Part shown: positions 1 to 64,000 of the stretch, piece by piece
Layout: each line of letters opens with the position of its first letter
Numbering within the stretch: the first letter of the stretch is position 1
Assembly (NCBI RefSeq): GCF_008973825.1
Contig: NZ_WCHR01000012.1
Location: 124,001 to 188,000 of the forward strand
From: Gemmobacter serpentinus
GTDB taxonomy: Bacteria > Pseudomonadota > Alphaproteobacteria > Rhodobacterales > Rhodobacteraceae
DNA: 64,000 nt
Direction of reading: 5' to 3'
Notes under the pieces: model-generated
Seen by the model: only the letters and a program-made list of their open reading frames with translations
What the model was told of the DNA's origin: nothing
The model's database searches: none
Made by a program: the position numbers and the translations under genes

Positions 1-1395
1 GTCAAGCAGCAGCACGTTGCCGCCCGATTTCAGCAGCTTGGCCATGTGGACGCGGTTGCGTTCACCACCCGAAAGCAGGCCCACCTTCTTCTGCTGGTCG
101 GTGCCCTTGAAGTTGAAGGCGCCGGTATAGACGCGGCTGTTCATCTGCATGTCGCCCAGATGGATCACCTCGGCCCCGCCAGACACCTCTTCCCACACCG
201 TCTTGTCGGGGTCGAGCGCGTCGCGCGACTGGTCGACATAGGCCAGCTGCACGGTGGAGCCCAGGGTGATCGTGCCCTCATCCGGGGTTTCCTGGCCGGT
301 AATCATGCGGAACAGTGTCGATTTCCCGGCACCGTTCGGTCCGATCACGCCGACAATGGCACCCGGCGGGATGGTGAAGGACAGATCCTCGATCAGCAGG
401 CGGTCGCCCATGGCCTTTTTCAGACCCTCGACCTCGATCACCTTATTGCCCAGACGTTCGCCGTTCGGGATGATGATCTGCGCGCTGGTCGCACGCTCCA
501 TGACGGTCTGACTGGCCATCTCGTTATAGCGGGCGAGACGGGCCTTGCCCTTGGACTGGCGGGCCTTTGCGCCGGAGCGGATCCACTCCAATTCCTTCTC
601 AAGCGCTTTCTGCTTGGATTTGTCCTCGCGGGCTTCCTGCGCCATGCGCTTGGCCTTCTGGTCCAGCCAAGCGGAATAGTTGCCCTCATAGGGGATGCCG
701 CGACCACGGTCGAGTTCAAGGATCCAGCCGGTGATATCATCCAAGAAGTAGCGGTCATGGGTCACGATCAGGATCGTGCCCTTGTAATCGATCAGGTGCT
801 TTTGCAGCCAGGCGATGGATTCCGCGTCCAGGTGGTTGGTCGGTTCGTCCAGAAGCAGCATGTCGGGCTTCTCGAGCAGCAGCTTGCACAGCGCGACCCG
901 GCGACGTTCCCCGCCCGACAGCGTGGTCACATCGGAATCATCCGGCGGGCAGCGCAGCGCATCCATGGCGACGCCCACCGTCGCCTCCAGTTCCCACAGG
1001 TTGCCGGCGTCGATCTGGTCCTGCAACGCCGCCATCTCGTCGGCGGTCTCGTCGGAATAGTTCATCGCCAGTTCGTTGTAGCGATCAAGGATCGCCTGCT
1101 GTTCGGCCACGCCCAACATGACGTTTTCCTTGGCGGTCAGCGCGGGGTCCAGATAGGGCTCCTGCGCCAGATAGCCGACCTTGGCACCCTTGGCGGCCCA
1201 GGCCTCGCCCTTGAAGTCCTTGTCCATGCCCGCCATGATTTTCAACAGCGTGGACTTACCGGCACCGTTGACGCCGACCACACCGATCTTCACGCCGGGC
1301 AGGAAGTTCAGGTGGATGTTTTCAAAGCAGGTCTTGCCACCGGGATAGGTCTTGGAGACGCCTTCCATGTGATAGACGTATTGATACGAGGCCAT
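1..1395 (-). CDS. ettA: EttA, energy-dependent translational throttle ABC-F ATPase (C-terminus beyond window)
   Basis: Soluble ABC-F protein with two ATPase domains and no membrane segments; EttA family members bind the ribosomal E site and couple ATP level to entry into elongation. The 465 codons present begin MASYQYVYHM. They contain a first Walker A (GVNGAGKST), the signature LSGGERRRVA with LLLDEPTNHLD, the arm/linker region, a second Walker A (GPNGAGKST), and the second signature LLSGGERNRV running into LLLD at the window edge. The family is about 550 residues long, so roughly the last 85 are missing. The start at 1395 follows GGAG at good spacing. The gene lies 80 bp downstream of the reverse transcriptase on the same strand, so some read-through transcription is possible. 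It is probably a core gene unrelated to the retron. Confidence 0.95.
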   Translation of the reverse strand, partial: MASYQYVYHMEGVSKTYPGGKTCFENIHLNFLPGVKIGVVGVNGAGKSTLLKIMAGMDKDFKGEAWAAKGAKVGYLAQEPYLDPALTAKENVMLGVAEQQAILDRYNELAMNYSDETADEMAALQDQIDAGNLWELEATVGVAMDALRCPPDDSDVTTLSGGERRRVALCKLLLEKPDMLLLDEPTNHLDAESIAWLQKHLIDYKGTILIVTHDRYFLDDITGWILELDRGRGIPYEGNYSAWLDQKAKRMAQEAREDKSKQKALEKELEWIRSGAKARQSKGKARLARYNEMASQTVMERATSAQIIIPNGERLGNKVIEVEGLKKAMGDRLLIEDLSFTIPPGAIVGVIGPNGAGKSTLFRMITGQETPDEGTITLGSTVQLAYVDQSRDALDPDKTVWEEVSGGAEVIHLGDMQMNSRVYTGAFNFKGTDQQKKVGLLSGGERNRVHMAKLLKSGGNVLLLD

Positions 1396-1475
1396 GCGGG
1401 ATCTCCGGTGTCGAGCGGTTGTGCCTAGGATTGGCGCGTATGTAGCGGATCAGCAGGGAAAGGGCAACGCGCGGG

Positions 1476-2813
1476 TCACCGGGCAGGGGGGACGGTTCTG
1501 GCGGAGGCCGAAACCAGTTGCAAGCTTTGCGAGAGGCGGGCTGCGCGGTGAGGGTTCAGCTGGGCCAACCAGGCGATGCGCCCGGACAGGTGGCCCAGAA
1601 AGGCCATATCTTGGCGGCGTGGATCGTCAGGCTGCTGCAGGCGGTGCAGGATGGCCTTCAGCCGATCATATTCGACGCGGGGAAGATTGGTGTGATGGTT
1701 CACCAAGATCCCGGTGACTTTCTGTTGCTGATGGGATGGCATCACCCTGGTCTTGCGGTGATTGGGGCGAAACCCCTCCTCTGCGCAGATCTCGGGCACT
1801 GCGCGCAAAAGGATCGGTGCGATCCGTGCGTCGCCGGAAAAGCTCAGATCATCGGCATAGCGGCTGTATTGCGCATCAAGGCTGCGGGCGAGTGCGGCCA
1901 GCCTGCAATCCAGCCGGAAGGCCAGCAGATTGGCCAAGGCGGGCGAGGTTGGCGCGCCCTGCGGCAGATGGCGGGCGTGCAGTCTGCCGGTCAAGGTGGG
2001 GTCATGGCCCAGCAGATACCGGCGCGGTGTCAATGCGCTGCACAGGCCCGCAAGATCGCGCGCCGTCGCTGCGGGATAACCCAGGCTACGGAACAGCCCA
2101 TATACCCGCGCCACATCAAGGCCCGGAAAGAAATCCGTCAGATCGAAACCCAGAACCACCCGTTCGCCCGCATGGCGCGCGGCCGCCTGCACGCAATTGC
2201 GGCCCCGGCGAAAGCCGAAGGCGGCATGATGGGGCGGCACATGGTCGAGAATGCCGCGCAGGATGCGGCGTTGCAGGGTCTTGAGAAAGGGGCGCGGTGC
2301 CTCGATCAGGCGGTGGCCGCCGTTGCGTTTGGGCCGCAGGTGGCACAGGTAATGAGGCCCGAACGGATCTGTGCTGTGGGCCGACAGGCCGCGCAGATCG
2401 GCAAAGCGGATTAGCTGTTCGGGTGTGATGGCCAGAAAATCTGCCAGATCCCCCGGCGTGGCAAGTTTGGGCAGATCAAGCCTGTCGAGTGCGGATACCG
2501 GGCGAAACCGGGGGGGATCCAGCACCGGCGCGGGCAGGCTGTCCGTTCGCCTCGCGTGGTCGCGCAGCCTTGCGCTGATGGAAAGGTCCTGCAACATCCT
2601 GCGCAATCGGCCCACATCCGGGGCGCTGCCGCCCGGAAAGGCCTGGATCAGGCGCCCTGCGACACGGCCTGCCTGATTGCGCATCCGCACGGGCAGGCGT
2701 TGCAGCAGCACCTGTTTCAGACTGGCCTCCTTCCATTCAGCCTGCACAAGGCTGCTGGCGATCGGGCCAAGCACCGCCAGACTGACAACCGGGCGATTGA
2801 AAGCGGGGGGCAA
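1476..2813 (-). CDS. Retron-type reverse transcriptase
   Basis: RNA-directed DNA polymerase of about 445 residues. An N-terminal extension of about 115 residues without a recognisable domain precedes the RT fold. Seen in order: HRLIEAPRP and GFRRGR (early finger motifs), AAARH (variant of the retron NAxxH motif, Asn replaced by Ala), FDLTDFFPGL with the first catalytic Asp, LPQGAPTSPALANL, the catalytic RYADDLSFSG, and VTGILVN carrying the VTG triplet typical of retron RTs. No maturase X, endonuclease or integrase domain is present, so this is not a group II intron or transposon RT. The apparent start is TTG at 2813, eleven bases after GAGAGG; GTG codons at residues 14 and 35 are alternatives (AAGGAGG lies 14 bases before the latter). 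Directly upstream is a structured region fitting msr-msd. Neighbours are a GNAT gene upstream and ettA downstream, neither an obvious retron effector. Confidence 0.87.
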   Translation of the reverse strand: MPPAFNRPVVSLAVLGPIASSLVQAEWKEASLKQVLLQRLPVRMRNQAGRVAGRLIQAFPGGSAPDVGRLRRMLQDLSISARLRDHARRTDSLPAPVLDPPRFRPVSALDRLDLPKLATPGDLADFLAITPEQLIRFADLRGLSAHSTDPFGPHYLCHLRPKRNGGHRLIEAPRPFLKTLQRRILRGILDHVPPHHAAFGFRRGRNCVQAAARHAGERVVLGFDLTDFFPGLDVARVYGLFRSLGYPAATARDLAGLCSALTPRRYLLGHDPTLTGRLHARHLPQGAPTSPALANLLAFRLDCRLAALARSLDAQYSRYADDLSFSGDARIAPILLRAVPEICAEEGFRPNHRKTRVMPSHQQQKVTGILVNHHTNLPRVEYDRLKAILHRLQQPDDPRRQDMAFLGHLSGRIAWLAQLNPHRAARLSQSLQLVSASARTVPPAR

Positions 2814-2952
2814 AGGCGGTCCAACCTCTCTGGTCCTGCAAGGACTGACCCGGGCAGAGCCCGGCGCCGTCCTTGCGTCGAATGTCTGGCGTTGCGTTTT
2901 TCGGGTGGGGAAGCCCCACCCCTCCGGTTGCCCGGCGCTTGGCCGCCTTTGC
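2810..2952 (-). ncRNA. Candidate retron msr-msd RNA
   Basis: Read on the minus strand, the 5' arm GCAAAGGCGGCCAA (2952-2939) pairs with 2810-2824 over 14 bp with a single bulged A, like the a1/a2 repeats that close retron RNAs. The base right after the 5' arm is an unpaired G (2938) in the context AAGC, matching the usual 2'-5' priming guanosine. Then follow a short stem CCGG-GCAA-CCGG (2935-2924), a perfect 8-bp stem GGGTGGGG with loop CTT (2921-2903), and a longer two-part hairpin at 2876-2838 (outer arms GCAAGGAC/GTCCTTGC, inner CCGGGC-TCT-GCCCGG). The long hairpin would be the msd part. No T-run follows the hairpins, arguing against terminators. The 3' arm overlaps the RT TTG start. This rests on structure only; no covariation was examined. 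Confidence 0.6.
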
Positions 2953-3001
2953 TGGTGTCAGCCTAATCAGCGCGGCGCAGGCCCGTCAACCTGCTGGCCC
3001 G

Positions 3002-3490
3002 TCAACCAGCCGGGACGAGTCGCTTCTCGAACCAGTGATCCGCATGAGGGTTGCTGTTATAGGCCGGGATCTCTTGCCAGCCATCGCGCAGATACAGCGC
3101 CTGCGCTTCGGGTAGGTGTCGGCTGGTATCGAGACGGAGGTGGGTCAGGCCCATTGCGCGCGCGGTGTCTTCAATGGTGGCCATCAGACGCCGGGCAAGC
3201 CCCTGGCCCCGCGCCTCGGGCGCGATCCACAGCCGCTTGATCTCGCCGCAGCCGGGGCCGATGCCTTCGGCCACGCTGCGCAACCCGACACAGCCCATGA
3301 TCCGGCCCGCCGCATCGCGCGCAAGCAGGAACTGCCCGCGCGGCGGGGCCATAGCCCCGGCATCCGGGTCGACGGGGCGGGGCGCGAAAACCTCGCCGAA
3401 GCGGGTGCTCAGCTCGGCGAAATAGGCCGCCATGCAGGCTTGTGCTTCAGGTGCGGTGACGGGGCAGGGGGCGAAGGTGATCTGGCTCAT
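3002..3490 (-). CDS. GNAT family N-acetyltransferase
   Basis: Cytoplasmic acyl-CoA N-acetyltransferase of about 162 residues; the substrate cannot be told. The central beta strand and acetyl-CoA loop are visible as IKRLWIAPEARGQGLARRLM (the RGQGLA pyrophosphate-binding loop), followed by the helix IEDTARAMG, then LRLDTSRHLPEAQALY and the C-terminal YNSNPHADHWFEKRL typical of small single-domain GNATs. The start is ambiguous: ATG at 3490 (MSQITF) and ATG at 3499 (MTCMSQ) are nine bases apart, and neither has a strong ribosome site. The stop lies 49 bp before the 5' arm of the retron RNA on the same strand, so the retron could be co-transcribed from this gene. A functional link to the retron is not supported. 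Confidence 0.85.
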   Translation of the reverse strand: MSQITFAPCPVTAPEAQACMAAYFAELSTRFGEVFAPRPVDPDAGAMAPPRGQFLLARDAAGRIMGCVGLRSVAEGIGPGCGEIKRLWIAPEARGQGLARRLMATIEDTARAMGLTHLRLDTSRHLPEAQALYLRDGWQEIPAYNSNPHADHWFEKRLVPAG

Positions 3491-3677
3491 GCACGTCATT
3501 TGTCCCGGCCCAATTCCGCTTGGCAAGCCGCCTTGACCGTGTTTTGAACACGCTTGGGGCAGGATCGCGCGCCGGGGGGCGAAGGCTGGGGGCAAACACC
3601 GCGGCAAGAGCCCGGAACAGAGGTTCGGGGCTGGTTTCCCCGGGCAGGCGCGACACGACAGAAGGACGGGAGGCAGG

Positions 3678-4280
3678 ATGCGGCAGGGCTTTCCCATTGC
3701 CACGCGCGGGATGAAGGTCGGGTTGCTGGGCGGATCATTCGATCCGGCCCATGCGGGCCATGTCCATATCACGCGCGAGGCGCTGCGGCGCTTCGGGTTG
3801 GACCGGGTCTGGTGGCTGGTCAGCCCCGGCAATCCGTTGAAGGCCCGCCAGCCCGCCCCGATGGCGCAGCGTCTGGCCCATGCCCGCGCCCTGATGCAGC
3901 ACCCGCGGGTGCAGATCACCGATCTGGAGGCGCGGCTGGGCACACGCTTTACCGCCGCCACCTTGCGCAAATTGCGCGCGATTTATCCTGGGGTGCGGTT
4001 TGTCTGGCTGATGGGGGCCGATAATCTGGTGCAGTTCCACCGCTGGGACCATTGGGAAGAGATCATGCAAACGGTGCCGGTCGGGGTGCTGGCGCGGCCC
4101 GGCTGGGGTGTGAAGGGGCGGCTGGGGCGCGCGGCGCGGGTCTATGGATCAGACCGGGTCAGCGAAGGGGCTGCGGGCGATCTGGGGGATATCCCTGCAC
4201 CTGCCTGGTGCCTGGCCGATGTGCCGCTGAACGATCTGTCCTCGACCGAGATCCGCGCCCGCGGGCAATGGGCGCGCTAG
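3678..4280 (+). CDS. nadD: Nicotinate-nucleotide adenylyltransferase
   Basis: Transfers AMP from ATP to nicotinate mononucleotide, making deamido-NAD, the penultimate step of NAD synthesis. The 200-residue protein has the nucleotidyltransferase opening [17 protein letters not shown] (HxGH motif near residue 26) and the C-terminal [12 protein letters not shown], matching the ISSTxIR motif. The [14 protein letters not shown] segment is a strong NadD marker. The start at 3678 follows GGAGG with four intervening bases; a later in-frame ATG at 3711 lacks such a site. It is divergent from the GNAT gene. Its partner in the pathway, nadE, is encoded 2.1 kb further on, beyond the MORN gene. Confidence 0.95.
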
Positions 4281-4466
4281 GTTTGGGGGCACGCCAGGTT
4301 TGACTGCGCCGGTTGACTGCGCTGTCGGGGACCCCGCCTGAAGGTTGCTCGGCGCGGGTCCGGTTCTGTCGTCACTGGCGGATCCCGTCGCCGGCTCGCT
4401 CTATCCCAAGTCTGATGCCACGGCCAGCGGCAGGGGGCATCCATGCATCTGCCGCGGGCCTTGGTC

Positions 4467-6296
4467 TCAGTTCTGGGCCGGCACTTGCGCTGGGCGTGGT
4501 TGGGGCTTCAGATCAATCTGCTGCGGCGCGACCGATGGCGTTCCGTCCCAGGGTGAGGCCGGCGTCTGCACCGCAGGCGCGGCGGTGCCATCTGCGGGCA
4601 TAGCTGTCGCGCTGCTGCCATCTGAGGGCGGGGCAGATGGGGCGGTCACGAGGCCCGCGGTGGAGGCCCCGGCTGCCGGGTTACCGCCGGATGTTGTGGC
4701 CGCGCCGGAGTCTGGAGCGGGTTGGTCAGAAGCCGAGATATCGGCGGCCGAACTGTCTGCCGCTGGCGCGTCGGTTGTCGTGTCACTGGGCACAGGCGTG
4801 CTGGGCGCAGGTGTGTTGGCGGTCGGTGCGGTGGGGGCCTGTGCCTCTGCGGTCGGGGCATCTGCAGTGGCGGGGGGCGCAGGCACCAAACCCTCTGGCG
4901 GCACTTGGCCGGGGGCGACAAGAATACCGTTCAGCCATTGGCCCTCGGCCACCTCGCCCGAGGCATAGCGCAACCGCCCCATGCCCTCGCGCTTGCCCTT
5001 CACCACATCGCCTTCATAGACATCGCCATTGGCATAGGTGGCGATGCCCTTGCCAGTCATCTCGCCCGCCTGCCACTGGCCCTTGTAGCGGAAGCCGTCG
5101 GGCAGGGTGATCTCGCCCTCGCCCTGCCGCATCCCATCGACGAAATCGCCGCTATAGGTGGTGCCGCCCGGATAGGTGGCAACGGCCTTGCCGGTGCGCT
5201 TCCCGGCCTTCCACGCGCCCTCGTAGCGGAATCCGTCGGGCCGGGTCAGCGTGCCGATGCCATCGGCTTTTTCATTGGCGAACTGGCCCTCATAGACCGC
5301 GCCATCCTTGTAATTGGCGCGCCCCCGGCCCGCGATGGCACCCGCTGCCCATGTGCCCTCATAGCTGGACCCATCGCGGTAGGTGATCTTGCCCAGACCA
5401 TCGGGCTTGTCGGCCTTGAAGCTGCCTTGATAGCTGGAACCATCGGCATAGGCGAGGCGGCCTGTGCCCTCCATCTTGCCCGCCTTCCAGTCCCCCTCAT
5501 AGCGATAGCCGTCAGAGGTCGAGAAGATGCCGGTGCCCTCGCGCTGATCGGCGCGGAACTGGCCCTCATAGGTGGACCCGTCAGTGTAATGCATCTTGCC
5601 GCGGCCCTGGCGCTCACCCTCGACAAAGGCACCCTCATAAATGTCGCCGTTGGGCTGGGTCAGGGTTCCAAGGCCGTTGATCTGGCCCTTGGCCCAGTCA
5701 CCCTCGTAGATCAGGCCGTCGGGCATCGTCAGCTTGCCCTTGCCGTCGCGCATCCCCGCGACCATGGCACCCTCATAGGTGGTGCCATCGGGATAGCGCA
5801 TGATGCCCGCGCCCTGCTTGATGCCATCGACCCAATCGCCCTCATAGACGACACCGGCGGGCGAGGTCAGCTTGCCCTTGCCATGGTGGCGGGCATTGCG
5901 CAGCGGGCCTTCATAGACCGATCCATCGGCATAGCGCGCCACACCGCTGCCCTGGATCTGGCCGTCCAGCCAGTCGCCTTCAAAGGTGGAGCCGTCGGAA
6001 TAGGTGATCTTGCCCTTGCCTGTGGGTTTGCCACCCAGGAAATCGCCTTCATAGACCGATCCATCGGGATAGCGCGCGCGGCCAACCCCCTGGATCTGCC
6101 CCTCCACCCAGTCACCGCTATATTCATAGCCGTTGGGCAGGCGATAGGTGCCCTTGCCATGCTGGCGACCACCGAGGAAGGTGCCCTCATAGACCGATCC
6201 GTCATCATATTGCTTGACCAGCACATCGCTCAGCACTTGCGCATGGGCCATGCCTGCGGTCAGTGCGATAAGCGAAAAACCGATTGCCAGGCGCAT
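4467..6296 (-). CDS. Exported MORN-repeat protein
   Basis: A 609-residue protein with a signal peptide (MRLAIGFSLIALTAGMAHAQ), then about 19 consecutive 23-residue MORN units (consensus YEGDWxxGxxxGxGxxxYxDG, residues about 30-465), then about 140 residues of low-complexity Ala/Pro/Thr/Ser/Asp sequence. MORN arrays form elongated beta-hairpin rods and have been linked to lipid or protein binding; no enzymatic domain is seen here. Neighbouring units alternate in type (YEGDW then YEGxF), suggesting growth by duplication of pairs. The start at 6296 is chosen because AAGGAG lies seven bases upstream and it begins a clean signal peptide; a longer reading frame extends upstream without support. It is divergent from nadE. 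Location is likely periplasm or outer surface. Confidence 0.85.
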   Translation of the reverse strand: MRLAIGFSLIALTAGMAHAQVLSDVLVKQYDDGSVYEGTFLGGRQHGKGTYRLPNGYEYSGDWVEGQIQGVGRARYPDGSVYEGDFLGGKPTGKGKITYSDGSTFEGDWLDGQIQGSGVARYADGSVYEGPLRNARHHGKGKLTSPAGVVYEGDWVDGIKQGAGIMRYPDGTTYEGAMVAGMRDGKGKLTMPDGLIYEGDWAKGQINGLGTLTQPNGDIYEGAFVEGERQGRGKMHYTDGSTYEGQFRADQREGTGIFSTSDGYRYEGDWKAGKMEGTGRLAYADGSSYQGSFKADKPDGLGKITYRDGSSYEGTWAAGAIAGRGRANYKDGAVYEGQFANEKADGIGTLTRPDGFRYEGAWKAGKRTGKAVATYPGGTTYSGDFVDGMRQGEGEITLPDGFRYKGQWQAGEMTGKGIATYANGDVYEGDVVKGKREGMGRLRYASGEVAEGQWLNGILVAPGQVPPEGLVPAPPATADAPTAEAQAPTAPTANTPAPSTPVPSDTTTDAPAADSSAADISASDQPAPDSGAATTSGGNPAAGASTAGLVTAPSAPPSDGSSATAMPADGTAAPAVQTPASPWDGTPSVAPQQIDLKPQPRPAQVPAQN

Positions 6297-6411
6297 GACG
6301 GACTCCTTCTGACTTGCCGTCTTTTCCTTGGCGGTCAGTCTGCTAGAAAGCAAGTCAATTCCTCGGAAATGCGCGACCGCCCGCGCACCCGCAATCCCCG
6401 GAGAGCCCGCC

Positions 6412-8070
6412 ATGGCCGACACCTTTCGCCTGACGCTTGCGCAGCTGAACCCCGTGACCGGCGATATTGCGGGCAATGCGGCACAAGCCCGCGCCGCATG
6501 GGAAGCCGCGAAGGCCGCAGGCGCCGATATGCTGGCGCTGACCGAGATGTTCATCACCGGATATCAGACGCAGGACCTGATCCTGAAACCGGCCTTTGAG
6601 GCGGCGGCAGAGGCCGCGATCGCGCAACTGGCACAGGATTGCGCCGATGGTCCGGCGATCGGCATCGGTGGCCCGGCCCGCATCGACGGACGGCTGCACA
6701 ATGCCTTCTGGGTGCTGGAGCGCGGCAAGGTGGTGGCGCGGGTGCTGAAACACCATCTGCCCAATACCGATGTCTTTGACGAGAAAAGGGTTTTTGAACC
6801 CGCTGATGTGTCCGGTCCCTACCGGATCGGGCCTTTGCGCATCGGCACCCCGATCTGTGAGGACGCCTGGCACCCCGATGTGGCCGAAACCCTGGCCGAG
6901 ACCGGGGCCGAAATCCTGCTGGTGCCCAATGGCTCGCCCTATCATCGCGGCAAGCCCGATCTGCGCTTGAACCTGATGGTGTCGCGCGTGGTCGAGACCG
7001 GGCTGCCGCTGGTCTATCTGAATATGGTGGGCGGGCAGGACGATCAGGTGTTTGACGGATCGTCGATGGTGTTGAACCCGGGCGGCGATCTGGCGGTGCA
7101 ACTGCCGCAATTCGACGCCTGTCTGGAACATGTCGATTTCCTGAAAACCCCGGAAGGCTGGCGCGCCCAGCCCGGCACGATGGCCGAGATTCCCCGCGTC
7201 TGGGAAGCCGACTATCGCGCCTGCGTCATGGCTTTGGCCGATTACATGGGCAAGACCGGCTTTTCCAAGGTGGTGCTGGGCCTGTCGGGCGGGGTGGATT
7301 CGGCGTTGGTGGCTGCGATTGCCGCCGATGCCCTGGGCCCGCAAAATGTGCGCTGCGTCATGCTGCCCTCGGCCTATACCTCGGAGCATTCGCTGGAGGA
7401 TGCGGGCGAATGCGCGCGGCTGCTGGGCTGTCGTCTGGATACGGTGCCGATTTCCGGTCCGCAGGGCGCGGTCGGCGATGCGCTGGCGGATCTGTTTGCG
7501 GGCACCGAACCGGGCGTCACCGAAGAGAATATCCAGAGCCGGTTGCGCGGCGTCATCCTTATGGCGATTTCCAACAAGTTCGGCGAGATGCTGCTGACCA
7601 CCGGCAACAAGTCCGAGGTGGCGGTTGGCTATTGCACGATTTATGGCGATATGAATGGCGGATATAACCCGCTGAAAGACATGTATAAAACCCGTGTCTT
7701 CGAGACCTGCCGCTGGCGCAATGAAAACCATCGCGACTGGATGCTGGGGCCGGGCGGTGTGGTGATCCCTGACCGGATCATCACCAAGCCACCAAGCGCG
7801 GAGCTGCGCCCGGATCAAAAGGATCAGGACAGCCTTCCGCCCTATGAGGTGCTGGACGCCATCCTTGAAGGGCTGGTGGATCGTGAACAGTCGGTTGCCG
7901 ATCTGGTGGCGCAGGGCTTTGATCGTGCCACGGTCAAGCGGGTGGAGCATCTGCTTTACATCAGCGAATACAAACGCTTCCAGTCCGCGCCGGGTGTGCG
8001 GCTGACGCCCAAGGCCTTTTGGCTGGATCGCCGCTACCCCATCGCCAATCGCTGGCGCGACCCTTCGTGA
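6412..8070 (+). CDS. nadE: Glutamine-dependent NAD+ synthase
   Basis: Amidates deamido-NAD to NAD using glutamine. The 552-residue protein has an N-terminal nitrilase-type glutaminase domain (residues about 5-250) with the Glu-Lys-Cys triad visible in [18 protein letters not shown] and [14 protein letters not shown]-terminal ATP-pyrophosphatase-type synthetase domain follows, with the P-loop [14 protein letters not shown] near residue 290 and the [11 protein letters not shown] segment. The start at 6412 follows GGAG; an upstream extension of the frame has no ribosome site. The stop overlaps the start of a small YnfA-like membrane gene by four bases (GTGA), so the two are translationally coupled. 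Confidence 0.96.
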
Positions 8071-8387
8071 CGCTGGCGCTCTATCTTGGGGCGGCGCTCT
8101 GCGAGATCGCGGGCTGCTTCGCGGTCTGGGCCTGGTGGCGCGGCGGGGCATCCGCGCTATGGCTTTTGCCGGGCGGTGTGGCGCTTGCGGGCTTTGCCTT
8201 CCTGCTGGCCCTGACCCCGCCCGAGGCGGCGGGGCGCAGTTTTGCGGTTTATGGCGGGGTCTATATCGCGGCCAGTCTGGGCTGGATGTGGCTTTACGAG
8301 GGGATGCGCCCGGACCGCTTTGATCTGGCGGGGGCGGCGCTTGCGGTGATGGGCAGCGCGGTAATCCTGCTGGCACCGCGCGGCTGA
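8067..8387 (+). CDS. YnfA-type (UPF0060) small membrane protein
   Basis: A 106-residue hydrophobic protein with four predicted membrane segments, separated by short loops such as [15 protein letters not shown] and EGMRPDRFD. The segments [38 protein letters not shown] and [18 protein letters not shown] match the UPF0060/YnfA family, which resembles half of a small-multidrug-resistance transporter. The GTG start at 8067 overlaps the nadE stop as GTGA, making the length match the family (about 107 residues). The coupling with NAD synthesis is probably only transcriptional convenience. The actual substrate is unknown. Confidence 0.85.
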
Positions 8388-8493
8388 GTGCAGGTCAGGG
8401 GCGCTTGGGGCCCCTCTTGGTCTTCGGCCCATTCATCAACAGGGTGCGCGCGCCCGACATGGGGATATTGGGGAACAGCAGAATGTGAAAGGG

Positions 8494-9192
8494 TCAGGCG
8501 GTCCGCAGAAGGCAGCGGCGCAGGAAGTTTGCGGTGACCGCGGCGGTGCGGGTATCGAACCAATGGCCAAGGCCCTGCCAAAGATGCAGGTCGCAGACAT
8601 GGCCTTGGGATTGCCAATGAGCCATGGCCTTGATCGCATCGCTTGCGGGGATCACCGGGTCATCGCGGCCATGCGACAGCATCACCGGCACCTGATGGGC
8701 GGCGACCGGGCCGCATTTCACCAGTCGCCCCGAAAGCGCGGCCAACCCCGCCACCGGCCAGCGGCCCGACATGACCGCATCGGTCGCCATGATCGCGCCT
8801 TGCGAAAAGCCGACCAAGGCCACGCGGTTCAGCCGGTCTGCAAAACCCGCCGCCGCGATCTCGCGCGCCAGCACGGCATCGAACCCGGCCCGTGCCGCGC
8901 GTAGTCGGGCGGGGCGGTTGCGCGGCGAGATATCCTTCACGCTGAACCACTGCCGGCCGGTATCATCCCAGTCGTAGCGCAAAGGCGCATCCGGGCAGAT
9001 CAGACGCGCGCCGGGCAGGGATGGGGCGATCATCTCGGCCAGCGCCTCCAGATGCGCGCCGCGCCCGCCCACGCCATGCAGGACAAGATGCGCGCCGCGC
9101 CCGCCCACGCCATGCAGGACAAGATGCGCGCCGCGCCCGCCCACGCCATGCAGGACAAGGATCAGGCTATCGGTAAAGTCGGTCTCGGGCAT
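8494..9192 (-). CDS. Alpha/beta hydrolase (phospholipase/carboxylesterase family) with internal triplication
   Basis: A 232-residue cytoplasmic serine hydrolase of the phospholipase/carboxylesterase (YpfH-like) group. The nucleophile elbow is GFSQG, the acid lies in SHGRDDPVIP, and the histidine in GLGHWFD near the C-terminus; WFSVKDISPRNR is a family marker. Near the N-terminus, the strand plus oxyanion-hole segment LVLHGVGGRGAH appears three times in succession, where the family has one copy, adding 24 residues. The start at 9192 (MPETDFTDSL) gives a normal N-terminus; AGGAA lies some 12 bases upstream. The stop is a TGA followed in the same frame by 32 further sense codons. Confidence 0.85.
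   Translation of the reverse strand: MPETDFTDSLILVLHGVGGRGAHLVLHGVGGRGAHLVLHGVGGRGAHLEALAEMIAPSLPGARLICPDAPLRYDWDDTGRQWFSVKDISPRNRPARLRAARAGFDAVLAREIAAAGFADRLNRVALVGFSQGAIMATDAVMSGRWPVAGLAALSGRLVKCGPVAAHQVPVMLSHGRDDPVIPASDAIKAMAHWQSQGHVCDLHLWQGLGHWFDTRTAAVTANFLRRCLLRTA
9051..9158. repeat. Perfect 36-bp tandem triplication inside a hydrolase gene
   Basis: Three head-to-tail identical copies of a 36-bp unit lie at 9051-9086, 9087-9122 and 9123-9158, with no mismatch among them. Each encodes 12 residues (LVLHGVGGRGAH on the minus strand), so the frame is kept. Perfect identity implies a very recent slippage or recombination event, or an assembly or polymerase artefact. The unit begins and ends within the oxyanion-hole region of the esterase. 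Confidence 0.95.
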
Positions 9193-9412
9193 TGCGGGGT
9201 CTTCATTCCTGCGAGGTCTGGTTCGTGCAAAGGTCGATTTCGGTGCGGCCCTATTCTTCAAGATCTGGCTTTCGCGGGCCAATTCGTCGCGCGCCCGAAT
9301 GCGGGTGCACCGGATGATGACGCGCCGTCTTTGGCAGGCAGATCCGCACGACCATGGCAGCACCCTTGGCGCGGGGCAAGCGGGGCGGGCCAGCCTTGCG
9401 CTCGCCTTCGCC

Positions 9413-9467
9413 CCATTGTGCGCTGGTGCACAATGGCCCGGCTGCATTACCGAATGGAACCGTTCCA
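9413..9467. promoter_or_regulatory. Two operator-like palindromes upstream of wrbA
   Basis: In the 344-bp gap between the hydrolase and wrbA there is a perfect 9-bp inverted repeat, CCATTGTGC and GCACAATGG, separated by six bases (9413-9436). It is followed by TGGAA-CCG-TTCCA (9455-9467). Both lie 70-125 bp before the wrbA start, where a transcription factor dimer would act. The regulator is unknown. Nothing else was recognised in the gap. Confidence 0.5.
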
Positions 9468-9536
9468 GCGGCGTGCTACTTTTCCTTGCAAGAGACCGGA
9501 TACATTCACCAGAACCAAGCCAACAGAGAGGCCACC

Positions 9537-10133
9537 ATGTCCGCCGTCAAGCTCGCCATCGTGTTCTATTCCACCTATTCGACCAATTTCGAGATGGCCT
9601 CCATCGCCGCCGAGGCCGCGGGTGCCACAGGTGCCGAGGTGCGTCTGCTGCGCGTCGCCGAGACCGCGCCCGAGGCCGTGGTGAACAGCCAGGACGGCTG
9701 GAAGGCCACCGCTGAAAAGATCAAGGATATCCCGGTGGCCACGCCCGAGGATATGGAATGGGCCAATGCCTATCTCTTTTCGGCGCCGACCCGCTTTGGT
9801 CAGGCTGCGTCGCAGATGCGCAGCTTCATCGACACGCTGGGCGGCGTCTGGTTCCAGGGCAAACTGGCCAACAAGGCGGTCTCGGCGATGAGCTCGGCGC
9901 AGAATGTTCATGGCGGGCAAGAGGCGACCATTCTGGGCCTTTATACCACCTTCATGCATTGGGGTTCGGTCATCGTGGCGCCGGGCTTTACCGATGCCTC
10001 GATCTTTGCTGCGGGTGGCAACCCTTATGGCTACAGCCATACCCAGGGCAAAGAATTCGGAGAAAACGAACGCGCCGCGATCGCGCATCAGGCCAAGCGA
10101 CTGGTGGAGATGGCCGGCAAGATTTCGGCCTGA
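9537..10133 (+). CDS. wrbA: WrbA-type NAD(P)H:quinone oxidoreductase
   Basis: A flavodoxin-fold, FMN-dependent enzyme that reduces quinones by two electrons, protecting against redox cycling. The 198-residue length matches the family. The FMN phosphate-binding loop is in [12 protein letters not shown] near residue 10; [18 protein letters not shown] and the WrbA-specific [13 protein letters not shown]-type segment (here [15 protein letters not shown]) are present, as is [11 protein letters not shown]. The start at 9537 has GAGAGG six bases upstream. The gene stands alone between two operator-like palindromes and a strong terminator, suggesting its own inducible transcript. Confidence 0.93.
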
Positions 10134-10156
10134 TCGGCCTTCAGGTGACAGGCATG

Positions 10157-10183
10157 AAAAGGGGCGCGGTCTGCGCCCCTTTT
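10157..10183. terminator. Bidirectional intrinsic terminator
   Basis: A perfect 11-bp stem (AAAAGGGGCGC / GCGCCCCTTTT) with a five-base loop sits between the convergent wrbA and metallo-beta-lactamase-fold genes. It ends in T-runs in both directions. Confidence 0.88.
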
Positions 10184-10206
10184 GGTCTGCAATCGGAGCC
10201 CAGCCG

Positions 10207-11157
10207 TTACAGCAACTGATAACTGGCCGGGATCATGAAGAACCCGTCGGGGCGGGTTTCCAGATAGCCCATGCCGGGGAAGGGCATGTGATAGCCGATG
10301 AAGGGCAGCCGGTCGGTGGCGATCCAGCCCAGCAGCTTGCGCCGGGTCGCGGCAGCGGCGGCCTTGTCCATGTCAAAGCGCACCTCCCAATCCGGGCGCT
10401 GCAACGAGAAGACGTAGTGATTGACGGTGTCTGCGGTCAGCACCAGCGTTTTCCCGGCGCTTTCCAGCGCATAGGCCATATGGCCGGGGCTATGTCCAAA
10501 GGCCGCAACTGCCGTGATGCCAGAGGTGACCGCGCCGCCATCGTCCAGCATGGTCATCTTTTCCGCCAAGGGTTTCACCTTGGCGTCAAAGCCCTCATTC
10601 CCGGCCTTCGACCAATGCTCGAATTCTGCCGCCCCCGTGACATAGCGCGCATTGGCAAAGGTTGGCCCGGCTTCGCCTGACAGCCCGCCGATATGGTCGC
10701 CATGCATATGGGTCAGCACCACGGTGTCGATCTGATCGGGGCGATAGCCCGCTGCCGTCAGCGCGCCTGCAATACCCTCGGGCGCAAGGCCGGTGTCGAA
10801 CAGCACAAGCTCCGCCCCGGTATTGACCAGAACCGGGGTGAAGTAGTTCTGGGTCCGGTCTGCGGGCAGGAAATTTGCCCTGGCCAGTTCGGCAAATGCC
10901 TCGGGACTGGCATTGGTGCCAAAGGTTTCCTGCGGGTTCTCCGTGCTGCGGGTGCCTGCCAGCAGCGAGGTCACCTCGAAATCGCCAAGTTTGAAGCGCT
11001 GGAATTGCGGCAAGGCTGTGCCAAGAGGTTCACTTGCGGCCACGGCGCGCCCGATCAAAGCGGGCGAAAGCGGCAGCGCCGCCGCCGCGATCAGTGCGCC
11101 GCGGCGGCTCAGGCCGGGACCGCGTTGGTTTTTTTCGGGGGGCATGGCTTGGGTCAT
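10207..11157 (-). CDS. Tat-exported metallo-beta-lactamase-fold hydrolase
   Basis: A 316-residue protein. Its N-terminus has a twin-arginine signal (LSRRGALIAAAALPLSPALI, arginines at about residues 18-19), so it is probably folded with metal in the cytoplasm and exported to the periplasm. The catalytic metal-binding motif THMHGDHIGGL (HxHxDH) follows in the middle, with later ligands in FGHSPGHMAY and the Asp of LTADTVNH. This is the MBL superfamily as in quinone-degrading or lactonase-type enzymes; the substrate cannot be assigned. The start at 11157 follows AGGGA; an ATG twelve bases later is an alternative. It is convergent with wrbA. Confidence 0.88.
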   Translation of the reverse strand: MTQAMPPEKNQRGPGLSRRGALIAAAALPLSPALIGRAVAASEPLGTALPQFQRFKLGDFEVTSLLAGTRSTENPQETFGTNASPEAFAELARANFLPADRTQNYFTPVLVNTGAELVLFDTGLAPEGIAGALTAAGYRPDQIDTVVLTHMHGDHIGGLSGEAGPTFANARYVTGAAEFEHWSKAGNEGFDAKVKPLAEKMTMLDDGGAVTSGITAVAAFGHSPGHMAYALESAGKTLVLTADTVNHYVFSLQRPDWEVRFDMDKAAAAATRRKLLGWIATDRLPFIGYHMPFPGMGYLETRPDGFFMIPASYQLL

Positions 11158-11358
11158 GGGGGGTCCCTTCAGGTCTCAAGGTCAGATGCGATGCGGCCCG
11201 GAAGGCTGCGGCGCGGCCAGATCGAAAAGGGGGGCTGGCCACAGGAAGGATTGGGCCACCGGAAGGATGGGGCCGCAGAAATGGGGTGGCCGCGCGCCAA
11301 AGGGCCGCGACAGGGGCAGGGTAACCCGGTCGGGCCGCATCGCCCGATCACGCTTGCG

Positions 11359-11769
11359 TCATTCCCACCAGGGGTCGATCGCCGCGATCTCGTCATCCGA
11401 CCAGCCGAAATGATGCGCCAGCTCATGCACCATGACATGAGTCACCATCTCGCCCAGCGAGACATTGCCGCGATCAAGCCATTCATCCAGCATCGGACGT
11501 CGGAACAGCCAGATCACATCGGGGCCAAGCGGCTGGTCCATCACCGATTTCTCGGTCAGCGGGATGCCTTCATAGAGGCCTGTCAGTTCAAAGGGATCCT
11601 CGATCCCCATTGCGGCCAGCATGTCCTTCGGCGGAAAATCCTCGATCCGCAGGCGGATTTGGGTCGCGGCCGCGCGCCAGGGCTCGGGCAGGGCGATCAC
11701 GGCCTCATGGGCCAGTTGTTCGATCAGGGTGAGGTCGGGGGCGATAGTGTCTGCGTTGGCCTGGGTCAT
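11359..11769 (-). CDS. Minimal zincin-like metallopeptidase (COG3824 type)
   Basis: A 136-residue protein with the motif VMVHELAHHFGWSDDEI near residue 112. HExxH plus a downstream Asp is the active site of the short COG3824 metallopeptidase family. No signal peptide or membrane segment is seen, so it is probably cytoplasmic. IWLFRRPMLDEW and EIRLxVEDFPP-like IRLRIEDFPPKDML are further family features. The biological substrate of these small proteins is unknown. It is divergent from gltX and followed by a 200-bp gap without a recognised feature before the MBL-fold gene. Confidence 0.85.
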   Translation of the reverse strand: MTQANADTIAPDLTLIEQLAHEAVIALPEPWRAAATQIRLRIEDFPPKDMLAAMGIEDPFELTGLYEGIPLTEKSVMDQPLGPDVIWLFRRPMLDEWLDRGNVSLGEMVTHVMVHELAHHFGWSDDEIAAIDPWWE

Positions 11770-11793
11770 GGCGCGAGCTTAGCCGGGCCTGCG

Positions 11794-11852
11794 CGATTTT
11801 TCGACGATAAATCGGGATATGCGGGGGGCTGCGATCTTTCGACGAAAAATCG
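11794..11852. repeat. REP-like palindrome pair (copy 1)
   Basis: Two related palindromes in the gap before gltX. At 11794-11814 CGATTT and AAATCG flank a TTCGACGAT centre; at 11832-11852 a near-identical unit is centred on TTCGACGAA. Each is followed by GGGAT, the second by GGGATCCGG. The same core and tail recur between gcvH and gcvP, so this is a dispersed repeat rather than a gene-specific operator. Confidence 0.65.
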
Positions 11853-11932
11853 GGATCCGGTGGCAAAGGGTGCCCGATATGGACAAAACCCGCGCCCCGT
11901 GCAAAAGGTGCCTGCGTTCAGGAGAGCCAACC

Positions 11933-13258
11933 ATGACCACCGTTACCCGCTTCGCGCCTTCGCCCACCGGCTATATCCATGTCGGCAATCTGCGCACCGC
12001 GCTGATGAACTATCTGATCGCGCGCAAAAGCGGCGGCCAGTTCATCCTGCGGCTGGACGACACCGATCAGGAACGCTCGAAGCAGGAATATGCCGATGGC
12101 ATCATGCGCGATCTGGAATGGCTGGGCCTGCATTGGGGCCGGGTCGAGAAGCAGTCGCTGCGCCTTGACCGCTACCGGGAAGAGGCCGAGAATCTGAAGG
12201 CCAAGGGGCGGTTCTACGAATGCTTTGAAAGCCCGACCGAGCTGGACCTGAAGCGCAAGAAACAGCTGAACATGGGCAAGCCGCCGGTCTATGACCGGAC
12301 CTCTTACCGGCTGACCGATGCAGAGAAATCCGCCTTCCGTGCTGAGGGGCGCGATGGCTATTGGCGCTTCCTGCTGGATCAGAACCGGATCGAATGGACC
12401 GATGGCATCATCGGCCCGGTCTCCATCGATGCGGCCTCGGTCTCGGACCCGGTGCTGATCCGCGCCGATGGGCAGGTGCTCTATACCTTTGCCTCCTCGG
12501 TCGATGACGTGGATATGGGCGTGACCAACATCGTGCGCGGTGCCGATCACGTCACCAATACCGCGACACAGATCCAGATCATGCAGGCCATGGGCGGCAC
12601 GCCCCCGGCCTTCGCGCACCATTCGCTGCTGACGGGGGCAAAGGGAGAGGAGCTTTCGAAACGTCTGGGCACGCTGTCCCTGCGCGATCTGCGCGCGCGC
12701 GGCGTGGAGCCGATGGCGCTGCTGTCGCTGATGGCGCGGCTGGGGTCATCAAAGCCCGTCGTGCTGGCAGGATCCATCGACGAGCTGGCAGAAGGCTTTG
12801 ATGTCGAATCTTTCGGCACCGCGCCGACCAAGTTCGACGCCGAGGACCTGTTCCCGCTGACGCGGCAATTCGTGCAGGGCCTGCCGCTGGATGCGGTGGC
12901 CGCACGGATCGCGGCGCTTGGTGTGCCTGCCGACAAGGCCGAGGCCTTCTGGCGCGTGGCCAAGGACAATATCACCGTGCTGGACGATCTGGCAGGCTGG
13001 TGGAACCTGTTCCGCGACGGGGCGGACCCGCTGATCGAGGATGAAGACCGCGATTTCGTGGCGCAGGCACTGACCCTGCTGCCGGCGCAGCCCTGGACCT
13101 CCGAGACCTGGGGGCAATGGACCGCCGCCGTCAAGGAGGCCACGGGCCGCAAGGGCAAGGGCCTGTTCATGCCGCTGCGCAAGGTGCTGACCGGCCAGGC
13201 GCATGGGCCGGACATGGCAGATGTGATGCCGCTGCTGGAAAAAGTGCGCGCTTTGTGA
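11933..13258 (+). CDS. gltX: Glutamyl-tRNA synthetase
   Basis: Class I aminoacyl-tRNA synthetase charging tRNA-Glu (and, in bacteria with the GatCAB route, tRNA-Gln). The 441-residue protein opens TRFAPSPTGYIHVGNLRTAL, containing the HIGH-type motif as HVGN. The KMSKS-type signature is LSKRLGTLSL near residue 245. The C-terminal anticodon-binding helical domain ends with GRKGKGLFMPLRKVLTG, characteristic of GluRS. Many alphaproteobacteria carry two GluRS copies; this 441-residue form fits the shorter one. The start at 11933 follows AGGAG. A terminator lies 40 bp after the stop. Confidence 0.95.
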   Translation: MTTVTRFAPSPTGYIHVGNLRTALMNYLIARKSGGQFILRLDDTDQERSKQEYADGIMRDLEWLGLHWGRVEKQSLRLDRYREEAENLKAKGRFYECFESPTELDLKRKKQLNMGKPPVYDRTSYRLTDAEKSAFRAEGRDGYWRFLLDQNRIEWTDGIIGPVSIDAASVSDPVLIRADGQVLYTFASSVDDVDMGVTNIVRGADHVTNTATQIQIMQAMGGTPPAFAHHSLLTGAKGEELSKRLGTLSLRDLRARGVEPMALLSLMARLGSSKPVVLAGSIDELAEGFDVESFGTAPTKFDAEDLFPLTRQFVQGLPLDAVAARIAALGVPADKAEAFWRVAKDNITVLDDLAGWWNLFRDGADPLIEDEDRDFVAQALTLLPAQPWTSETWGQWTAAVKEATGRKGKGLFMPLRKVLTGQAHGPDMADVMPLLEKVRAL

Positions 13259-13297
13259 CCTGAGGCGCTTTGCCCCGGGGGATATGTCGAGAAAGAG

Positions 13298-13332
13298 GAA
13301 AGGGGGCGCTGATGCCCCCTTCCGGCGTTTTA
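13298..13332 (+). terminator. Intrinsic terminator after gltX
   Basis: GGAAAGGGGGC pairs with GCCCCCTTCC (one bulged A, six-base loop) and is followed by CGGCGTTTTA. It separates gltX from the MATE gene, supporting the later start chosen for the latter. Confidence 0.7.
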
Positions 13333-13343
13333 GGGGTGATGCG

Positions 13344-14687
13344 ATGGCACAGCAGCAGGCCAAGTTCGTCGAAGGCAACCTGTTCCGGCATGTCACGGTC
13401 ATGTCGCTGACCGCATCGGTCGGTTTGATGGCGATCTTCATCGTCGATCTGATCAACATGATCTATATCAGCTGGTTGCAGGACGAGGTTCTGACGGCCG
13501 CCATCGGCTATGGCGGGGCGGTGCTGTTCTTCACCACCGCGGTCGGCATTGGCCTGTCGGTCGGGGTCTCGGCCCTGGTCGCCCGCGCGGTCGGCGCACA
13601 GGATGCCGAATTGGCGCGCCGCCGCACCACCGAAGGGCTGCTGCTGAGCGTGATCGTCGGCGCGGTCTTTTCGGGCATTGTCTGGATCTTCCTGCCGGGC
13701 ATTGTCTCGGCCCTCGGCGCGACCGGCCGCACGGCGGATGAGACCTTGCATTTCCTGCGCCTTGTGATCCCAAGTCAGCCGCTGCTGATGATCGGCATGG
13801 TCGGGGCTTCGATCCTGCGCGCGCATGGCGAGGCGCGCGGATCGATGATGGTGACGGTGTGGGGGGCCATCGTGCTGGCGGCGCTGGATCCGATCTTCAT
13901 CCTTTGGCTGGATCTGGAACTGACCGGGGCCGCGATTGCCGGTTGGGGTTCGCGCCTCGCGATGGCTGCGATGGCGCTTTGGCCGATCTGGCAAAGGCAT
14001 GGCGGCTTCAGCCTGACCACACGCAGCGGGTTGATGGCGGCGGCGGTGCCGCTGTTCGTGATTTCCGGCCCCGCAGTGCTGACCCAACTGGCCACCCCGG
14101 TGGGGCAGGCGGCGGTGACGCGGATGGTTGCCGGTTACGGCGAACACGCGGTGGCCGGAATGGCGATTGTCGGGCGTCTGACGCCGGTCGCTTTCGCGAT
14201 GATCTTTGCGCTGTCCGGTGCCATCGGACCGATCATGGGGCAGAACCTTGGCGCGGGCCGGATGGACCGGGTGCGCCGCAGCTTCTGGGATGCGGTGTTG
14301 TTTGTCGGCCTGGTGATCGGGGCCATGTCGCTGGCGCTGTTTGTGCTGCGCGCACCCATCGCCGATCTGTTCCATGCCGAGGGGCTGACGCGCGACCTGG
14401 TCTATCTGTTCTGCGGCCCGCTGAGCCTGCTGTTTTTCTTCAACGGGTTGATCTTTGTTGCCAATGCAACCTGCAACAATCTGGGCGCGGCCTTCCAGTC
14501 GACGCTGGTGAACTGGGGCCGCCACACGCTGGGCACGCTGCCTTTCGCCTGGTGGGGCGCGCAGCATTGGGGGGCACCCGGCGTGCTGATCGGGCAGGCG
14601 TTTGGCGGCATCGTCTTTGGCGTTGTGGCGATTTATCTGGCATTGCGCGTGGTGGATCGTCGTGCCGCCGCGCAGGTCGTGTCGTAA
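13344..14687 (+). CDS. MATE family efflux transporter
   Basis: An inner-membrane cation-coupled multidrug exporter of 447 residues with about twelve hydrophobic segments in two pseudo-symmetric halves. The first half begins VTVMSLTASVGLMAIFIVDLINMIYIS. The second-half marker is GAIGPIMGQNLGAGRMDRVRR, with the MATE GQNxGAG signature; the first half has the matching SVGVSALVARAVGAQD. Drug or metabolite specificity cannot be read from sequence. The start at 13344 follows AGGGGTG and lies after the gltX terminator; an upstream ATG at 13284 would overlap that terminator and adds a charged tail unlike the family. Confidence 0.92.
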   Translation: MAQQQAKFVEGNLFRHVTVMSLTASVGLMAIFIVDLINMIYISWLQDEVLTAAIGYGGAVLFFTTAVGIGLSVGVSALVARAVGAQDAELARRRTTEGLLLSVIVGAVFSGIVWIFLPGIVSALGATGRTADETLHFLRLVIPSQPLLMIGMVGASILRAHGEARGSMMVTVWGAIVLAALDPIFILWLDLELTGAAIAGWGSRLAMAAMALWPIWQRHGGFSLTTRSGLMAAAVPLFVISGPAVLTQLATPVGQAAVTRMVAGYGEHAVAGMAIVGRLTPVAFAMIFALSGAIGPIMGQNLGAGRMDRVRRSFWDAVLFVGLVIGAMSLALFVLRAPIADLFHAEGLTRDLVYLFCGPLSLLFFFNGLIFVANATCNNLGAAFQSTLVNWGRHTLGTLPFAWWGAQHWGAPGVLIGQAFGGIVFGVVAIYLALRVVDRRAAAQVVS

Positions 14688-14748
14688 TTTTTCGACGATG
14701 CGTCGGAAACGCTTTTTCTGCTGGACAGGCAGGGGCTGGCCGCGCTAA

Positions 14749-14915
14749 CCCGATCTGGTCAGGATCGGGAGAATCCGGCAGCGGGCCAATGGCCCGTGCA
14801 GCCGGTGCCGAAGGAGCAACCGCCCCGGTAAACTCTCAGGCGAACGGACCGTTCTGGCACCAAAACTCTGGAGAGTGGCGCTTTGCGCCCGCCGAAGGGA
14901 TAACGATCTCAGGCG
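14749..14915 (+). promoter_or_regulatory. Tandem glycine riboswitch
   Basis: The 336-bp leader of gcvT holds two consecutive glycine aptamers. The first contains CGGGAGA near 14766 and ends in CTCTCAGGC at 14841. The second begins GAACGGACC at 14842, contains CTGGAGAGTGGCGC and CCGAAGGGATAACG, and ends in ATCTCAGGC at 14914. The paired GGAGAG / CCGAAGGG / CTCAGGC blocks are the conserved core of this class. A short stem CCCGATC/GATCGGG (14749-14769) precedes aptamer 1 and may form the leader part of the P0 helix. Glycine binding is known to switch on glycine cleavage genes, and the downstream operon is gcvT-gcvH-gcvP. Confidence 0.9.
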
Positions 14916-14955
14916 CCCCGCCCCGATCATTCGGGCAAGGGGTAGGGACAGAGGG

Positions 14956-14995
14956 GGCACCGAAGGGACAGGGGTTGGCCTGTCTGCACGGTGCC
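14956..14995 (+). promoter_or_regulatory. Hairpin in riboswitch expression platform
   Basis: GGCACCG (14956-14962) pairs with CGGTGCC (14989-14995), and inside it GACAGG pairs with CCTGTC. The hairpin is followed by GGGCATTTTCC and then by the gcvT ribosome site. It is likely the output element (terminator or ribosome-site sequestration) controlled by the glycine aptamers. The short T-run makes termination uncertain. Confidence 0.55.
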
Positions 14996-15023
14996 GGGCA
15001 TTTTCCGGCCAAAAGGGGGACGC

Positions 15024-16145
15024 ATGAGCGACCTGAAGCGTTTGGCGCTGCATGATCTGCATGTGGCATTGGGGGGCAAGATGGTGGCCTTTGCCGGCTA
15101 CGAGATGCCGGTGCAATATCCCCTTGGTGTGATGAAGGAACATCTGCAAACACGGCAATCGGCCGGTCTGTTCGATGTCAGCCATATGGGGCAGGTGATC
15201 CTGCGCCCCAAGGGCAGCTATGAGGCGACCGCGCTGGCCTTCGAGGCCTTGATGCCGGTCGATGTGCTGTCGGTGGCTGAGGGGCGGCAACGCTATGGCC
15301 TGTTCACCAACGACTCCGGCGGCATTCTGGATGACCTGATGTTCGCCAATCGCGGCGATCACCTGTTTGTCGTGGTCAATGCCGCCTGCAAGGAGGCCGA
15401 TCTGGCCCATATGCAGGCGCATCTGTCCGACACGACCGAGGTGATCGCGGTGACCGACCGTTGCCTCTTGGCGCTGCAAGGCCCGCAGGCCGAGGCGGCG
15501 CTGTCGCGGCTGGTGCCGCAGGCGGCGGCGATGCGGTTCATGGATGTGGCGCAGGTGCCGACCCTGTTTGGCGAGCTGTGGATCAGCCGCTCTGGCTATA
15601 CCGGCGAAGACGGATATGAGATTTCGGTGCCCGAAGCCGGGGCCGAGGGGCTGGCCAAGGCGCTGCTGGATATGCCAGAGGTCGAGGCCATCGGCCTTGG
15701 CGCACGCGACAGCCTGCGGCTGGAGGCCGGGCTTTGCCTTTACGGCCATGATATTGACGAGACAACCTCGCCGGTCGAGGCCGCGCTGACCTGGGCGATC
15801 CAGAAGGCCCGCCGTGCAGGTGGTGCCCGCGCGGGCGGCTTCCCGGGCGCGGCCCGTATCTTGCGCGAACTGGCCGAGGGGCCGGAGCGCCTGCGTGTCG
15901 GCCTGCGCCCCGAGGGGCGTGCACCGATGCGCGAAGGGGTGGAGCTGTTTGCGACCGATGGCACGCCCTTGGGCAAGATCACCTCGGGCGGCTTTGGCCC
16001 TTCGGTCGAGGCCCCCGTTGCGATGGGCTATGTCGCCCGCGCCCATGCCGGCATTGGCACCGAACTTGCCGCCGAATTGCGGGGCAAACGCCAGCCGCTC
16101 ACCGTGGCCGCGATGCCCTTCCAACCCACAACCTACAAACGCTGA
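15024..16145 (+). CDS. gcvT: Glycine cleavage system T protein (aminomethyltransferase)
   Basis: Transfers the methylene group from the lipoyl-bound aminomethyl of GcvH to tetrahydrofolate, releasing ammonia. It is a 373-residue cytoplasmic protein. Family features in order are LHDLHVALGGKMVAFAGYEMPVQY, LFDVSHMGQ near residue 50, NDSGGILDDLM (folate-binding region), SRSGYTGEDGYEI, and LGARDSLRLEAGLCLYGHDID. The start at 15024 follows AGGGGG and comes just after the riboswitch platform. It is the first gene of gcvTHP, with 17 bp to gcvH. Confidence 0.96.
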   Translation: MSDLKRLALHDLHVALGGKMVAFAGYEMPVQYPLGVMKEHLQTRQSAGLFDVSHMGQVILRPKGSYEATALAFEALMPVDVLSVAEGRQRYGLFTNDSGGILDDLMFANRGDHLFVVVNAACKEADLAHMQAHLSDTTEVIAVTDRCLLALQGPQAEAALSRLVPQAAAMRFMDVAQVPTLFGELWISRSGYTGEDGYEISVPEAGAEGLAKALLDMPEVEAIGLGARDSLRLEAGLCLYGHDIDETTSPVEAALTWAIQKARRAGGARAGGFPGAARILRELAEGPERLRVGLRPEGRAPMREGVELFATDGTPLGKITSGGFGPSVEAPVAMGYVARAHAGIGTELAAELRGKRQPLTVAAMPFQPTTYKR

Positions 16146-16162
16146 ACGGGGAGTCCCAAGGC

Positions 16163-16522
16163 ATGAAATATACCAAGGAACATGAATGGCTGCGCGTCGA
16201 GGGCGATCTGGTGGTGGTGGGCATCACCCAGCACGCCGCCGAGGCCCTGGGCGATGTGGTCTTCGTTGAGCTGCCCGAACCCGAGACGCAGGTGGCGGCG
16301 GGCGATGAGGTCTGCGTGATCGAAAGCGTCAAGGCCGCTTCCGACATCCTTGCCCCGGTCGATGGCGAGATTGTCGCCGTGAATGAGGCGCTGGCCGACA
16401 ATCCGGGTCTGGTGAACGAGGATCCGCTGGGGGCTGCCTGGTTCTTCAAGATGAAGATCGACGATCTGGGCGTGCTCGACGACCTGATGGACGAGGACGA
16501 ATATAACGAGCTGATCGGCTGA
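16163..16522 (+). CDS. gcvH: Glycine cleavage system H protein
   Basis: A lipoylated carrier that shuttles the aminomethyl intermediate between GcvP, GcvT and the L protein. The 119-residue sequence opens [14 protein letters not shown] and has the lipoyl-lysine hairpin [18 protein letters not shown] (Lys near residue 58). It ends in [13 protein letters not shown], as in other GcvH proteins. It lies between gcvT and gcvP in one operon. A ribosome site (GGGGAG) lies 9 bases upstream. Confidence 0.96.
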
Positions 16523-16526
16523 AAAG

Positions 16527-16575
16527 CCGATTTTTCGCCGAAAAATCGGGATCCGGATTTTCACCGAAAATCCGG
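16527..16575. repeat. REP-like palindrome pair (copy 2)
   Basis: Within the 79-bp gcvH-gcvP gap, CCGATTTTTCG and CGAAAAATCGG form a perfect 11-bp palindrome around one base (16527-16549). GGATCC follows, and then CCGGATTTTC-ACC-GAAAATCCGG (16553-16575). Core and tail match the pair at 11794-11852. In the operon it could modulate gcvP mRNA stability. Confidence 0.7.
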
Positions 16576-16601
16576 GCCGCCCGCGCACAGGATGTGGTGA
16601 G

Positions 16602-19460
16602 ATGACCTTCACGCCGACCGATTACAATCCATATGACTTTGCCAATCGCCGCCATATCGGGCCTTCGCCCGTGGAGATGGCGGCCATGCTGCAGGCGGTC
16701 GGCGTGCCGACGCTGGACGCGCTGATCGACGAGACGATCCCGGCTTCGATCCGGCAGGACAAGCCGCTTGGTTGGGCCCCGCTGTCGGAACATGAGCTGC
16801 TGGCGCGGATGCGCGAGGTCGCGGCGAAGAACCGGGTGATGACCAGCCTGATCGGGCAGGGCTATTACGGCACAGTGACGCCGCCTGCCATCCAGCGCAA
16901 CATTCTGGAAAATCCGGCCTGGTATACCGCCTATACCCCCTACCAGCCCGAGATTGCGCAGGGGCGTCTTGAGGCGCTGCTGAACTATCAGACCATGGTT
17001 TGCGACCTGACCGGGCTGCCGGTCGCCAATGCCAGCCTGCTGGATGAGGCGACGGCTGCGGCCGAGGCCATGGCCATGGCCGAGCGCGTGGCGAAATCGA
17101 AGGCACGCGCCTTCTTTGTCGATGAACATTGCCATCCGCAAACCATCGAGGTGATCCGCACCCGTGCGCGGCCTTTGGGCATCGAGATCATCACCGGCGA
17201 CCCGGAGACGATGGAGGCCACCGCCGTCTTCGGCGCGATCTTCCAATATCCCGGCACCTGGGGCCATGTGCGCGACCTGACCCCCTGGATCGAGGCGCTG
17301 CACGCCGCCAAGGCGGTCGCGGTGGTGGCCACCGATCTGCTGGCCCTGATGATGCTGAAGGCCCCGGGCGAGATGGGGGCCGATATCGCCGTGGGTTCGG
17401 CGCAGCGGTTCGGCGTGCCGATGGGCTATGGTGGCCCACATGCCGCCTTCATGTCCTGCCGCGATGATCTGAAGCGCAATATGCCGGGGCGCATCGTCGG
17501 TGTCTCCATCGACGCGCGCGGCAACAAGGCCTATCGCCTGTCGCTGCAAACCCGCGAACAGCATATCCGCCGCGAAAAGGCCACCTCCAACGTCTGCACC
17601 GCGCAGGCGCTGCTGGCGGTCATGGCCTCGATGTATGCGGTCTTCCACGGGCCCAAAGGCCTGCGCGCCATTTCGGAGCGGGTGCATTCCTACACCGTGC
17701 GTCTGGCCAAGGCGCTGCGTGATGCGGGCGCCAGCCTGCCGCCCAAGGCTTTCTTCGACACGATCACGGTGAATGTCGGCGTGGGGCAGGCGGGGATCCT
17801 CGCTGCGGCGCGGGCCGAGGGGCTGAATTTCCGCAAGGTCGGCCATGACCATGTCGGCATCAGCCTGGATGAGACCACCAATGAAGACGTGCTGGCCCGC
17901 GTCTTGCGCGCCTTTGGCATTCATGCAGCCCCGCCTGCCGAGGCGGAGCTTGGTTTCCCGGCCGAGATGCTGCGCAGCTCCGAGGTGCTGACCCATCCGG
18001 TCTTCCACATGAACCGGGCGGAATCCGAGATGATGCGCTATATGCGCCGTCTGTCGGATCGCGATCTGGCGCTGGACCGGGCCATGATCCCGCTGGGGTC
18101 CTGCACGATGAAGCTGAACGCCGCCGCCGAAATGATGCCGATCACCTGGCCGGAGTTTGGCAGCCTGCACCCTTTCGTGCCGGTGGATCAGGCGGCGGGC
18201 TATGCCGAGGCGATCAGCGATCTGTCGCAAAAACTGTGCGAGATCACCGGCTATGACGCCTTCTCCATGCAACCCAATAGTGGTGCGCAGGGCGAATATG
18301 CCGGGCTTCTGACCATTCAGGCCTATCACCGGGCGCAGGGGCAGGGGCATCGCGACATCTGCCTGATCCCGGTTTCGGCCCATGGCACCAACCCGGCCTC
18401 GGCCCAGATGGCGGGGATGAAGGTGGTGGTGGTGAAATCCTCGCCCAATGGCGATGTGGATGTGGAGGATTTCCGCGCCCGCGCTGCCGAGGCGGGCGAG
18501 AACCTTGCCGCCTGCATGATCACCTATCCCAGCACGCATGGCGTGTTCGAGGAGACCGTGCGCGAGATCTGCGACATCACCCATAAATATGGCGGGCAGG
18601 TCTATATCGACGGCGCGAACATGAATGCCATGGTCGGCCTTGTGAAGCCCGGCGAGATCGGCGGCGATGTCAGCCACCTGAACCTGCACAAGACCTTTGC
18701 AATCCCGCATGGCGGCGGTGGCCCCGGCATGGGCCCGATCGGTGTGCGCGCCCATCTGGCACCCCATCTGCCGGCGCATCCGGAAGTTGGTGGAACTGCC
18801 GGCGCGGGCCTGCACAGTGCCAATGATGCGGGGCCGGTATCGGCTGCGCCCTATGGCTCGGCCTCGATCCTGCTGATTTCCTGGGCCTATTGCCTGATGA
18901 TGGGGGGCGAGGGGCTGACGCAGGCGACGCGCGTCGCGATCCTCAACGCGAACTATATCGCGGCCCGGCTGAAGGGGGCCTATGAGGTGCTGTTCATGGG
19001 CAATCGCGGGCGTGTTGCGCATGAATGCATCCTGGATACCCGGCCCTTCGCCGAGGCCGGTGTGACGGTGGATGACATCGCCAAGCGTCTGATCGACAAC
19101 GGCTTCCACGCACCGACCATGAGCTGGCCGGTGGCAGGCACCCTGATGGTGGAGCCGACCGAAAGCGAGACCAAGGCCGAGATCGACCGCTTCATCACCG
19201 CCCTTCTGGCCATCCGCGCCGAGATCAAGGCGGTCGAGGCGGGCGAGATCGCGCCCGAGGACAGCCCGCTGCGCCACGCCCCCCATACGGTGGAGGATCT
19301 GGTGGCTGACTGGACGCGCAAATATCCGCGTGAACAGGGCTGCTTCCCGCCGGGTTCGTTCCGGGTCGACAAATACTGGCCGCCTGTCGGGCGCGTCGAC
19401 AACGTCTTTGGCGACCGCAATCTGGTCTGCACCTGCCCGCCGGTGGAATCCTACGCCTGA
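16602..19460 (+). CDS. gcvP: Glycine dehydrogenase (decarboxylating), P protein
   Basis: A PLP-dependent decarboxylase of glycine and the largest subunit of the glycine cleavage system. The 952-residue single-chain form (fused alpha and beta halves) is normal for proteobacteria. It opens [17 protein letters not shown] and has the first-half segment [30 protein letters not shown] (described in two overlapping family blocks). The PLP lysine lies in [18 protein letters not shown] near residue 700. [11 protein letters not shown]-type and [11 protein letters not shown] motifs close the protein. The start at 16602 is preceded by GTGGTGAG. A strong terminator follows 30 bp after the stop. Confidence 0.96.
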
Positions 19461-19488
19461 AGGGTGAAGGATTGGCATTGAGTGATGC

Positions 19489-19530
19489 GCCGCCGCCCGG
19501 GTGAGGCTCCGGGCGGCGGCGTTGTTTTTT
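19489..19530 (+). terminator. Intrinsic terminator of gcvTHP
   Basis: GCCGCCGCCCGG pairs perfectly with CCGGGCGGCGGC over 12 bp with an eight-base loop, followed by GTTGTTTTTT. It is the strongest rho-independent terminator in the window. The rest of the 326-bp gap up to azlC (19531-19750) shows no gene or clear element until the azlC promoter. Confidence 0.93.
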
Positions 19531-19751
19531 GAGTATTTGGGCAAGCAGCAATGCAGGGAGTCGGGGGATTTGTCGGTTGAGCGGGGCAGGGTGTCACGCT
19601 GCCGGTATCGGCGCGTCTGGGGGCTGCGCCGTCTGGGCTGCGCAGTTTGGGCGGCCAGGTCTGCGGCGCGGCTGAAGGGCCGAAATCCCTGCGCTGTATC
19701 TGCGGCACGATCATGGTCCGAGGCGTGGGCGGCCCCCTGCCACGCGCCGCA

Positions 19752-19780
19752 TTGACCCCGCCTGCGGTGCAGGCTAGCTC
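19752..19780 (+). promoter_or_regulatory. Probable sigma-70 type promoter for azlCD, possibly leaderless
   Basis: TTGACC at 19752 and TAGCTC at 19775 are separated by 17 bp. The azlC ATG begins six bases after the -10 box, so transcription would start at or next to the start codon. No ribosome site precedes the ATG, which agrees with a leaderless mRNA. Confidence 0.5.
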
Positions 19781-19786
19781 TGCCCG

Positions 19787-20476
19787 ATGAATGAGCAATC
19801 CGCGCGTTTCAGCCATGGACTTGTCGCTGCCCTGCCGGTGGCGCTGGGCTATTTTCCTATCGCATTCTCTTTCGGGGTGGCGGCCAGCCGGGCCGGGTTC
19901 TCGGTGCTGGAGGCCACCGGGTTCTCGCTGATCATCTATTCCGGCGCGGCGCAGTTTCTGGCCATCGCGCTGATCGCGGGCGGCGCGCCCCTGCTGGTTT
20001 CGGCCTTCACGCTGGTGGCGATGGGTCTGCGCCATCTGGCCTATGGCCCGGCACTGATGGCGGCAGCAGGCCAGACCCGCATCAAACGCGCCTGGATCTG
20101 GGCCTTTGGTCTGACCGACGAGGTGTTCGGTGCGGCCTTGGGCGAGATGGCGCGCGGTCGGCGCTTCTCCGAGGCATTCATGTTCGGGCTGGGCCTTGCC
20201 TCCTATGCGTCCTGGGTCATTGGCACGCTGATCGGGGCGCTGGCGGGGGGCGGTGCCCTGGCTGCCTTTCCGGCAGTGGAGGCGGGGCTTGGCTTCATGC
20301 TGCCTGCCCTGTTCCTCGCGCTGCTCCTGTCGATCCTGAGCCGGGCACAGATGCCGGTGATCGCGGTTGCGGCGGTTGTGACGATCTTGGTCACGCTTGC
20401 GGTCAGCGCCACTTCGGGGATCCTGGCGGGCATGTTGGCCGGGGCGCTGGCCGGTGCGGTGCGGAGGCGGGCATGA
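19787..20476 (+). CDS. azlC: AzlC family branched-chain amino acid exporter, large subunit
   Basis: A 229-residue inner-membrane protein with about seven to eight hydrophobic segments. The family signature is seen as [21 protein letters not shown] followed by [17 protein letters not shown] and [12 protein letters not shown]. AzlC works with the small AzlD subunit to export branched-chain and sometimes other amino acids. Its last four bases overlap azlD (ATGA), giving tight coupling. The ATG at 19787 appears to be leaderless. Confidence 0.92.
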
Positions 20477-20784
20477 GAACGGACTATCTGCTGCTGGCGC
20501 TTGTGGTCGGGGCATCGGTCTGGGCCTTTCGGACCATGCCTTTCCGCTTTGACATGTCGCGCCTTTCGCCGGAAGGCTGGCTGTCGCGGCTGCTCTCGGC
20601 CACCGGGCCTGCCGCGATCACCGCGCTTTTCGTCGTCTCGGTGATGCCGCTTTTGGGGGGCGGGCAGGCTGTGCCGTTCTGGGCGGGCACGCTTTCGGTA
20701 ATCGGCATATGGTTCTGGCGGCGGTCCGTCGTGCTGGCGACCTTGACCGGGGCACTGGTCTATGGATTGGCCTTCGCGATCTGA
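20473..20784 (+). CDS. azlD: AzlD family amino acid exporter, small subunit
   Basis: A 103-residue membrane protein with three to four hydrophobic segments. AzlD features are the early RTMPF segment (FRTMPFRF near residue 22) and [21 protein letters not shown]. It begins in the ATGA overlap with azlC and forms the exporter with it. Confidence 0.9.
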
Positions 20785-20859
20785 GCCACGCCCCCCACTT
20801 GCGATCTGCTGGGCGACTGCAAATATTGGGCCAGGTGGGCACTGGACCGGAGACCGGGG

Positions 20860-21306
20860 ATGGATGCTGTCAAACTGATCTGCGCGACCTGTGGGCAGGC
20901 CAATCGCGTGCCGATGGCGCGGCTGGCGCAAGCGCCGAAATGCGGCAGCTGTGGCGAGGCGCTGGCAGGTGGCCGCGTGCATGATCTGGACGCGCTGAGC
21001 CACGACAAGGCGGTGCGCGGTGATGACCTGCCGCTTCTGGTGGATTACTGGGCCCCCTGGTGCGGACCGTGCCGTGCGATGGCCCCGGAATTTGCCAAGG
21101 CCGCCAAGGGCATGGAAGGGGCTGCGCGCTTTGCCCGGCTGAACACGCAAGATCACCCGGATATTGCCGGGCGTGCGCGGATCCAGGGCATCCCGGCGCT
21201 GGTGCTCTATCATAAGGGACGCGAGGTTGCGCGCCTGACCGGCGCGCGCCCGGCCGCCGAAATCACGGATTTCGTGCGGCAATCGCTTGTGGCACGCAAT
21301 CGGTGA
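20860..21306 (+). CDS. trxC: Thioredoxin 2 (zinc-finger thioredoxin)
   Basis: A 148-residue thiol-disulfide oxidoreductase of the TrxC type. The N-terminal zinc-binding part has two CxxC pairs (CATCGQ at about residue 9 and CGSCGEA at about residue 28). The thioredoxin domain follows with the redox site [16 protein letters not shown] and the cis-proline region [13 protein letters not shown]. It is cytoplasmic. The ATG at 20860 is preceded by the weak purine stretch GGAGACCGGGG. It stands alone, 75 bp after azlD. Confidence 0.93.
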
Positions 21307-21365
21307 GGCTGGTGCCATGGCTCGTGAAATGCCGTGAAATCCTGATCGGTGGCTTTCGCCCAAGC

Positions 21366-21394
21366 TTGACAATATCGGGATGATTGGAGAAAAA
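21366..21394 (+). promoter_or_regulatory. Possible tRNA promoter
   Basis: A perfect -35 hexamer TTGACA at 21366 is followed 17 bp later by GAAAAA, a poor -10, about 15 bases before the mature tRNA start. The position is right for a tRNA promoter, but the -10 is weak. Confidence 0.35.
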
Positions 21395-21408
21395 GACCCA
21401 CAAGTCAT

Positions 21409-21484
<76 letters not shown>

Positions 21485-21585
21485 TGGCCTTCTCTAAGGC
21501 ATTGATGCTGAAAGAGTAATTCGTTTTTAGGCACTTGGCTCATGTCAGCTGGCAACAAAGCTGGTAACATGGAGCGATGAAGTAA

Positions 21586-21891
21586 GTGTCGAAGACCTTC
21601 CGCATCACGAAGATCGGCAATGCTTGGCACTACCAGCCGTGCGTTTCCGGTGAGTCTTGTTCCGCAGTTCGGCAAGAAGTTTTGGAAGACCTCGTTCGGG
21701 CAGGTCAGCCAGGCCGAGGCCATCAAGTTTCGTGCCCTCGAAGATGTGAAATTCGATGCGCATATCCCCCCGAACACCAGGCCTTTGGCACGGGACAAAC
21801 TGACGGCATCTGCGCGGCGGGCCGCGTCGCCATGCTGCCCGGCGAAGAAAATGCGCTCAGCTGCCACGGAGATCTGACGGGCTGGTCTTGA
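21586..21891 (+). pseudogene. Remnant of a tyrosine recombinase/integrase N-terminus (DUF6538-like)
   Basis: The frame starting near 21586 reads [15 protein letters not shown]. After one apparent extra C at about 21643, the adjacent frame continues as [19 protein letters not shown] and then [17 protein letters not shown]. Joined, this matches the N-terminal SAM-like segment of phage-type integrases (WYYRRRVPxxLxxxFGKxxxxxSLgT-xxxEAxxRA). The rest of an integrase, including the catalytic Arg-His-Arg-Tyr part, is absent. It starts about 100 bp after the tRNA-Ala 3' end, the usual place for an integrase of an element inserted in a tRNA. The surrounding 21485-21650 is richer in A and T than its neighbours. 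It looks like the scar of a lost genomic island. Confidence 0.6.
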
Positions 21892-22067
21892 TGGGGCGAT
21901 CTTGACGGCGATTGTCGCGGGATTTCGCTGCGTGAAAGTAATCGCTTACGGCCCGCGAGATGACGGTTTGCGATCGCAACGGCCAGGCCAAAGCTCAGCC
22001 AGGCCTGTCCTGTCCAGAGTTGCTGGTTCGGCCCCGCCGTCAGGCAGGGCCTCGCATCATCGCGGCC

Positions 22068-22994
22068 TTAGCGGCCGAGGCACCACCGCAGGATGGCCTT
22101 TTGTGCGTGCAGACGGTTTTCGGCCTCGTCGAAGATCACCGAATGCGGGCCGTCCATGACGGCGCTGGTGGCCTCGTCATTACGATGCGCGGGCAGGCAA
22201 TGCATGAACAGCGCATCGGGCTTGGCCTTGGCCATCAGATCTTCATTGACCTGATAGGGGCGCAGCTGGTTGTGGCGCCGTTCCTTCGCGCTTTCGGGAT
22301 CATGCATCGAGACCCAGGTATCGGTCACGATCAGATCGGCATCCGCGACCGCTTTGGCCGGGTCACGCTCTACCGCGACCGACACACCCTTGGATCGGGC
22401 AAAGCCCAGCCATTCGGGTTCGGGGTCAAGGGTCTGCGGGCCGGTAAAGGTGAAATCAAACCCGAACTGGCCGGCGGCATGAAGAAAGCTGGCGCAGACA
22501 TTGTTGCCGTCGCCCGCCCAGACCACCTTCTTGCCCGCGATGGAGCCGCGATGTTCCTCATAGGTCTGGATATCGGCCATGATCTGGCAGGGATGGGTGC
22601 GGTTGGTCAGCCCGTTGATGACCGGCACGGTGGCGTGTTCGGCCATCTCCAGCAGGGTCTGCTCTTCAAAGGTGCGGATCATGATCAGGTCGACATAGCG
22701 CGACAGCACCCGCGCGGTATCGGCGATGGTTTCGCCATGGCCCAGCTGCATCTCCTTGCCGGACAGGACCATGGTCTCGCCGCCAAGCTGGCGCACGCCG
22801 ACATCGAACGACACCCGGGTCCGGGTCGACGGTTTTTCAAAGATCAGCGCGACCATATGGCCCTTCAACGGCTGGTCGTCATCGGGCGTGCCCTTGGGGC
22901 GGCCTTGCCGCGCCGTTTTCATCGCATGGGCGCTGTCGATCATGGCGCGCAGATCGGCAGCACTGGTGGTGTGAATATCAAGGAAGTGTTTCAT
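22068..22994 (-). CDS. argF: Ornithine carbamoyltransferase
   Basis: Condenses ornithine with carbamoyl phosphate to citrulline in arginine synthesis. The 308-residue cytoplasmic enzyme carries the carbamoyl phosphate loop [13 protein letters not shown] near residue 54, the HPCQIMADI segment, and the ornithine-binding [11 protein letters not shown] near residue 270. DTWVSMHD supports OTCase over aspartate carbamoyltransferase. It follows argD on the same strand with a 113-bp gap containing a long inverted repeat. The integrase scar lies downstream of its stop. Confidence 0.96.
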
Positions 22995-23038
22995 TATGAT
23001 GGGCTTTCTTCGGGCGGTCCCTGGGGCTTTGCGCCCCG

Positions 23039-23079
23039 TCAGCCATCGGTCTTGAACCGATGGCGACCGATGGCTGACC
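23039..23079 (-). promoter_or_regulatory. Long inverted repeat between argD and argF
   Basis: GTCAGCCATCGGTC and GACCGATGGCTGAC form a perfect 14-bp inverted repeat. A 13-base loop holds a further CCGATGG copy able to pair instead with the first arm. GGGGC-TTTGC-GCCCC lies just beyond (23023-23038 region). The mutually exclusive pairings resemble an attenuator or processing site between the two arginine genes. There is no T-run for simple termination. Confidence 0.5.
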
Positions 23080-23107
23080 CCCGTGGGATATGTAAAGTCA
23101 GTGGTGA

Positions 23108-24280
23108 TCAGGCGGCGTCCAGCGTGGTGGCGGCGGCATCGAGGCGCTTCAACGCCTCGGTGATGTCGGCGTCTTGAATGGTCAGCGCGGGCAGAAGGCG
23201 GATCACATTATCCGAGGCGGCGACCGTCAGCAGGTTCTGCCCATAGGCCGCCTTCACCACATCCGTATTGGTCACAGCACATTCCAGACCCAGCATCAGA
23301 CCTTGACCACGCACCGCCTTGAAGACGGTGGGATGGGCCGCAACCAGACCTTCCAGTCCCTGACGGAACAGCGCGGCCTTGCGGTTGACCTCGGCCAAGA
23401 AGGCATCATCCGAGACGATGCGCATCACGGCAGCCCCCACCGCGCAGGCCAGCGGGTTGCCACCATAGGTGGAGCCATGCGTGCCCGCCACCATGGCCGA
23501 GGCGGCCTCTTCGGTGGCCAGCACCGCGCCCAGCGGGAAGCCGCCGCCGATGCCCTTGGCGACCATCATGATATCGGGGGTGACACCCGCCCATTCATGC
23601 GCGAACAGCTTGCCGCTGCGGCCCATGCCGCATTGCACCTCGTCAAAGATCAGGAGCGCGCCGGTCTCGTCACAGAGATCGCGCAGGCCTTTCAGGCAGG
23701 CATCCGACAGCGTGCGGATGCCACCTTCGCCTTGAATGGGTTCAATGATGACGGCGGCAGTCTTGTCGCTGATCGCGGAGGCCAGTGCCTCATGGTCGCC
23801 GAACGCCACCTGCTTGAAGCCTGGCATCAGCGGCCCGAAGCCCTTCACCATCTTTTCCGAACCGGCGGCGGCAATCGCGCCGGTCGACCGCCCATGGAAG
23901 GCCCCTTCAAAGGCGATAATCTCCGTCCGGGCCTCGCCCTTGTCATACCAGTATTTGCGCGCCATCTTGATCGCCAGCTCGGCCGCCTCGGTGCCGGAAT
24001 TGGTGAAGAACACCGTATCGGCAAAGGTCGCATCGACGAGCAGGTCGGCCAGCGCCTCTTGTTCCGGGATGCGGTAGACATTCGACACATGCCAAAGTTT
24101 TTGTGCCTGTTCGGTCAGGGTCTGCACCAGAACCGGATGGGCATGGCCAAGCGCATTCACCGCGATGCCCGATCCCAGATCAAGGTATCGGCTGCCATCC
24201 TCGGCAAACAGCCAGCTGCCTTCGCCTTTGACGAAGGCGAGAGGGGCGCGGTTATAGGTCGGCAGGACGGTGGTGATCAT
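23108..24280 (-). CDS. argD: Acetylornithine/ornithine aminotransferase
   Basis: A PLP-dependent class III aminotransferase acting on N-acetylornithine in arginine synthesis (it may also serve in lysine synthesis). The 390-residue protein opens [23 protein letters not shown]. It has [49 protein letters not shown], and the PLP lysine in [18 protein letters not shown] near residue 240. The start at 24280 follows AAGGG at eight bases; a further 13 upstream codons are not supported. Upstream of argF in the same direction. Confidence 0.95.
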
Positions 24281-24480
24281 GGATTTACCCTTGGAAAGCC
24301 GAAGCCCCAGACGTGCCAAAGGGCCGGGGGGCTGTCAACGTATGAAGGCGGACAGAACGTCGCGAAGGCGGGGTGGGGATGTGCCGCAAGACGGCGGCAG
24401 ATGATCGCGCAAAGCCGCGCGGCTCTGTCAGAAGCGTCGGCGTCGGGGCTGGGAAAGAAGGGTGCCACATGCGATCATGG

Positions 24481-24510
24481 CTCTGGCGATAGCGGCAAAC
24501 TGTGCCAGAG
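24481..24510. promoter_or_regulatory. Inverted repeat upstream of the DUF1801 gene
   Basis: CTCTGGC and GCCAGAG lie 16 bases apart, ending 23 bp before the DUF1801 start. This may be an operator; the 253-bp argD/DUF1801 divergent gap otherwise holds nothing recognised. Confidence 0.3.
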
Positions 24511-24533
24511 GCAAGCAGAATTGGAGATCGACA

Positions 24534-24956
24534 ATGACAGAAGCAAAGCCCGCGCAGGTCGTATTGCTGTCCAGCGGCAATCCGCAGATCGCCAAGGCTT
24601 ATGGCGATGCGCCGGTGCAGGCCTATATCGCGGCCATGCCCGGTTGGAAAAGCCCGGTGGGGCGGCGGCTGGATGACCTGATCGTCGCGCGGGTGCCGAA
24701 TGTGCAAAAGGCGGTGAAGTGGAACACGCCGCTTTACGGGATGGGTGACAGCCACTGGTTCATGTCGTTCTATTGCATGACCCGCTATATCCAGATCACC
24801 TTCTTCAGCGGCATGGCGCTTGATCCGGTGCCGCCGGTCAGTTCCAAGCAGCAAGGTGTGCGCTATTACCATATCCATGAAGGCGACGCCTTTGATGCCG
24901 ATCTGCTGGGGGCATGGATCGATCAGGCACGCGCCCTGCCGGGGGCCAAGCTGTAG
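24534..24956 (+). CDS. DUF1801 domain protein
   Basis: A 140-residue protein with the DUF1801 (YdhG-like) fold: MPGWKSPVGRRLDDLIVARVPN, then the conserved KWNTPLYGM segment and the FFSGMAL core ending in QARALPGAKL. Members are small soluble proteins of unknown biochemical role, similar in shape to iron-binding and frataxin-like folds. The start at 24534 follows GGAG eight bases upstream. It is convergent with the glutamine-synthetase-like gene and divergent from argD; no operon partner suggests a role. Confidence 0.85.
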   Translation: MTEAKPAQVVLLSSGNPQIAKAYGDAPVQAYIAAMPGWKSPVGRRLDDLIVARVPNVQKAVKWNTPLYGMGDSHWFMSFYCMTRYIQITFFSGMALDPVPPVSSKQQGVRYYHIHEGDAFDADLLGAWIDQARALPGAKL

Positions 24957-24990
24957 GCCCCCGATGCAAGCGCTTCAGACTGCAAGCGGT

Positions 24991-26385
24991 TCAGACCGTA
25001 TGCAGATACAGGTCGAAATCGACCTCTGACACCGTGCGCGCCACCCTTGCATATTCGGAGGCCTTGATGGCGGTGAAGGTGCGATGCATGTCGGGGCCAA
25101 GCGCATCCTTCAGGAAATCCGATGCCTTTGCGGCCTCAATCGCAGACCGCCAATCGACCGGCATTGGCGGCGCATCCGCGCCACCCTCATAGCCGTTCCC
25201 GGTGGTTTCAGGGCCGGGATCGAGGTGTTCATTCAGGCCCTTGCGGATGCCTGCCAACACGGTTGCGGCCACCAGATAAGGGTTTGCATCCACACCTGCC
25301 GGGCGGTGTTCGACCCGGCGCGCGCGGATATCGCCAGCCGGGATCCGCAGCGCGACCGAGCGGTTGTTCACCCCCCATGTCGGGCTGACCGGGGCATAGG
25401 ATTGCGACGAGAACCGCCGCCAGCTATTGGCGTGCGGCGCAAAGACCAACATGCTTTCGCCCATGGTGGCGCGCAACCCGCCAAGCGCGTGCAGGATCTT
25501 GTCGTTCCACTGGCCCTCTGCGGCCTCCATGAAGACGTTCTGGCCCGCGCCATCCTGCAGCGAGACGTGGAAATGCATCCCGGAGCCTGCATAATCCTCA
25601 TTGGGCTTGGCCATGAAGCAGGCGGTGACGCCATGCGCGCGCGCCTGCGCCCGCACGATGCGTTTCAGCCGCATCAGATCATCGGCGGCCTGCATCACGT
25701 CTTCGCGGTAGTGCAGCGTCAGCTCATACTGGCCGGGCGCATATTCCGAAATCATCGTCTCGGCCTTGATGCCGGACTTTTCGGCGGCGGCGTAGATATC
25801 GGAGAACAGCGGCAACATGCCATGCAGGTGATCGACCGAATAGACCTCGGTCTTGCGCGAGGGGCGACCATCCAGCACGTCCCGGGCCGGAACCATCTTG
25901 CCATTGGCATCGCGCTCATTCGCCAGCAGGAAAAATTCCAGCTCGAACGCGCCTGCCGGGTGCAGATCCATTGCGGCCAATGCATCAATCTGGGCCTGTA
26001 GCGCGTGACGCGGATCGGAGGTCATCTTGTGGCCCTCCAGATCATACATCGACATGAAGACCTCGCCGCGTGGCGGCTGGGTGTTGTGCAGGGGCTTCAG
26101 CGTGCCGGGGATCGGCCAGGCCCGCAGATCGCCATCACCCTGATCCCAGATCAGCCCGGTTTCATGCACATCCTCACCGCAGATATCCAGACCAAGGATC
26201 GAGATCGGCAAATGCCGACCATTCTTGTAAAAAGACAAAAGCTCATGCCTACGAATGATCTTGCCGCGGCCAATTCCGTTCGCATCGTGCAAGACGATAT
26301 CGAAGGCCTCGATCTCGGGATGGGCGGCAAGAAAGGCTTCGGCCTCGGACAAGGTGGAGCCGGAGGGGGAGATGGTCTCGGTCAT
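24991..26385 (-). CDS. Glutamine synthetase family protein (gamma-glutamylamine ligase type)
   Basis: A 464-residue ATP-dependent ligase of the glutamine synthetase superfamily. The N-terminal beta-grasp contains FDIVLHDANGIGRGKIIRR. Catalytic-domain markers are FELEFFLLA, ISEYAPGQYELTLHYR, KPNEDYAGSGMHFHVSL and NNRSVALRIP (a substrate Arg region). This subgroup includes PuuA-type gamma-glutamylputrescine synthetases rather than housekeeping GlnA, because the adenylylation-loop tyrosine segment is absent. It is encoded three bases after a class III aminotransferase, which supports a role in amine or amino acid catabolism. The substrate is unproven. Confidence 0.82.
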   Translation of the reverse strand: MTETISPSGSTLSEAEAFLAAHPEIEAFDIVLHDANGIGRGKIIRRHELLSFYKNGRHLPISILGLDICGEDVHETGLIWDQGDGDLRAWPIPGTLKPLHNTQPPRGEVFMSMYDLEGHKMTSDPRHALQAQIDALAAMDLHPAGAFELEFFLLANERDANGKMVPARDVLDGRPSRKTEVYSVDHLHGMLPLFSDIYAAAEKSGIKAETMISEYAPGQYELTLHYREDVMQAADDLMRLKRIVRAQARAHGVTACFMAKPNEDYAGSGMHFHVSLQDGAGQNVFMEAAEGQWNDKILHALGGLRATMGESMLVFAPHANSWRRFSSQSYAPVSPTWGVNNRSVALRIPAGDIRARRVEHRPAGVDANPYLVAATVLAGIRKGLNEHLDPGPETTGNGYEGGADAPPMPVDWRSAIEAAKASDFLKDALGPDMHRTFTAIKASEYARVARTVSEVDFDLYLHTV

Positions 26386-26388
26386 GGA

Positions 26389-27768
26389 TCAGAACAGTTC
26401 AGCAAGAATTTCATCAAAGGCGGCGATCAGGCGGTCGATTTGGGCCGCCTTTGTGGCGGGGCTGACCAGCATCATGTTGTGAAAGGGGGCGATCAGGCAG
26501 CCGCGATTGAGCAACGCGGTGTGCAGCACCGCCTCCACCTCCGGCTGATGGGCCAGTGCGGATTCGGCTCCATTCTTCAGCGGGCCGGGGGCGCAGATAA
26601 ATTCGACCCGTGCGCCAACCCGCACGACATGCCAGGGCGCGCCGTGTTTCACGATCGATTTTTGCAGCCCGGCGGACAGGCGCTTTGCGCCCTTTTCCAT
26701 GTGTTTATAGGCCTTTGGCGTCATCACTTCAGACAGGTTTGCGCGCAGGCAGACACATTGCATCGGATTGGCCGACAGCGTGGTGCCCATGCCGGAATGG
26801 CCGGAGGGGCGCTTGGCCTCATAGGCGGCAAAGCGGTCCGCCACCTCTTGGCGCAGCCCCCAGACCGCCGTCGGCATTCCGCCTGCCACGCATTTGCCCA
26901 CCACGAACATATCCGGGTCGAGGCCATGCACGCTTGTATAGCCGCCATAGCCCGATGAAATCGTGTGGGTTTCATCGATGATGAGCAGAGCGCCATATTT
27001 GCGCGACAAGGCGCGCAGCCCGTCATGAAAGTCAGGCGCGGGCAGCACCATGCAGGAATTGGTCATCACCGGCTCGGTCAGGATCGCGGCGATCTCGCCG
27101 GTTTTCAGCGCGGCCTCGACTGCGGCAAGATCGTTGAATTCAACCGCCGTGGCCCCCAGCGTCAGATCGGCGAATTGGCCGACCAGCCCTTGGCGCGACC
27201 GGGTCTTGCCGTTGGCAAGCTCCACCATCGTGTCATCCAGCGTGCCGTGATAACAGCCGTTGAAGACCAGCACCTTGGGGCGACCCGTCACCGCCCGTGC
27301 CACCCGCAACGCATAGCGGTTGGCGTCGGTTGCGGTGGTGGCGATCTGCCAGCGGAAGGCACCGAAGGCCTGCGTCAGCAGGCTTGATGCCTCCAATGCG
27401 GCTTCGGTCGGCAGCATGAAGGTCAGGCCATGGCGCGCCTGCGCCCGGATCGCCTTGGCCACCGGCGCGGGCGAATGGCCGAACATCGAGCCGGTATCGC
27501 CAAGGCAGAAATCATCAATCTCATGCCCGTCGAGATCGGTCAGCTTCGCGCCCTTGGCGCTGTCCACCAGCATGGGGAAGGGCATCGACCAATCCTTCAT
27601 CCAATGCATCGGCAGCCCGTCCAGGAAGTGGTTGCCGCCCTGTTCCAACGCCTTGCGGGTCGCGGGGCGGCTTTTGGCATAGGCCTTGGCCTCGCGGGTT
27701 TTCATCGCATCAAGGCGGTCGCGGCGGATGCCGGCAAGCAGGCCAGAATTTTGGGCGGAATCGGTCAT
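26389..27768 (-). CDS. Class III PLP-dependent aminotransferase
   Basis: A 459-residue aminotransferase of the glutamate-1-semialdehyde/omega-amino acid group. Seen in order are the LTDLDGHEIDDFCLGDTGSMFGHSP dimer region (two blocks), FNGCYHGTLDDTM, LLIIDETHTISSGYGG with the PLP-ring Asp, and the PLP-lysine in MFVVGKCVAGGMPTAVWGL. The stop is three bases before the glutamine-synthetase-like gene, so the two form one operon. With a gamma-glutamylation enzyme as partner, an amine-catabolic transaminase is likely; hemL function is unlikely because of this context and N-terminus. Confidence 0.82.
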   Translation of the reverse strand: MTDSAQNSGLLAGIRRDRLDAMKTREAKAYAKSRPATRKALEQGGNHFLDGLPMHWMKDWSMPFPMLVDSAKGAKLTDLDGHEIDDFCLGDTGSMFGHSPAPVAKAIRAQARHGLTFMLPTEAALEASSLLTQAFGAFRWQIATTATDANRYALRVARAVTGRPKVLVFNGCYHGTLDDTMVELANGKTRSRQGLVGQFADLTLGATAVEFNDLAAVEAALKTGEIAAILTEPVMTNSCMVLPAPDFHDGLRALSRKYGALLIIDETHTISSGYGGYTSVHGLDPDMFVVGKCVAGGMPTAVWGLRQEVADRFAAYEAKRPSGHSGMGTTLSANPMQCVCLRANLSEVMTPKAYKHMEKGAKRLSAGLQKSIVKHGAPWHVVRVGARVEFICAPGPLKNGAESALAHQPEVEAVLHTALLNRGCLIAPFHNMMLVSPATKAAQIDRLIAAFDEILAELF

Positions 27769-27951
27769 GGAAGCCTCCGGGTTGTCTTGCTTATGCGGCG
27801 TGATTTGATCAAATTCAAGTCGGCCATTGGGTGCAAGCTATGCATTTAAAATTATAGATATGCGTATATGTCATACCTGCTCCGTCAAACTGACAGTTGT
27901 GCCCAAATCGGCGGCAGGTCACGAAGCGGAAATCAATGCGAGGAGGCATCC
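27769..27951. promoter_or_regulatory. AT-rich divergent promoter region
   Basis: A stretch around 27835-27875 is strikingly AT-rich for this window (TTTAAAATTATAGATATG and ATATGTCATAC) between the divergent aminotransferase operon and the CoA-transferase gene. It likely holds both promoters, with TATAGAT as a -10 candidate. No exact operator palindrome was identified. Confidence 0.4.
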
Positions 27952-29445
27952 GTGACCCAGCTGGAAACCCGTATCCGCAATGCCGCCCTGCGCGACCGTG
28001 TGGTCAGTGCCGACGCCGCCGCGCGCCTGATCCATGATGGTATGGTGGTTGGCATGTCGGGCTTTACCCGTGCCGGCGAGGCCAAGGCGGTGCCGATGGC
28101 CTTGGCCGAACGCGCGAAAACCGATCCGCTGAAGATCACGCTGATGACCGGGGCAAGCCTTGGCAATGATCTCGACAAGACCTTGGCCGAGGCCCATGTC
28201 CTGTCGCGCCGCATCCCCTTCATGTCTGATCCGGCCCTGCGCCGCGCCATCAATGCGGGCGAGGTGATGTATGTCGATCAGCACCTGTCGGAAACGGTGG
28301 AGATGCTGCGCACCCGGCAGATACCCGGCGTCGATGTCGCGGTGATCGAGGCGGTGGCGATCACCGAAACCGGGGGCATCGTGCCGACGACCTCGGTTGG
28401 CAATTCCGCCAGTTTCGCCCTTCTGGCCGATAAGGTGATCGTGGAGATCAACCTGAACCAGCCCGCCGAACTGGAGGGGCTGCATGACATCTTCATCCCG
28501 ACCTATCGTCCCAACCGGATGCCGATCCCGGTGGTCAGCCCCGAAAGCCGGGTCGGGCTGCCCTTCATCCCGGTCCCGCCGGAAAAGATCGCGGCGATTG
28601 TCATCACCGAAAAGCTCGACAGTTCATCGACCATTCTGGACCCCGATGACGAGACACGCGCGATTGCCGGGCATCTGACCGATTTCTTTCTGAACGAGGT
28701 CAGGCAGGGCAGGTTGGACAATAGTCTTGCGCCCTTGCAGGCCGGAATTGGCACCATTGCCAATGCAGTGCTGCACGGTCTGATCGACAGCCCGTTCCAT
28801 GACCTGAAGATGTATTCCGAGGTTTTGCAGGATTCGACCTTTGATCTGATGGCGGCGGGCAAGATGAGCTTTGCCTCGGGCTCGTCCATCACGCTATCTG
28901 CCGCGAAATATGCCGAGGTGCTGCCGCGTCTGGCCGAGTTCAAGCCGAAACTGATCCTGCGCCCGCAGGAGATATCCAACCACCCGGAGGTGGTGCGGCG
29001 CCTTGGCCTGATCTGCATCAATACCGCGCTGGAGTTTGACATCTACGGCAATGTGAATTCGACCCATGTGATGGGCACACAGATGATGAATGGCATTGGT
29101 GGATCGGGCGATTTCGCGCGCAATGCCTATCTTTCTGTCTTCGTCACCAAATCCATCGCCAAGGGGGGCGCGATTTCCTCGGTCGTGCCGATGGTCAGCC
29201 ATGTCGACCATACCGAACATGATGTGGATATTCTGGTGACCGAACAGGGGCTGGCCGATCTGCGCGGCCTCGCGCCGCGGGAACGGGCGAAGGTGATCCT
29301 TGCCAATTGCGTGCATCCCGACTGGTGCCCGGCACTGGCGGATTATCTGGCACGGGCCGAAGCGCGCGGCGGCCATACGCCCCATCTGCTGGAAGAGGCG
29401 CTGAGCTGGCATGTCAGGCTGCGTGATACCGGCAAGATGGCTTGA
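27952..29445 (+). CDS. Acetyl-CoA hydrolase/transferase family, succinyl-CoA:acetate CoA-transferase
   Basis: A class I CoA-transferase of 497 residues moving CoA between succinate and acetate (or similar acids). It shares the pattern of the YgfH/AarC subfamily. VVGMSGFTRAGEAKAVPMALA is near the start; GGIVPTTSVGNS follows, then MYSEVLQDSTFDLM with the candidate catalytic Glu, NVNSTHVMGTQMMNGIGGSGDFARN (two blocks), VTEQGLADLRGL and HTPHLLEEALSWH. The GTG start at 27952 follows GAGGAGG at five bases; an upstream ATG frame lacks this. Its place among amino acid catabolic genes suggests handling of acyl-CoA end products. Confidence 0.9.
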   Translation: MTQLETRIRNAALRDRVVSADAAARLIHDGMVVGMSGFTRAGEAKAVPMALAERAKTDPLKITLMTGASLGNDLDKTLAEAHVLSRRIPFMSDPALRRAINAGEVMYVDQHLSETVEMLRTRQIPGVDVAVIEAVAITETGGIVPTTSVGNSASFALLADKVIVEINLNQPAELEGLHDIFIPTYRPNRMPIPVVSPESRVGLPFIPVPPEKIAAIVITEKLDSSSTILDPDDETRAIAGHLTDFFLNEVRQGRLDNSLAPLQAGIGTIANAVLHGLIDSPFHDLKMYSEVLQDSTFDLMAAGKMSFASGSSITLSAAKYAEVLPRLAEFKPKLILRPQEISNHPEVVRRLGLICINTALEFDIYGNVNSTHVMGTQMMNGIGGSGDFARNAYLSVFVTKSIAKGGAISSVVPMVSHVDHTEHDVDILVTEQGLADLRGLAPRERAKVILANCVHPDWCPALADYLARAEARGGHTPHLLEEALSWHVRLRDTGKMA

Positions 29446-29459
29446 CGATTTGCAATAAG

Positions 29460-29483
29460 AAAGGGGGCCCGAATGGCCTCCTT
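29460..29483. terminator. Terminator-like hairpin between convergent genes
   Basis: AAGGGGGCC pairs with GGCCTCCTT (one G-T) around a five-base loop between the CoA-transferase and aruI stops. On the minus strand it runs into CCCTTTCTTATT. The T-tracts are short, so this is tentative. Confidence 0.45.
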
Positions 29484-29512
29484 ATCGGATCAAAATATCA
29501 GATTCAGAACAT

Positions 29513-31090
29513 TCAGGTCGCGCGGATCTCGATCAGGCGCGGGCCATTACAGGGCGTCTCAAGCGCCGCGCGCAATGCCGCCGGATCGCTGTCTACCCCA
29601 GCATAGGGCAGATCGCAGGCGGCGGCAAATGCCTCCAGCCGCAGGGGGGATGGCGTGCAGCCGGTCACCGGCACATCGGCCGCAATCATCGCCTCGGCGA
29701 TCTCGCGATAACCCGCATTGTTCCAGACCAGGAAGGTCAGGTTCAGGTTCTCATCCCGTGCCACGCGCAGTTCTGCCGGGGAAAACTGCAAACCGCCATC
29801 GCCGATCAGGCAGACCACCGGCGCATCCGGGCAGGCGATGGCTGCCCCGATAGCCGCCCCCGGGCCGAAGCCAAGCGCGCCATAGCCGGTCGCCGCATTG
29901 AACCAGCCGCCGGGCCGGTCATGGTCGTAGAAAAGGTTCCCGGCATAGACCGGCTGGGTGCTGTCGCCCACGATCAGCGCGCCGGGCACGGCATCGCGGA
30001 TCGCCTCAACCATCTGCAACTGATGTGGCATGGCGGGGTGCAGGCCCGTCAGTTCCGCCCGCGCGGCGCTGCGGCCTTGCGCGGCACGGGCGGCACCGTC
30101 GCCAGATTTCGATTGCAGCAAGGGCAGCAGGGCCGCAAGACTTGCGCCGCTTTCCCCCTCTATCCGGCAGGCGGCGGGGTGGCGCGCAAGTTGCTCGGGG
30201 CACAGATCGATGCGGATCATGCCCGACATATCCGGCAATCCGCCGCGCATATACATGTCGTAATCGGTGGGGCCGAATTCGGTGCCGATGGCAAGGATCT
30301 GGTCCGCCCCGGCGATCACTGACCGTGTGGCATCCAGGGAAGGCGAGGCGGGCAGCGACAGCGGGTGGTCAAACAGCACCCCGCGCGCATTGGTGGTCTG
30401 GATCACCGGCGCATCCAGTCGCTCGGCCAAGGCGCGCAGCGCGGGTGCCGCGTGTTTCGCGCCGCCCCCGGCCAGAATCACCACCGAAGACGCGCGGTTC
30501 AGCAGCGCAGCCGCCTGTGCCAACAGGCCGGGTTCCGGCACTTTGGCGGGCGCAGGCGGGGCCAGGGCGGGCAGGGCGGCAGGCAGCGGCATCACATCGG
30601 TTGGCACCTCGATATGCACCGGGCCGGGGCGGCCGCTTTCCAGCAGGGCGAAGGCGCGGTTCAGGACCGGCTCCAGCATCTCGGGCGCGGTGATCTGCAG
30701 GCTGGGGCAAAGCGTCCGCACCATCCCGGCCTGGTCGGGCAGCTCATGCAGCAGGCCGAAGCCTTGGCCAAAGCTCGCGCGGCGATTGACGCCCGAAATC
30801 ACCAGAATCGGCACCGAATCCGCCCGTGCCTGCGCCATCGCGGTCAGCGCATTGGTCAGGCCCGGCCCGGTGATGACAAAGGCCACCCCGATCCGGCCCG
30901 AGGCGCGGGCATAGCCATCGGCCATGAAGGCCGCGCCCTGTTCATGACGGGGCGTGACATGGCGGATGCCCGATCCGGGCAGGCCGCGATACAACTCGAT
31001 CGTATGCACGCCGGGAATGCCGAAAACGGTATCGACACCGCGTGCCTTCAGGCCCTGAACCAGCGCCTCACCAACGGAAAGGGTCATCAT
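29513..31090 (-). CDS. aruI: 2-ketoarginine (5-guanidino-2-oxopentanoate) decarboxylase, AruI-type
   Basis: A thiamine pyrophosphate enzyme decarboxylating 2-ketoarginine to 4-guanidinobutyraldehyde, the second step of the arginine transaminase pathway. The 525-residue protein has the three-domain ALS/PDC fold: N-terminal PYR domain with FGIPGVHTIELYRGLPGSGIR and the cofactor-activating Glu in RHEQGAAFMADGYAR; a central domain; and a C-terminal PP domain with IGDGGLQFSPAELRVA and NNAGYREI (the GDG...NN ThDP motif). The PYR-domain wording closely resembles AruI. Three consecutive ATGs (31093, 31090, 31087) are possible starts; the middle one sits seven bases from GGAG. It is downstream of aruH with about 13 bp between. 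Confidence 0.85.
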   Translation of the reverse strand: MMTLSVGEALVQGLKARGVDTVFGIPGVHTIELYRGLPGSGIRHVTPRHEQGAAFMADGYARASGRIGVAFVITGPGLTNALTAMAQARADSVPILVISGVNRRASFGQGFGLLHELPDQAGMVRTLCPSLQITAPEMLEPVLNRAFALLESGRPGPVHIEVPTDVMPLPAALPALAPPAPAKVPEPGLLAQAAALLNRASSVVILAGGGAKHAAPALRALAERLDAPVIQTTNARGVLFDHPLSLPASPSLDATRSVIAGADQILAIGTEFGPTDYDMYMRGGLPDMSGMIRIDLCPEQLARHPAACRIEGESGASLAALLPLLQSKSGDGAARAAQGRSAARAELTGLHPAMPHQLQMVEAIRDAVPGALIVGDSTQPVYAGNLFYDHDRPGGWFNAATGYGALGFGPGAAIGAAIACPDAPVVCLIGDGGLQFSPAELRVARDENLNLTFLVWNNAGYREIAEAMIAADVPVTGCTPSPLRLEAFAAACDLPYAGVDSDPAALRAALETPCNGPRLIEIRAT

Positions 31091-31103
31091 CATCGCTCTC
31101 CTG

Positions 31104-32291
31104 TCAGGCGGCGCGGTGGCGCAGCGTTGCGGCATGACGGGCGATGCGGGTGCAACCCTCGGCCACCAGCGCATCGGGCTGGCTGAGCGCCAGCCGCAGC
31201 CAGCCCGTAAGGGCAGTGCCGAAACTTTCGCCCGGCATGGTGGCCACACCTTCGGCTTCCAGCAGGGATGCCGCAAAGGCCGCGCCGGAACATCCGGTCT
31301 CGCGGATATCGACAAGAGCGAACATGCCCGCCTCTGGCGCGTGGACGCGCAGGCCCGCATTGCCATGCAGCCGGTCATGGATCAGGCTTGCGCGGGCCGA
31401 GAAGCGCGCGACCATGCCGGGTGCGACTTCCGACGGGGCGCTGACCGCCTGTGCGGTCATATCGGCGATGAAAGGCTGGTTACCGAACAACATGGTTTCC
31501 GACAAGGGCAGAAGCCGGGCGCAAAATTCGGCCGATCCCACGCACCAGCCAGAGCGGAAGCCGGGGGCTGCATGTGATTTGGAAATCGAGGCGCAGGCCA
31601 CGCTGCGATCTGCCAGATCCGGCAGATCCAGCGGCGAGGTGAAGCTGACACCGGGAAAGACCAGATCCTCATAGACCTCGTCCGAGACGATCCACAGATC
31701 ATGGGCGCGGGCGATCTCGCCAATCGCGGCGATATCGGCGCGGCTCAAGACTGCGCCGGTCGGGTTGTGCGGGGTATTGAGCAGGATGACGCGCGACTGC
31801 GGCGTGACGGCGGCCGCAAGATCGGCGGGGTCCAGCCGGAAGCCGCGCTCGGGCCGCAAGGGCACCGGCACCGGGCGCGCACCGCTGGCGCGGATTAGCC
31901 CTTCATAGGTCGCATACATCGGATCGCCCACCAGCACCTCGGTGCCCGCTTCGCAGAGCCCGGTCAGCACCGCGTAAAGCGTGGTTTGCGTCCCGGGAAA
32001 GCACAGAATGTTTTCAGGGCCGAAATGCCGGCCGCGCCGCGTGCTGTAGCGATGCGCCAGCGCGCGGGTCAGGCCCGGTTCGCCCTGACCATTGGAATAG
32101 CCGATGCGCCCGTCGAACATTGCGCTGGCTGCGCGCTGCATCAGGCTTTCGGGGCAGGGCACGTCAGGCTCGCCGATGGTCAGTTCGATGACGGCGCGGC
32201 CTTCGGATTTCATCTGGCGGGCACGGCGATGGATTTCCCATTTCGCGCCACCAAGGCCCGAAAGGCGATCCAGGATCGAAGCATATTGCAT
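31104..32291 (-). CDS. aruH: Arginine:pyruvate transaminase, AruH-type
   Basis: A class I/II PLP aminotransferase of 395 residues. Features are the ELTIGEPDVPCPESL N-terminus, NTPHNPTGAVLSR, the WIVSDEVYEDLVF segment, the PLP lysine in SISKSHAAPGFRSGW, and the C-terminal carboxylate-binding Arg in WLRLALSQP. Length and adjacency to an AruI-like decarboxylase support arginine as substrate: arginine plus pyruvate gives 2-ketoarginine plus alanine. The start overlaps the tetR stop as TGATG, so the operon is tetR-aruH-aruI. A related aspartate aminotransferase role is less likely because of context. Confidence 0.83.
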   Translation of the reverse strand: MQYASILDRLSGLGGAKWEIHRRARQMKSEGRAVIELTIGEPDVPCPESLMQRAASAMFDGRIGYSNGQGEPGLTRALAHRYSTRRGRHFGPENILCFPGTQTTLYAVLTGLCEAGTEVLVGDPMYATYEGLIRASGARPVPVPLRPERGFRLDPADLAAAVTPQSRVILLNTPHNPTGAVLSRADIAAIGEIARAHDLWIVSDEVYEDLVFPGVSFTSPLDLPDLADRSVACASISKSHAAPGFRSGWCVGSAEFCARLLPLSETMLFGNQPFIADMTAQAVSAPSEVAPGMVARFSARASLIHDRLHGNAGLRVHAPEAGMFALVDIRETGCSGAAFAASLLEAEGVATMPGESFGTALTGWLRLALSQPDALVAEGCTRIARHAATLRHRAA

Positions 32292-32932
32292 CAGGGTTGC
32301 TCCTCCGCAGGGTGACGGGACAGAAGGTCAAGGCCAAGGATCGCGCCGACTGCCATCAGGCCGATCCGTTCCAATTCGCCGGGAGCGAAGGCTGCGGGCA
32401 GGGCGCTGCCCTCAAGCCAGAGCCCGTCGATCACGCCATTGCAGGCGATCGCCAGACCGCGCAGGGCCGAAGCCTCGTGCCGGCCCAGATCGGCGATCAG
32501 GCTTTCCAGCAGGTCACGGTAGCGCAGATAGGTTTCGGCATGAACAGCAGCCATATCTGGATCGCTGCGCACCTGATGGATGAAGCCGGCCCAAAGCCCC
32601 ATGCGATGCGGGTCCATCACCGGCGGGCGCAGGGCTGCGGTGACAAAACCGGCCAGACGCGTGGCCGGATCGGCGGTGGCCGGGCCCAGCACGGTGGTGT
32701 TATCTGCCTGCATCGCGGCCATCATCGCGCGGTAGGCCTCGCGCGTCAGGTCATCCTTGCCGTCGAAATAATGCCGGATCAGCCCCGGCGTCACCCCGGC
32801 ACGGGCGGCAATGGCGCGCACCGTTGCAGCCGTGGGTCCGCCTTCCGCGATCAGCTCCAGCGCCGCCGCGATCAGCGCCTCGCGCCGCGCATCCTCGCTT
32901 TTGCGGGTGAATTTTCGCCGCTCTCCGGTCAT
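32291..32932 (-). CDS. TetR/AcrR family regulator (BetI-like)
   Basis: A 213-residue dimeric repressor. The N-terminal helix-turn-helix is AATVRAIAARAGVTPGLIRHYF (about residues 36-57, broken here as family blocks), followed by DGKDDLTREAY. The C-terminal ligand domain (WAGFIHQVRSDPDMAAVH, RGLAIACNGVIDGLWLEG) is of the BetI type. It is the first gene of tetR-aruH-aruI and divergent from the ABC importer, with an AT-rich palindrome in between, so it likely controls both units. The start at 32932 follows GAGG five bases upstream. A candidate ligand is arginine or a catabolite. Confidence 0.88.
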   Translation of the reverse strand: MTGERRKFTRKSEDARREALIAAALELIAEGGPTAATVRAIAARAGVTPGLIRHYFDGKDDLTREAYRAMMAAMQADNTTVLGPATADPATRLAGFVTAALRPPVMDPHRMGLWAGFIHQVRSDPDMAAVHAETYLRYRDLLESLIADLGRHEASALRGLAIACNGVIDGLWLEGSALPAAFAPGELERIGLMAVGAILGLDLLSRHPAEEQP

Positions 32933-32940
32933 CGATGCCT

Positions 32941-32962
32941 CAATTATACACTTGCATAATTG
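32941..32962. promoter_or_regulatory. Probable TetR operator between aru genes and ABC importer
   Basis: The arms CAATTAT and ATAATTG are separated by eight bases in the 73-bp divergent gap, overlapping the untranslated start of tetR. A second, looser repeat links CTTGCATAATTGCAG with CTGCAATGAGCAAG (32951-32994). The position suggests autorepression and shared control of the transporter. Confidence 0.6.
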
Positions 32963-33005
32963 CAGAGGCGCGGGCTTACTGCAATGAGCAAGTGACGGAG
33001 TCCCG

Positions 33006-33803
33006 ATGACAGTGACAGCCGACAACGCCCGCCAGAGTTCCCAGGTCCTGCGCCCCGAAGCGATCCATGTCGAAGGCTTGCGCAAATCCTTCGGCACGCT
33101 GGAAGTCTTGAAGGGTGTCTCGTTGACGGCGCGCGAGGGCGACGTGGTGGCGATTATCGGCGGGTCTGGCTCGGGCAAGTCGACCATGTTGCGTTGCATC
33201 AATTTTCTGGAGCAGCCTAGCGCGGGCCGTATCGTGATTGGCGGCGAGGCGGTCGCGATGCGCGCGGATGGCGCGCCCGCTGACCGTCGCCAGATCGAAC
33301 GCCTGCGTCAGAGCCTTGGCATGGTGTTCCAGCAGTTCAACCTGTGGAGCCACCGCACCATCCTGGAAAACCTGATCGAAGTGCCGGTGCATGTGCTGGG
33401 CGTGAAGCGCGCGGATGCCGAGGCGCGCGCCCGGCGTCTGCTGGAACGGGTGGGGCTGGCGGCAAAGGCCGATGCCTATCCGGCCTTCCTGTCGGGCGGG
33501 CAGCAGCAGCGCGCGGCGATTGCGCGGGCGCTGTGCATGGAGCCACGGGCGATGCTGTTCGATGAACCCACATCCGCCCTGGACCCGGAGCTGGTGGGCG
33601 AGGTGCTGGCGGTGATCCGCGATCTGGCGGCGGAAGGGCGCACGATGATCCTTGTCACCCATGAGATGAAGTTTGCCCGCGAGGTCGCAAGCCATGTGAT
33701 CTATCTGCATAATGGTGTGATCGAGGAAGAGGGTCCGCCCGAGGCCCTGTTCGGCGCACCGCAATCCGAACGGTTGAAACAATTTCTGAGAAGCGTGGGT
33801 TAA
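33006..33803 (+). CDS. Polar amino acid ABC transporter, ATP-binding protein (HisP-like)
   Basis: A 265-residue cytoplasmic ATPase driving import. Walker A is IIGGSGSGKSTMLR, the Q-loop GMVFQQFNLW, the signature FLSGGQQQRAAIARAL, Walker B MLFDEPTSALDPEL, and the switch His VTHEMKFAREV. The opening HVEGLRKSFGTLEVLKGVSL and the EEEGPPEALF ending are typical of the histidine/lysine/arginine/ornithine importer group. It is first in a four-gene operon with a binding protein and two permeases. Confidence 0.93.
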   Translation: MTVTADNARQSSQVLRPEAIHVEGLRKSFGTLEVLKGVSLTAREGDVVAIIGGSGSGKSTMLRCINFLEQPSAGRIVIGGEAVAMRADGAPADRRQIERLRQSLGMVFQQFNLWSHRTILENLIEVPVHVLGVKRADAEARARRLLERVGLAAKADAYPAFLSGGQQQRAAIARALCMEPRAMLFDEPTSALDPELVGEVLAVIRDLAAEGRTMILVTHEMKFAREVASHVIYLHNGVIEEEGPPEALFGAPQSERLKQFLRSVG

Positions 33804-33889
33804 CCCGCCGCAGAGACGGCCATAATCGGCTGAAGACGACAGAGAAAAGCGCGGGAAAACCCGCCAGATCCAACAGAGAGGTATGCCCG

Positions 33890-34666
33890 ATGATGACGAA
33901 ACTCGCCCTGACCACAACGCTGGCCACGCTGCTACTGGGGGGCACCGCCATGGCTGAAACCGTAAAAGTCGGCATCGCCGCCGAACCCTATCCGCCTTTC
34001 GCATCGCCCGATGCCAGCGGCAAATGGGGCGGATGGGAGGTCGATATGATCGGCGCGGTCTGCAAGGCCGCCGAGATGGACTGCACGGTGGTGCCGGTGG
34101 CATGGGATGGCATCATCCCGGCGCTGACGGCGGGGCAGATCGATGCGATCATGGCCTCGATGTCGATCACCGAAGAACGTCTGAAGACCATCGATTTTTC
34201 CGACAAGTATTATGACACGCCGACCGTGGTGATCGGCCCGAAATCCGAGACCTTTGCAGCCACGCCCGAGGGGCTGGCGGGCAAGATCATCGGCGTTCAG
34301 GTGTCCACCGTGCATGAGGCCTATGCGCAAAAGCACTTCAAGGACACCGCCGCCGAGATCAAGATCTATCAGACCCAGGATGAGGCCAATCAGGATCTGG
34401 TCGCGGGCCGGATCGATGCGACCCAGGCCGACAGCATCGCGCTGGATGCCTTCCTTGCCACGCCGGAAGGCGGGGCCTGCTGCGAAAGCAAGGGGGCGGT
34501 GGCCAATGATACCGATGTGCTGGGCCTCGGCGTGGGCGTGGGGCTGCGCAAGGGGGACGACGCCTTGAAGGCCAAGTTCAATGCGGGCATCGCCAAGATC
34601 CTGTCGGATGGCACCTATGACGCGGTGACCAAGCCTTACTTCGCCTCGTCGATCTACGGCGGGTAA
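33890..34666 (+). CDS. Periplasmic basic amino acid-binding protein
   Basis: A 258-residue solute-binding protein of family 3. The signal peptide is MMTKLALTTTLATLLLGGTA with an AMA cleavage site. The ligand pocket region is VGIAAEPYPPFASPDASGKW, GWEVDMIGAV, WDGIIPALTAGQIDAIMASM (blocks) and SITEERLKTIDFSDKYYD; these match LAO/HisJ-type proteins. AACCES at about residue 200 carries an adjacent Cys pair. Given the nearby aruH and aruI, arginine or agmatine-like ligands are plausible. The start at 33890 follows GAGAGG. Confidence 0.9.
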   Translation: MMTKLALTTTLATLLLGGTAMAETVKVGIAAEPYPPFASPDASGKWGGWEVDMIGAVCKAAEMDCTVVPVAWDGIIPALTAGQIDAIMASMSITEERLKTIDFSDKYYDTPTVVIGPKSETFAATPEGLAGKIIGVQVSTVHEAYAQKHFKDTAAEIKIYQTQDEANQDLVAGRIDATQADSIALDAFLATPEGGACCESKGAVANDTDVLGLGVGVGLRKGDDALKAKFNAGIAKILSDGTYDAVTKPYFASSIYGG

Positions 34667-34669
34667 CGG

Positions 34670-35413
34670 GTGTTCGCCCTCGTCGGGGCGGCAGAGGCCG
34701 CCTCCACGTTGGACCTGTTGCGCCTTGCGCCCCCCGGTTGGGGGGCAGGGCTGCTTTGGGGCTTGTGGAATTCGGTGATGATTTCGCTGGGTGCCTTTGG
34801 TCTTGGCCTTGTGCTGGGCACGGGCGGGGCCTTTGGCAAGCTCTATGGCGGGCCGGTGCTGCGCGATCTTCTTGCGGTCTATACGACCGTGGTGCGCGCC
34901 GTGCCGGAACTGGTGCTGATCCTGATCCTTTACTATGCGGTGACGGATGCGGTGAACCAGATCCTGCTGTCCTTCGGCTATGCCCGTATCCAGATCTCGG
35001 GCCTTGCCGCCGGGATCGCCGTTCTGGGCGTGGTGCAGGGGGCCTACGCGACCGAGGTGTTGCGCGGTGCCATTCAGGCGGTGCCTGCGGGCCAGATCGA
35101 GGCGGCGCGTGCCATGGGCATGTCACCCGGGCTGCTGGCGCGGCGGGTCACCTTGCCGCTGATGCTGTCCAATGCGCTGCCGGGCTTAGGCAATCTGTGG
35201 CTGATTGCCACCAAGGATACCGCGCTGCTGGCGGTGGTTGGCTTTGCGGAACTCACACAGGCCACGCGGCAGGCGGCGGGGGCCACCAAGGCCTATTTCA
35301 CCTTCTTCATGGCGGCAGGGCTTTTGTATCTGATCCTGTCGATCGGGTCGGGGTGGCTCTTTGCCATGGCCGAACGGCGGGCGCGGCGCGGGCAACCGGA
35401 GGTGCGGGGATGA
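34670..35413 (+). CDS. Polar amino acid ABC transporter permease (HisQ-like)
   Basis: A 247-residue inner-membrane permease with about five segments. The EAA loop that docks the ATPase is GAIQAVPAGQIEAARAMGMSPG. RAVPELVLILILYYAVTDAV, early in the protein, is typical of HisQ. The GTG at 34670 comes three bases after the binding-protein stop, and the end overlaps the next permease as ATGA. Confidence 0.9.
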   Translation: MFALVGAAEAASTLDLLRLAPPGWGAGLLWGLWNSVMISLGAFGLGLVLGTGGAFGKLYGGPVLRDLLAVYTTVVRAVPELVLILILYYAVTDAVNQILLSFGYARIQISGLAAGIAVLGVVQGAYATEVLRGAIQAVPAGQIEAARAMGMSPGLLARRVTLPLMLSNALPGLGNLWLIATKDTALLAVVGFAELTQATRQAAGATKAYFTFFMAAGLLYLILSIGSGWLFAMAERRARRGQPEVRG

Positions 35414-36192
35414 TGCTGTTCACACGCGCCTTCTGGCAACCGCATCGCATCATCATGGCGCTGATCGTGCTGGGGATCGTGATCTGGTCGGCTGCCACCC
35501 TGCGATGGGACTGGTTGCCGAAATATCTGCCGCAGGCGGTCCAGGGCATCTGGCGCACGATCTGGCTGATGCTGGCCTCACTGGTCCTGGGGATGATGCT
35601 GGCGATCCCGCTGGGGCTGGCGCAGGCGGTGGGGCCATGGTTTCTGGCATGGCCCGCGCGGGCCTTTTGCACGGTGATCCGGGGCACGCCTTTGCTGTTG
35701 CAGCTTTGGCTGTTGTATTACGGCCTTGGCTCACTGTTCCCGCAGATCCCGTGGATCCGGCAAAGCGACCTCTGGCCGATCCTGCGCCAAGCCTGGCCCT
35801 ATGGGTTGCTGGCGCTGACGCTCAGCTTCGCGGGCTATGAGGGCGAGGTGATGCGCGGTGCCTTCAAAAGCGTGCCGAAAGGTCAGCTGGAGGCCGCAAA
35901 GGCCATGGGGATGCCGCGTTTCACCATGCTGCGCCGGATCTGGCTGCCACAGGCGGTGCATCGGGTCTTGCCCACGCTGGGCGGCGAAACCGTGTTGCAG
36001 TTGAAGGCGACGCCCTTGGTGGCGACGATTACGGTGGTCGATATCTATGCCGTGGCCAGCCGGGTGCGGCAGGACACCTTCCTGACCTATGAGCCGCTTC
36101 TGCTGCTGGCGGTGGTCTATATGGCGATCACCGGCTTGATCGTGCTGCTGTTTCGGTGGTTCGAGGCACGGCTACCCAGCCGGGTGGCGTGA
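35410..36192 (+). CDS. Polar amino acid ABC transporter permease (HisM-like)
   Basis: A 260-residue partner permease. RGTPLLLQLWLLYYGLG and the EAA loop GAFKSVPKGQLEAAKAMGMPR mark the HisM subfamily. Two adjacent ATGs open the gene inside the overlap with the previous permease. It completes the importer operon; a hairpin-rich region follows. Confidence 0.92.
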   Translation: MMLFTRAFWQPHRIIMALIVLGIVIWSAATLRWDWLPKYLPQAVQGIWRTIWLMLASLVLGMMLAIPLGLAQAVGPWFLAWPARAFCTVIRGTPLLLQLWLLYYGLGSLFPQIPWIRQSDLWPILRQAWPYGLLALTLSFAGYEGEVMRGAFKSVPKGQLEAAKAMGMPRFTMLRRIWLPQAVHRVLPTLGGETVLQLKATPLVATITVVDIYAVASRVRQDTFLTYEPLLLLAVVYMAITGLIVLLFRWFEARLPSRVA

Positions 36193-36460
36193 AGGGGGGC
36201 ATCGGCCATCGCCGATGCCCTTCGCGCCATAGGCAACCTGACCGCCGGAGGCCCAAAGGCCGCCGGCCAGCGTCCGCCCTCCGGGTGGCGGGCGCTTTGC
36301 ACCCGCCAGGGCAGGGCACTGGCCTTTGTCATCGCGGTGGCTGAGGGTCTGGTGGGAACCTGACCGCGCGGGCGGGGAAACGCGGTGCGTTTCCGCTGCC
36401 CGCCCGATCCCTGTTGGCCCGACCCCGGCCCACCCGCAACCTACGTCACGCCCCAAAAAG
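36193..36460. other. Hairpin-rich intergenic region
   Basis: The 322-bp gap between the convergent hisM-like gene and pepF carries several perfect stems: GGGCATCGGC-CATC-GCCGATGCCC (36197-36220); GGCGGG/CCCGCC near 36290; and CGGGCGGG-GAAACGC / GCGTTTC-CCCGCCCG (36369-36406). It ends in a bidirectional terminator. No ORF with coding character was found. It could be stacked terminators or a structured RNA. Confidence 0.5.
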
Positions 36461-36495
36461 AAAAGACCCGCCGGAACGCCTCCGGCGGGTCTTTT
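36461..36495. terminator. Bidirectional intrinsic terminator
   Basis: AAAAGACCCGCCGG pairs perfectly with CCGGCGGGTCTTTT around a seven-base loop, 20 bp after the pepF stop. T-runs face both ways. Confidence 0.9.
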
Positions 36496-36514
36496 GCATG
36501 GCGCTTGGGGGCGA

Positions 36515-38341
36515 TCAGTCCTCCATCGCCTCCAGCTCGTCGATGAAGCCTGCGATCATGCTCAGGCCCTTGTCCCAGAAGGCCGGATCCGAGGCATCCA
36601 GCCCGAAGGGTGCCAGCAATTCCTTGTGGTGCTTGGACCCGCCTGCCTTCAGCAGATCGAAATATTTCTCCTCAAAGCCCGGCAGGCCCGAGGCATAGAC
36701 CGCATAAAGCGCATTCACCAACCCGTCGCCGAAAGCATAGGCATAGACGTAGAAGGGCGAATGCACGAAATGCGGGATATAGGCCCAAAAGGTCTCATAT
36801 CCTTCCATGAAATCAAAGGCATCGCCAAGGCTTTGCGCCTGCACGCTCATCCACAGCACGTTGATGTCATCAGGCGTCAGCTCGCCCTCGGCGCGGGCCG
36901 CGTGCAGCTTGCACTCGAAATCATAGAAGGCGATCTGGCGCACGACGGTGTTGATCATGTCCTCGACCTTGCCCGCCAGCAGGGTCTTGCGCTCGGCCTT
37001 GGTCTTGGCGCCATCCAGCAGCTTGCGGAAGGTCAGCATCTCGCCAAAGACGCTTGCGGTTTCGGCCAGCGTCAGCGGCGTGGAGGCGAGAAGTTCGCCC
37101 TGATCCGCCGCAAGGCGCTGGTGCACGCCATGCCCCAACTCATGCGCCAGCGTCATCACGTCACGCGGTTTGCCCAGATAGTTCAGCATCACATAGGGGT
37201 GCACCGTGGTCACCGTCGGATGCGCAAAGGCACCCGGTGCCTTGCCCGGCTTCACACCCGCATCGATCCAGCCCTTAGTGAAGAAGGGCTCCGCCAGATC
37301 GGCCAGCTTGGGCGAGAAGGCGGCATAGGCGTCAGAGACGGTCTTGCGGGCCTCGGACCAATCCACCAGCTTCGGCTGTTCGATCGGCAGCGGCGCGTTG
37401 CGGTCCCAGACTTGCAACCGCTCCAGCCCCAGCCACTTCGCCTTCAAGCGGTAATAGCGGTGGCTCAGCTTGGGATAGGCCGCAACCACCGCATTGCGCA
37501 GCGCCTCGACCACCTCGGGTTCGACATGGTTCGACAGATGCCGCCCATGCTGGGGCGAGGGCATCTTGCGCCAGCGGTCATGGATTTCCTTTTCCTTGGC
37601 CAGCGTGTTGTGGATGCGCGCGAACAGCTTGATATTCTTGTCAAACACCGCTGCCAGCGACCGGGCCGCCGCCTCGCGCCGGGTGCGGTCGGTGTCGGTC
37701 AGCAGGTTCAGCGTGGCCTCAAGGCTCAGCTCTTCCTCCTCACCGGCCACGGTGAACATGAGGCCCGCCATGGTCTCGTCGAACAGCTTGTTCCAGGCGG
37801 AAGCACCCACAACGCTTTCGTCATGCAGGAAGCGTTCCAACTCGTCCGACAGCTGGTGTGGGCGCATGGCGCGCATACGCTCAAACACCGGGCGATAGCG
37901 TGCCAGATCGGCATTTTCGGCCAGCAGCCCGTCCAGATGGGCATCGTCCAGCCGGTTGAATTCAAGGCTGAAGAAGACCAGCGGCGTGGTGTGGTTGGTC
38001 ACGCGGTCCTGCGCATCGGCCATGAACTTGGCGCGTTCGCTGTCCATGGTGTTCTGATAGTAGCGCAGGCCCGCGTAGGACATGATCCGCCCGGCGGTCA
38101 CGTCGATGGCCTCGTATTCCTGCACACAGGCCAGCAGGGCCGCCGCGTCAAGGCTGGCAAGCTTGCCCTCATAATTCGCGGCAAACCCTGCGCAGGCCTG
38201 TTCCAGCCAGGCCATGTCGCGCGCATATTCCGGCGCGTCTGGGGCGGGGTAGAGATCGGTCAGATCCCATTCCGGCAGATCACCCAAACCCCCGCCAGTG
38301 GCATGGGCATCAAACAGCGGGGTAGGCAGCGGCAGCGTCAT
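36515..38341 (-). CDS. pepF: Oligoendopeptidase F (M3B)
   Basis: A 608-residue cytoplasmic zinc peptidase cleaving short peptides. The zinc site is TLAHELGHGVHQRLA (HExxH) near residue 400, with the third ligand expected in TASVFGEMLTFRKLL. The N-terminal helical domain (WDLTDLYPAPDAPEY) and the C-terminal YAYAFGDGLVNALYAVYA are typical of PepF. The start at 38341 follows GAGGAT. It probably recycles peptides and is not functionally tied to the facing Anbu operon, though a proteolysis theme is shared. Confidence 0.94.
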   Translation of the reverse strand: MTLPLPTPLFDAHATGGGLGDLPEWDLTDLYPAPDAPEYARDMAWLEQACAGFAANYEGKLASLDAAALLACVQEYEAIDVTAGRIMSYAGLRYYQNTMDSERAKFMADAQDRVTNHTTPLVFFSLEFNRLDDAHLDGLLAENADLARYRPVFERMRAMRPHQLSDELERFLHDESVVGASAWNKLFDETMAGLMFTVAGEEEELSLEATLNLLTDTDRTRREAAARSLAAVFDKNIKLFARIHNTLAKEKEIHDRWRKMPSPQHGRHLSNHVEPEVVEALRNAVVAAYPKLSHRYYRLKAKWLGLERLQVWDRNAPLPIEQPKLVDWSEARKTVSDAYAAFSPKLADLAEPFFTKGWIDAGVKPGKAPGAFAHPTVTTVHPYVMLNYLGKPRDVMTLAHELGHGVHQRLAADQGELLASTPLTLAETASVFGEMLTFRKLLDGAKTKAERKTLLAGKVEDMINTVVRQIAFYDFECKLHAARAEGELTPDDINVLWMSVQAQSLGDAFDFMEGYETFWAYIPHFVHSPFYVYAYAFGDGLVNALYAVYASGLPGFEEKYFDLLKAGGSKHHKELLAPFGLDASDPAFWDKGLSMIAGFIDELEAMED

Positions 38342-38661
38342 GGGAAAATCCTCAAGATCCTTTGCCCTTCATCTAGGTTCTGGGCAGGGCGAAGCGCAAG
38401 CCTTGAGGCCCGGTGATTTTCCGGTGCGGCCCCGGACCGCCCGGCTTTCCCCAAGGGCAGTTTTTGCCGGATTCGGACAACTCGGCGGCGTTTTTCGGCG
38501 GTGCAGCGAAGAATTTGCTCAAATATTGTGCAAATGACCGGGTGCAAAGCAATTTCATTTCGCGATCTGCCCGGAAAATGCGCCGGGCGCTTTTCTCTCC
38601 CAAAGGCGGTTGCTTAACTGATCTCAATAAGAACCCAGAACAAGACCGGGGGGTGGTTCAG
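38342..38661. promoter_or_regulatory. Upstream region of the Anbu operon
   Basis: This 320-bp divergent gap shows no gene. It holds an AT-rich near-palindrome at 38514-38534, with TTTGC and GCAAA arms around an AAATATT centre, flanked by further GCAAAG and GCAATTT words. A regulator or sigma-54-like site is possible; no clear promoter was fixed. Confidence 0.35.
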
Positions 38662-40074
38662 GTGACCGACTATTTCAACGAGATGTATCAGAACGGCGCG
38701 GTGCGCCCGCCTTACGCCCGGCTGGAAGATTGGATGAGGACGATGCCGGCTGAGTTCCGGCAAATGAAGCAGGCCGAGGCCGAGGCGTTGTTTCGCCGCA
38801 TCGGCATTACCTTTGCCGTCTATGGCGAAGGCGGTGATCCGGATCGCCTGATCCCGTTCGATATGTTCCCGCGCGTCTTCACGGGGCAGGAATGGGCCAA
38901 GCTGGAACGCGGGATCAAGCAACGCGCCCGCGCCCTCAATGCCTTTCTGGTCGATGTCTATGGCCGGGGCGAGATCGTGAAGGCCGGCCGGATCCCCGCG
39001 CGGCTGGTCTACCAGAACGAGGCCTATGAAAAGGCCGTGGTGGGTTTCGTGCCACCCAAAGGGGTCTATTCCCATATCGTGGGCATCGACCTTGTTCGCA
39101 CCGGGCCTGAGGATTTCTTCGTGCTGGAGGACAATTGCCGCACGCCTTCCGGTGTCAGCTATATGCTGGAAAACCGCGAGATCATGATGCGGATGTTCCC
39201 CGACCTATTCCGCGAGAACCGTATCCAGCCGGTCGACAGCTATAGTGAAAGGCTGCGCCGCACGCTGGCTTCGGTCGCGCCCGCAAAATGCAAGGGCGAG
39301 CCGCGCATCGCCATCCTGACGCCGGGCCATTTCAACAGCGCCTATTATGAGCACAGCTTCCTCGCCGACCTGATGGGGGTCGAACTGGTCGAGGGGCAGG
39401 ATCTGTTTGTCGAGGGCGAATATGTCTATATGCGCACCACCGAAGGCCCCAAGCGTGTTGATGTGATCTATCGCCGGATCGATGATGCCTTTATCGACCC
39501 GCTTTGCTTCCGCCCGGACAGTATGCTGGGCGTGCCGGGATTGATGGATGTCTACCGCTCTGGCGGGGTCAGCATCTGTTCGGCACCGGGCGCGGGCGTG
39601 GCCGATGACAAGGCGGTCTATACCTTCGTGCCCGAAATGGTCCGTTTCTATCTGGGCGAGGAGCCGATCCTGAACAACGTGCCGACCTGGCAATGCAACA
39701 AGGCCGATGATCTGAAATACGTCCTCGACAAGCTGCCGGAATTGGTCGTCAAAGAGGTGCATGGATCGGGCGGCTACGGCATGTTGGTAGGTCCAAAGGC
39801 CTCCAAGGCCGAGATCGAGACCTTCCGCGCCAAGATCGAGGCCGATCCCGACAATTACATCGCCCAGCCGACGCTGGCGCTTTCCACCACACCGACCTTC
39901 GTGGCGGAAGGCATCGCCCCCCGCCATGTCGACCTGCGGCCCTATTGTCTTGTGGGCGAACAGATCGACCTTGTGCCGGGTGGCCTGACCCGCGTGGCGC
40001 TGACCGAAGGCAGCCTCGTGGTGAACTCGTCGCAGGGCGGAGGCGTCAAGGATACCTGGGTGTTGGCGGAGTAA
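38662..40074 (+). CDS. Circularly permuted ATP-grasp protein (COG2308)
   Basis: A 470-residue protein of the DUF404/DUF407 circularly permuted ATP-grasp type, predicted to ligate amino acids or peptides. Seen are DYFNEMYQNGAVRPPYARL at the start, RLIPFDMFPRVFTGQEW, FFVLEDNCRTPSGVSYMLENR (blocks), VHGSGGYGMLVGP and VDLRPYCLVGEQIDLVPGGLTRVAL (blocks). GTG at 38662 gives the family N-terminus; GTG at 38653 is an alternative. It is first in the operon with alpha-E, transglutaminase and Anbu genes, a set known to travel together, so it probably makes or tags a product handled by Anbu. Confidence 0.9.
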   Translation: MTDYFNEMYQNGAVRPPYARLEDWMRTMPAEFRQMKQAEAEALFRRIGITFAVYGEGGDPDRLIPFDMFPRVFTGQEWAKLERGIKQRARALNAFLVDVYGRGEIVKAGRIPARLVYQNEAYEKAVVGFVPPKGVYSHIVGIDLVRTGPEDFFVLEDNCRTPSGVSYMLENREIMMRMFPDLFRENRIQPVDSYSERLRRTLASVAPAKCKGEPRIAILTPGHFNSAYYEHSFLADLMGVELVEGQDLFVEGEYVYMRTTEGPKRVDVIYRRIDDAFIDPLCFRPDSMLGVPGLMDVYRSGGVSICSAPGAGVADDKAVYTFVPEMVRFYLGEEPILNNVPTWQCNKADDLKYVLDKLPELVVKEVHGSGGYGMLVGPKASKAEIETFRAKIEADPDNYIAQPTLALSTTPTFVAEGIAPRHVDLRPYCLVGEQIDLVPGGLTRVALTEGSLVVNSSQGGGVKDTWVLAE

Positions 40075-40079
40075 CGATC

Positions 40080-41030
40080 ATGCTGAGCAGAACCGCAGAC
40101 AACCTCTATTGGATCGCCCGCTATATGGAGCGCGCAGATATCGCCGCCAGACTGCTGGAGGTCGGATCGCGCATCACCTTGCTGCCCTCGGCGCATGGCT
40201 ATCGCAGCGAATGGGACAGCCTGTTGCAATCTTCGGGCACGGCCGATGGCTTTGCCCGCAAATATGGCGATCCGGTACAACGCAATCTGGAAAGCTGGCT
40301 GTTCTTTGACCGCGACAATCCGTCTTCGGTCGCAAGCTGCATCACGGCGGCACGCGAGAATGGCCGCATCGTGCGGACGGCGTTGACCAGTCAGGTCTGG
40401 GATGCGCTGAACACCGCCTTCCAGGAATTGCGCCAGCTGGAGCGCACCCCAAGGTCCGAGCTGGAGCTGAGCCGGTTGACCGATTGGGTCATGCGCCACG
40501 CCGCCATGGTGCGCGGTGCGATCGATGCCACGCTTCTGCGCGACGATGGCTATAACTTCCTCAACATCGGCTATTATCTGGAACGCGGCGACAACACCGC
40601 CCGGCTGATGGATGTGAAATATTATGTCCTGTTGCCCAGCCTCGATCTGGTCGGCTCTGGCATCGACAATTACCAATGGATCACGCTTTTGCGCGCCATG
40701 GGGGCGCAGCGCGCCTTCCACTGGGCCTATGGCGGCGAGGTCACGGCGGCCAAGATCGCCGATTTCCTGATCCTGAACCCGCAAAGCCCGCGCGCGATCA
40801 TCACTTGTGTGGCGGGTATGAACAACCATCTGGGGCGGCTGGCCAAGGCTTACGGGCGCAGCACGCGGGCGCAGGCCAAGGCGGCGGCGATGCTGGCAGA
40901 GCTGGAAACCACCAATGTCGAGGCGATCTTTGACGAAGGCTTGCACGAATTCCTGTCGCGTTTCATTGGCGAAAGTGCTGAACTCGGCACGTTGATCCAT
41001 GAAGGCTATCTGAGCGGGGATGTGCGCTGA
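40080..41030 (+). CDS. Alpha-E domain protein (COG2307, DUF403)
   Basis: A 316-residue, mostly helical protein. It opens MLSRTADNLYWIARYMERADIAARL (two blocks), the invariant family start, and later shows FLNIGYYLERGDNTARLMDVKYY and TLLRAMGAQRAF. Its function is unknown, but it always accompanies the ATP-grasp partner and probably forms a complex with it. Its start is five bases after the ATP-grasp stop, and its end overlaps the transglutaminase start as TGATG. Confidence 0.92.
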   Translation: MLSRTADNLYWIARYMERADIAARLLEVGSRITLLPSAHGYRSEWDSLLQSSGTADGFARKYGDPVQRNLESWLFFDRDNPSSVASCITAARENGRIVRTALTSQVWDALNTAFQELRQLERTPRSELELSRLTDWVMRHAAMVRGAIDATLLRDDGYNFLNIGYYLERGDNTARLMDVKYYVLLPSLDLVGSGIDNYQWITLLRAMGAQRAFHWAYGGEVTAAKIADFLILNPQSPRAIITCVAGMNNHLGRLAKAYGRSTRAQAKAAAMLAELETTNVEAIFDEGLHEFLSRFIGESAELGTLIHEGYLSGDVR

Positions 41031-41893
41031 TGCGGCTGAGCGTCGATCATGTGACCAAATACAGCTATGACCAGCCGGTGCGCGGCGTGGTGCAAAGCCA
41101 TCGCCTGACCCCCTCGGCCTTTGAGGGGCAGACGGTGCTGGACTGGCAGATCGAGGTGAGCGATGGCACGCCCGGCGGGCAGTTCCGCGATGGGGCGGGG
41201 GACCGTATCCAAAGCTGGTCAGTGCAGGGCCCGGTGACCGAGATCACCGTGCGTGTGCGCGGCACGGTGGAAACCGTCGATCTGGCCGGGATGCTGAAAG
41301 GCCATCGCGAGACTGTGAAGCCCGAGGTCTATCTGCGCGAAACCAAGGCAACATGGGCCGATCCCGGTCTGGTCGCCCTGGCGGCGGCGGTAGAGGGGGC
41401 CGCAAACCCGCTCGATGCGGCGCATCGCCTGTCAGGGGCGGTGGCCGATGCCATCACCTATTCACCCGGCGTGACCGAGGCGCAGACCACCGCAGCCGAG
41501 GCCTTGGCGCAGGGCGCGGGGGTCTGTCAGGATCACGCCCATGCCCTGATCGCGGTGGCACGCCATTGCGACATCCCGGCGCGTTATGTCTCGGGCTATC
41601 TTTGCGCCGATGCGGAAGGCGCGCCGCATGAGGCGGCCCATGCCTGGGCCGAACTGTTCGTGCCCGGACTGGGCTGGATCGGCTTTGATCCGGCGAACAG
41701 ATGTTGCCCGGATGCGCGCTATATCCGGCTTGGGTCCGGGCTTGACGCGCAGGATGCCGCCCCCATTCGCGGCATTGCGCGCGGCCCGGGGGCGGAAACC
41801 ATGCTGGTCACCGTGTCTGTGGCACCCGGGCAAAGCCGGTCATCGGGGGAGGGCCCGTCATCGGGGCAAAGTCAGTCGCAGACCCAGCAATAG
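41030..41893 (+). CDS. Transglutaminase-like protease family protein
   Basis: A 287-residue cytoplasmic protein with the papain-like transglutaminase core. The catalytic Cys is in GAGVCQDHAHALIAVAR, His in PHEAAHAWAELFVPG, and Asp in WIGFDPANRCC. The N-terminal half (DHVTKYSYDQPVRGVVQSHRL) is the usual bacterial transglutaminase N domain. In this operon it could cleave or form isopeptide bonds on the ATP-grasp product. The C-terminal 25 residues are Ser/Gly/Gln-rich and lack a domain. Confidence 0.92.
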   Translation: MRLSVDHVTKYSYDQPVRGVVQSHRLTPSAFEGQTVLDWQIEVSDGTPGGQFRDGAGDRIQSWSVQGPVTEITVRVRGTVETVDLAGMLKGHRETVKPEVYLRETKATWADPGLVALAAAVEGAANPLDAAHRLSGAVADAITYSPGVTEAQTTAAEALAQGAGVCQDHAHALIAVARHCDIPARYVSGYLCADAEGAPHEAAHAWAELFVPGLGWIGFDPANRCCPDARYIRLGSGLDAQDAAPIRGIARGPGAETMLVTVSVAPGQSRSSGEGPSSGQSQSQTQQ

Positions 41894-41933
41894 TGCGCCC
41901 CTTTTGCGCAGCTGCCCATTGCGCAGGCATCAG

Positions 41934-41959
41934 CTGGACAATAGGGTTGCCTTATCCAG
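41934..41959. promoter_or_regulatory. Inverted repeat upstream of Anbu
   Basis: CTGGACAA and TTATCCAG (one mismatch) flank ten bases, ending 18 bp before the Anbu start. It may be an operator or internal promoter element that lets Anbu be expressed apart from the upstream genes. Confidence 0.35.
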
Positions 41960-41977
41960 CCCGTTACGGAAACGAAC

Positions 41978-42703
41978 ATGACCTATTGTGTGGGCCTTCT
42001 TCTGAATGAAGGCATGGTTCTTCTGTCCGACACCCGCACCAATGCGGGGCTCGACAACATCTCCACCTATCGCAAGATGTTCACCTTTGAAGAACCGGGC
42101 GAAAGGGTCATCGCCATTCTGACGGCGGGCAGCCTGAGCGTGACGCAAACCACCATTGCCCGCTTGCGCGAGGCGATGGACGATCCCGACAGCGATGGCG
42201 AAACCTCGATCATGAAAGCGCCGACCATGCTGAAGGTGGCGCAGATCGTCGGCAATATGCTGGCCGGTGTCCGGGTCGAGATCGGCGAGAAACTGAGCGT
42301 GATGAAGCAAAGCGCCTCGGCCTCCATGATCGTGGCGGGGCAGCGGCGGGGCGGCGCGATGCGGCTGTTCCTGATCTACCCGGAAGGAAATTTCATCGAG
42401 GCGACCGAAGACACGCCCTTTCTGCAGATCGGCGAGCACAAATACGGCAAGCCGATCCTGGACCGTGTGGTGCGCCCCGAGACCAGCCTTGCCGATGCGC
42501 AAAAGGCCGTGCTTCTTAGCATGGATTCCACGCTGCGTTCCAACCTTTCGGTGGGGATGCCGCTGGATCTGGTGGTGATCGAGGCCGAGGCCTGCCAAGT
42601 CAGCCAGCGCCGCCGGATCGAGGCGGGTGATCCGCAATTCCGCGCCATGAGCGAGGCCTGGTCGGCCGCCTTGCGCGACGGCTTTACCCAGATCGCGATC
42701 TGA
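41978..42703 (+). CDS. Anbu, ancestral proteasome beta-type subunit (COG3484)
   Basis: A 241-residue Ntn-hydrolase fold protein. After Met removal the N-terminal Thr of MTYCVGLLLNEGMVLLSDTRTN would be the nucleophile; the conserved Lys lies in NISTYRKMFTFEE. YGKPILDRVVRPETSL and DSTLRSNLSVGMPLDLVV (C-terminal half) match Anbu. Family members assemble into open helical rings; their substrate is unknown. It is the last gene of the ATP-grasp/alpha-E/transglutaminase set, with an 84-bp gap that may hold an extra promoter. It is convergent with the RTX gene. Confidence 0.93.
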   Translation: MTYCVGLLLNEGMVLLSDTRTNAGLDNISTYRKMFTFEEPGERVIAILTAGSLSVTQTTIARLREAMDDPDSDGETSIMKAPTMLKVAQIVGNMLAGVRVEIGEKLSVMKQSASASMIVAGQRRGGAMRLFLIYPEGNFIEATEDTPFLQIGEHKYGKPILDRVVRPETSLADAQKAVLLSMDSTLRSNLSVGMPLDLVVIEAEACQVSQRRRIEAGDPQFRAMSEAWSAALRDGFTQIAI

Positions 42704-42728
42704 CGCCGGGGCGCATTACCGGGCCCCG

Positions 42729-44087
42729 TTACAGGATAAACATCCCGGCCTTCATGACATGCAGGCCCGACAGTTCGATCGTCATTTCGATCTGGGCATC
42801 GCGGTCGGTATTCAGCCGCAGGATGGTGCGGTCATTGGCGGTGCCGGGATTGTCGATCTGATACCAGCCGATCTTGCCGGGGCCGACCGCGCTATTGGCA
42901 GTCCCCATGCGCGCGATCAGGCCGAAGGCGTTGTTGTTGCCTCCGGCGATTGCGTCGATGGTTCGCAGGTCGATCCGGTCAATCGAGCTGAAATCGGTGA
43001 TGATATCACGGGTCGCAGCGGTGGTTCCGCTTTCGCGCGGCGTGTTGAAGTCGAATACATCCGCGCCGGCACCGCCCGTGAGGATATCGCGCCCGTCGCC
43101 CCCGGTCAGCCGATCCTTGTCTTTTCCCCCTTGCAGCGTGTCGGCCCCGGCCCCGCCAAACAGCAAATCCCGGCCGCCATCGCCCTGCAACAGATTGGCC
43201 GTGCGGTCGCCCTCCAGCCGGTCACCGAAGCGAGAGCCGCGCAGGTTCTCGATCGCGACGAAGAAATCATAGCCCGCACCCAGGGCCTTGCCGGTCTTGA
43301 GCGAGGCCTGAACGGACCCTGCCGCAGCAAACGAGGCGGTGTCGATGCCGTCACCGCCATTGAAGATGTTGGAGCCACCATTGCCGGTCAGCACATTGTT
43401 CAGCCGGTTGCCGCGCAGATTGAGGTCGGCATGACCGACGAGGGTCAGGTTTTCGACACCTGTCGCGTCAAGCAGGCTGTAGGAAATCCGCGTATGAATG
43501 GTGTCGGTCCCTTCATTCACGGATTCGATCACCTGATCTTCGGCGCTGTCCACATAATAGTGGTCATCACCCTTGCCGCCATACATCTGGTCCGCGCCGG
43601 TGCCGCCATCCAGCGTGTCGTGACCATCATTGCCGGTCAGCGTGTCATTGCCCGCCATGCCGGTAAGGTAGTCGTTGGCTGTGCTGGCCGTGATGCTGTC
43701 ATGGCCCGCCAGAACGACGCTGGCAAAGGCCAGCGGTGTGAGGGTGCGGTAATCGGCCTGACTGACCGAAATGCCCGAAAGCTGCCATTCGGAGGAATGA
43801 TAGGTTTCGGGCACAGTGGAATAGTCATGCCACCAGTCCTGTTGCACGATACTCGTGACCGTGGCCGTCACAAGCGAGGTGGTGAAGTCGCTTATATTTG
43901 TCTCGAAGGTGAAGGTCCCGCCGAATGCGATGGCATTCCCGTCATCCATCGAGCCGTATTCCAGCATGATGCTGCTGGACGACCATGTGGCCATCCGTTC
44001 CGGGTCTTCCATGAGCGTCGGGAGGAGGGGCACGAACAGGCCGTTCTGCATGTTCAGCAAACGCCCATAGACCGTCAGGGATGCCAT
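42729..44087 (-). CDS. RTX-type calcium-binding secreted protein
   Basis: A 452-residue protein without an N-terminal signal peptide. The middle has nonapeptide repeats GGxGxDxLxx (for example NDTLTGNDGHDTLDGGTGAD, GNGGSNIFNGGDGID and GGAGADTLQGGKDKDRLTGG), which fold as calcium-binding beta-rolls. The C-terminal about 100 residues (FDFNTPRESGTTAATRDIITDF, blocks) resemble a type I secretion tail. The N-terminal 120 residues are unassigned, so the biological effect is unknown. The start at 44087 follows GGAGG at five bases. No transporter genes for it are in the window. Confidence 0.88.
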   Translation of the reverse strand: MASLTVYGRLLNMQNGLFVPLLPTLMEDPERMATWSSSSIMLEYGSMDDGNAIAFGGTFTFETNISDFTTSLVTATVTSIVQQDWWHDYSTVPETYHSSEWQLSGISVSQADYRTLTPLAFASVVLAGHDSITASTANDYLTGMAGNDTLTGNDGHDTLDGGTGADQMYGGKGDDHYYVDSAEDQVIESVNEGTDTIHTRISYSLLDATGVENLTLVGHADLNLRGNRLNNVLTGNGGSNIFNGGDGIDTASFAAAGSVQASLKTGKALGAGYDFFVAIENLRGSRFGDRLEGDRTANLLQGDGGRDLLFGGAGADTLQGGKDKDRLTGGDGRDILTGGAGADVFDFNTPRESGTTAATRDIITDFSSIDRIDLRTIDAIAGGNNNAFGLIARMGTANSAVGPGKIGWYQIDNPGTANDRTILRLNTDRDAQIEMTIELSGLHVMKAGMFIL

Positions 44088-44194
44088 ATCGTCCTCCAGG
44101 TAATGCGGATTGAAATGACCAGATGTTTTGTCTGCGCCAGGCGGATGTCAAATGAATATTGATCCCTCGACCGGGCCGGTCCGCGCAATGTCGC

Positions 44195-45154
44195 TTAAGG
44201 TGGCGATGCCGCGAACAGCGCCAGCACCGCCTTGTGGAAGCGGTCACGATGGATCGGCACTTCCATCATCACCTCATGTTCGGAGCGGGGGTAAAGATCA
44301 AGCTGCCCGCCGGGCCAATCCGCCATGCGGCGCTTCACCATCCGTGGGCAGATGATGCGTTCGGATGTGCCAAGGGCCGTATAGGCGGGCAGGGCCGGGG
44401 ATTTGGCCTGCGCGAGCGCCCGCATCTCGCGAAAGGCTGCGTCCAGCCAGGTGATCGAGGGGCCGCCAAGCGCCAGATCGGGATGGGCCAGCATATGTTG
44501 GCGCATCCAGTGCCACATTTCGCGGTCGCGGGTCAGCATGTTCCAGCGGAACCCGGCTTGCAGCACATAAGAGGCGCGCATCGTGGTGGGCGTCAGCCGC
44601 AGCCCTTGTCCCTTGCGATGCAGCGTCGCGGCCAATGATACCGCCATGGGTTCGGGGAAGGGAAAGACCCTGATCCCCCACATCGGTGCGGAAAATGCAG
44701 CCGACCGCACCGGCAGCCCGTCCAGCAGCGCGCGCAGCGCGATACAGCCCCCCATGGAATGGCTGAGCAGATGCAAGGGTTCCGGCAGGCCGCGTGCGCG
44801 CACAAACCCCATCAGGCAGGCGACATCTTGCTGATATTCCGCGAAATCCTGCACATGGCCCAGCATCGGGTCAGGATGGCGGCGCGCAGCCAGCCCCTGG
44901 CCGCGCCAGTCCAGCGTGGCCAGATGCCAGCCCGCTTCGGTCAACGCCCGGGCGGTGGGGCCATATTTCTCGACATATTCCGACCGGCCGGTGAACAGCA
45001 GGACGGTGCCGCGCGCGGGCCCGGTGGCGCGCTCCATGGCAGGCCAATGCGCGAGGCGAAGCCGGGTGCCGTCGGGCGCATCCGCCCAGACGGCCTCGCC
45101 CCCGGCCGGGCCTTGCGCCGCATCCTCATAAAGCGGCGCCGGGGCGAAGATCAC
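44195..45154 (-). CDS. Alpha/beta hydrolase, lysophospholipase (PldB-like)
   Basis: A 319-residue serine hydrolase of the monoacylglycerol/lysophospholipase group. The opening strand and oxyanion region is TVLLFTGRSEYVEKYGPTAR, then TLDWRGQGLA, the nucleophile in LLSHSMGGCIALRAL, and the final His in SEHEVMMEVP with its acid upstream. FTGRSEYVEKYG is a strong marker of the PldB-like subfamily. The GTG start overlaps the SCP2 gene stop as GTGA, so both are translated together. Lipid turnover at the inner membrane is likely. Confidence 0.88.
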   Translation of the reverse strand: MIFAPAPLYEDAAQGPAGGEAVWADAPDGTRLRLAHWPAMERATGPARGTVLLFTGRSEYVEKYGPTARALTEAGWHLATLDWRGQGLAARRHPDPMLGHVQDFAEYQQDVACLMGFVRARGLPEPLHLLSHSMGGCIALRALLDGLPVRSAAFSAPMWGIRVFPFPEPMAVSLAATLHRKGQGLRLTPTTMRASYVLQAGFRWNMLTRDREMWHWMRQHMLAHPDLALGGPSITWLDAAFREMRALAQAKSPALPAYTALGTSERIICPRMVKRRMADWPGGQLDLYPRSEHEVMMEVPIHRDRFHKAVLALFAASPP

Positions 45155-45435
45155 GACAGGGCAGCGCCCAGTTGCATGGCAAGGCCCATATTGCCATCCA
45201 CGCTCAGCTTGCCGGTCATGAAGGCGGCGGTCGGGTTCAACTCGCCCTCCAGCATGGCGCGGAACACCTCGGCCTCGGCGGTCAGGGTCACATCGGCCTC
45301 TTCATCGGCGGCGCGCACGCCATTGCCGTCGATCATGATCGCGCCCTCGCCGGGGATCACGAATTTCGCGACACCCGGAAAGCCGGAGATTTTGCCCGAC
45401 AATGCCTCGACGGCGGCGGAGATCACGTTGCTCAT
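45151..45435 (-). CDS. SCP2 sterol-binding domain protein
   Basis: A 94-residue single-domain protein with the SCP2 lipid-binding fold: GVAKFVIPGEGAIMIDGNGV, ADVTLTAEAEVFRAMLEGEL and the ending FMTGKLSVDGNMGLAMQLG. Such proteins bind acyl chains or lipids in a hydrophobic tunnel. It precedes and is coupled to the lysophospholipase, suggesting lipid transfer to or from that enzyme. The start at 45435 follows AAGGAG at seven bases. Confidence 0.88.
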   Translation of the reverse strand: MSNVISAAVEALSGKISGFPGVAKFVIPGEGAIMIDGNGVRAADEEADVTLTAEAEVFRAMLEGELNPTAAFMTGKLSVDGNMGLAMQLGAALS

Positions 45436-45540
45436 CTTTCGCTCCTTCTGCCCCGGAAGGGGCTGGCTTCCCCGGAATGTGATCCAGGGAAAGTGATAGG
45501 GGGTGCTGGTGTTTCCGCCGCCCTGCGTTACAGTGCAAGC

Positions 45541-46122
45541 ATGAAAGTCCCATCTCTGCCACACAAGTTTGCCGTTGCGGCATTTGCCGTGCTTGTGAGC
45601 CTTGCCGTTGCGGCAGGGGGGGCGCAGGCTGGCCCGAAGGAAGACGCCGCCAAACTGGACGAGCTGTTCGCCGCCCTGAAAACCGCGAATGAGGTCGATG
45701 CGGCGGTGATCGAATCCGATATCTGGCGGATCTGGTCGCGCTCGGGCTCGCCCGCGATGGACCTGCTGCTGGAACGTGGCGAAAAGGCGGTGGAGCAGGG
45801 CGATTACGAGGTGGCACTGGATCACCTGACCGCACTGACCGATCACGCCCCCGATTTCGCCGAGGGCTGGAACCAGCGGGCGGTTGCCTATTTCAACATG
45901 GGGCGTTTCGGGCAGGCGGTGGCCGATATCCAGCGCACGCTGCGCCTGAACCCGCGGCATTTCGGCGCGCTGGTGGGCTTTGCCACCATCCTTGAGGCGA
46001 TGGAGCGCCCAAAACAGGCGCTGGAGGTTTATCGCGCAGCCCTTGCTATACATCCCCATCTGGGCGGGATAGACGATGCGGTGAAGCGTCTGGAGGCCAA
46101 GGTCGCCGGACAAGGTATCTGA
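45541..46122 (+). CDS. Exported tetratricopeptide-repeat protein
   Basis: A 193-residue protein with a signal peptide (KFAVAAFAVLVSLAVAAGGAQA). Three or so TPR motifs follow: GEKAVEQGDYEVALDHLTAL, GWNQRAVAYFNMGRFGQAVA and LNPRHFGALVGFATILEAM. It is predicted periplasmic and acts as a protein-binding scaffold; partners are unknown. It is divergent from the SCP2 gene and 21 bp upstream of the helicase, so likely co-transcribed with it. Confidence 0.85.
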   Translation: MKVPSLPHKFAVAAFAVLVSLAVAAGGAQAGPKEDAAKLDELFAALKTANEVDAAVIESDIWRIWSRSGSPAMDLLLERGEKAVEQGDYEVALDHLTALTDHAPDFAEGWNQRAVAYFNMGRFGQAVADIQRTLRLNPRHFGALVGFATILEAMERPKQALEVYRAALAIHPHLGGIDDAVKRLEAKVAGQGI

Positions 46123-46143
46123 GCGGCGTATCGGGCGGTTTTC

Positions 46144-49107
<2,964 letters not shown>

Positions 49108-49545
49108 TTGGCCAAGTATCGGGCCGAGGAACGTTCCAGACAGGTGGCGCCGCCGCGTGCCACCATCCGTCTGGACAAATGGCTGTGGCAGGCGCGGTTC
49201 TTCCGCTCCCGCCCGATGGCCTGCGAGATGATCGATGAAGGGCATCTGCGCCTGAACGGCCAACGCTGCCTCAAGGCCGGTCATCAGGTGGGGGCCGGCG
49301 ATACGCTGACCTTCCCGCAAGGGGGCCGGATTCGGCTGATCCGCGTGCTGGCACCCGGGGCGAGGCGCGGCCCCGCGTCAGAGGCACAGGGGCTGTATCT
49401 GGACCTTGACCCACAATCGAATCTGCCGGAAGACCCTGATGCAGAACAGGATTGCTCCGGCGGCCCCGAAACCGAGAACGAAATTTTGGATTCGCCTGCG
49501 CCGGCAAGAGGCGGTATTTTGCCGCGTTCTTCTCCGCTTGAATGA
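49108..49545 (+). CDS. S4 domain RNA-binding protein (Hsp15-like)
   Basis: A 145-residue protein whose N-terminal half is an S4 RNA-binding domain: TIRLDKWLWQARFFRSRPMA, EGHLRLNGQRCLKAGHQVGAGDTL (blocks). Family members such as Hsp15 bind stalled 50S subunits. The TTG start at 49108 abuts the helicase stop with no space. The acidic tail (NLPEDPDAEQDCSGGPE) is unassigned. Both genes suggest an RNA/ribosome quality function. Confidence 0.85.
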   Translation: MAKYRAEERSRQVAPPRATIRLDKWLWQARFFRSRPMACEMIDEGHLRLNGQRCLKAGHQVGAGDTLTFPQGGRIRLIRVLAPGARRGPASEAQGLYLDLDPQSNLPEDPDAEQDCSGGPETENEILDSPAPARGGILPRSSPLE

Positions 49546-49597
49546 CCCAACTGCTTCAACTAGCTAGACGCCAACAACGAAGATCCGAGGCTCAGCC

Positions 49598-49936
49598 ATG
49601 ACCTATGTGGTGACCGACAACTGCATCGCCTGCAAATATACCGACTGCGTCGAGGTCTGTCCGGTGGACTGCTTCTACGAGGGCGAGAACACGCTGGTCA
49701 TCCACCCGGATGAATGCATCGATTGCGGCGTCTGCGAGCCGGAATGCCCCGCCGATGCGATCCGCCCGGATACCGAGCCGGATATGGATGAATGGGTGGA
49801 GTTCAACCGCAAATATGCGGAATTGTGGCCAGTCATCACCCAGAAGCGCGACCCGCTGCCCGACCACAAGGAACGGGATGGCGAAAAGGACAAGCTGACC
49901 AAGTATTTCGTGCCCAATCCCGGCGAAGGCAGCTGA
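49598..49936 (+). CDS. fdxA: 7Fe ferredoxin FdxA
   Basis: A 112-residue ferredoxin. Two cluster-binding cysteine sets are visible: one in [18 protein letters not shown] and one in [17 protein letters not shown]. The first set is typical of a 3Fe-4S plus 4Fe-4S (7Fe) ferredoxin of the FdxA group. The C-terminal helix region [19 protein letters not shown] is the family extension. It is 52 bp after the S4 gene, possibly with its own promoter. Confidence 0.95.
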
Positions 49937-50002
49937 TCCAAGGCAGCGCAAGCCCGCGGCCCTGCCCGTTTCAGGGCGGATCTGCCGGTCATTTCGCCAC
50001 GG

Positions 50003-50031
50003 TTGGAATCGGGGTGATTCTGTGCTATATG
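50003..50031 (+). promoter_or_regulatory. Probable promoter of carD
   Basis: TTGGAA at 50003 and TATATG at 50026 are spaced by 17 bp, about 165 bp before the carD start. It fits a sigma-70 promoter with a long 5' leader that contains no recognised riboswitch. Confidence 0.55.
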
Positions 50032-50195
50032 TAACAGGCAAACAAAGCATGGACGCCTGACCTCGCCTCGGGACTGCTCGCCCGGGTCGTTTTTCTTGTG
50101 ACAGATCAACCGTTTTGCCTGCGATTTTCGCTGGCGGGCGTATTTTTGTCGTCTTGAACCGGACAGTGCGAATTGCGCAGTAGGAAGCCGCTGGA

Positions 50196-50705
50196 ATGAC
50201 CAAGACCAAGAAGCCTGATTTCCGCCCGAACGAGTTTGTCGTCTATCCGTCGCATGGTGTGGGCAAGATCGTCTCGATCGAGGAGCAGGAGATTGCCGGG
50301 TTCAAGCTGGAACTCTTCGTGATCCACTTCGAAAAGGACAAGATGACGCTGCGTGTGCCGACTCACAAGGCCACGGAAATCGGGATGCGTCAGCTGTCGA
50401 CCCCCGACATCGTCAACAAGGCGCTGGACACCCTGAAGGGCAAGGCCCGGGTCAAGCGTGCCATGTGGTCGCGCCGCGCCCAGGAATATGAGCAGAAGAT
50501 CAATTCGGGCGATCTGCTGTCGATCGCCGAGGTCGTGCGCGACCTGCATCGCACCGATGAACAGCGCGAGCAAAGCTATTCCGAGCGTCAGCTTTATGAG
50601 GCGGCGCTGGAACGCCTGACCCGCGAAGTGGCGGCTGTCAGCGGTGCCGATGAGGCACAGGCGCAAAAGACTGTGGATTCGGTGCTGACCTCACGCGCGG
50701 CCTGA
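50196..50705 (+). CDS. carD: CarD family transcriptional regulator
   Basis: A 169-residue protein that binds RNA polymerase and stabilises open promoter complexes. The N-terminal RNAP-interaction domain is FVVYPSHGVGKIVSIEEQEIAG (blocks), and the C-terminal helical DNA-binding part contains RAMWSRRAQEYEQKINSGDL and SYSERQLYEAALERLTREV. CarD is common and often essential in Rhodobacterales. It has a long leader and a strong terminator downstream. Confidence 0.95.
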   Translation: MTKTKKPDFRPNEFVVYPSHGVGKIVSIEEQEIAGFKLELFVIHFEKDKMTLRVPTHKATEIGMRQLSTPDIVNKALDTLKGKARVKRAMWSRRAQEYEQKINSGDLLSIAEVVRDLHRTDEQREQSYSERQLYEAALERLTREVAAVSGADEAQAQKTVDSVLTSRAA

Positions 50706-50742
50706 TTTTCCCTGGTCTTCAATGTGTCGATATCGACAAGGC

Positions 50743-50778
50743 AAAGGCCGCCCGGCAGGGGCGGCCTTTGTGGTTTTT
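50743..50778. terminator. Intrinsic terminator after carD
   Basis: AAAGGCCGCCC pairs with GGGCGGCCTTT around a five-base loop; GTGGTTTTT follows on the plus strand. It separates carD from the convergent cobS. Confidence 0.85.
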
Positions 50779-50894
50779 GGGGCTCGACCCTCGGCTGTCT
50801 CAGGCCGCCGGATTGCGGGTTGGCAATGCGGTCGGGCTGGGGCAGGCGGGGTGAGGCAGGCGACGGAGGCGATATCGGCGGGCGGGGGGCGCTG

Positions 50895-51641
50895 TCAAGC
50901 CAGCAGGGCGCAGGCGGCGGCAACGGCGGCCAGCTCCGCCAGTTGCTGGCTCGCCCCCAGCACATCGCCGGTCTGTCCGCCGATCTTCGCCCGTGCCAAG
51001 GCCGCAATCCCCACGCAGGCAGAGAGAACAGCCAATGCCATGCCGAGCCCGGCAATCCCGGTCAGTGCCAGGGCTGCGGCCAATGCGACGCCTATTGCCA
51101 ATGCGGCCATGCTGCCTGTCGGTCGCCCGACCGCGGCGCTCAGGCCGCTGCCGCGGGCATTGGGCAGCGTGGCCATCAGCACCGCCATCGGCACCCGGCT
51201 GAGAATTGCCGCGGCGATCAGGGCAGGCCAGTGGCCATGGCCCAGCAACACTGTAGCAGCACTCCAGCGACCAAGGCTGACAAGGATCAGCGCCATCACG
51301 CCATAGCTGCCGATATGGCTGTCTTTCATGATTTCCAGCCGTCTTGCGCGCGTCCAGCCACCCCAGAAGCCATCGGCGCAATCGGCCAATCCATCCTCGT
51401 GCAAGGCGCCGGTCAGCACGGCAGACATGGCCAACAGCAGCGCCGCTGCAAGATTCGCAGGCAGGCCAAGCGTGAGGCCCGCCATGGCAATCCCGGCACT
51501 GATCGTGCCAACCAGCCCGCCCACCAGGGGCCAGACCCAGACCGCAGGCGGATTGGGGAAGGTCGCGGGCGGCGGCAGCGGCAGCCGCGTCAGCAGGCTG
51601 AGGCCCGCGCGCAGATCGCGGATAGGGTCGAGTTTGGGCAT
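50895..51641 (-). CDS. cobS: Adenosylcobinamide-GDP ribazoletransferase
   Basis: The inner-membrane enzyme joining adenosylcobinamide-GDP to alpha-ribazole, the last assembly step of coenzyme B12. The 248-residue protein has several membrane segments and the family motif [21 protein letters not shown] near residue 80 (acidic metal-binding site, in blocks), followed by [11 protein letters not shown] and [13 protein letters not shown]. The start at 51641 follows AAAGG. It is divergent from cobT with 78 bp between; no cobalamin riboswitch fits in that gap. Confidence 0.94.
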
Positions 51642-51719
51642 CGGGCACCTTTCCGGGATGGTCATTGCCGCCATCCCTCGGTAGCCAAGGGGGGCCCAAG
51701 GATCAACCGGAGTTCCGCC

Positions 51720-52730
51720 ATGCCCGCCCCCTTTGCCAGCCTTGCCGCGTTTCGTGCCCTGCTGCAAACTCTGCCCTTGTCCGAGAGCGGGGCAGAGGCC
51801 GCAGCGCGCGCGCGCAATATGCAACTGACCAAGCCGCCCGGCGCGCTTGGCCGGCTGGAGGATCTGGCGATCTGGTATGCCGGCTGGCGTGGCGATGCAC
51901 GGCCGCGCGTGACGCGCCCGCAGGTCATCGTCTTTGCGGGCAATCATGGGGTGACCGCGCGCGGCGTCTCGGCTTTCCCGGCCGAAGTGACGGTGCAGAT
52001 GGTGGCGAATTTTCGCGCCGGGGGGGCCGCGATCAATCAGCTTGCCCGCTGCTTTGGGGCCGAGATGTCCGTGCAGGCGCTGGATCTGGATCGCCCCACC
52101 GCGGATCTCACCCAAGGTCCGGCGATGTCAGAGGACGATCTGGTTGCCGCCCTTGCCGCCGGATGGCAGGCGGTGAACCCGCAGGCAGATCTGCTGGTGG
52201 TGGGCGAGATGGGGATTGGCAACACCACCTCTGCCGCCGCTATCGCCTGCGCGCTGTTTGGCGGCGAGGCGCGGGAATGGACAGGACGGGGCACCGGGCT
52301 GGATGATGCGGGGCTTGCGCTGAAGACGCAGGTGGTGGCCGAGGGACTGGCCGCCAACCCCGCCCGCGACCCGCTAGAGGTGCTACGCTGCCTTGGCGGG
52401 CGCGAGATCGCCGCCATGGCCGGGGCCATTGCCCGCGCCCATGCCGAACGTATCCCGGTCATTCTGGATGGTTTCATCTGCACTGCGGCGGCGGCGGTGC
52501 TGGCCCAGGCAGCCGAGGGCGCGTTGGATCATTGCGTTGCAGGCCATGCCAGTGCCGAGGCCGCGCATCGCGCCCTATTGTCCCGGCTGGGCAAGGCCCC
52601 GCTTCTGGAACTGGGCCTGCGGCTGGGCGAGGGATCGGGGGCGGCGCTGGCCATCGGGATCGTGCAGGCCGCGGTGGCCTGCCATTCCGGCATGGCAACC
52701 TTTGCCGAGGCGGGGGTTTCCGGGGCCTGA
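51720..52730 (+). CDS. cobT: Nicotinate-nucleotide-dimethylbenzimidazole phosphoribosyltransferase
   Basis: Makes alpha-ribazole-5-phosphate, supplying the lower ligand joined by CobS. The 336-residue protein shows [40 protein letters not shown] (blocks), [18 protein letters not shown] and the catalytic Glu region with [14 protein letters not shown] and [14 protein letters not shown]. The start at 51720 follows CGGAG at eight bases; the frame extends far upstream antisense to cobS without support. Confidence 0.94.
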
Positions 52731-52910
52731 GGCGTTCGGGGGGCGTGCGGCGCTTTGGCGGCGCGAAGCCCGGTGGAGGGTAGGGCCTGCGGCTTTGGGG
52801 GCCGCGAAGCGAGGCAGAGGGAAGGGCATGTGGCTGGCCAAAGGAATGCGGCAACGGCACAAAGGTTATGCGTGCAAGCCGATCCCGCGCAGCTTGGCTG
52901 AGGCGTGGTT

Positions 52911-55900
52911 TCAGCCGCGCGGCATTGCCAGCGCGACCATGCGCCCGCCCTTCTTGTAGCGCACTTCATTCTCGGTGATCGCGGCCACCGTGCCGCCATC
53001 CACCCGGTCGCCGACCGAGATCTTCTTGTATTGCCCCGACCCCAGCCGGATCAGCGCATAGCGGCGCGAGGGCGTGCCATAGACGCCGATCAGGTTGGTC
53101 TTGCCCAGATTGATCGCGTTCACATAGGTCGCATTCTTGGCAACCGAGGCACTGCTGGGGATCTTTGGCACGCGGGTCTGTGCGACCTCGGGTTCCTCAT
53201 CCTCACCCGGTTCGACCTTGCGCGCGGCGGCGCTGCGGGCGGCGGGTTGGGCTGCGGGCTCTGCCTCGACCTGCGGCTGGCTGCGCTGGGTGGGGGCCGC
53301 TGCGGCAGCCACGGCCGCCTGCACGCGGGCATCAAAATTACGCGGTTTCTTTGGGGGCTTGCGCGAGATGGCCACGGCTTGCGGGCTGATTGGCCCGGCA
53401 TTGGCGGTGGAGGCTGCGGCGGCCAGCGCCAGGGCCTCAGCGGTGGCATCTTCCCCTTGCGGCACAGTCGCGGCGGCAGCATTGGCTGCGGCGGTGGCGG
53501 AAAGGGAGGCAGCTTCGGCAGCCTTGCGGGCCTCTTCATCGCGGCGATGCTGTTCGGCGATCCGGGTGATCGAAGCCGGGCGCGCGCGCGGGTGCAGGCT
53601 GGTGATGCGCTGCGCCTCGGGGATGGCGAGGGCTGCATCATCCTCTGCGGTTGGGCCGGTCAGGCCCTCGGGGCGCGGACGCGGGCGAAAGCCTTGCAGA
53701 CTGGGGTCTGCGGCAACGGCCGGGGCGGCAATCGCGGGTTCTGCCGCGTCTGGCGTTGCGGCAGCGGCGGCCATCGCCGCGATGCTTGCCGGGCGTGGCG
53801 GCGGCACCTTGGCCGGGCGCCCGGCGATCAGGAAATAGCCATCCGGTGTCACGATCCCTTGCGGGGTCGCCTTGATCAGCCCGTTGGCCTCAAACTCGTA
53901 TTGCGTGCCAAAGGGCGGCGGCGGCGGTGCGGCGGCGGGCAGGGTATCGCCTTGGGCCTGCGGCTGCGCCAAAGCGAATGCATCCGCCGAGGGCGGCGGG
54001 GCATCCATGGTCGACAGGATGATTTCATCCTGCTGGCCCTGTGCGGCTGCGGGGGCGGTATCGGTCAGCAGAAGATTGCCGGTGGCAGGGGCCGGGCCGT
54101 CGGTTGTCGCAGGATCCTGTGTCGCAGTTGCGGGGGTCACATCGGTGACCGCCTCACCATCTGCAAAGGCCTCGTCATCGATGCTGGGCGTGTCTTCGGT
54201 ATTGGTCTGTTGCGCAAGATCGGCCTCCAGATCGGCCGCTGGATCGCCTGTGGCAGCGGTATCCAGGGACAGCGCGGTCACGCCGCTCTGATCGGGGTCA
54301 AGCGCCGGGCTTTGGCTGGACGAGGCCACGTCCTGCGGTTGCTCCGTCGTGCTGGCGGGCGTGGCATTGCTGCGCGACAGCGTGATCGAGGACCAGGCCC
54401 CGATCACGGCAAGGGCCAGCAATAACAGGCCGGTCAGGATCAGCCCAAGAAAGCGCGGTTTGCCCTGGCGCACAGGCCCGCGCCCCTTGATCGGGGCCGA
54501 GGCCATGCCGCGCGCCGATTTGCTGCCGGCCATGGTTTCGGGGGCCATGCCCTCGGGTGGCGGCGCGACCAGCGTTTGAGCGGCTGTCTTGCCTGCGGTC
54601 GCAGGTGCAGCCTTGGCGGGCTTTGAATTGCGGTTGCGCCCGCCAAACCCCGGAATGCCGGGGGCGGTGACAAGCGCGCCCAGCCCGGTCTTGCCGGATT
54701 TTGCTGCGGGCTTGGCTGCCGCGCGCGGCGGGGCAGCCCCGATCGTGCCAGGGGCCGCATTTGCGCGGCTGGCGGCCAATGCCTCGCGGATCTGCGGGGC
54801 AACCGGCGGCGGCAGGTCTGCCCCGTCAAATCCCGCATCATACGCATCGCCAATATCGGCGGATAGTGTGGCTGCGGCCTCGGTCGGGTCATAGGGCCGC
54901 GCGGCGGCGGCAGAGGCGCTGGTTGCGGGCGGCGTCAGCGGCGCAGCGGGCGCGCGGCGATGCGGCGTGATCGAGGTGACCGCGAGGCGCCCGGCCGCAG
55001 GATCGCCCGCGGGTTCCGGGGTATACTCCGCCGGGGCTTCGGCAAAACCCTCTGCAAAACCGGAGGGGGCCTCGGGCTCTGTGGTCTCGGGCTGCGGGTT
55101 CATCACGACGGTGATGCGCGAGGTCGCATGGCTGCGGGTCGGTGCCGGGGCGACCGGCTCCGCCTCGCCGCGGCTGCGCTTGGCGCTGGCAAAGACCGGC
55201 GGGCGCTCCACGTCGTCATCAAGCGAGGGATGTGCGAGCGGCGGCACGGAGAAATCGAAATCTGCGGCACCATTTGCGCCATCGGGCAGGGCGATGCGCG
55301 GTTCCGACATCTGGCCCGCGGCGAAACGCGGATCAATGACTGGCTGTGGCGCGAAATCGAAGGCGGTCTGGCCGGTGGTCGGTGGCAGTTCGTGTCCCGC
55401 CTCATGGGAAGCGGCGCGTGGGGGCTCGGGCGTCTCGTCGGCGGCAAGCCAGACCGGCGCCTCGGGGCCGAGATCATCGGCATCGGGATGCGCGGGGTGG
55501 TGCCGTTCCAGCCCAAGATCTTCGGCACCCGGATCTTCCGCAAATGCGGGCTCGGTCATCTGCGTGTCGATGGCCAGATCGCGGTGGGCAAGATCGCGGT
55601 GGGCAAGATCTGCGGAGACAGCAGGGTCTGGCCGGTCATGGCGCAGATCCATCGTGGCACCTTCCGCGGTGCCATAGTCCTCGGGGGCATATGCCGCAGG
55701 CGCGATCTCAGCAGGGTCGAATGCAGCGGCAGATACGGCATGGGGGGCAAGCAGATCCTGCGTTGCATCTGCCGCGATCGGGGTTTCTGCCTGCGCATAA
55801 ATCGCGGCACCGCCCTGCGGATCGGCATCGACGGCGGTGGATGTCTCCGCAAACTCGGCCTCGGGCCAGACGCTCTCGGTGGGCTGCGGCGCCGCCTCGA

Positions 55901-56831
55901 CGCTGACCTCGGCGATCGCCTGCGCCTCTGTGACGGCGGGGGGCGTATCTTCGGTCGGCGCTGTAAACGCCGCCTCAACGGCGTGTTCCGCCCCGGCGGC
56001 ATCCGCCGGAACAGCCTCTGGCACCAGGTCCGGCGGGGTCTCAGCCGCGCCCTCTGCCATCACCGGGGGGGGGTCGGGAATGGATGCCGCAAACGGTGCG
56101 GGCATGGCGTCTGGCGCAGCCTCGACCGCGGCCTCTGTCACCGCGGCGCGTTCGGCGCGCTTGCGGGCGCGCTGTTCGCTGCGCGCAGGCGCGGGAGCTT
56201 CGGCCGCCGGATCGGATTTCGGGGGCGCAGGACGGCTTGCGGCCTCGCGCGCGGCGGCCTCGATCCGGGCAGCGCGATGGGCATCGCGGCTGACCACCTG
56301 AACCGGCTCATTGTCGCGCTCCACCACCTCGCCCTCGGGCAGAAGGCCGGGTGCCAGCGAGGAGGGGCCGAACCACGGCTCGCCTGCAAACTTGGCCGGA
56401 TCCGGTTGGGCCACAAAGGAAATCGGGTTCAGCCGGTATTCATTGGCAAAGGCCTCGGCCTCTTGCAGCGTTTCGCGCGCAACAACCGCGACCTGCACCA
56501 TATGCCCTTCGCCGGACCAGTCGAACACCAGTTCCTCGACCATATAAGGCGTGCGCCCCTCCAGCGCGCGGCGGATCTGCGCCTCGCGTTTGGCATCACT
56601 GGGGCCGGGGGCCTCCACCTCCATATACAGGATCTGCTCGTCGGGGATGATCAGCTTGGTGGCCACGCCATGCGGTGCCAGCCCAAGGGCCGAGCGGCGC
56701 AGATAGGACAGCGCCTCGCCCAGATCGGGGGCGTCGATGCTGGTGGTGCCGATCTCCAGCCAACCGCGCGCAGTGCGATGCAGCAGGCCGATACTGTCGG
56801 CGGCAAAGGTAAGGGCGAAATTCGGTTTCAT
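52911..56831 (-). CDS. Large membrane protein joining PilM/GspL-like and PilP/GspC-like parts
   Basis: A 1306-residue protein. Residues about 1-180 (FALTFAADSIGLLHRTARGW, KLIIPDEQILYMEVEAPGPS, RALEGRTPYMVEELVFDWS) resemble the actin-like N-terminal half of PilM/GspL. Residues about 190-780 are disordered, Ala/Pro/Glu-rich, with a basic stretch just before one membrane segment (LGLILTGLLLLALAVIGAWS, about residue 795). A second low-complexity part follows. The last 75 residues (NLIGVYGTPSRRYALIRLGS, VGDRVDGGTVAAITENEVRY) resemble the PilP/GspC periplasmic homology region. The topology is thus cytoplasm, one crossing, periplasm. It is divergent from the SIMPL gene. No other pilus or secretion genes are nearby. 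The domain relations come from pattern, not a search. Confidence 0.72.
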   Translation of the reverse strand: MKPNFALTFAADSIGLLHRTARGWLEIGTTSIDAPDLGEALSYLRRSALGLAPHGVATKLIIPDEQILYMEVEAPGPSDAKREAQIRRALEGRTPYMVEELVFDWSGEGHMVQVAVVARETLQEAEAFANEYRLNPISFVAQPDPAKFAGEPWFGPSSLAPGLLPEGEVVERDNEPVQVVSRDAHRAARIEAAAREAASRPAPPKSDPAAEAPAPARSEQRARKRAERAAVTEAAVEAAPDAMPAPFAASIPDPPPVMAEGAAETPPDLVPEAVPADAAGAEHAVEAAFTAPTEDTPPAVTEAQAIAEVSVEAAPQPTESVWPEAEFAETSTAVDADPQGGAAIYAQAETPIAADATQDLLAPHAVSAAAFDPAEIAPAAYAPEDYGTAEGATMDLRHDRPDPAVSADLAHRDLAHRDLAIDTQMTEPAFAEDPGAEDLGLERHHPAHPDADDLGPEAPVWLAADETPEPPRAASHEAGHELPPTTGQTAFDFAPQPVIDPRFAAGQMSEPRIALPDGANGAADFDFSVPPLAHPSLDDDVERPPVFASAKRSRGEAEPVAPAPTRSHATSRITVVMNPQPETTEPEAPSGFAEGFAEAPAEYTPEPAGDPAAGRLAVTSITPHRRAPAAPLTPPATSASAAAARPYDPTEAAATLSADIGDAYDAGFDGADLPPPVAPQIREALAASRANAAPGTIGAAPPRAAAKPAAKSGKTGLGALVTAPGIPGFGGRNRNSKPAKAAPATAGKTAAQTLVAPPPEGMAPETMAGSKSARGMASAPIKGRGPVRQGKPRFLGLILTGLLLLALAVIGAWSSITLSRSNATPASTTEQPQDVASSSQSPALDPDQSGVTALSLDTAATGDPAADLEADLAQQTNTEDTPSIDDEAFADGEAVTDVTPATATQDPATTDGPAPATGNLLLTDTAPAAAQGQQDEIILSTMDAPPPSADAFALAQPQAQGDTLPAAAPPPPPFGTQYEFEANGLIKATPQGIVTPDGYFLIAGRPAKVPPPRPASIAAMAAAAATPDAAEPAIAAPAVAADPSLQGFRPRPRPEGLTGPTAEDDAALAIPEAQRITSLHPRARPASITRIAEQHRRDEEARKAAEAASLSATAAANAAAATVPQGEDATAEALALAAAASTANAGPISPQAVAISRKPPKKPRNFDARVQAAVAAAAAPTQRSQPQVEAEPAAQPAARSAAARKVEPGEDEEPEVAQTRVPKIPSSASVAKNATYVNAINLGKTNLIGVYGTPSRRYALIRLGSGQYKKISVGDRVDGGTVAAITENEVRYKKGGRMVALAMPRG

Positions 56832-57008
56832 TGCTTCTGATCTAGCACAGCTCGGGACGGAGGCGGGAGTCGTATGCGGCGTGTGCGGCAGCCAGTATAG
56901 CAGCTTTCCGCCGAAAGAAAGAAAAACACCCGTGAGTTCACCAAGGATTGGCTTTCCTGCCGCGTCTGAACCCGTGAATGGTTGCAAAAGGTCAAAGGAG
57001 GACCGGAT

Positions 57009-57779
57009 ATGAAAGCCAAGATGAAAACGGGCATGGTTAAGGGTGGCATGGCGAAGGGGGGCAAGGCGGCACTGCTGGCCATGGCGCTCGCGTTTCCGAT
57101 GCTGATGGTGCAGCCCGCACTGGCGCAACAAGTGGCGGGGGCAAGCATGGCGACGGCACCGATGATCCAGGTGACCGGCGAGGGCCGGGTGGCCAGCGCG
57201 CCGGATATGGCGGTGATCTCGCTGGGGGTCACCACGGAAGGCGACAACGCTGCCGAGGCACTTGCGGCCAATTCGGCGGCGATTGCCCGGGTGATCGACA
57301 ATCTGCGCGCGGCGGGCATGGCGGATCGCGATATCCAGACCTCTGGCCTGTCGATCAATCCGAACTGGCAAAGCGACATGTCCAAGGGGGGCTCGACGAT
57401 CTCGGGCTATATCGCCTCCAACATGATCGCGGTGCGGGTGCGTGCGCTCGATACGCTGGGGGCCACGCTGGATGCAGCCGTGAAGGATGGGGCGAATACG
57501 CTGAACGGGGTGGAGTTCGCCTTGCAGGATCCGGCCCCGGCACTGGCCGAGGCACGCAAGCGCGCGGTGGCCGATGCGCTGGCCAAGGCACAGCTGATGG
57601 CCGAGGCCGCGGGGGCCAAGCTGGGTGCGATCCAGAGCATCGTGGAAGGCGGCGGCGAGATGCCGCCGATGCCTATGATGCGCATGGCGGCCGAGGCATC
57701 GGCCGGGGCGGTGCCGGTGGCGGCCGGCGAGACCGCAACCCAGGCCCGGGTGACCATCGTCTGGCAGCTTGATTCCTGA
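57009..57779 (+). CDS. Exported SIMPL domain protein (DUF541)
   Basis: A 256-residue protein with a long basic N-terminus and signal segment (AALLAMALAFPMLMVQPALA). The SIMPL domain follows: IQVTGEGRVASAPDMAVISLGV, NPNWQSDMSKGGSTISGYIASN (block), VSFGLQDP-like EFALQDPAPALAEARKRAVADA and AGAKLGAIQSI. Family members are periplasmic and of unclear role, sometimes linked to oxidative stress. AAGGAGG seven bases before the ATG at 57009 fixes the start. It is 144 bp before the DUF4153 gene. Confidence 0.88.
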   Translation: MKAKMKTGMVKGGMAKGGKAALLAMALAFPMLMVQPALAQQVAGASMATAPMIQVTGEGRVASAPDMAVISLGVTTEGDNAAEALAANSAAIARVIDNLRAAGMADRDIQTSGLSINPNWQSDMSKGGSTISGYIASNMIAVRVRALDTLGATLDAAVKDGANTLNGVEFALQDPAPALAEARKRAVADALAKAQLMAEAAGAKLGAIQSIVEGGGEMPPMPMMRMAAEASAGAVPVAAGETATQARVTIVWQLDS

Positions 57780-57923
57780 TTGCCAGCCGATCAGGGAAAA
57801 GCGCCGCAGCCTGTGGCGCTTTTCCTTTGGGACAAAGCCGGTTAGCCTGCGCGCCAAAAAGGCGGGCCAAGCCAGAAAGCGGGCCAAGATCGCCCCCAAT
57901 CGCCTCGACGCAGGAGTGACAGC

Positions 57924-59672
57924 ATGATCGATCCGCAAACCCGCCAGCGGCTGGCGATGACCGTTGTGGGCGCGCTTGCCGGTATTGCCCTGTTCGGCCT
58001 TGGCGAGATGACCACGCGCGGTGTGCTTGGCGAACGGGCGACGATGGCCGGTTTTGCCCTGGCCCTGGTCTTCTTCACCGGCTTGCTTGGCATGGCGGGC
58101 GCGTTGCGTCTGCGCAGGGCCGCGCTGGTCTCTGCCGCATTGGCGGTCGGGGTGGCGCTTTTGCTGTTCTGGGCCAGCTTCCGTTATGAGGAGCCACGGG
58201 ATTTTGCCAATGGTCCCGGCATCGTGCTGGCCGGGCTGGTGCTGACCTTCGTGCCGATGCCCTTTGCGGTGGCGGCGCTGACCACGGGATGGCGCCATTA
58301 CCCCACCCTGTTTTCCGAGGCCTGGGGGATCGTGATCCGCTATGCTGCGGCCTGGCTGTTTGTCGGGCTGGTCTGGCTGGTGCTGTATGCTTCCGACATG
58401 CTGCTGCGCGGGGTGGGCCTGAATATCATCGGTGCCGTGCTGGAGATGCCGATGATGGGCTTTTTGCTGACCGGGGCGGTGCTGGGTCTGGCCATCGCCG
58501 TGGTGGATGAGATGGCCGATGTCGTCTCGCCCTATCTGGTGCTGCGGCTGTTGCGTCTGCTGTTGCCGCCGGTGCTGCTGGTTGTGGTGATCTTCGTGCT
58601 GGCTTTGCCGTTCAGCGGGACGGTGCGTTTGTTCGGGGCGCTGTCGGCGGCGGCCACGCTGCTGGGGATGGCGGCGCTCGGGGCCACACTGGCCACCGCG
58701 GCCCTTGACCAGACCGAAGAAGAGGCCACGCGCTCGGCCCTGGTGCGGCGTTGCGCACAGGGGATGGCCCTGCTGCTGATCGCCCCCGCAGCCCTTGGTG
58801 CCTGGGCGGTCTGGTTGCGCGTCGGGCAATATGGCTGGACGCCGGACCGGGTATTTGCGGCCTGTATCGCGGCGTTGGGGCTTGGATATGGTGTGCTCTA
58901 TCTGGCTGCGGTCTTGCGCGGCACGGGATGGGAGGCGCGGATCCGCCAGGCCAATATCACCATGGCGTTGGTGATGCTGGCCCTGTCTGCCGCCCAGTTC
59001 ACCCCGCTTCTGAACCCCGAGGCGATTGCGGCGCGCAGCCAGCTTGCCCGGTTCGAGACCGGCAAGATCCCGGCAGCACAGCTGGATCTGGCCGATTTTG
59101 ATCGCTGGGGCAAGGCGGGGGCCGCCGCGCGTGCGCGCTTGGAGGCGCTGGCCCTGGAGCCGGGGCAAGAGGCGCTGGCGCGGCGTCTGTCGACTGTCTT
59201 GCTCGCCGAGGACAGCGCACGCGCCCCTGAATTGGACGAAAACGCCATGCGGGCCGGGCTTGCCGCCGATCTGCCCCTGCGTCCCGAAGGGGCGATCGCG
59301 ACGCGCGACAGTGTGTTGCAGATGATCGGTGGTCCGCAATTGCAGGATTGGCAGACCGCCTGCCAGACGCGGATGGCCGATGGCCGCCCGGCCTGCGTCA
59401 TGGTGGTGGCCGATCTCTGGCCCGATTTCCCGGGCGACGAGGTGGTTCTGGCGGGGCTCGATACATCCGGTTTTCTGATGTCGCATGGGTTTTCGCGCCT
59501 TGGCGACAGTTGGCAATGGCATGATATGCGCCCGTTGACCGGGCGACCCGCGCGCCCCGACAGTGCCGAAGCGCAGCTGCGGGCGATGCAGGACAATGCA
59601 GTGCCGCGCCTGCGCCCGGTGCCGGGCTTTGTGCTGGATCTGCCGGGGGATGCGCTGATGCTGGCCCGCTAG
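57924..59672 (+). CDS. DUF4153 family integral membrane protein
   Basis: A 582-residue inner-membrane protein with about ten hydrophobic segments in its first 380 residues. RYAAAWLFVGLVWLVLYASDMLLRGVGL (blocks), RCAQGMALLLIAPAALGAWAVWLRVGQYGW (blocks) and the following DRVFAACIAALGLGYGVLYL agree with DUF4153. The remaining C-terminal 200 residues are soluble and polar (LARRLSTVLLAEDSARAPEL). Function is unknown. It lies between the SIMPL gene and the H-NOX-like gene on the same strand. Confidence 0.83.
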   Translation: MIDPQTRQRLAMTVVGALAGIALFGLGEMTTRGVLGERATMAGFALALVFFTGLLGMAGALRLRRAALVSAALAVGVALLLFWASFRYEEPRDFANGPGIVLAGLVLTFVPMPFAVAALTTGWRHYPTLFSEAWGIVIRYAAAWLFVGLVWLVLYASDMLLRGVGLNIIGAVLEMPMMGFLLTGAVLGLAIAVVDEMADVVSPYLVLRLLRLLLPPVLLVVVIFVLALPFSGTVRLFGALSAAATLLGMAALGATLATAALDQTEEEATRSALVRRCAQGMALLLIAPAALGAWAVWLRVGQYGWTPDRVFAACIAALGLGYGVLYLAAVLRGTGWEARIRQANITMALVMLALSAAQFTPLLNPEAIAARSQLARFETGKIPAAQLDLADFDRWGKAGAAARARLEALALEPGQEALARRLSTVLLAEDSARAPELDENAMRAGLAADLPLRPEGAIATRDSVLQMIGGPQLQDWQTACQTRMADGRPACVMVVADLWPDFPGDEVVLAGLDTSGFLMSHGFSRLGDSWQWHDMRPLTGRPARPDSAEAQLRAMQDNAVPRLRPVPGFVLDLPGDALMLAR

Positions 59673-59748
59673 GCTGCCGTGGCTTTGCGTCACTAGCGAT
59701 TTGTTAAGTGCTGCCGCCTAGCCTGCATGGGAATCAAGGGGGATTCCG

Positions 59749-60342
59749 ATGCATGGGCTGATGAACCGCTCCATCCAATGCTTCCTGCGCGACACTTACG
59801 GTGCCGCGACATGGGCAGCCGTGGCCCGGCAGGCCCAGCTTGGCTTCGAGAATTTCGAGGCAATGCTGAGCTATGATGATGCCCTGACCGACGCGGTGCT
59901 GGAGGCGGCGGTGCAGGTTCTGGGGCGCGCCCGTGATACCGTTCTGGAAGATCTGGGGATTTACCTTGTCTCGCATCCCGAACGGCAGGGGTTGCGTCGA
60001 CTTTTGCGTTTCGGTGGTGTGGGTTACGCGGACTTCCTGCATTCTCTGGAGGATCTGCCGGGCCGGATCCGTCTGGCCTTGCCGGAGGTGGAGGCCCCGC
60101 ATCTGGTGTTGGAAGATCACTCCTCCAGCGAATATTCGGTGCTGTGCCATGCCGGGCTGGCCGGGGCCGGGCATGTGGTTGTCGGCATCCTGCGCGCCAT
60201 GGCCGATGACTATGGCGCGCTGACCTTGGTGGAATATCAGGGGGTTGCACCCGATGGCGCCGAAAGGATCGCGATCACGCTTGCCGATGATGATTTTGCC
60301 GAAGGGCGACGCTTTGATCTGGCCATGCAGGTGACACCGTGA
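59749..60342 (+). CDS. H-NOX-like (heme NO-binding domain) protein lacking heme ligands
   Basis: A 197-residue protein whose N-terminus, MHGLMNRSIQCFLRDTYGAATW, is the classic H-NOX opening. Further matches are LEDLGIYLVSHPERQGLRRLLRFGG and FLHSLEDLPGRI. In canonical H-NOX the proximal heme histidine sits in LxxLH; here the place is Pro (about residue 104). The YxSxR propionate-binding motif is absent as well (SVLCHAGL where Y-x-S-x-R-x-G-L is expected). It may therefore bind no heme or use another ligand. The start at 59749 follows AAGGGGG. Its stop overlaps the diguanylate cyclase start, the usual partnership for bacterial H-NOX. Confidence 0.82.
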   Translation: MHGLMNRSIQCFLRDTYGAATWAAVARQAQLGFENFEAMLSYDDALTDAVLEAAVQVLGRARDTVLEDLGIYLVSHPERQGLRRLLRFGGVGYADFLHSLEDLPGRIRLALPEVEAPHLVLEDHSSSEYSVLCHAGLAGAGHVVVGILRAMADDYGALTLVEYQGVAPDGAERIAITLADDDFAEGRRFDLAMQVTP

Positions 60343-61415
60343 TGGGGGCCGCCCCGCCGGACAGGCCCGACCTTACCGCGATTGCGGCCGGCGGGCTGGA
60401 TCTTCTGATGCCGATGCATGTGCGGATCGGCAGCCATGGCCGCATTCTTGGTTGCGGGCCGACAATTGCCAAATTGCATCAGGGGCATGGTTTTCTGGAT
60501 CGCCCGGCGCTGGAGGTGATGGATGTGCGCCGCCCCTCGGGGGTCGAGGACCTGCGCGATCTGCGCCGTCTTGTCGGGCGCAGGCTCTATCTGAAGCTCG
60601 CGGCGCTGCCCGGACTGACCCTGCGTGGCATTGCCGTCCCGATGCCGGGCGGCGGCCTTCTGCTCAATCTGTCCTTCGGCATCGATCTGATCGAGGCGGT
60701 GCGCGATTGCGGGCTGACCGATGCCGATTTCGCACCCACCGATCTGGCGGTGGAGCTGCTTTATGTGGTCGAGGCCAAATCTGCCGTCATGCACGAATTG
60801 CGTGGGCTGAACCTGCGGCTGCAGGGGGCCAAGTCCATGGCCGAGGAGCAGGCGCTGACCGATACCTTGACGGGCCTGCGCAATCGCCGCGCATTGGAGA
60901 CGATCCTGAGGCGGTTGGTGGAGGGGCGGCAGGGCTTTGCCCTGATGCATATGGATCTCGATTACTTCAAGGCGGTGAATGATACGCTTGGCCATGCGGC
61001 AGGCGACCATGTTTTGCGCGTGGTGGCGCAGATCCTCACGGATGAGACCCGCGCCAATGATACGGTGGCGCGGGTGGGGGGGGACGAATTTGTGCTTGTG
61101 ATGCCGGGGCTCGCCGATGCCGCGCTGGCCACGCAGATCGCGGCGCGCATCATTGCCCGGCTCAGCCTGCCTATTCCGTTTGAGGGCAGTATCTGCCGGA
61201 TTGCGGCCTCTGCCGGATTTACCCTGTCGGACAGCTATGCCCAGCCAGAGGCGGAAACCATGCTCAACGACGCCGATCAGGCGCTTTATGCCGCAAAGCG
61301 GGCGGGGCGGGCCTGCGTGCAGCAGTATCTGCCGCCGGAACTGCCAGCTGAGGCCCCACGCGAGCCGCAGACTTCGCGCAGAAAACGCGGCCCGTCCGCG
61401 GGGCCTGCTGGATGA
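60342..61415 (+). CDS. Diguanylate cyclase with HNOBA-like N-terminal domain
   Basis: A 357-residue protein. The N-terminal about 160 residues (FDLLMPMHVRIG-like LDLLMPMHVRIGSHGRILGCG, RLYLKLAALPGLTLRGIAVP) match the H-NOX-associated HNOBA/PAS-like domain. A short coiled coil (ELRGLNLRLQGAKSMAEEQA) leads into GGDEF. The active site GGDEF is intact in ARVGGDEFVLVMPG, and an RxxD product-inhibition site (RAND) lies five residues before it. It likely makes c-di-GMP under control of the coupled H-NOX-like protein. ATG 60342 sits in a TGATG overlap; GTG 60339 is an alternative. Confidence 0.92.
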   Translation: MGAAPPDRPDLTAIAAGGLDLLMPMHVRIGSHGRILGCGPTIAKLHQGHGFLDRPALEVMDVRRPSGVEDLRDLRRLVGRRLYLKLAALPGLTLRGIAVPMPGGGLLLNLSFGIDLIEAVRDCGLTDADFAPTDLAVELLYVVEAKSAVMHELRGLNLRLQGAKSMAEEQALTDTLTGLRNRRALETILRRLVEGRQGFALMHMDLDYFKAVNDTLGHAAGDHVLRVVAQILTDETRANDTVARVGGDEFVLVMPGLADAALATQIAARIIARLSLPIPFEGSICRIAASAGFTLSDSYAQPEAETMLNDADQALYAAKRAGRACVQQYLPPELPAEAPREPQTSRRKRGPSAGPAG

Positions 61416-61426
61416 CGGCCCATGGC

Positions 61427-62836
61427 TCAGGCTGCCCGGATCGTGATCTCTGCCTCGAATCCCCCGGGGCGGTTCGCCAGCCGCAGCCGCCCCGCCGCCG
61501 CCGCGACGATATCTGCGACAATGGCAAGCCCGATCCCATGGCCTTCGCCGCTTTCGTCAAGCCGCACGCCGCGCTCGACCATCCATGCCAGTTTGGCCTC
61601 GGGCACACCTGCTCCATCATCCTGGATCAGGATATGCACCTCTGCGCCTTCGCGCCGCAGCCTGGCTGTGACGCGGCCTCTCGCATGTCGCATCGCGTTT
61701 TCCAGCAGCGCGCCAAGCGCCTCGGTCAGATCGTCGCCATCGATCCTTGCCCGGATCGCGGGATCGGCCTCGATCCGCCAGTCCAGGGCGGCACCCGCAG
61801 GCATCCGGCGCAGCACCTCAACGACCCGGTTCAGGGCCAGCGCGGGGGCGCAGCTGGAGGAAACGCGATCAGACTGGATGCGCGCGCGCGCAAGTTCCCG
61901 GTCGACCAGCCGCTGCATCGACATCGCGATATGTTCAACGCTTTCGGCCAGATCGGTCGCGCCCCGCTCGTGCAATTGTGCCGCATCGCCGAGAAGAGCT
62001 TGAAGCGGGGTCTTGAAACCATGCGCCAGATCGGCGCTGCGATGGCGCGCCCGGGCCAATTCGCCGTCGCGCGCATCCAGCAGGGTGTCGATCTCCCGCG
62101 CCAGCGGGATCACCTCGCGCGCCAGATCGTCGCCGATCCGGGGACGCGCGCCGGAGGTCAGGTCGGCCACCCGGCCGCTGACCTCGGCCAAGGGGCGCAG
62201 ACCCACCCGCACCTGAAGCCAGGACCCCAGCACCAGCAGCGCCGCCAGCAGGGCGAGGAAGGGCACAAGGTCGCCGATGAAGCCGCGCCGCGCATCCGAC
62301 AGCGTCGCGCGGTCCATTGCCGTGATCAGATGCAACGGCACCGCCTGCGCGCCGTCACCGACCAGAAGCTGCTGTTCAAGGATCAGCAGATCCTCACCGC
62401 GTGGTCCGCTTGCTGTTCGGCTGCGCAGGCTGCCCGCGGTGAAGGGCGGGGCGTCCGGCTCGGTCAGCGTGGTGTCCCAGAGCGACCGCGATCGCCGCGT
62501 CTCGTCGCCCAGCATCACTTGCCAGTATTGCCCGGAAAACGGCTGGTCGTAGCGTGGGTCCATCGGGGGAAGCCGGCCGGGTTCCAGCTTCGGATCCCTG
62601 GCCTCCACCATGGTGGCAAGGGTGAAGATCCGGGCCTCCAGCTCTGCCAATGCCGCGCGCTGGACATGGCGGTCAAACAGCAGGGTCAGCCCGATGGCGG
62701 AAAGGCCAAGCGCCGTGATGATGCCCGCAGCCCCGGCAAGCCCAAGCCGCCATTTCAGCGAATGGCGGATCATGGCCGGTGGCGGAGGGGCAAGAGACGG
62801 CTGCTCATGCGCAGCGTTCAGGCGCTGCGAGGGCAT
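61427..62836 (-). CDS. Sensor histidine kinase (PhoQ/QseC-like)
   Basis: A 469-residue inner-membrane kinase. Two membrane segments (LGLAGAAGIITALGLSAIGLTLLF near residue 32 and LVPFLALLAALLVLGSWL near residue 185) bracket a periplasmic sensor of about 130 residues. A HAMP-like linker, the phospho-acceptor in SADLAHGFKTPLQALLGD, an N-box in LGALLENAMRHA and G-boxes DDGAGVPEA and GHGIGLAIVADIV follow. It is downstream of its response regulator and a PepSY gene. The start at 62836 lacks a clear ribosome site; ATG at 62773 (MIRHSLKW) is also plausible. The signal is unknown. Confidence 0.9.
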   Translation of the reverse strand: MPSQRLNAAHEQPSLAPPPPAMIRHSLKWRLGLAGAAGIITALGLSAIGLTLLFDRHVQRAALAELEARIFTLATMVEARDPKLEPGRLPPMDPRYDQPFSGQYWQVMLGDETRRSRSLWDTTLTEPDAPPFTAGSLRSRTASGPRGEDLLILEQQLLVGDGAQAVPLHLITAMDRATLSDARRGFIGDLVPFLALLAALLVLGSWLQVRVGLRPLAEVSGRVADLTSGARPRIGDDLAREVIPLAREIDTLLDARDGELARARHRSADLAHGFKTPLQALLGDAAQLHERGATDLAESVEHIAMSMQRLVDRELARARIQSDRVSSSCAPALALNRVVEVLRRMPAGAALDWRIEADPAIRARIDGDDLTEALGALLENAMRHARGRVTARLRREGAEVHILIQDDGAGVPEAKLAWMVERGVRLDESGEGHGIGLAIVADIVAAAAGRLRLANRPGGFEAEITIRAA

Positions 62837-62857
62837 GCGCGCGAAGGCGGAGGGCCG

Positions 62858-63520
62858 TCATGCTGTTCCCTCCAGATGGTAGCCAAAGCCACGCCGGGTG
62901 CCAATGATGCCCGGCCCGGTCTTGCGTCGCAGCCGGGTGATGATCGCCTCCAGCGCATTGGCCTCGCGCGCATCATCATCGCCGTAAAGATGTTCCAGCA
63001 GTTCCGATGGCGGCACGACGCGATCCTGATGCAGCGCCAGATAGGCCAGCAGGCGGAACTCCAGCGCGGTCACCGCCACCGGCACGCCTTCGACCGCGAC
63101 CGACATCCGGTTCAGATCGACGCTGAGCCGCCCGACCTGCTGTTGCGCGGCCCCCCGCCCCCCGGCCCGCCGCACCAGGGCACGGGCGCGTGCGATCAGT
63201 TCTTCCATCCGAAAGGGTTTGGGCAGGTAATCATCCGCCCCGGCATCAATGCCCTCGACCCGCTCGGTCCAGGCCCCGCGCGCGGTCAGGATCAGCACCG
63301 GGCTGTCGCAGCCCTCGCTGCGCCAGCGTTTCAGCACGGTCAGCCCGTCCAGTTTGGGCAGGCCGAGATCCAGCACGATCAGATCATAGGTCTCGGTGCC
63401 GCCGCGAAACCAGGCGGTCTCGCCATCAGAGACCAGCTCCACCCGAAACCCCGCAGCCGACAGGGCGCGATCCAGATCGGCGGCGATCCGGGGGTCATCT
63501 TCCACGACCAGCGCACGCAT
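62858..63520 (-). CDS. OmpR/PhoP family response regulator
   Basis: A 220-residue two-domain regulator. The receiver has acidic residues in VVEDDPRIAAD and the phospho-acceptor Asp51 in LIVLDLGLPKLDG, with Lys in DYLPKPF. The C-terminal winged helix has VAVTALEFRLLAYLALHQDR and ANALEAIITRLRRKTG, binding direct repeats. It partners the adjacent kinase. ATG 63520 overlaps the PepSY stop (TGATG). CTGACAG direct repeats 11 bp apart upstream of the operon are candidate sites for autoregulation. Confidence 0.93.
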   Translation of the reverse strand: MRALVVEDDPRIAADLDRALSAAGFRVELVSDGETAWFRGGTETYDLIVLDLGLPKLDGLTVLKRWRSEGCDSPVLILTARGAWTERVEGIDAGADDYLPKPFRMEELIARARALVRRAGGRGAAQQQVGRLSVDLNRMSVAVEGVPVAVTALEFRLLAYLALHQDRVVPPSELLEHLYGDDDAREANALEAIITRLRRKTGPGIIGTRRGFGYHLEGTA

Positions 63521-63831
63521 CAGTCGTCGTCATCCTCTTCCAGTTGCAGGATCGTGCCGGTCGCTGCATCAACCTCGACCTCGATCAGACGGCCATCCGG
63601 CGTGACCAGCTCCACCTCATATATATAGCGATCATCGCTATATTCGAGTTCGACCTCAATCACCCGGCCAGGTTGCACCGCCGCGATCTGCGACAGGATT
63701 CCGGCAAGCGGCAGAAATTCGCCACGCGCGACCGCACCGCCCGCCCATTCATGGTCGGGCGTGTCGCCATCGGCGCTGGCGGGCAGCACCCAGAAAAACG
63801 GGCAGAGCAAAGCGAGGATGAGCGGTTTCAT
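63520..63831 (-). CDS. Exported PepSY domain protein
   Basis: A 103-residue protein: signal peptide (LILALLCPFFWVLPASA), then one PepSY domain with the usual VIEVELEYSDDRYIYEVELV (short block) and DAATGTILQLEEDDDD ending in an acidic tail. PepSY proteins are often periplasmic accessories of two-component systems. It is first in the PepSY-regulator-kinase operon. AAGGA six bases upstream favours the second ATG (63831) over the first (63837). Confidence 0.88.
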   Translation of the reverse strand: MKPLILALLCPFFWVLPASADGDTPDHEWAGGAVARGEFLPLAGILSQIAAVQPGRVIEVELEYSDDRYIYEVELVTPDGRLIEVEVDAATGTILQLEEDDDD

Positions 63832-63854
63832 GCCCATTCCTTAGCCGGTTCCGG

Positions 63855-63931
63855 CTGACAGTCCCCTGACAGGCGCGCTCAGTCTGCTGTCAGGGGGGGC
63901 GTGCGATACCGATTCGACATTCAGTTGACAG
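63855..63931. promoter_or_regulatory. Direct-repeat regulator boxes between divergent operons
   Basis: CTGACAG at 63855 and again at 63866, an 11-bp period typical of OmpR/PhoP-type boxes. CTGTCAG (63887) and TTGACAG (63925) follow towards the plus-strand gene. The set lies in the gap between the PepSY operon and the divergent gene, so the response regulator may control both. Confidence 0.55.
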
Positions 63932-63945
63932 ATCAGGAGGTTGTC

Positions 63946-64000
63946 ATGATCCGCAATATCACACGTCGTTTCGGGGGAGCCGTGTTTACTGCCGCCCTTG
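63946..64000 (+). CDS. Start of an unidentified gene (cut by window end)
   Basis: Only about 18 codons are present, beginning MIRNITRRFGGAVFTAAL, a basic then hydrophobic start like a signal peptide. AGGAGG lies five bases upstream of the ATG. It is divergent from the PepSY-regulator-kinase operon and may be its regulatory target. Product cannot be named. Confidence 0.6.
   Translation, partial: MIRNITRRFGGAVFTAAL

Follow-up and report, generated by a model that had tools for sequence, protein, structure and literature searches.

The window, a stretch of 64,000 nucleotides from Gemmobacter serpentinus, carries on its minus strand what is, with a probability of roughly 0.85, a complete and intact chromosomal retron consisting of a non-coding RNA (ncRNA) and a reverse transcriptase (RT) only, without a recognisably linked effector. 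The retron itself is real and well supported, and its RT falls into a catalogued group. A first-pass annotation of this DNA had already proposed a retron here, a reading that RT phylogeny, homologs with their upstream sequence and covariation all support; the absent linked effector, the common site between nadD and ettA, the empty sites of congeners and a promoter-like box are new. The features, in window coordinates, are as follows.

1476..2813, minus strand: retron-type RT, 445 aa, TTG start as called; RVT_1 match, E 5.5e-20
2514..2813, minus strand: N-terminal RT extension of ~100 aa, a predicted five-helix bundle
2810..2952, minus strand: msr-msd-like ncRNA, 143 nt, directly upstream of the RT, from fold and covariation
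2810..2824, minus strand: a2, 3′ arm of the closing repeat, containing one bulged A and overlapped at its end by the RT start codon TTG
2838..2876, minus strand: two-part hairpin of the msd, from which the predicted DNA hairpin would be copied; from fold and covariation
2879..2884, minus strand: CATTCG before the msd hairpin, predicted end region of reverse transcription by analogy with known retrons
2903..2921, minus strand: msr stem-loop 2, the most conserved element, with four G-C pairs unchanged in 17/17
2924..2935, minus strand: msr stem-loop 1, CCGG-GCAA-CCGG in the window, from a single fold
2938, minus strand: predicted priming (branch) guanosine, first base behind a1, its role assigned from known retrons
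2939..2952, minus strand: a1, 5′ arm of the closing inverted repeat
2960..2989, minus strand: promoter-like TTGACG-N18-TAGGCT, upstream of a1

The RT frame is open and intact, with GTG codons farther inside it as alternative starts, and the motifs VTG, AAARH, QGAPTSP and YADD that had been ascribed to it can all be read in the 1476..2813 translation. We compared 17 homologs, the window's included, comprising 15 from a draw on the family, the congener L007 and a Frigidibacter sequence (L002); ‘family’ and ‘class’ are throughout those of the window's genome. All 17 RT frames are open, A211 and H214 of the region X AxxH and G368 of the region Y VTG are invariant, V366 and T367 are conserved at 90% or more, and YADD is found in 16, L019 having YVDD. 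In-frame stops in some relatives were considered and rejected, being the normal ends of intact frames. The window RT lacks the Asn of NAxxH (AAARH), which is no obstacle to the retron reading because Ec48 and Mx65 are substituted at this position, according to the accessible part of PMC6868368, and because the portion of PMC4244168 at hand gives a conservation of 62% for the Asn and 100% for the His. Between the window RT and that of the congener, codon positions 1, 2 and 3 differ at 0.25, 0.26 and 0.49 (437 codons), the third most of all.

An AlphaFold2 model of the RT, built from 20 sequences with a mean pLDDT of 84.6, matches retron RTs in rows 1–18 of the PDB fold search, led by Ec86 (E 3.5e-22), and RTs of group II introns and of DRT systems rank lower; the PDB sequence matches start with the Ec86, Ec67 and Ec78 RTs. 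The N-terminal domain of the window RT has no Pfam match, and its best PDB fold match stands at E 1.5 for a model from two sequences (pLDDT 71.7), while the corresponding domain of L002 gives two insignificant Pfam matches (E 0.21 and 0.33). The idea that this domain is itself the effector was rejected, since it has neither a Pfam match in the window nor a significant PDB fold.

Among the PADLOC profiles, the window RT is matched by RT_other (PDLC02949) at 3e-128, RT_outgroup (PDLC03740, labelled retron) at 5.1e-121 and RT_XIII at 8.8e-95, in this order; the first two cover nearly the whole protein, and each of the three matches 17/17 members, the ranking being known for the window RT only. 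The earlier statement that the family cannot be assigned to a described retron type can therefore be improved upon, RT_other and RT_outgroup being the best profiles and matching every member. Retron models of NCBIfam match the window RT below their cut-offs. Membership of type XIII is not what we find, with RT_XIII only the third-best profile and the type XIII-like RTs in a separate clade.

Within the genus, two of 11 genomes, the window's own included, carry the RT over most of its length, and a third match is a remote RT (27%). Some RT match occurs in 63 of 394 family genomes (at most four candidates scored per genome) and a near full-length one at E <1e-100 in 15, again counting the window's; a further member, matched in G089 at the N-terminus only, is a gene truncated by a contig end, with the RNA present. 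Across 385 genomes of the class, near full-length profile matches are confined to G640 and the window's own genome, and the nearest named relative is Frigidibacter, listed under Paracoccaceae. Viral contigs hold 195 RT relatives, and among the best 80 of the 195 none matches the first 70 residues of the RT.

In a tree of 58 RTs (LG+G4; 17 rows with deviating composition; L192 left out as too short; other rows chosen, for example 12 of 80 viral loci and six plasmid matches), the window RT lies inside a clade of 22 supported at 100/99, made up of the 17, G640, two Burkholderia RTs and those of Tsukamurella and Dietzia. This tree holds few named retrons, and it is by fold and sequence that the RT belongs to the retron lineage. 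The 17 form one subclade (99/98), within which the ten members that lie near nadD make up one clade (100/99) and the other seven another (96/87). Four type XIII-like RTs (L023–L025 and L163) form a clade apart from the window RT, and RT_XIII is the first PADLOC profile for all three of L023, L024 and L163. All four have hydrophobic C-terminal segments and long RNA hairpins within the ~300 nt upstream, and a stem-loop 2 like that of the window hints at related msr RNAs. Four Planctomycete loci (L003–L006, at ~4.4–6.2 kb within each) encode retron-type RTs of 493–534 aa with a long, different N-terminal region and 38–41% identity in the RT part. Titles and abstract starts on retrons and msDNA in Rhodobacter and Roseobacter, a set that does not cover Mestre et al. 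2020, include no paper on the window RT family; the accessible parts of two papers describe a Sulfitobacter retron with an NDT gene (PMC10221251) and a retron-like RT on a Paracoccus plasmid (PMC3832669).

The RNA was first described as a 143-nt stretch closed by a 14-bp repeat with one bulge and with a G behind the 5′ arm, and precisely this is found at 2952..2810 of the minus strand, where the arms GCAAAGGCGGCCAA (5′, followed by the G) and TTGGACCGCCTTTGC (3′ end) pair over 14 bp with one bulged A. Folded alone, the 143-nt RNA reaches -79.7 kcal/mol against -58.0 +/- 4.2 for 200 dinucleotide shuffles, none of which is as low (z -5.2), and the two short stem-loops and the two-part hairpin that had been reported inside it are all present in this single fold. 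The elements follow one another as a1, priming G, two short stem-loops, msd hairpin and a2, which is the order of retrons. Behind a1, CAAG or CAAAG is found in 10/10 members at the nadD site and is less regular in the other seven. In 13 of the 17, the RT start codon as picked is no more than 8 nt away from where a2 ends, a count biased toward a2 proximity by our taking the first start from 8 nt before the a2 end. Rfam has no match at the RNA, either at the gathering threshold on the window or in a permissive search of 2600–3100.

The same upstream layout recurs in 17/17 homologs. On a structure-blind MAFFT alignment of the 17 sequences, RNAalifold yields 29 pairs, 23 with changes on both sides; paired cells amount to 93.1% compared with 75.0% in shuffles (0/500 reach the observed value) and to 52.4 and 52.3% after sliding the partners by a single column, with covariation scoring 0.524 versus 0.169, all of these numbers being upper estimates because the consensus structure derives from the same alignment that is used for counting, the sequences are related while the shuffles ignore kinship, and the a1/a2 ends were set by eye, which favours helix 1. 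The msd helices are independent of the chosen a1/a2 ends, and of their 13 pairs 11 are changed on both sides, with 95.6 and 100% paired. Stem-loop 1 is absent from the 17-sequence consensus structure. The homologs' upstream regions thus give a co-varying consensus fold, and the recurrent layout, the both-side changes and the shuffles uphold the earlier judgement that a chance origin is unlikely.

An RNA model (R1) searched against the 11 genus genomes, with 150 candidates scored per genome, matches the two genomes that contributed to its training, G000 and G004, and leaves the remaining nine without a match; its matches lie beside the RT only. Outside the training set it scores 134.9 bits upstream of the L192 RT, which is truncated by a contig end, and 41.4 and 37.2 bits upstream of the Burkholderia pyrrocinia and B. 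arboris RTs. It gives no significant match at Planctomycetota and other RT loci and misses the G640, Tsukamurella and Dietzia relatives, in which the same element order is visible in single folds. Weak matches (17.6 and 16.1 bits) lie 120 and 156 nt upstream of two RT_XIII-type RTs whose stem-loop 2 resembles that of the window, and a common origin of the RNAs of these relatives and of the window retron is possible.

A TTGA[ACT] box occurs 25–60 nt upstream of a1 in 13 of the 17 sequences (resampled mean 1.8, maximum 7 in 2000), the pattern having been picked after the sequences were viewed, and suggests a promoter that would start the RNA near a1. Just upstream of the RNA, at window 2980–3007, lies the direct repeat GGTTGACGGGCC, with two TTGACG boxes 16 nt apart.

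Elsewhere in the window, a glycine riboswitch aptamer (RF00504, 57.5 bits) lies at 14756–14861, and a long open reading frame at 4467–6557 on the minus strand consists largely of YEGxxxxGxxxGxG repeats, which we take to be MORN-like. Inside a gene at 8494–9447 (minus strand), presumably hydrolase-like, three perfect head-to-tail copies of a 36-bp unit at 9050–9159 encode the peptide LVLHGVGGRGAH three times over; the triplication is either a recent expansion or an assembly artefact. A likeness between the 3′ end of some relatives' msd and this 36-bp repeat was judged by eye to be chance, the window msd differing there.

At the loci examined, neighbouring genes, defined by a simple rule as open reading frames of at least 90 aa, contain no recurrent partner. 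PADLOC gave 0 matches at E 0.01 on 20 neighbour proteins from nine loci, and of ten neighbours searched against Pfam six belong to ordinary enzyme, regulator, GNAT or DUF families, one is an integrase and three match nothing. The seven members outside the nadD site have no gene cluster common to more than two; the only cluster common to two (c7), presumably ABC-transporter-like ATPases, lies >3.6 kb from the RT. The annotated neighbours of the plasmid relatives in Burkholderia pyrrocinia, Tsukamurella and Dietzia include no common gene or named toxin. GNAT genes near several members were considered as partners and rejected, because four of nine retron-less congeners have a GNAT match in this position too. 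A small toxin would escape a count that starts at 90 aa; among open reading frames of at least that length at the linked loci, the linked or fused effector of a tripartite defence retron is missing, and we are confident that no effector is linked to the window retron.

Ten members, the window's among them, have nadD within ~1.3 kb of the RT, and in nine of these ettA lies on the other side within ~2.5 kb, once as a fragment that runs into a contig end; L012, the tenth, lacks ettA in its 19 kb. Neither gene occurs in the ~19-kb stretches around the seven other members, in the ~3.1 kb upstream of the truncated G089 gene or within 17 kb around the G640 member. All nine retron-less genus genomes have nadD. 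In eight of them ettA adjoins it and no RT match separates the two, and in the ninth a contig end interrupts the neighbourhood. When four empty sites with a GNAT match were compared with the window flanks, two aligned well, one partly and one poorly on the ettA side, and on the opposite flank alignment was limited to the end of the GNAT gene. The shared site, which recurs in several related genera, and the monophyly of its occupants point to one old insertion followed by inheritance and losses; members of the nadD-ettA group most likely go back to a long-standing resident of the site that is inherited and often lost. Pairwise RT distances correlate weakly with those of nadD (r 0.38, p 0.017, n 10; without the congener r 0.14, p 0.19), RT against ettA gives p 0.14 (n 8) and nadD against ettA p 0.33, and with correlations this weak, spread by recombination in the flanks is possible. 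Searches of 72,556 plasmid and 50,697 phage records returned none with a match spanning 80% of the RT at a single place; plasmids do carry four RTs of the wider clade, these plasmids being of 47 kb to 1.26 Mb and the RTs uncounted by the 80% rule because their N-termini do not align. A REP-associated-transposase-like protein lies beyond ettA at three of the ten nadD-site loci (8915–9406 in L002 and cluster c10 in L046 and L050), which we presume to be a REP-associated tyrosine transposase, and an integrase gene lies ~0.5 kb upstream in L056. The nadD-ettA region may be an insertion hot spot.

We propose the following mechanism, in which the anatomy and its conservation are observed here, and the biochemical steps (priming at the G, copying of the msd, RNA trimming and branched msDNA) follow known retrons as set out in the accessible part of PMC6868368. 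A promoter just upstream of a1 would give one transcript, in which a1 and a2 pair and G 2938 is presented as primer. The RT would bind the msr stem-loops, start a 2′-5′ branch at this G and copy the msd hairpin, stopping near CATTCG, to leave a branched RNA-DNA molecule with roughly 60–70 nt of DNA. That the retron makes msDNA is highly probable. Since we recognise no linked effector, the working model that we consider most likely is an RT-msDNA complex acting with a partner encoded elsewhere, for which the helical N-terminal domain would offer a likely contact surface; such an interface remains speculative, and we rate it somewhat below an even chance. The chances that the main role is phage defence are about even.

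It is very improbable that the RNA instead regulates the RT gene in cis, as a leader or attenuator, with the RT using other templates in the manner of DRT or group II-like enzymes. Because the RT start codon overlaps a2, the fold could affect translation, and starts lie near a2 in most of the 17 sequences, subject to the biased pick described above; yet a leader would hardly account for arms, a G behind a1, msr loops and an msd hairpin in retron order, for RT sequence and fold matches that put retrons ahead of group II and DRT enzymes, or for an RNA model that in the genus matches beside the RT only. A decaying remnant that has lost msDNA production is the least probable account: a patchy distribution and a GC3 that is a little low (73.8 in the window RT, 76.1–83.0 in four nearby genes) would suit it, but all 17 frames are open, only L019 departs from YADD, and both arms of the RNA co-vary.

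Two further accounts concern function. One is an ordinary anti-phage retron that has been split from its toxin, the toxin gene now lying at another place in the genome; this is a serious contender that nonetheless falls short of even odds. Retrons are described as RT, ncRNA and effector in the accessible parts of PMC12548924 and PMC12262390, and a presence as patchy as 15 of 394 family genomes would suit a costly defence gene. On the other hand, neither the examined loci nor the three plasmid relatives show a recurrent or PADLOC-type neighbour, and re-joining of the pair would be expected in some lineages. The other is a retron domesticated for a function in the cell outside defence, for instance regulation by its msDNA, a possibility we regard as rather unlikely. 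The common site between housekeeping genes, the lack of a recognised effector and the plasmid and phage records without a match spanning 80% of the RT speak for it, as does a regulatory role claimed for a Salmonella msDNA in the available part of PMC4569332. Conversely, the element is missing from nine of 11 genus genomes and hence dispensable, and members occur elsewhere (seven of the 17, G640 and the four plasmid-borne RTs). Returning to the retron of ncRNA and RT only, we tentatively suggest, while thinking it unlikely, a two-part retron kind (RNA plus RT with a helical N-terminal domain) that has no dedicated toxin and extends over the window's class, Burkholderia and Actinomycetota, with the nadD-ettA form a long-term resident in one set of genera and the msDNA serving either the cell's own functions or defence of a new type.

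Retrons are now mostly seen as phage defences in which RT and msDNA restrain a toxin, while for the myxobacterial retrons, the first to be found, we know of no agreed function. Among the known systems nearest to it, RT_other and RT_outgroup are the top two profiles, matching the window RT over near full length, its N-terminal part included; these are bare model names, with no RNA, effector or site attached. Type XIII shares with the window the third-best profile, two relatives with a weak RNA-model match upstream and a similar stem-loop 2, and differs in longer RTs with other N-termini and hydrophobic C-termini in another clade. Ec86 and other solved retrons have the same RT fold (TM 0.81 by target length, 0.59 by query length), whereas the window RT has an extra N-terminal helical domain, and Ec86 was solved with a separate effector where the window has none recognised.

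A further comparison is with the myxobacterial retrons Mx162, Mx65, Sa163 and Ne144, whose RTs also carry an N-terminal extension and which, in Mx65, also lack the NAxxH Asn; their priming G lies in CAGC or GAGC rather than the AAGC of the window, and Mx162 has a much longer transcript (241 nt) and msd (162 nt), as far as the accessible part of PMC6868368 describes them. The same source holds Mx162 and Sa163 to be vertically inherited, and the nadD-ettA retrons resemble them by description rather than by sequence. What stands out is that a family without a recognisable linked effector also has a common chromosomal site. The window retron family looks comparable to the myxobacterial case; its members are intact, congeners that lack the retron can serve as natural controls, and its RNA model is supported by covariance, so that the role of a toxin-unlinked retron becomes directly testable; its RTs and compact RNAs are also candidates for the production of single-stranded DNA in related bacteria.
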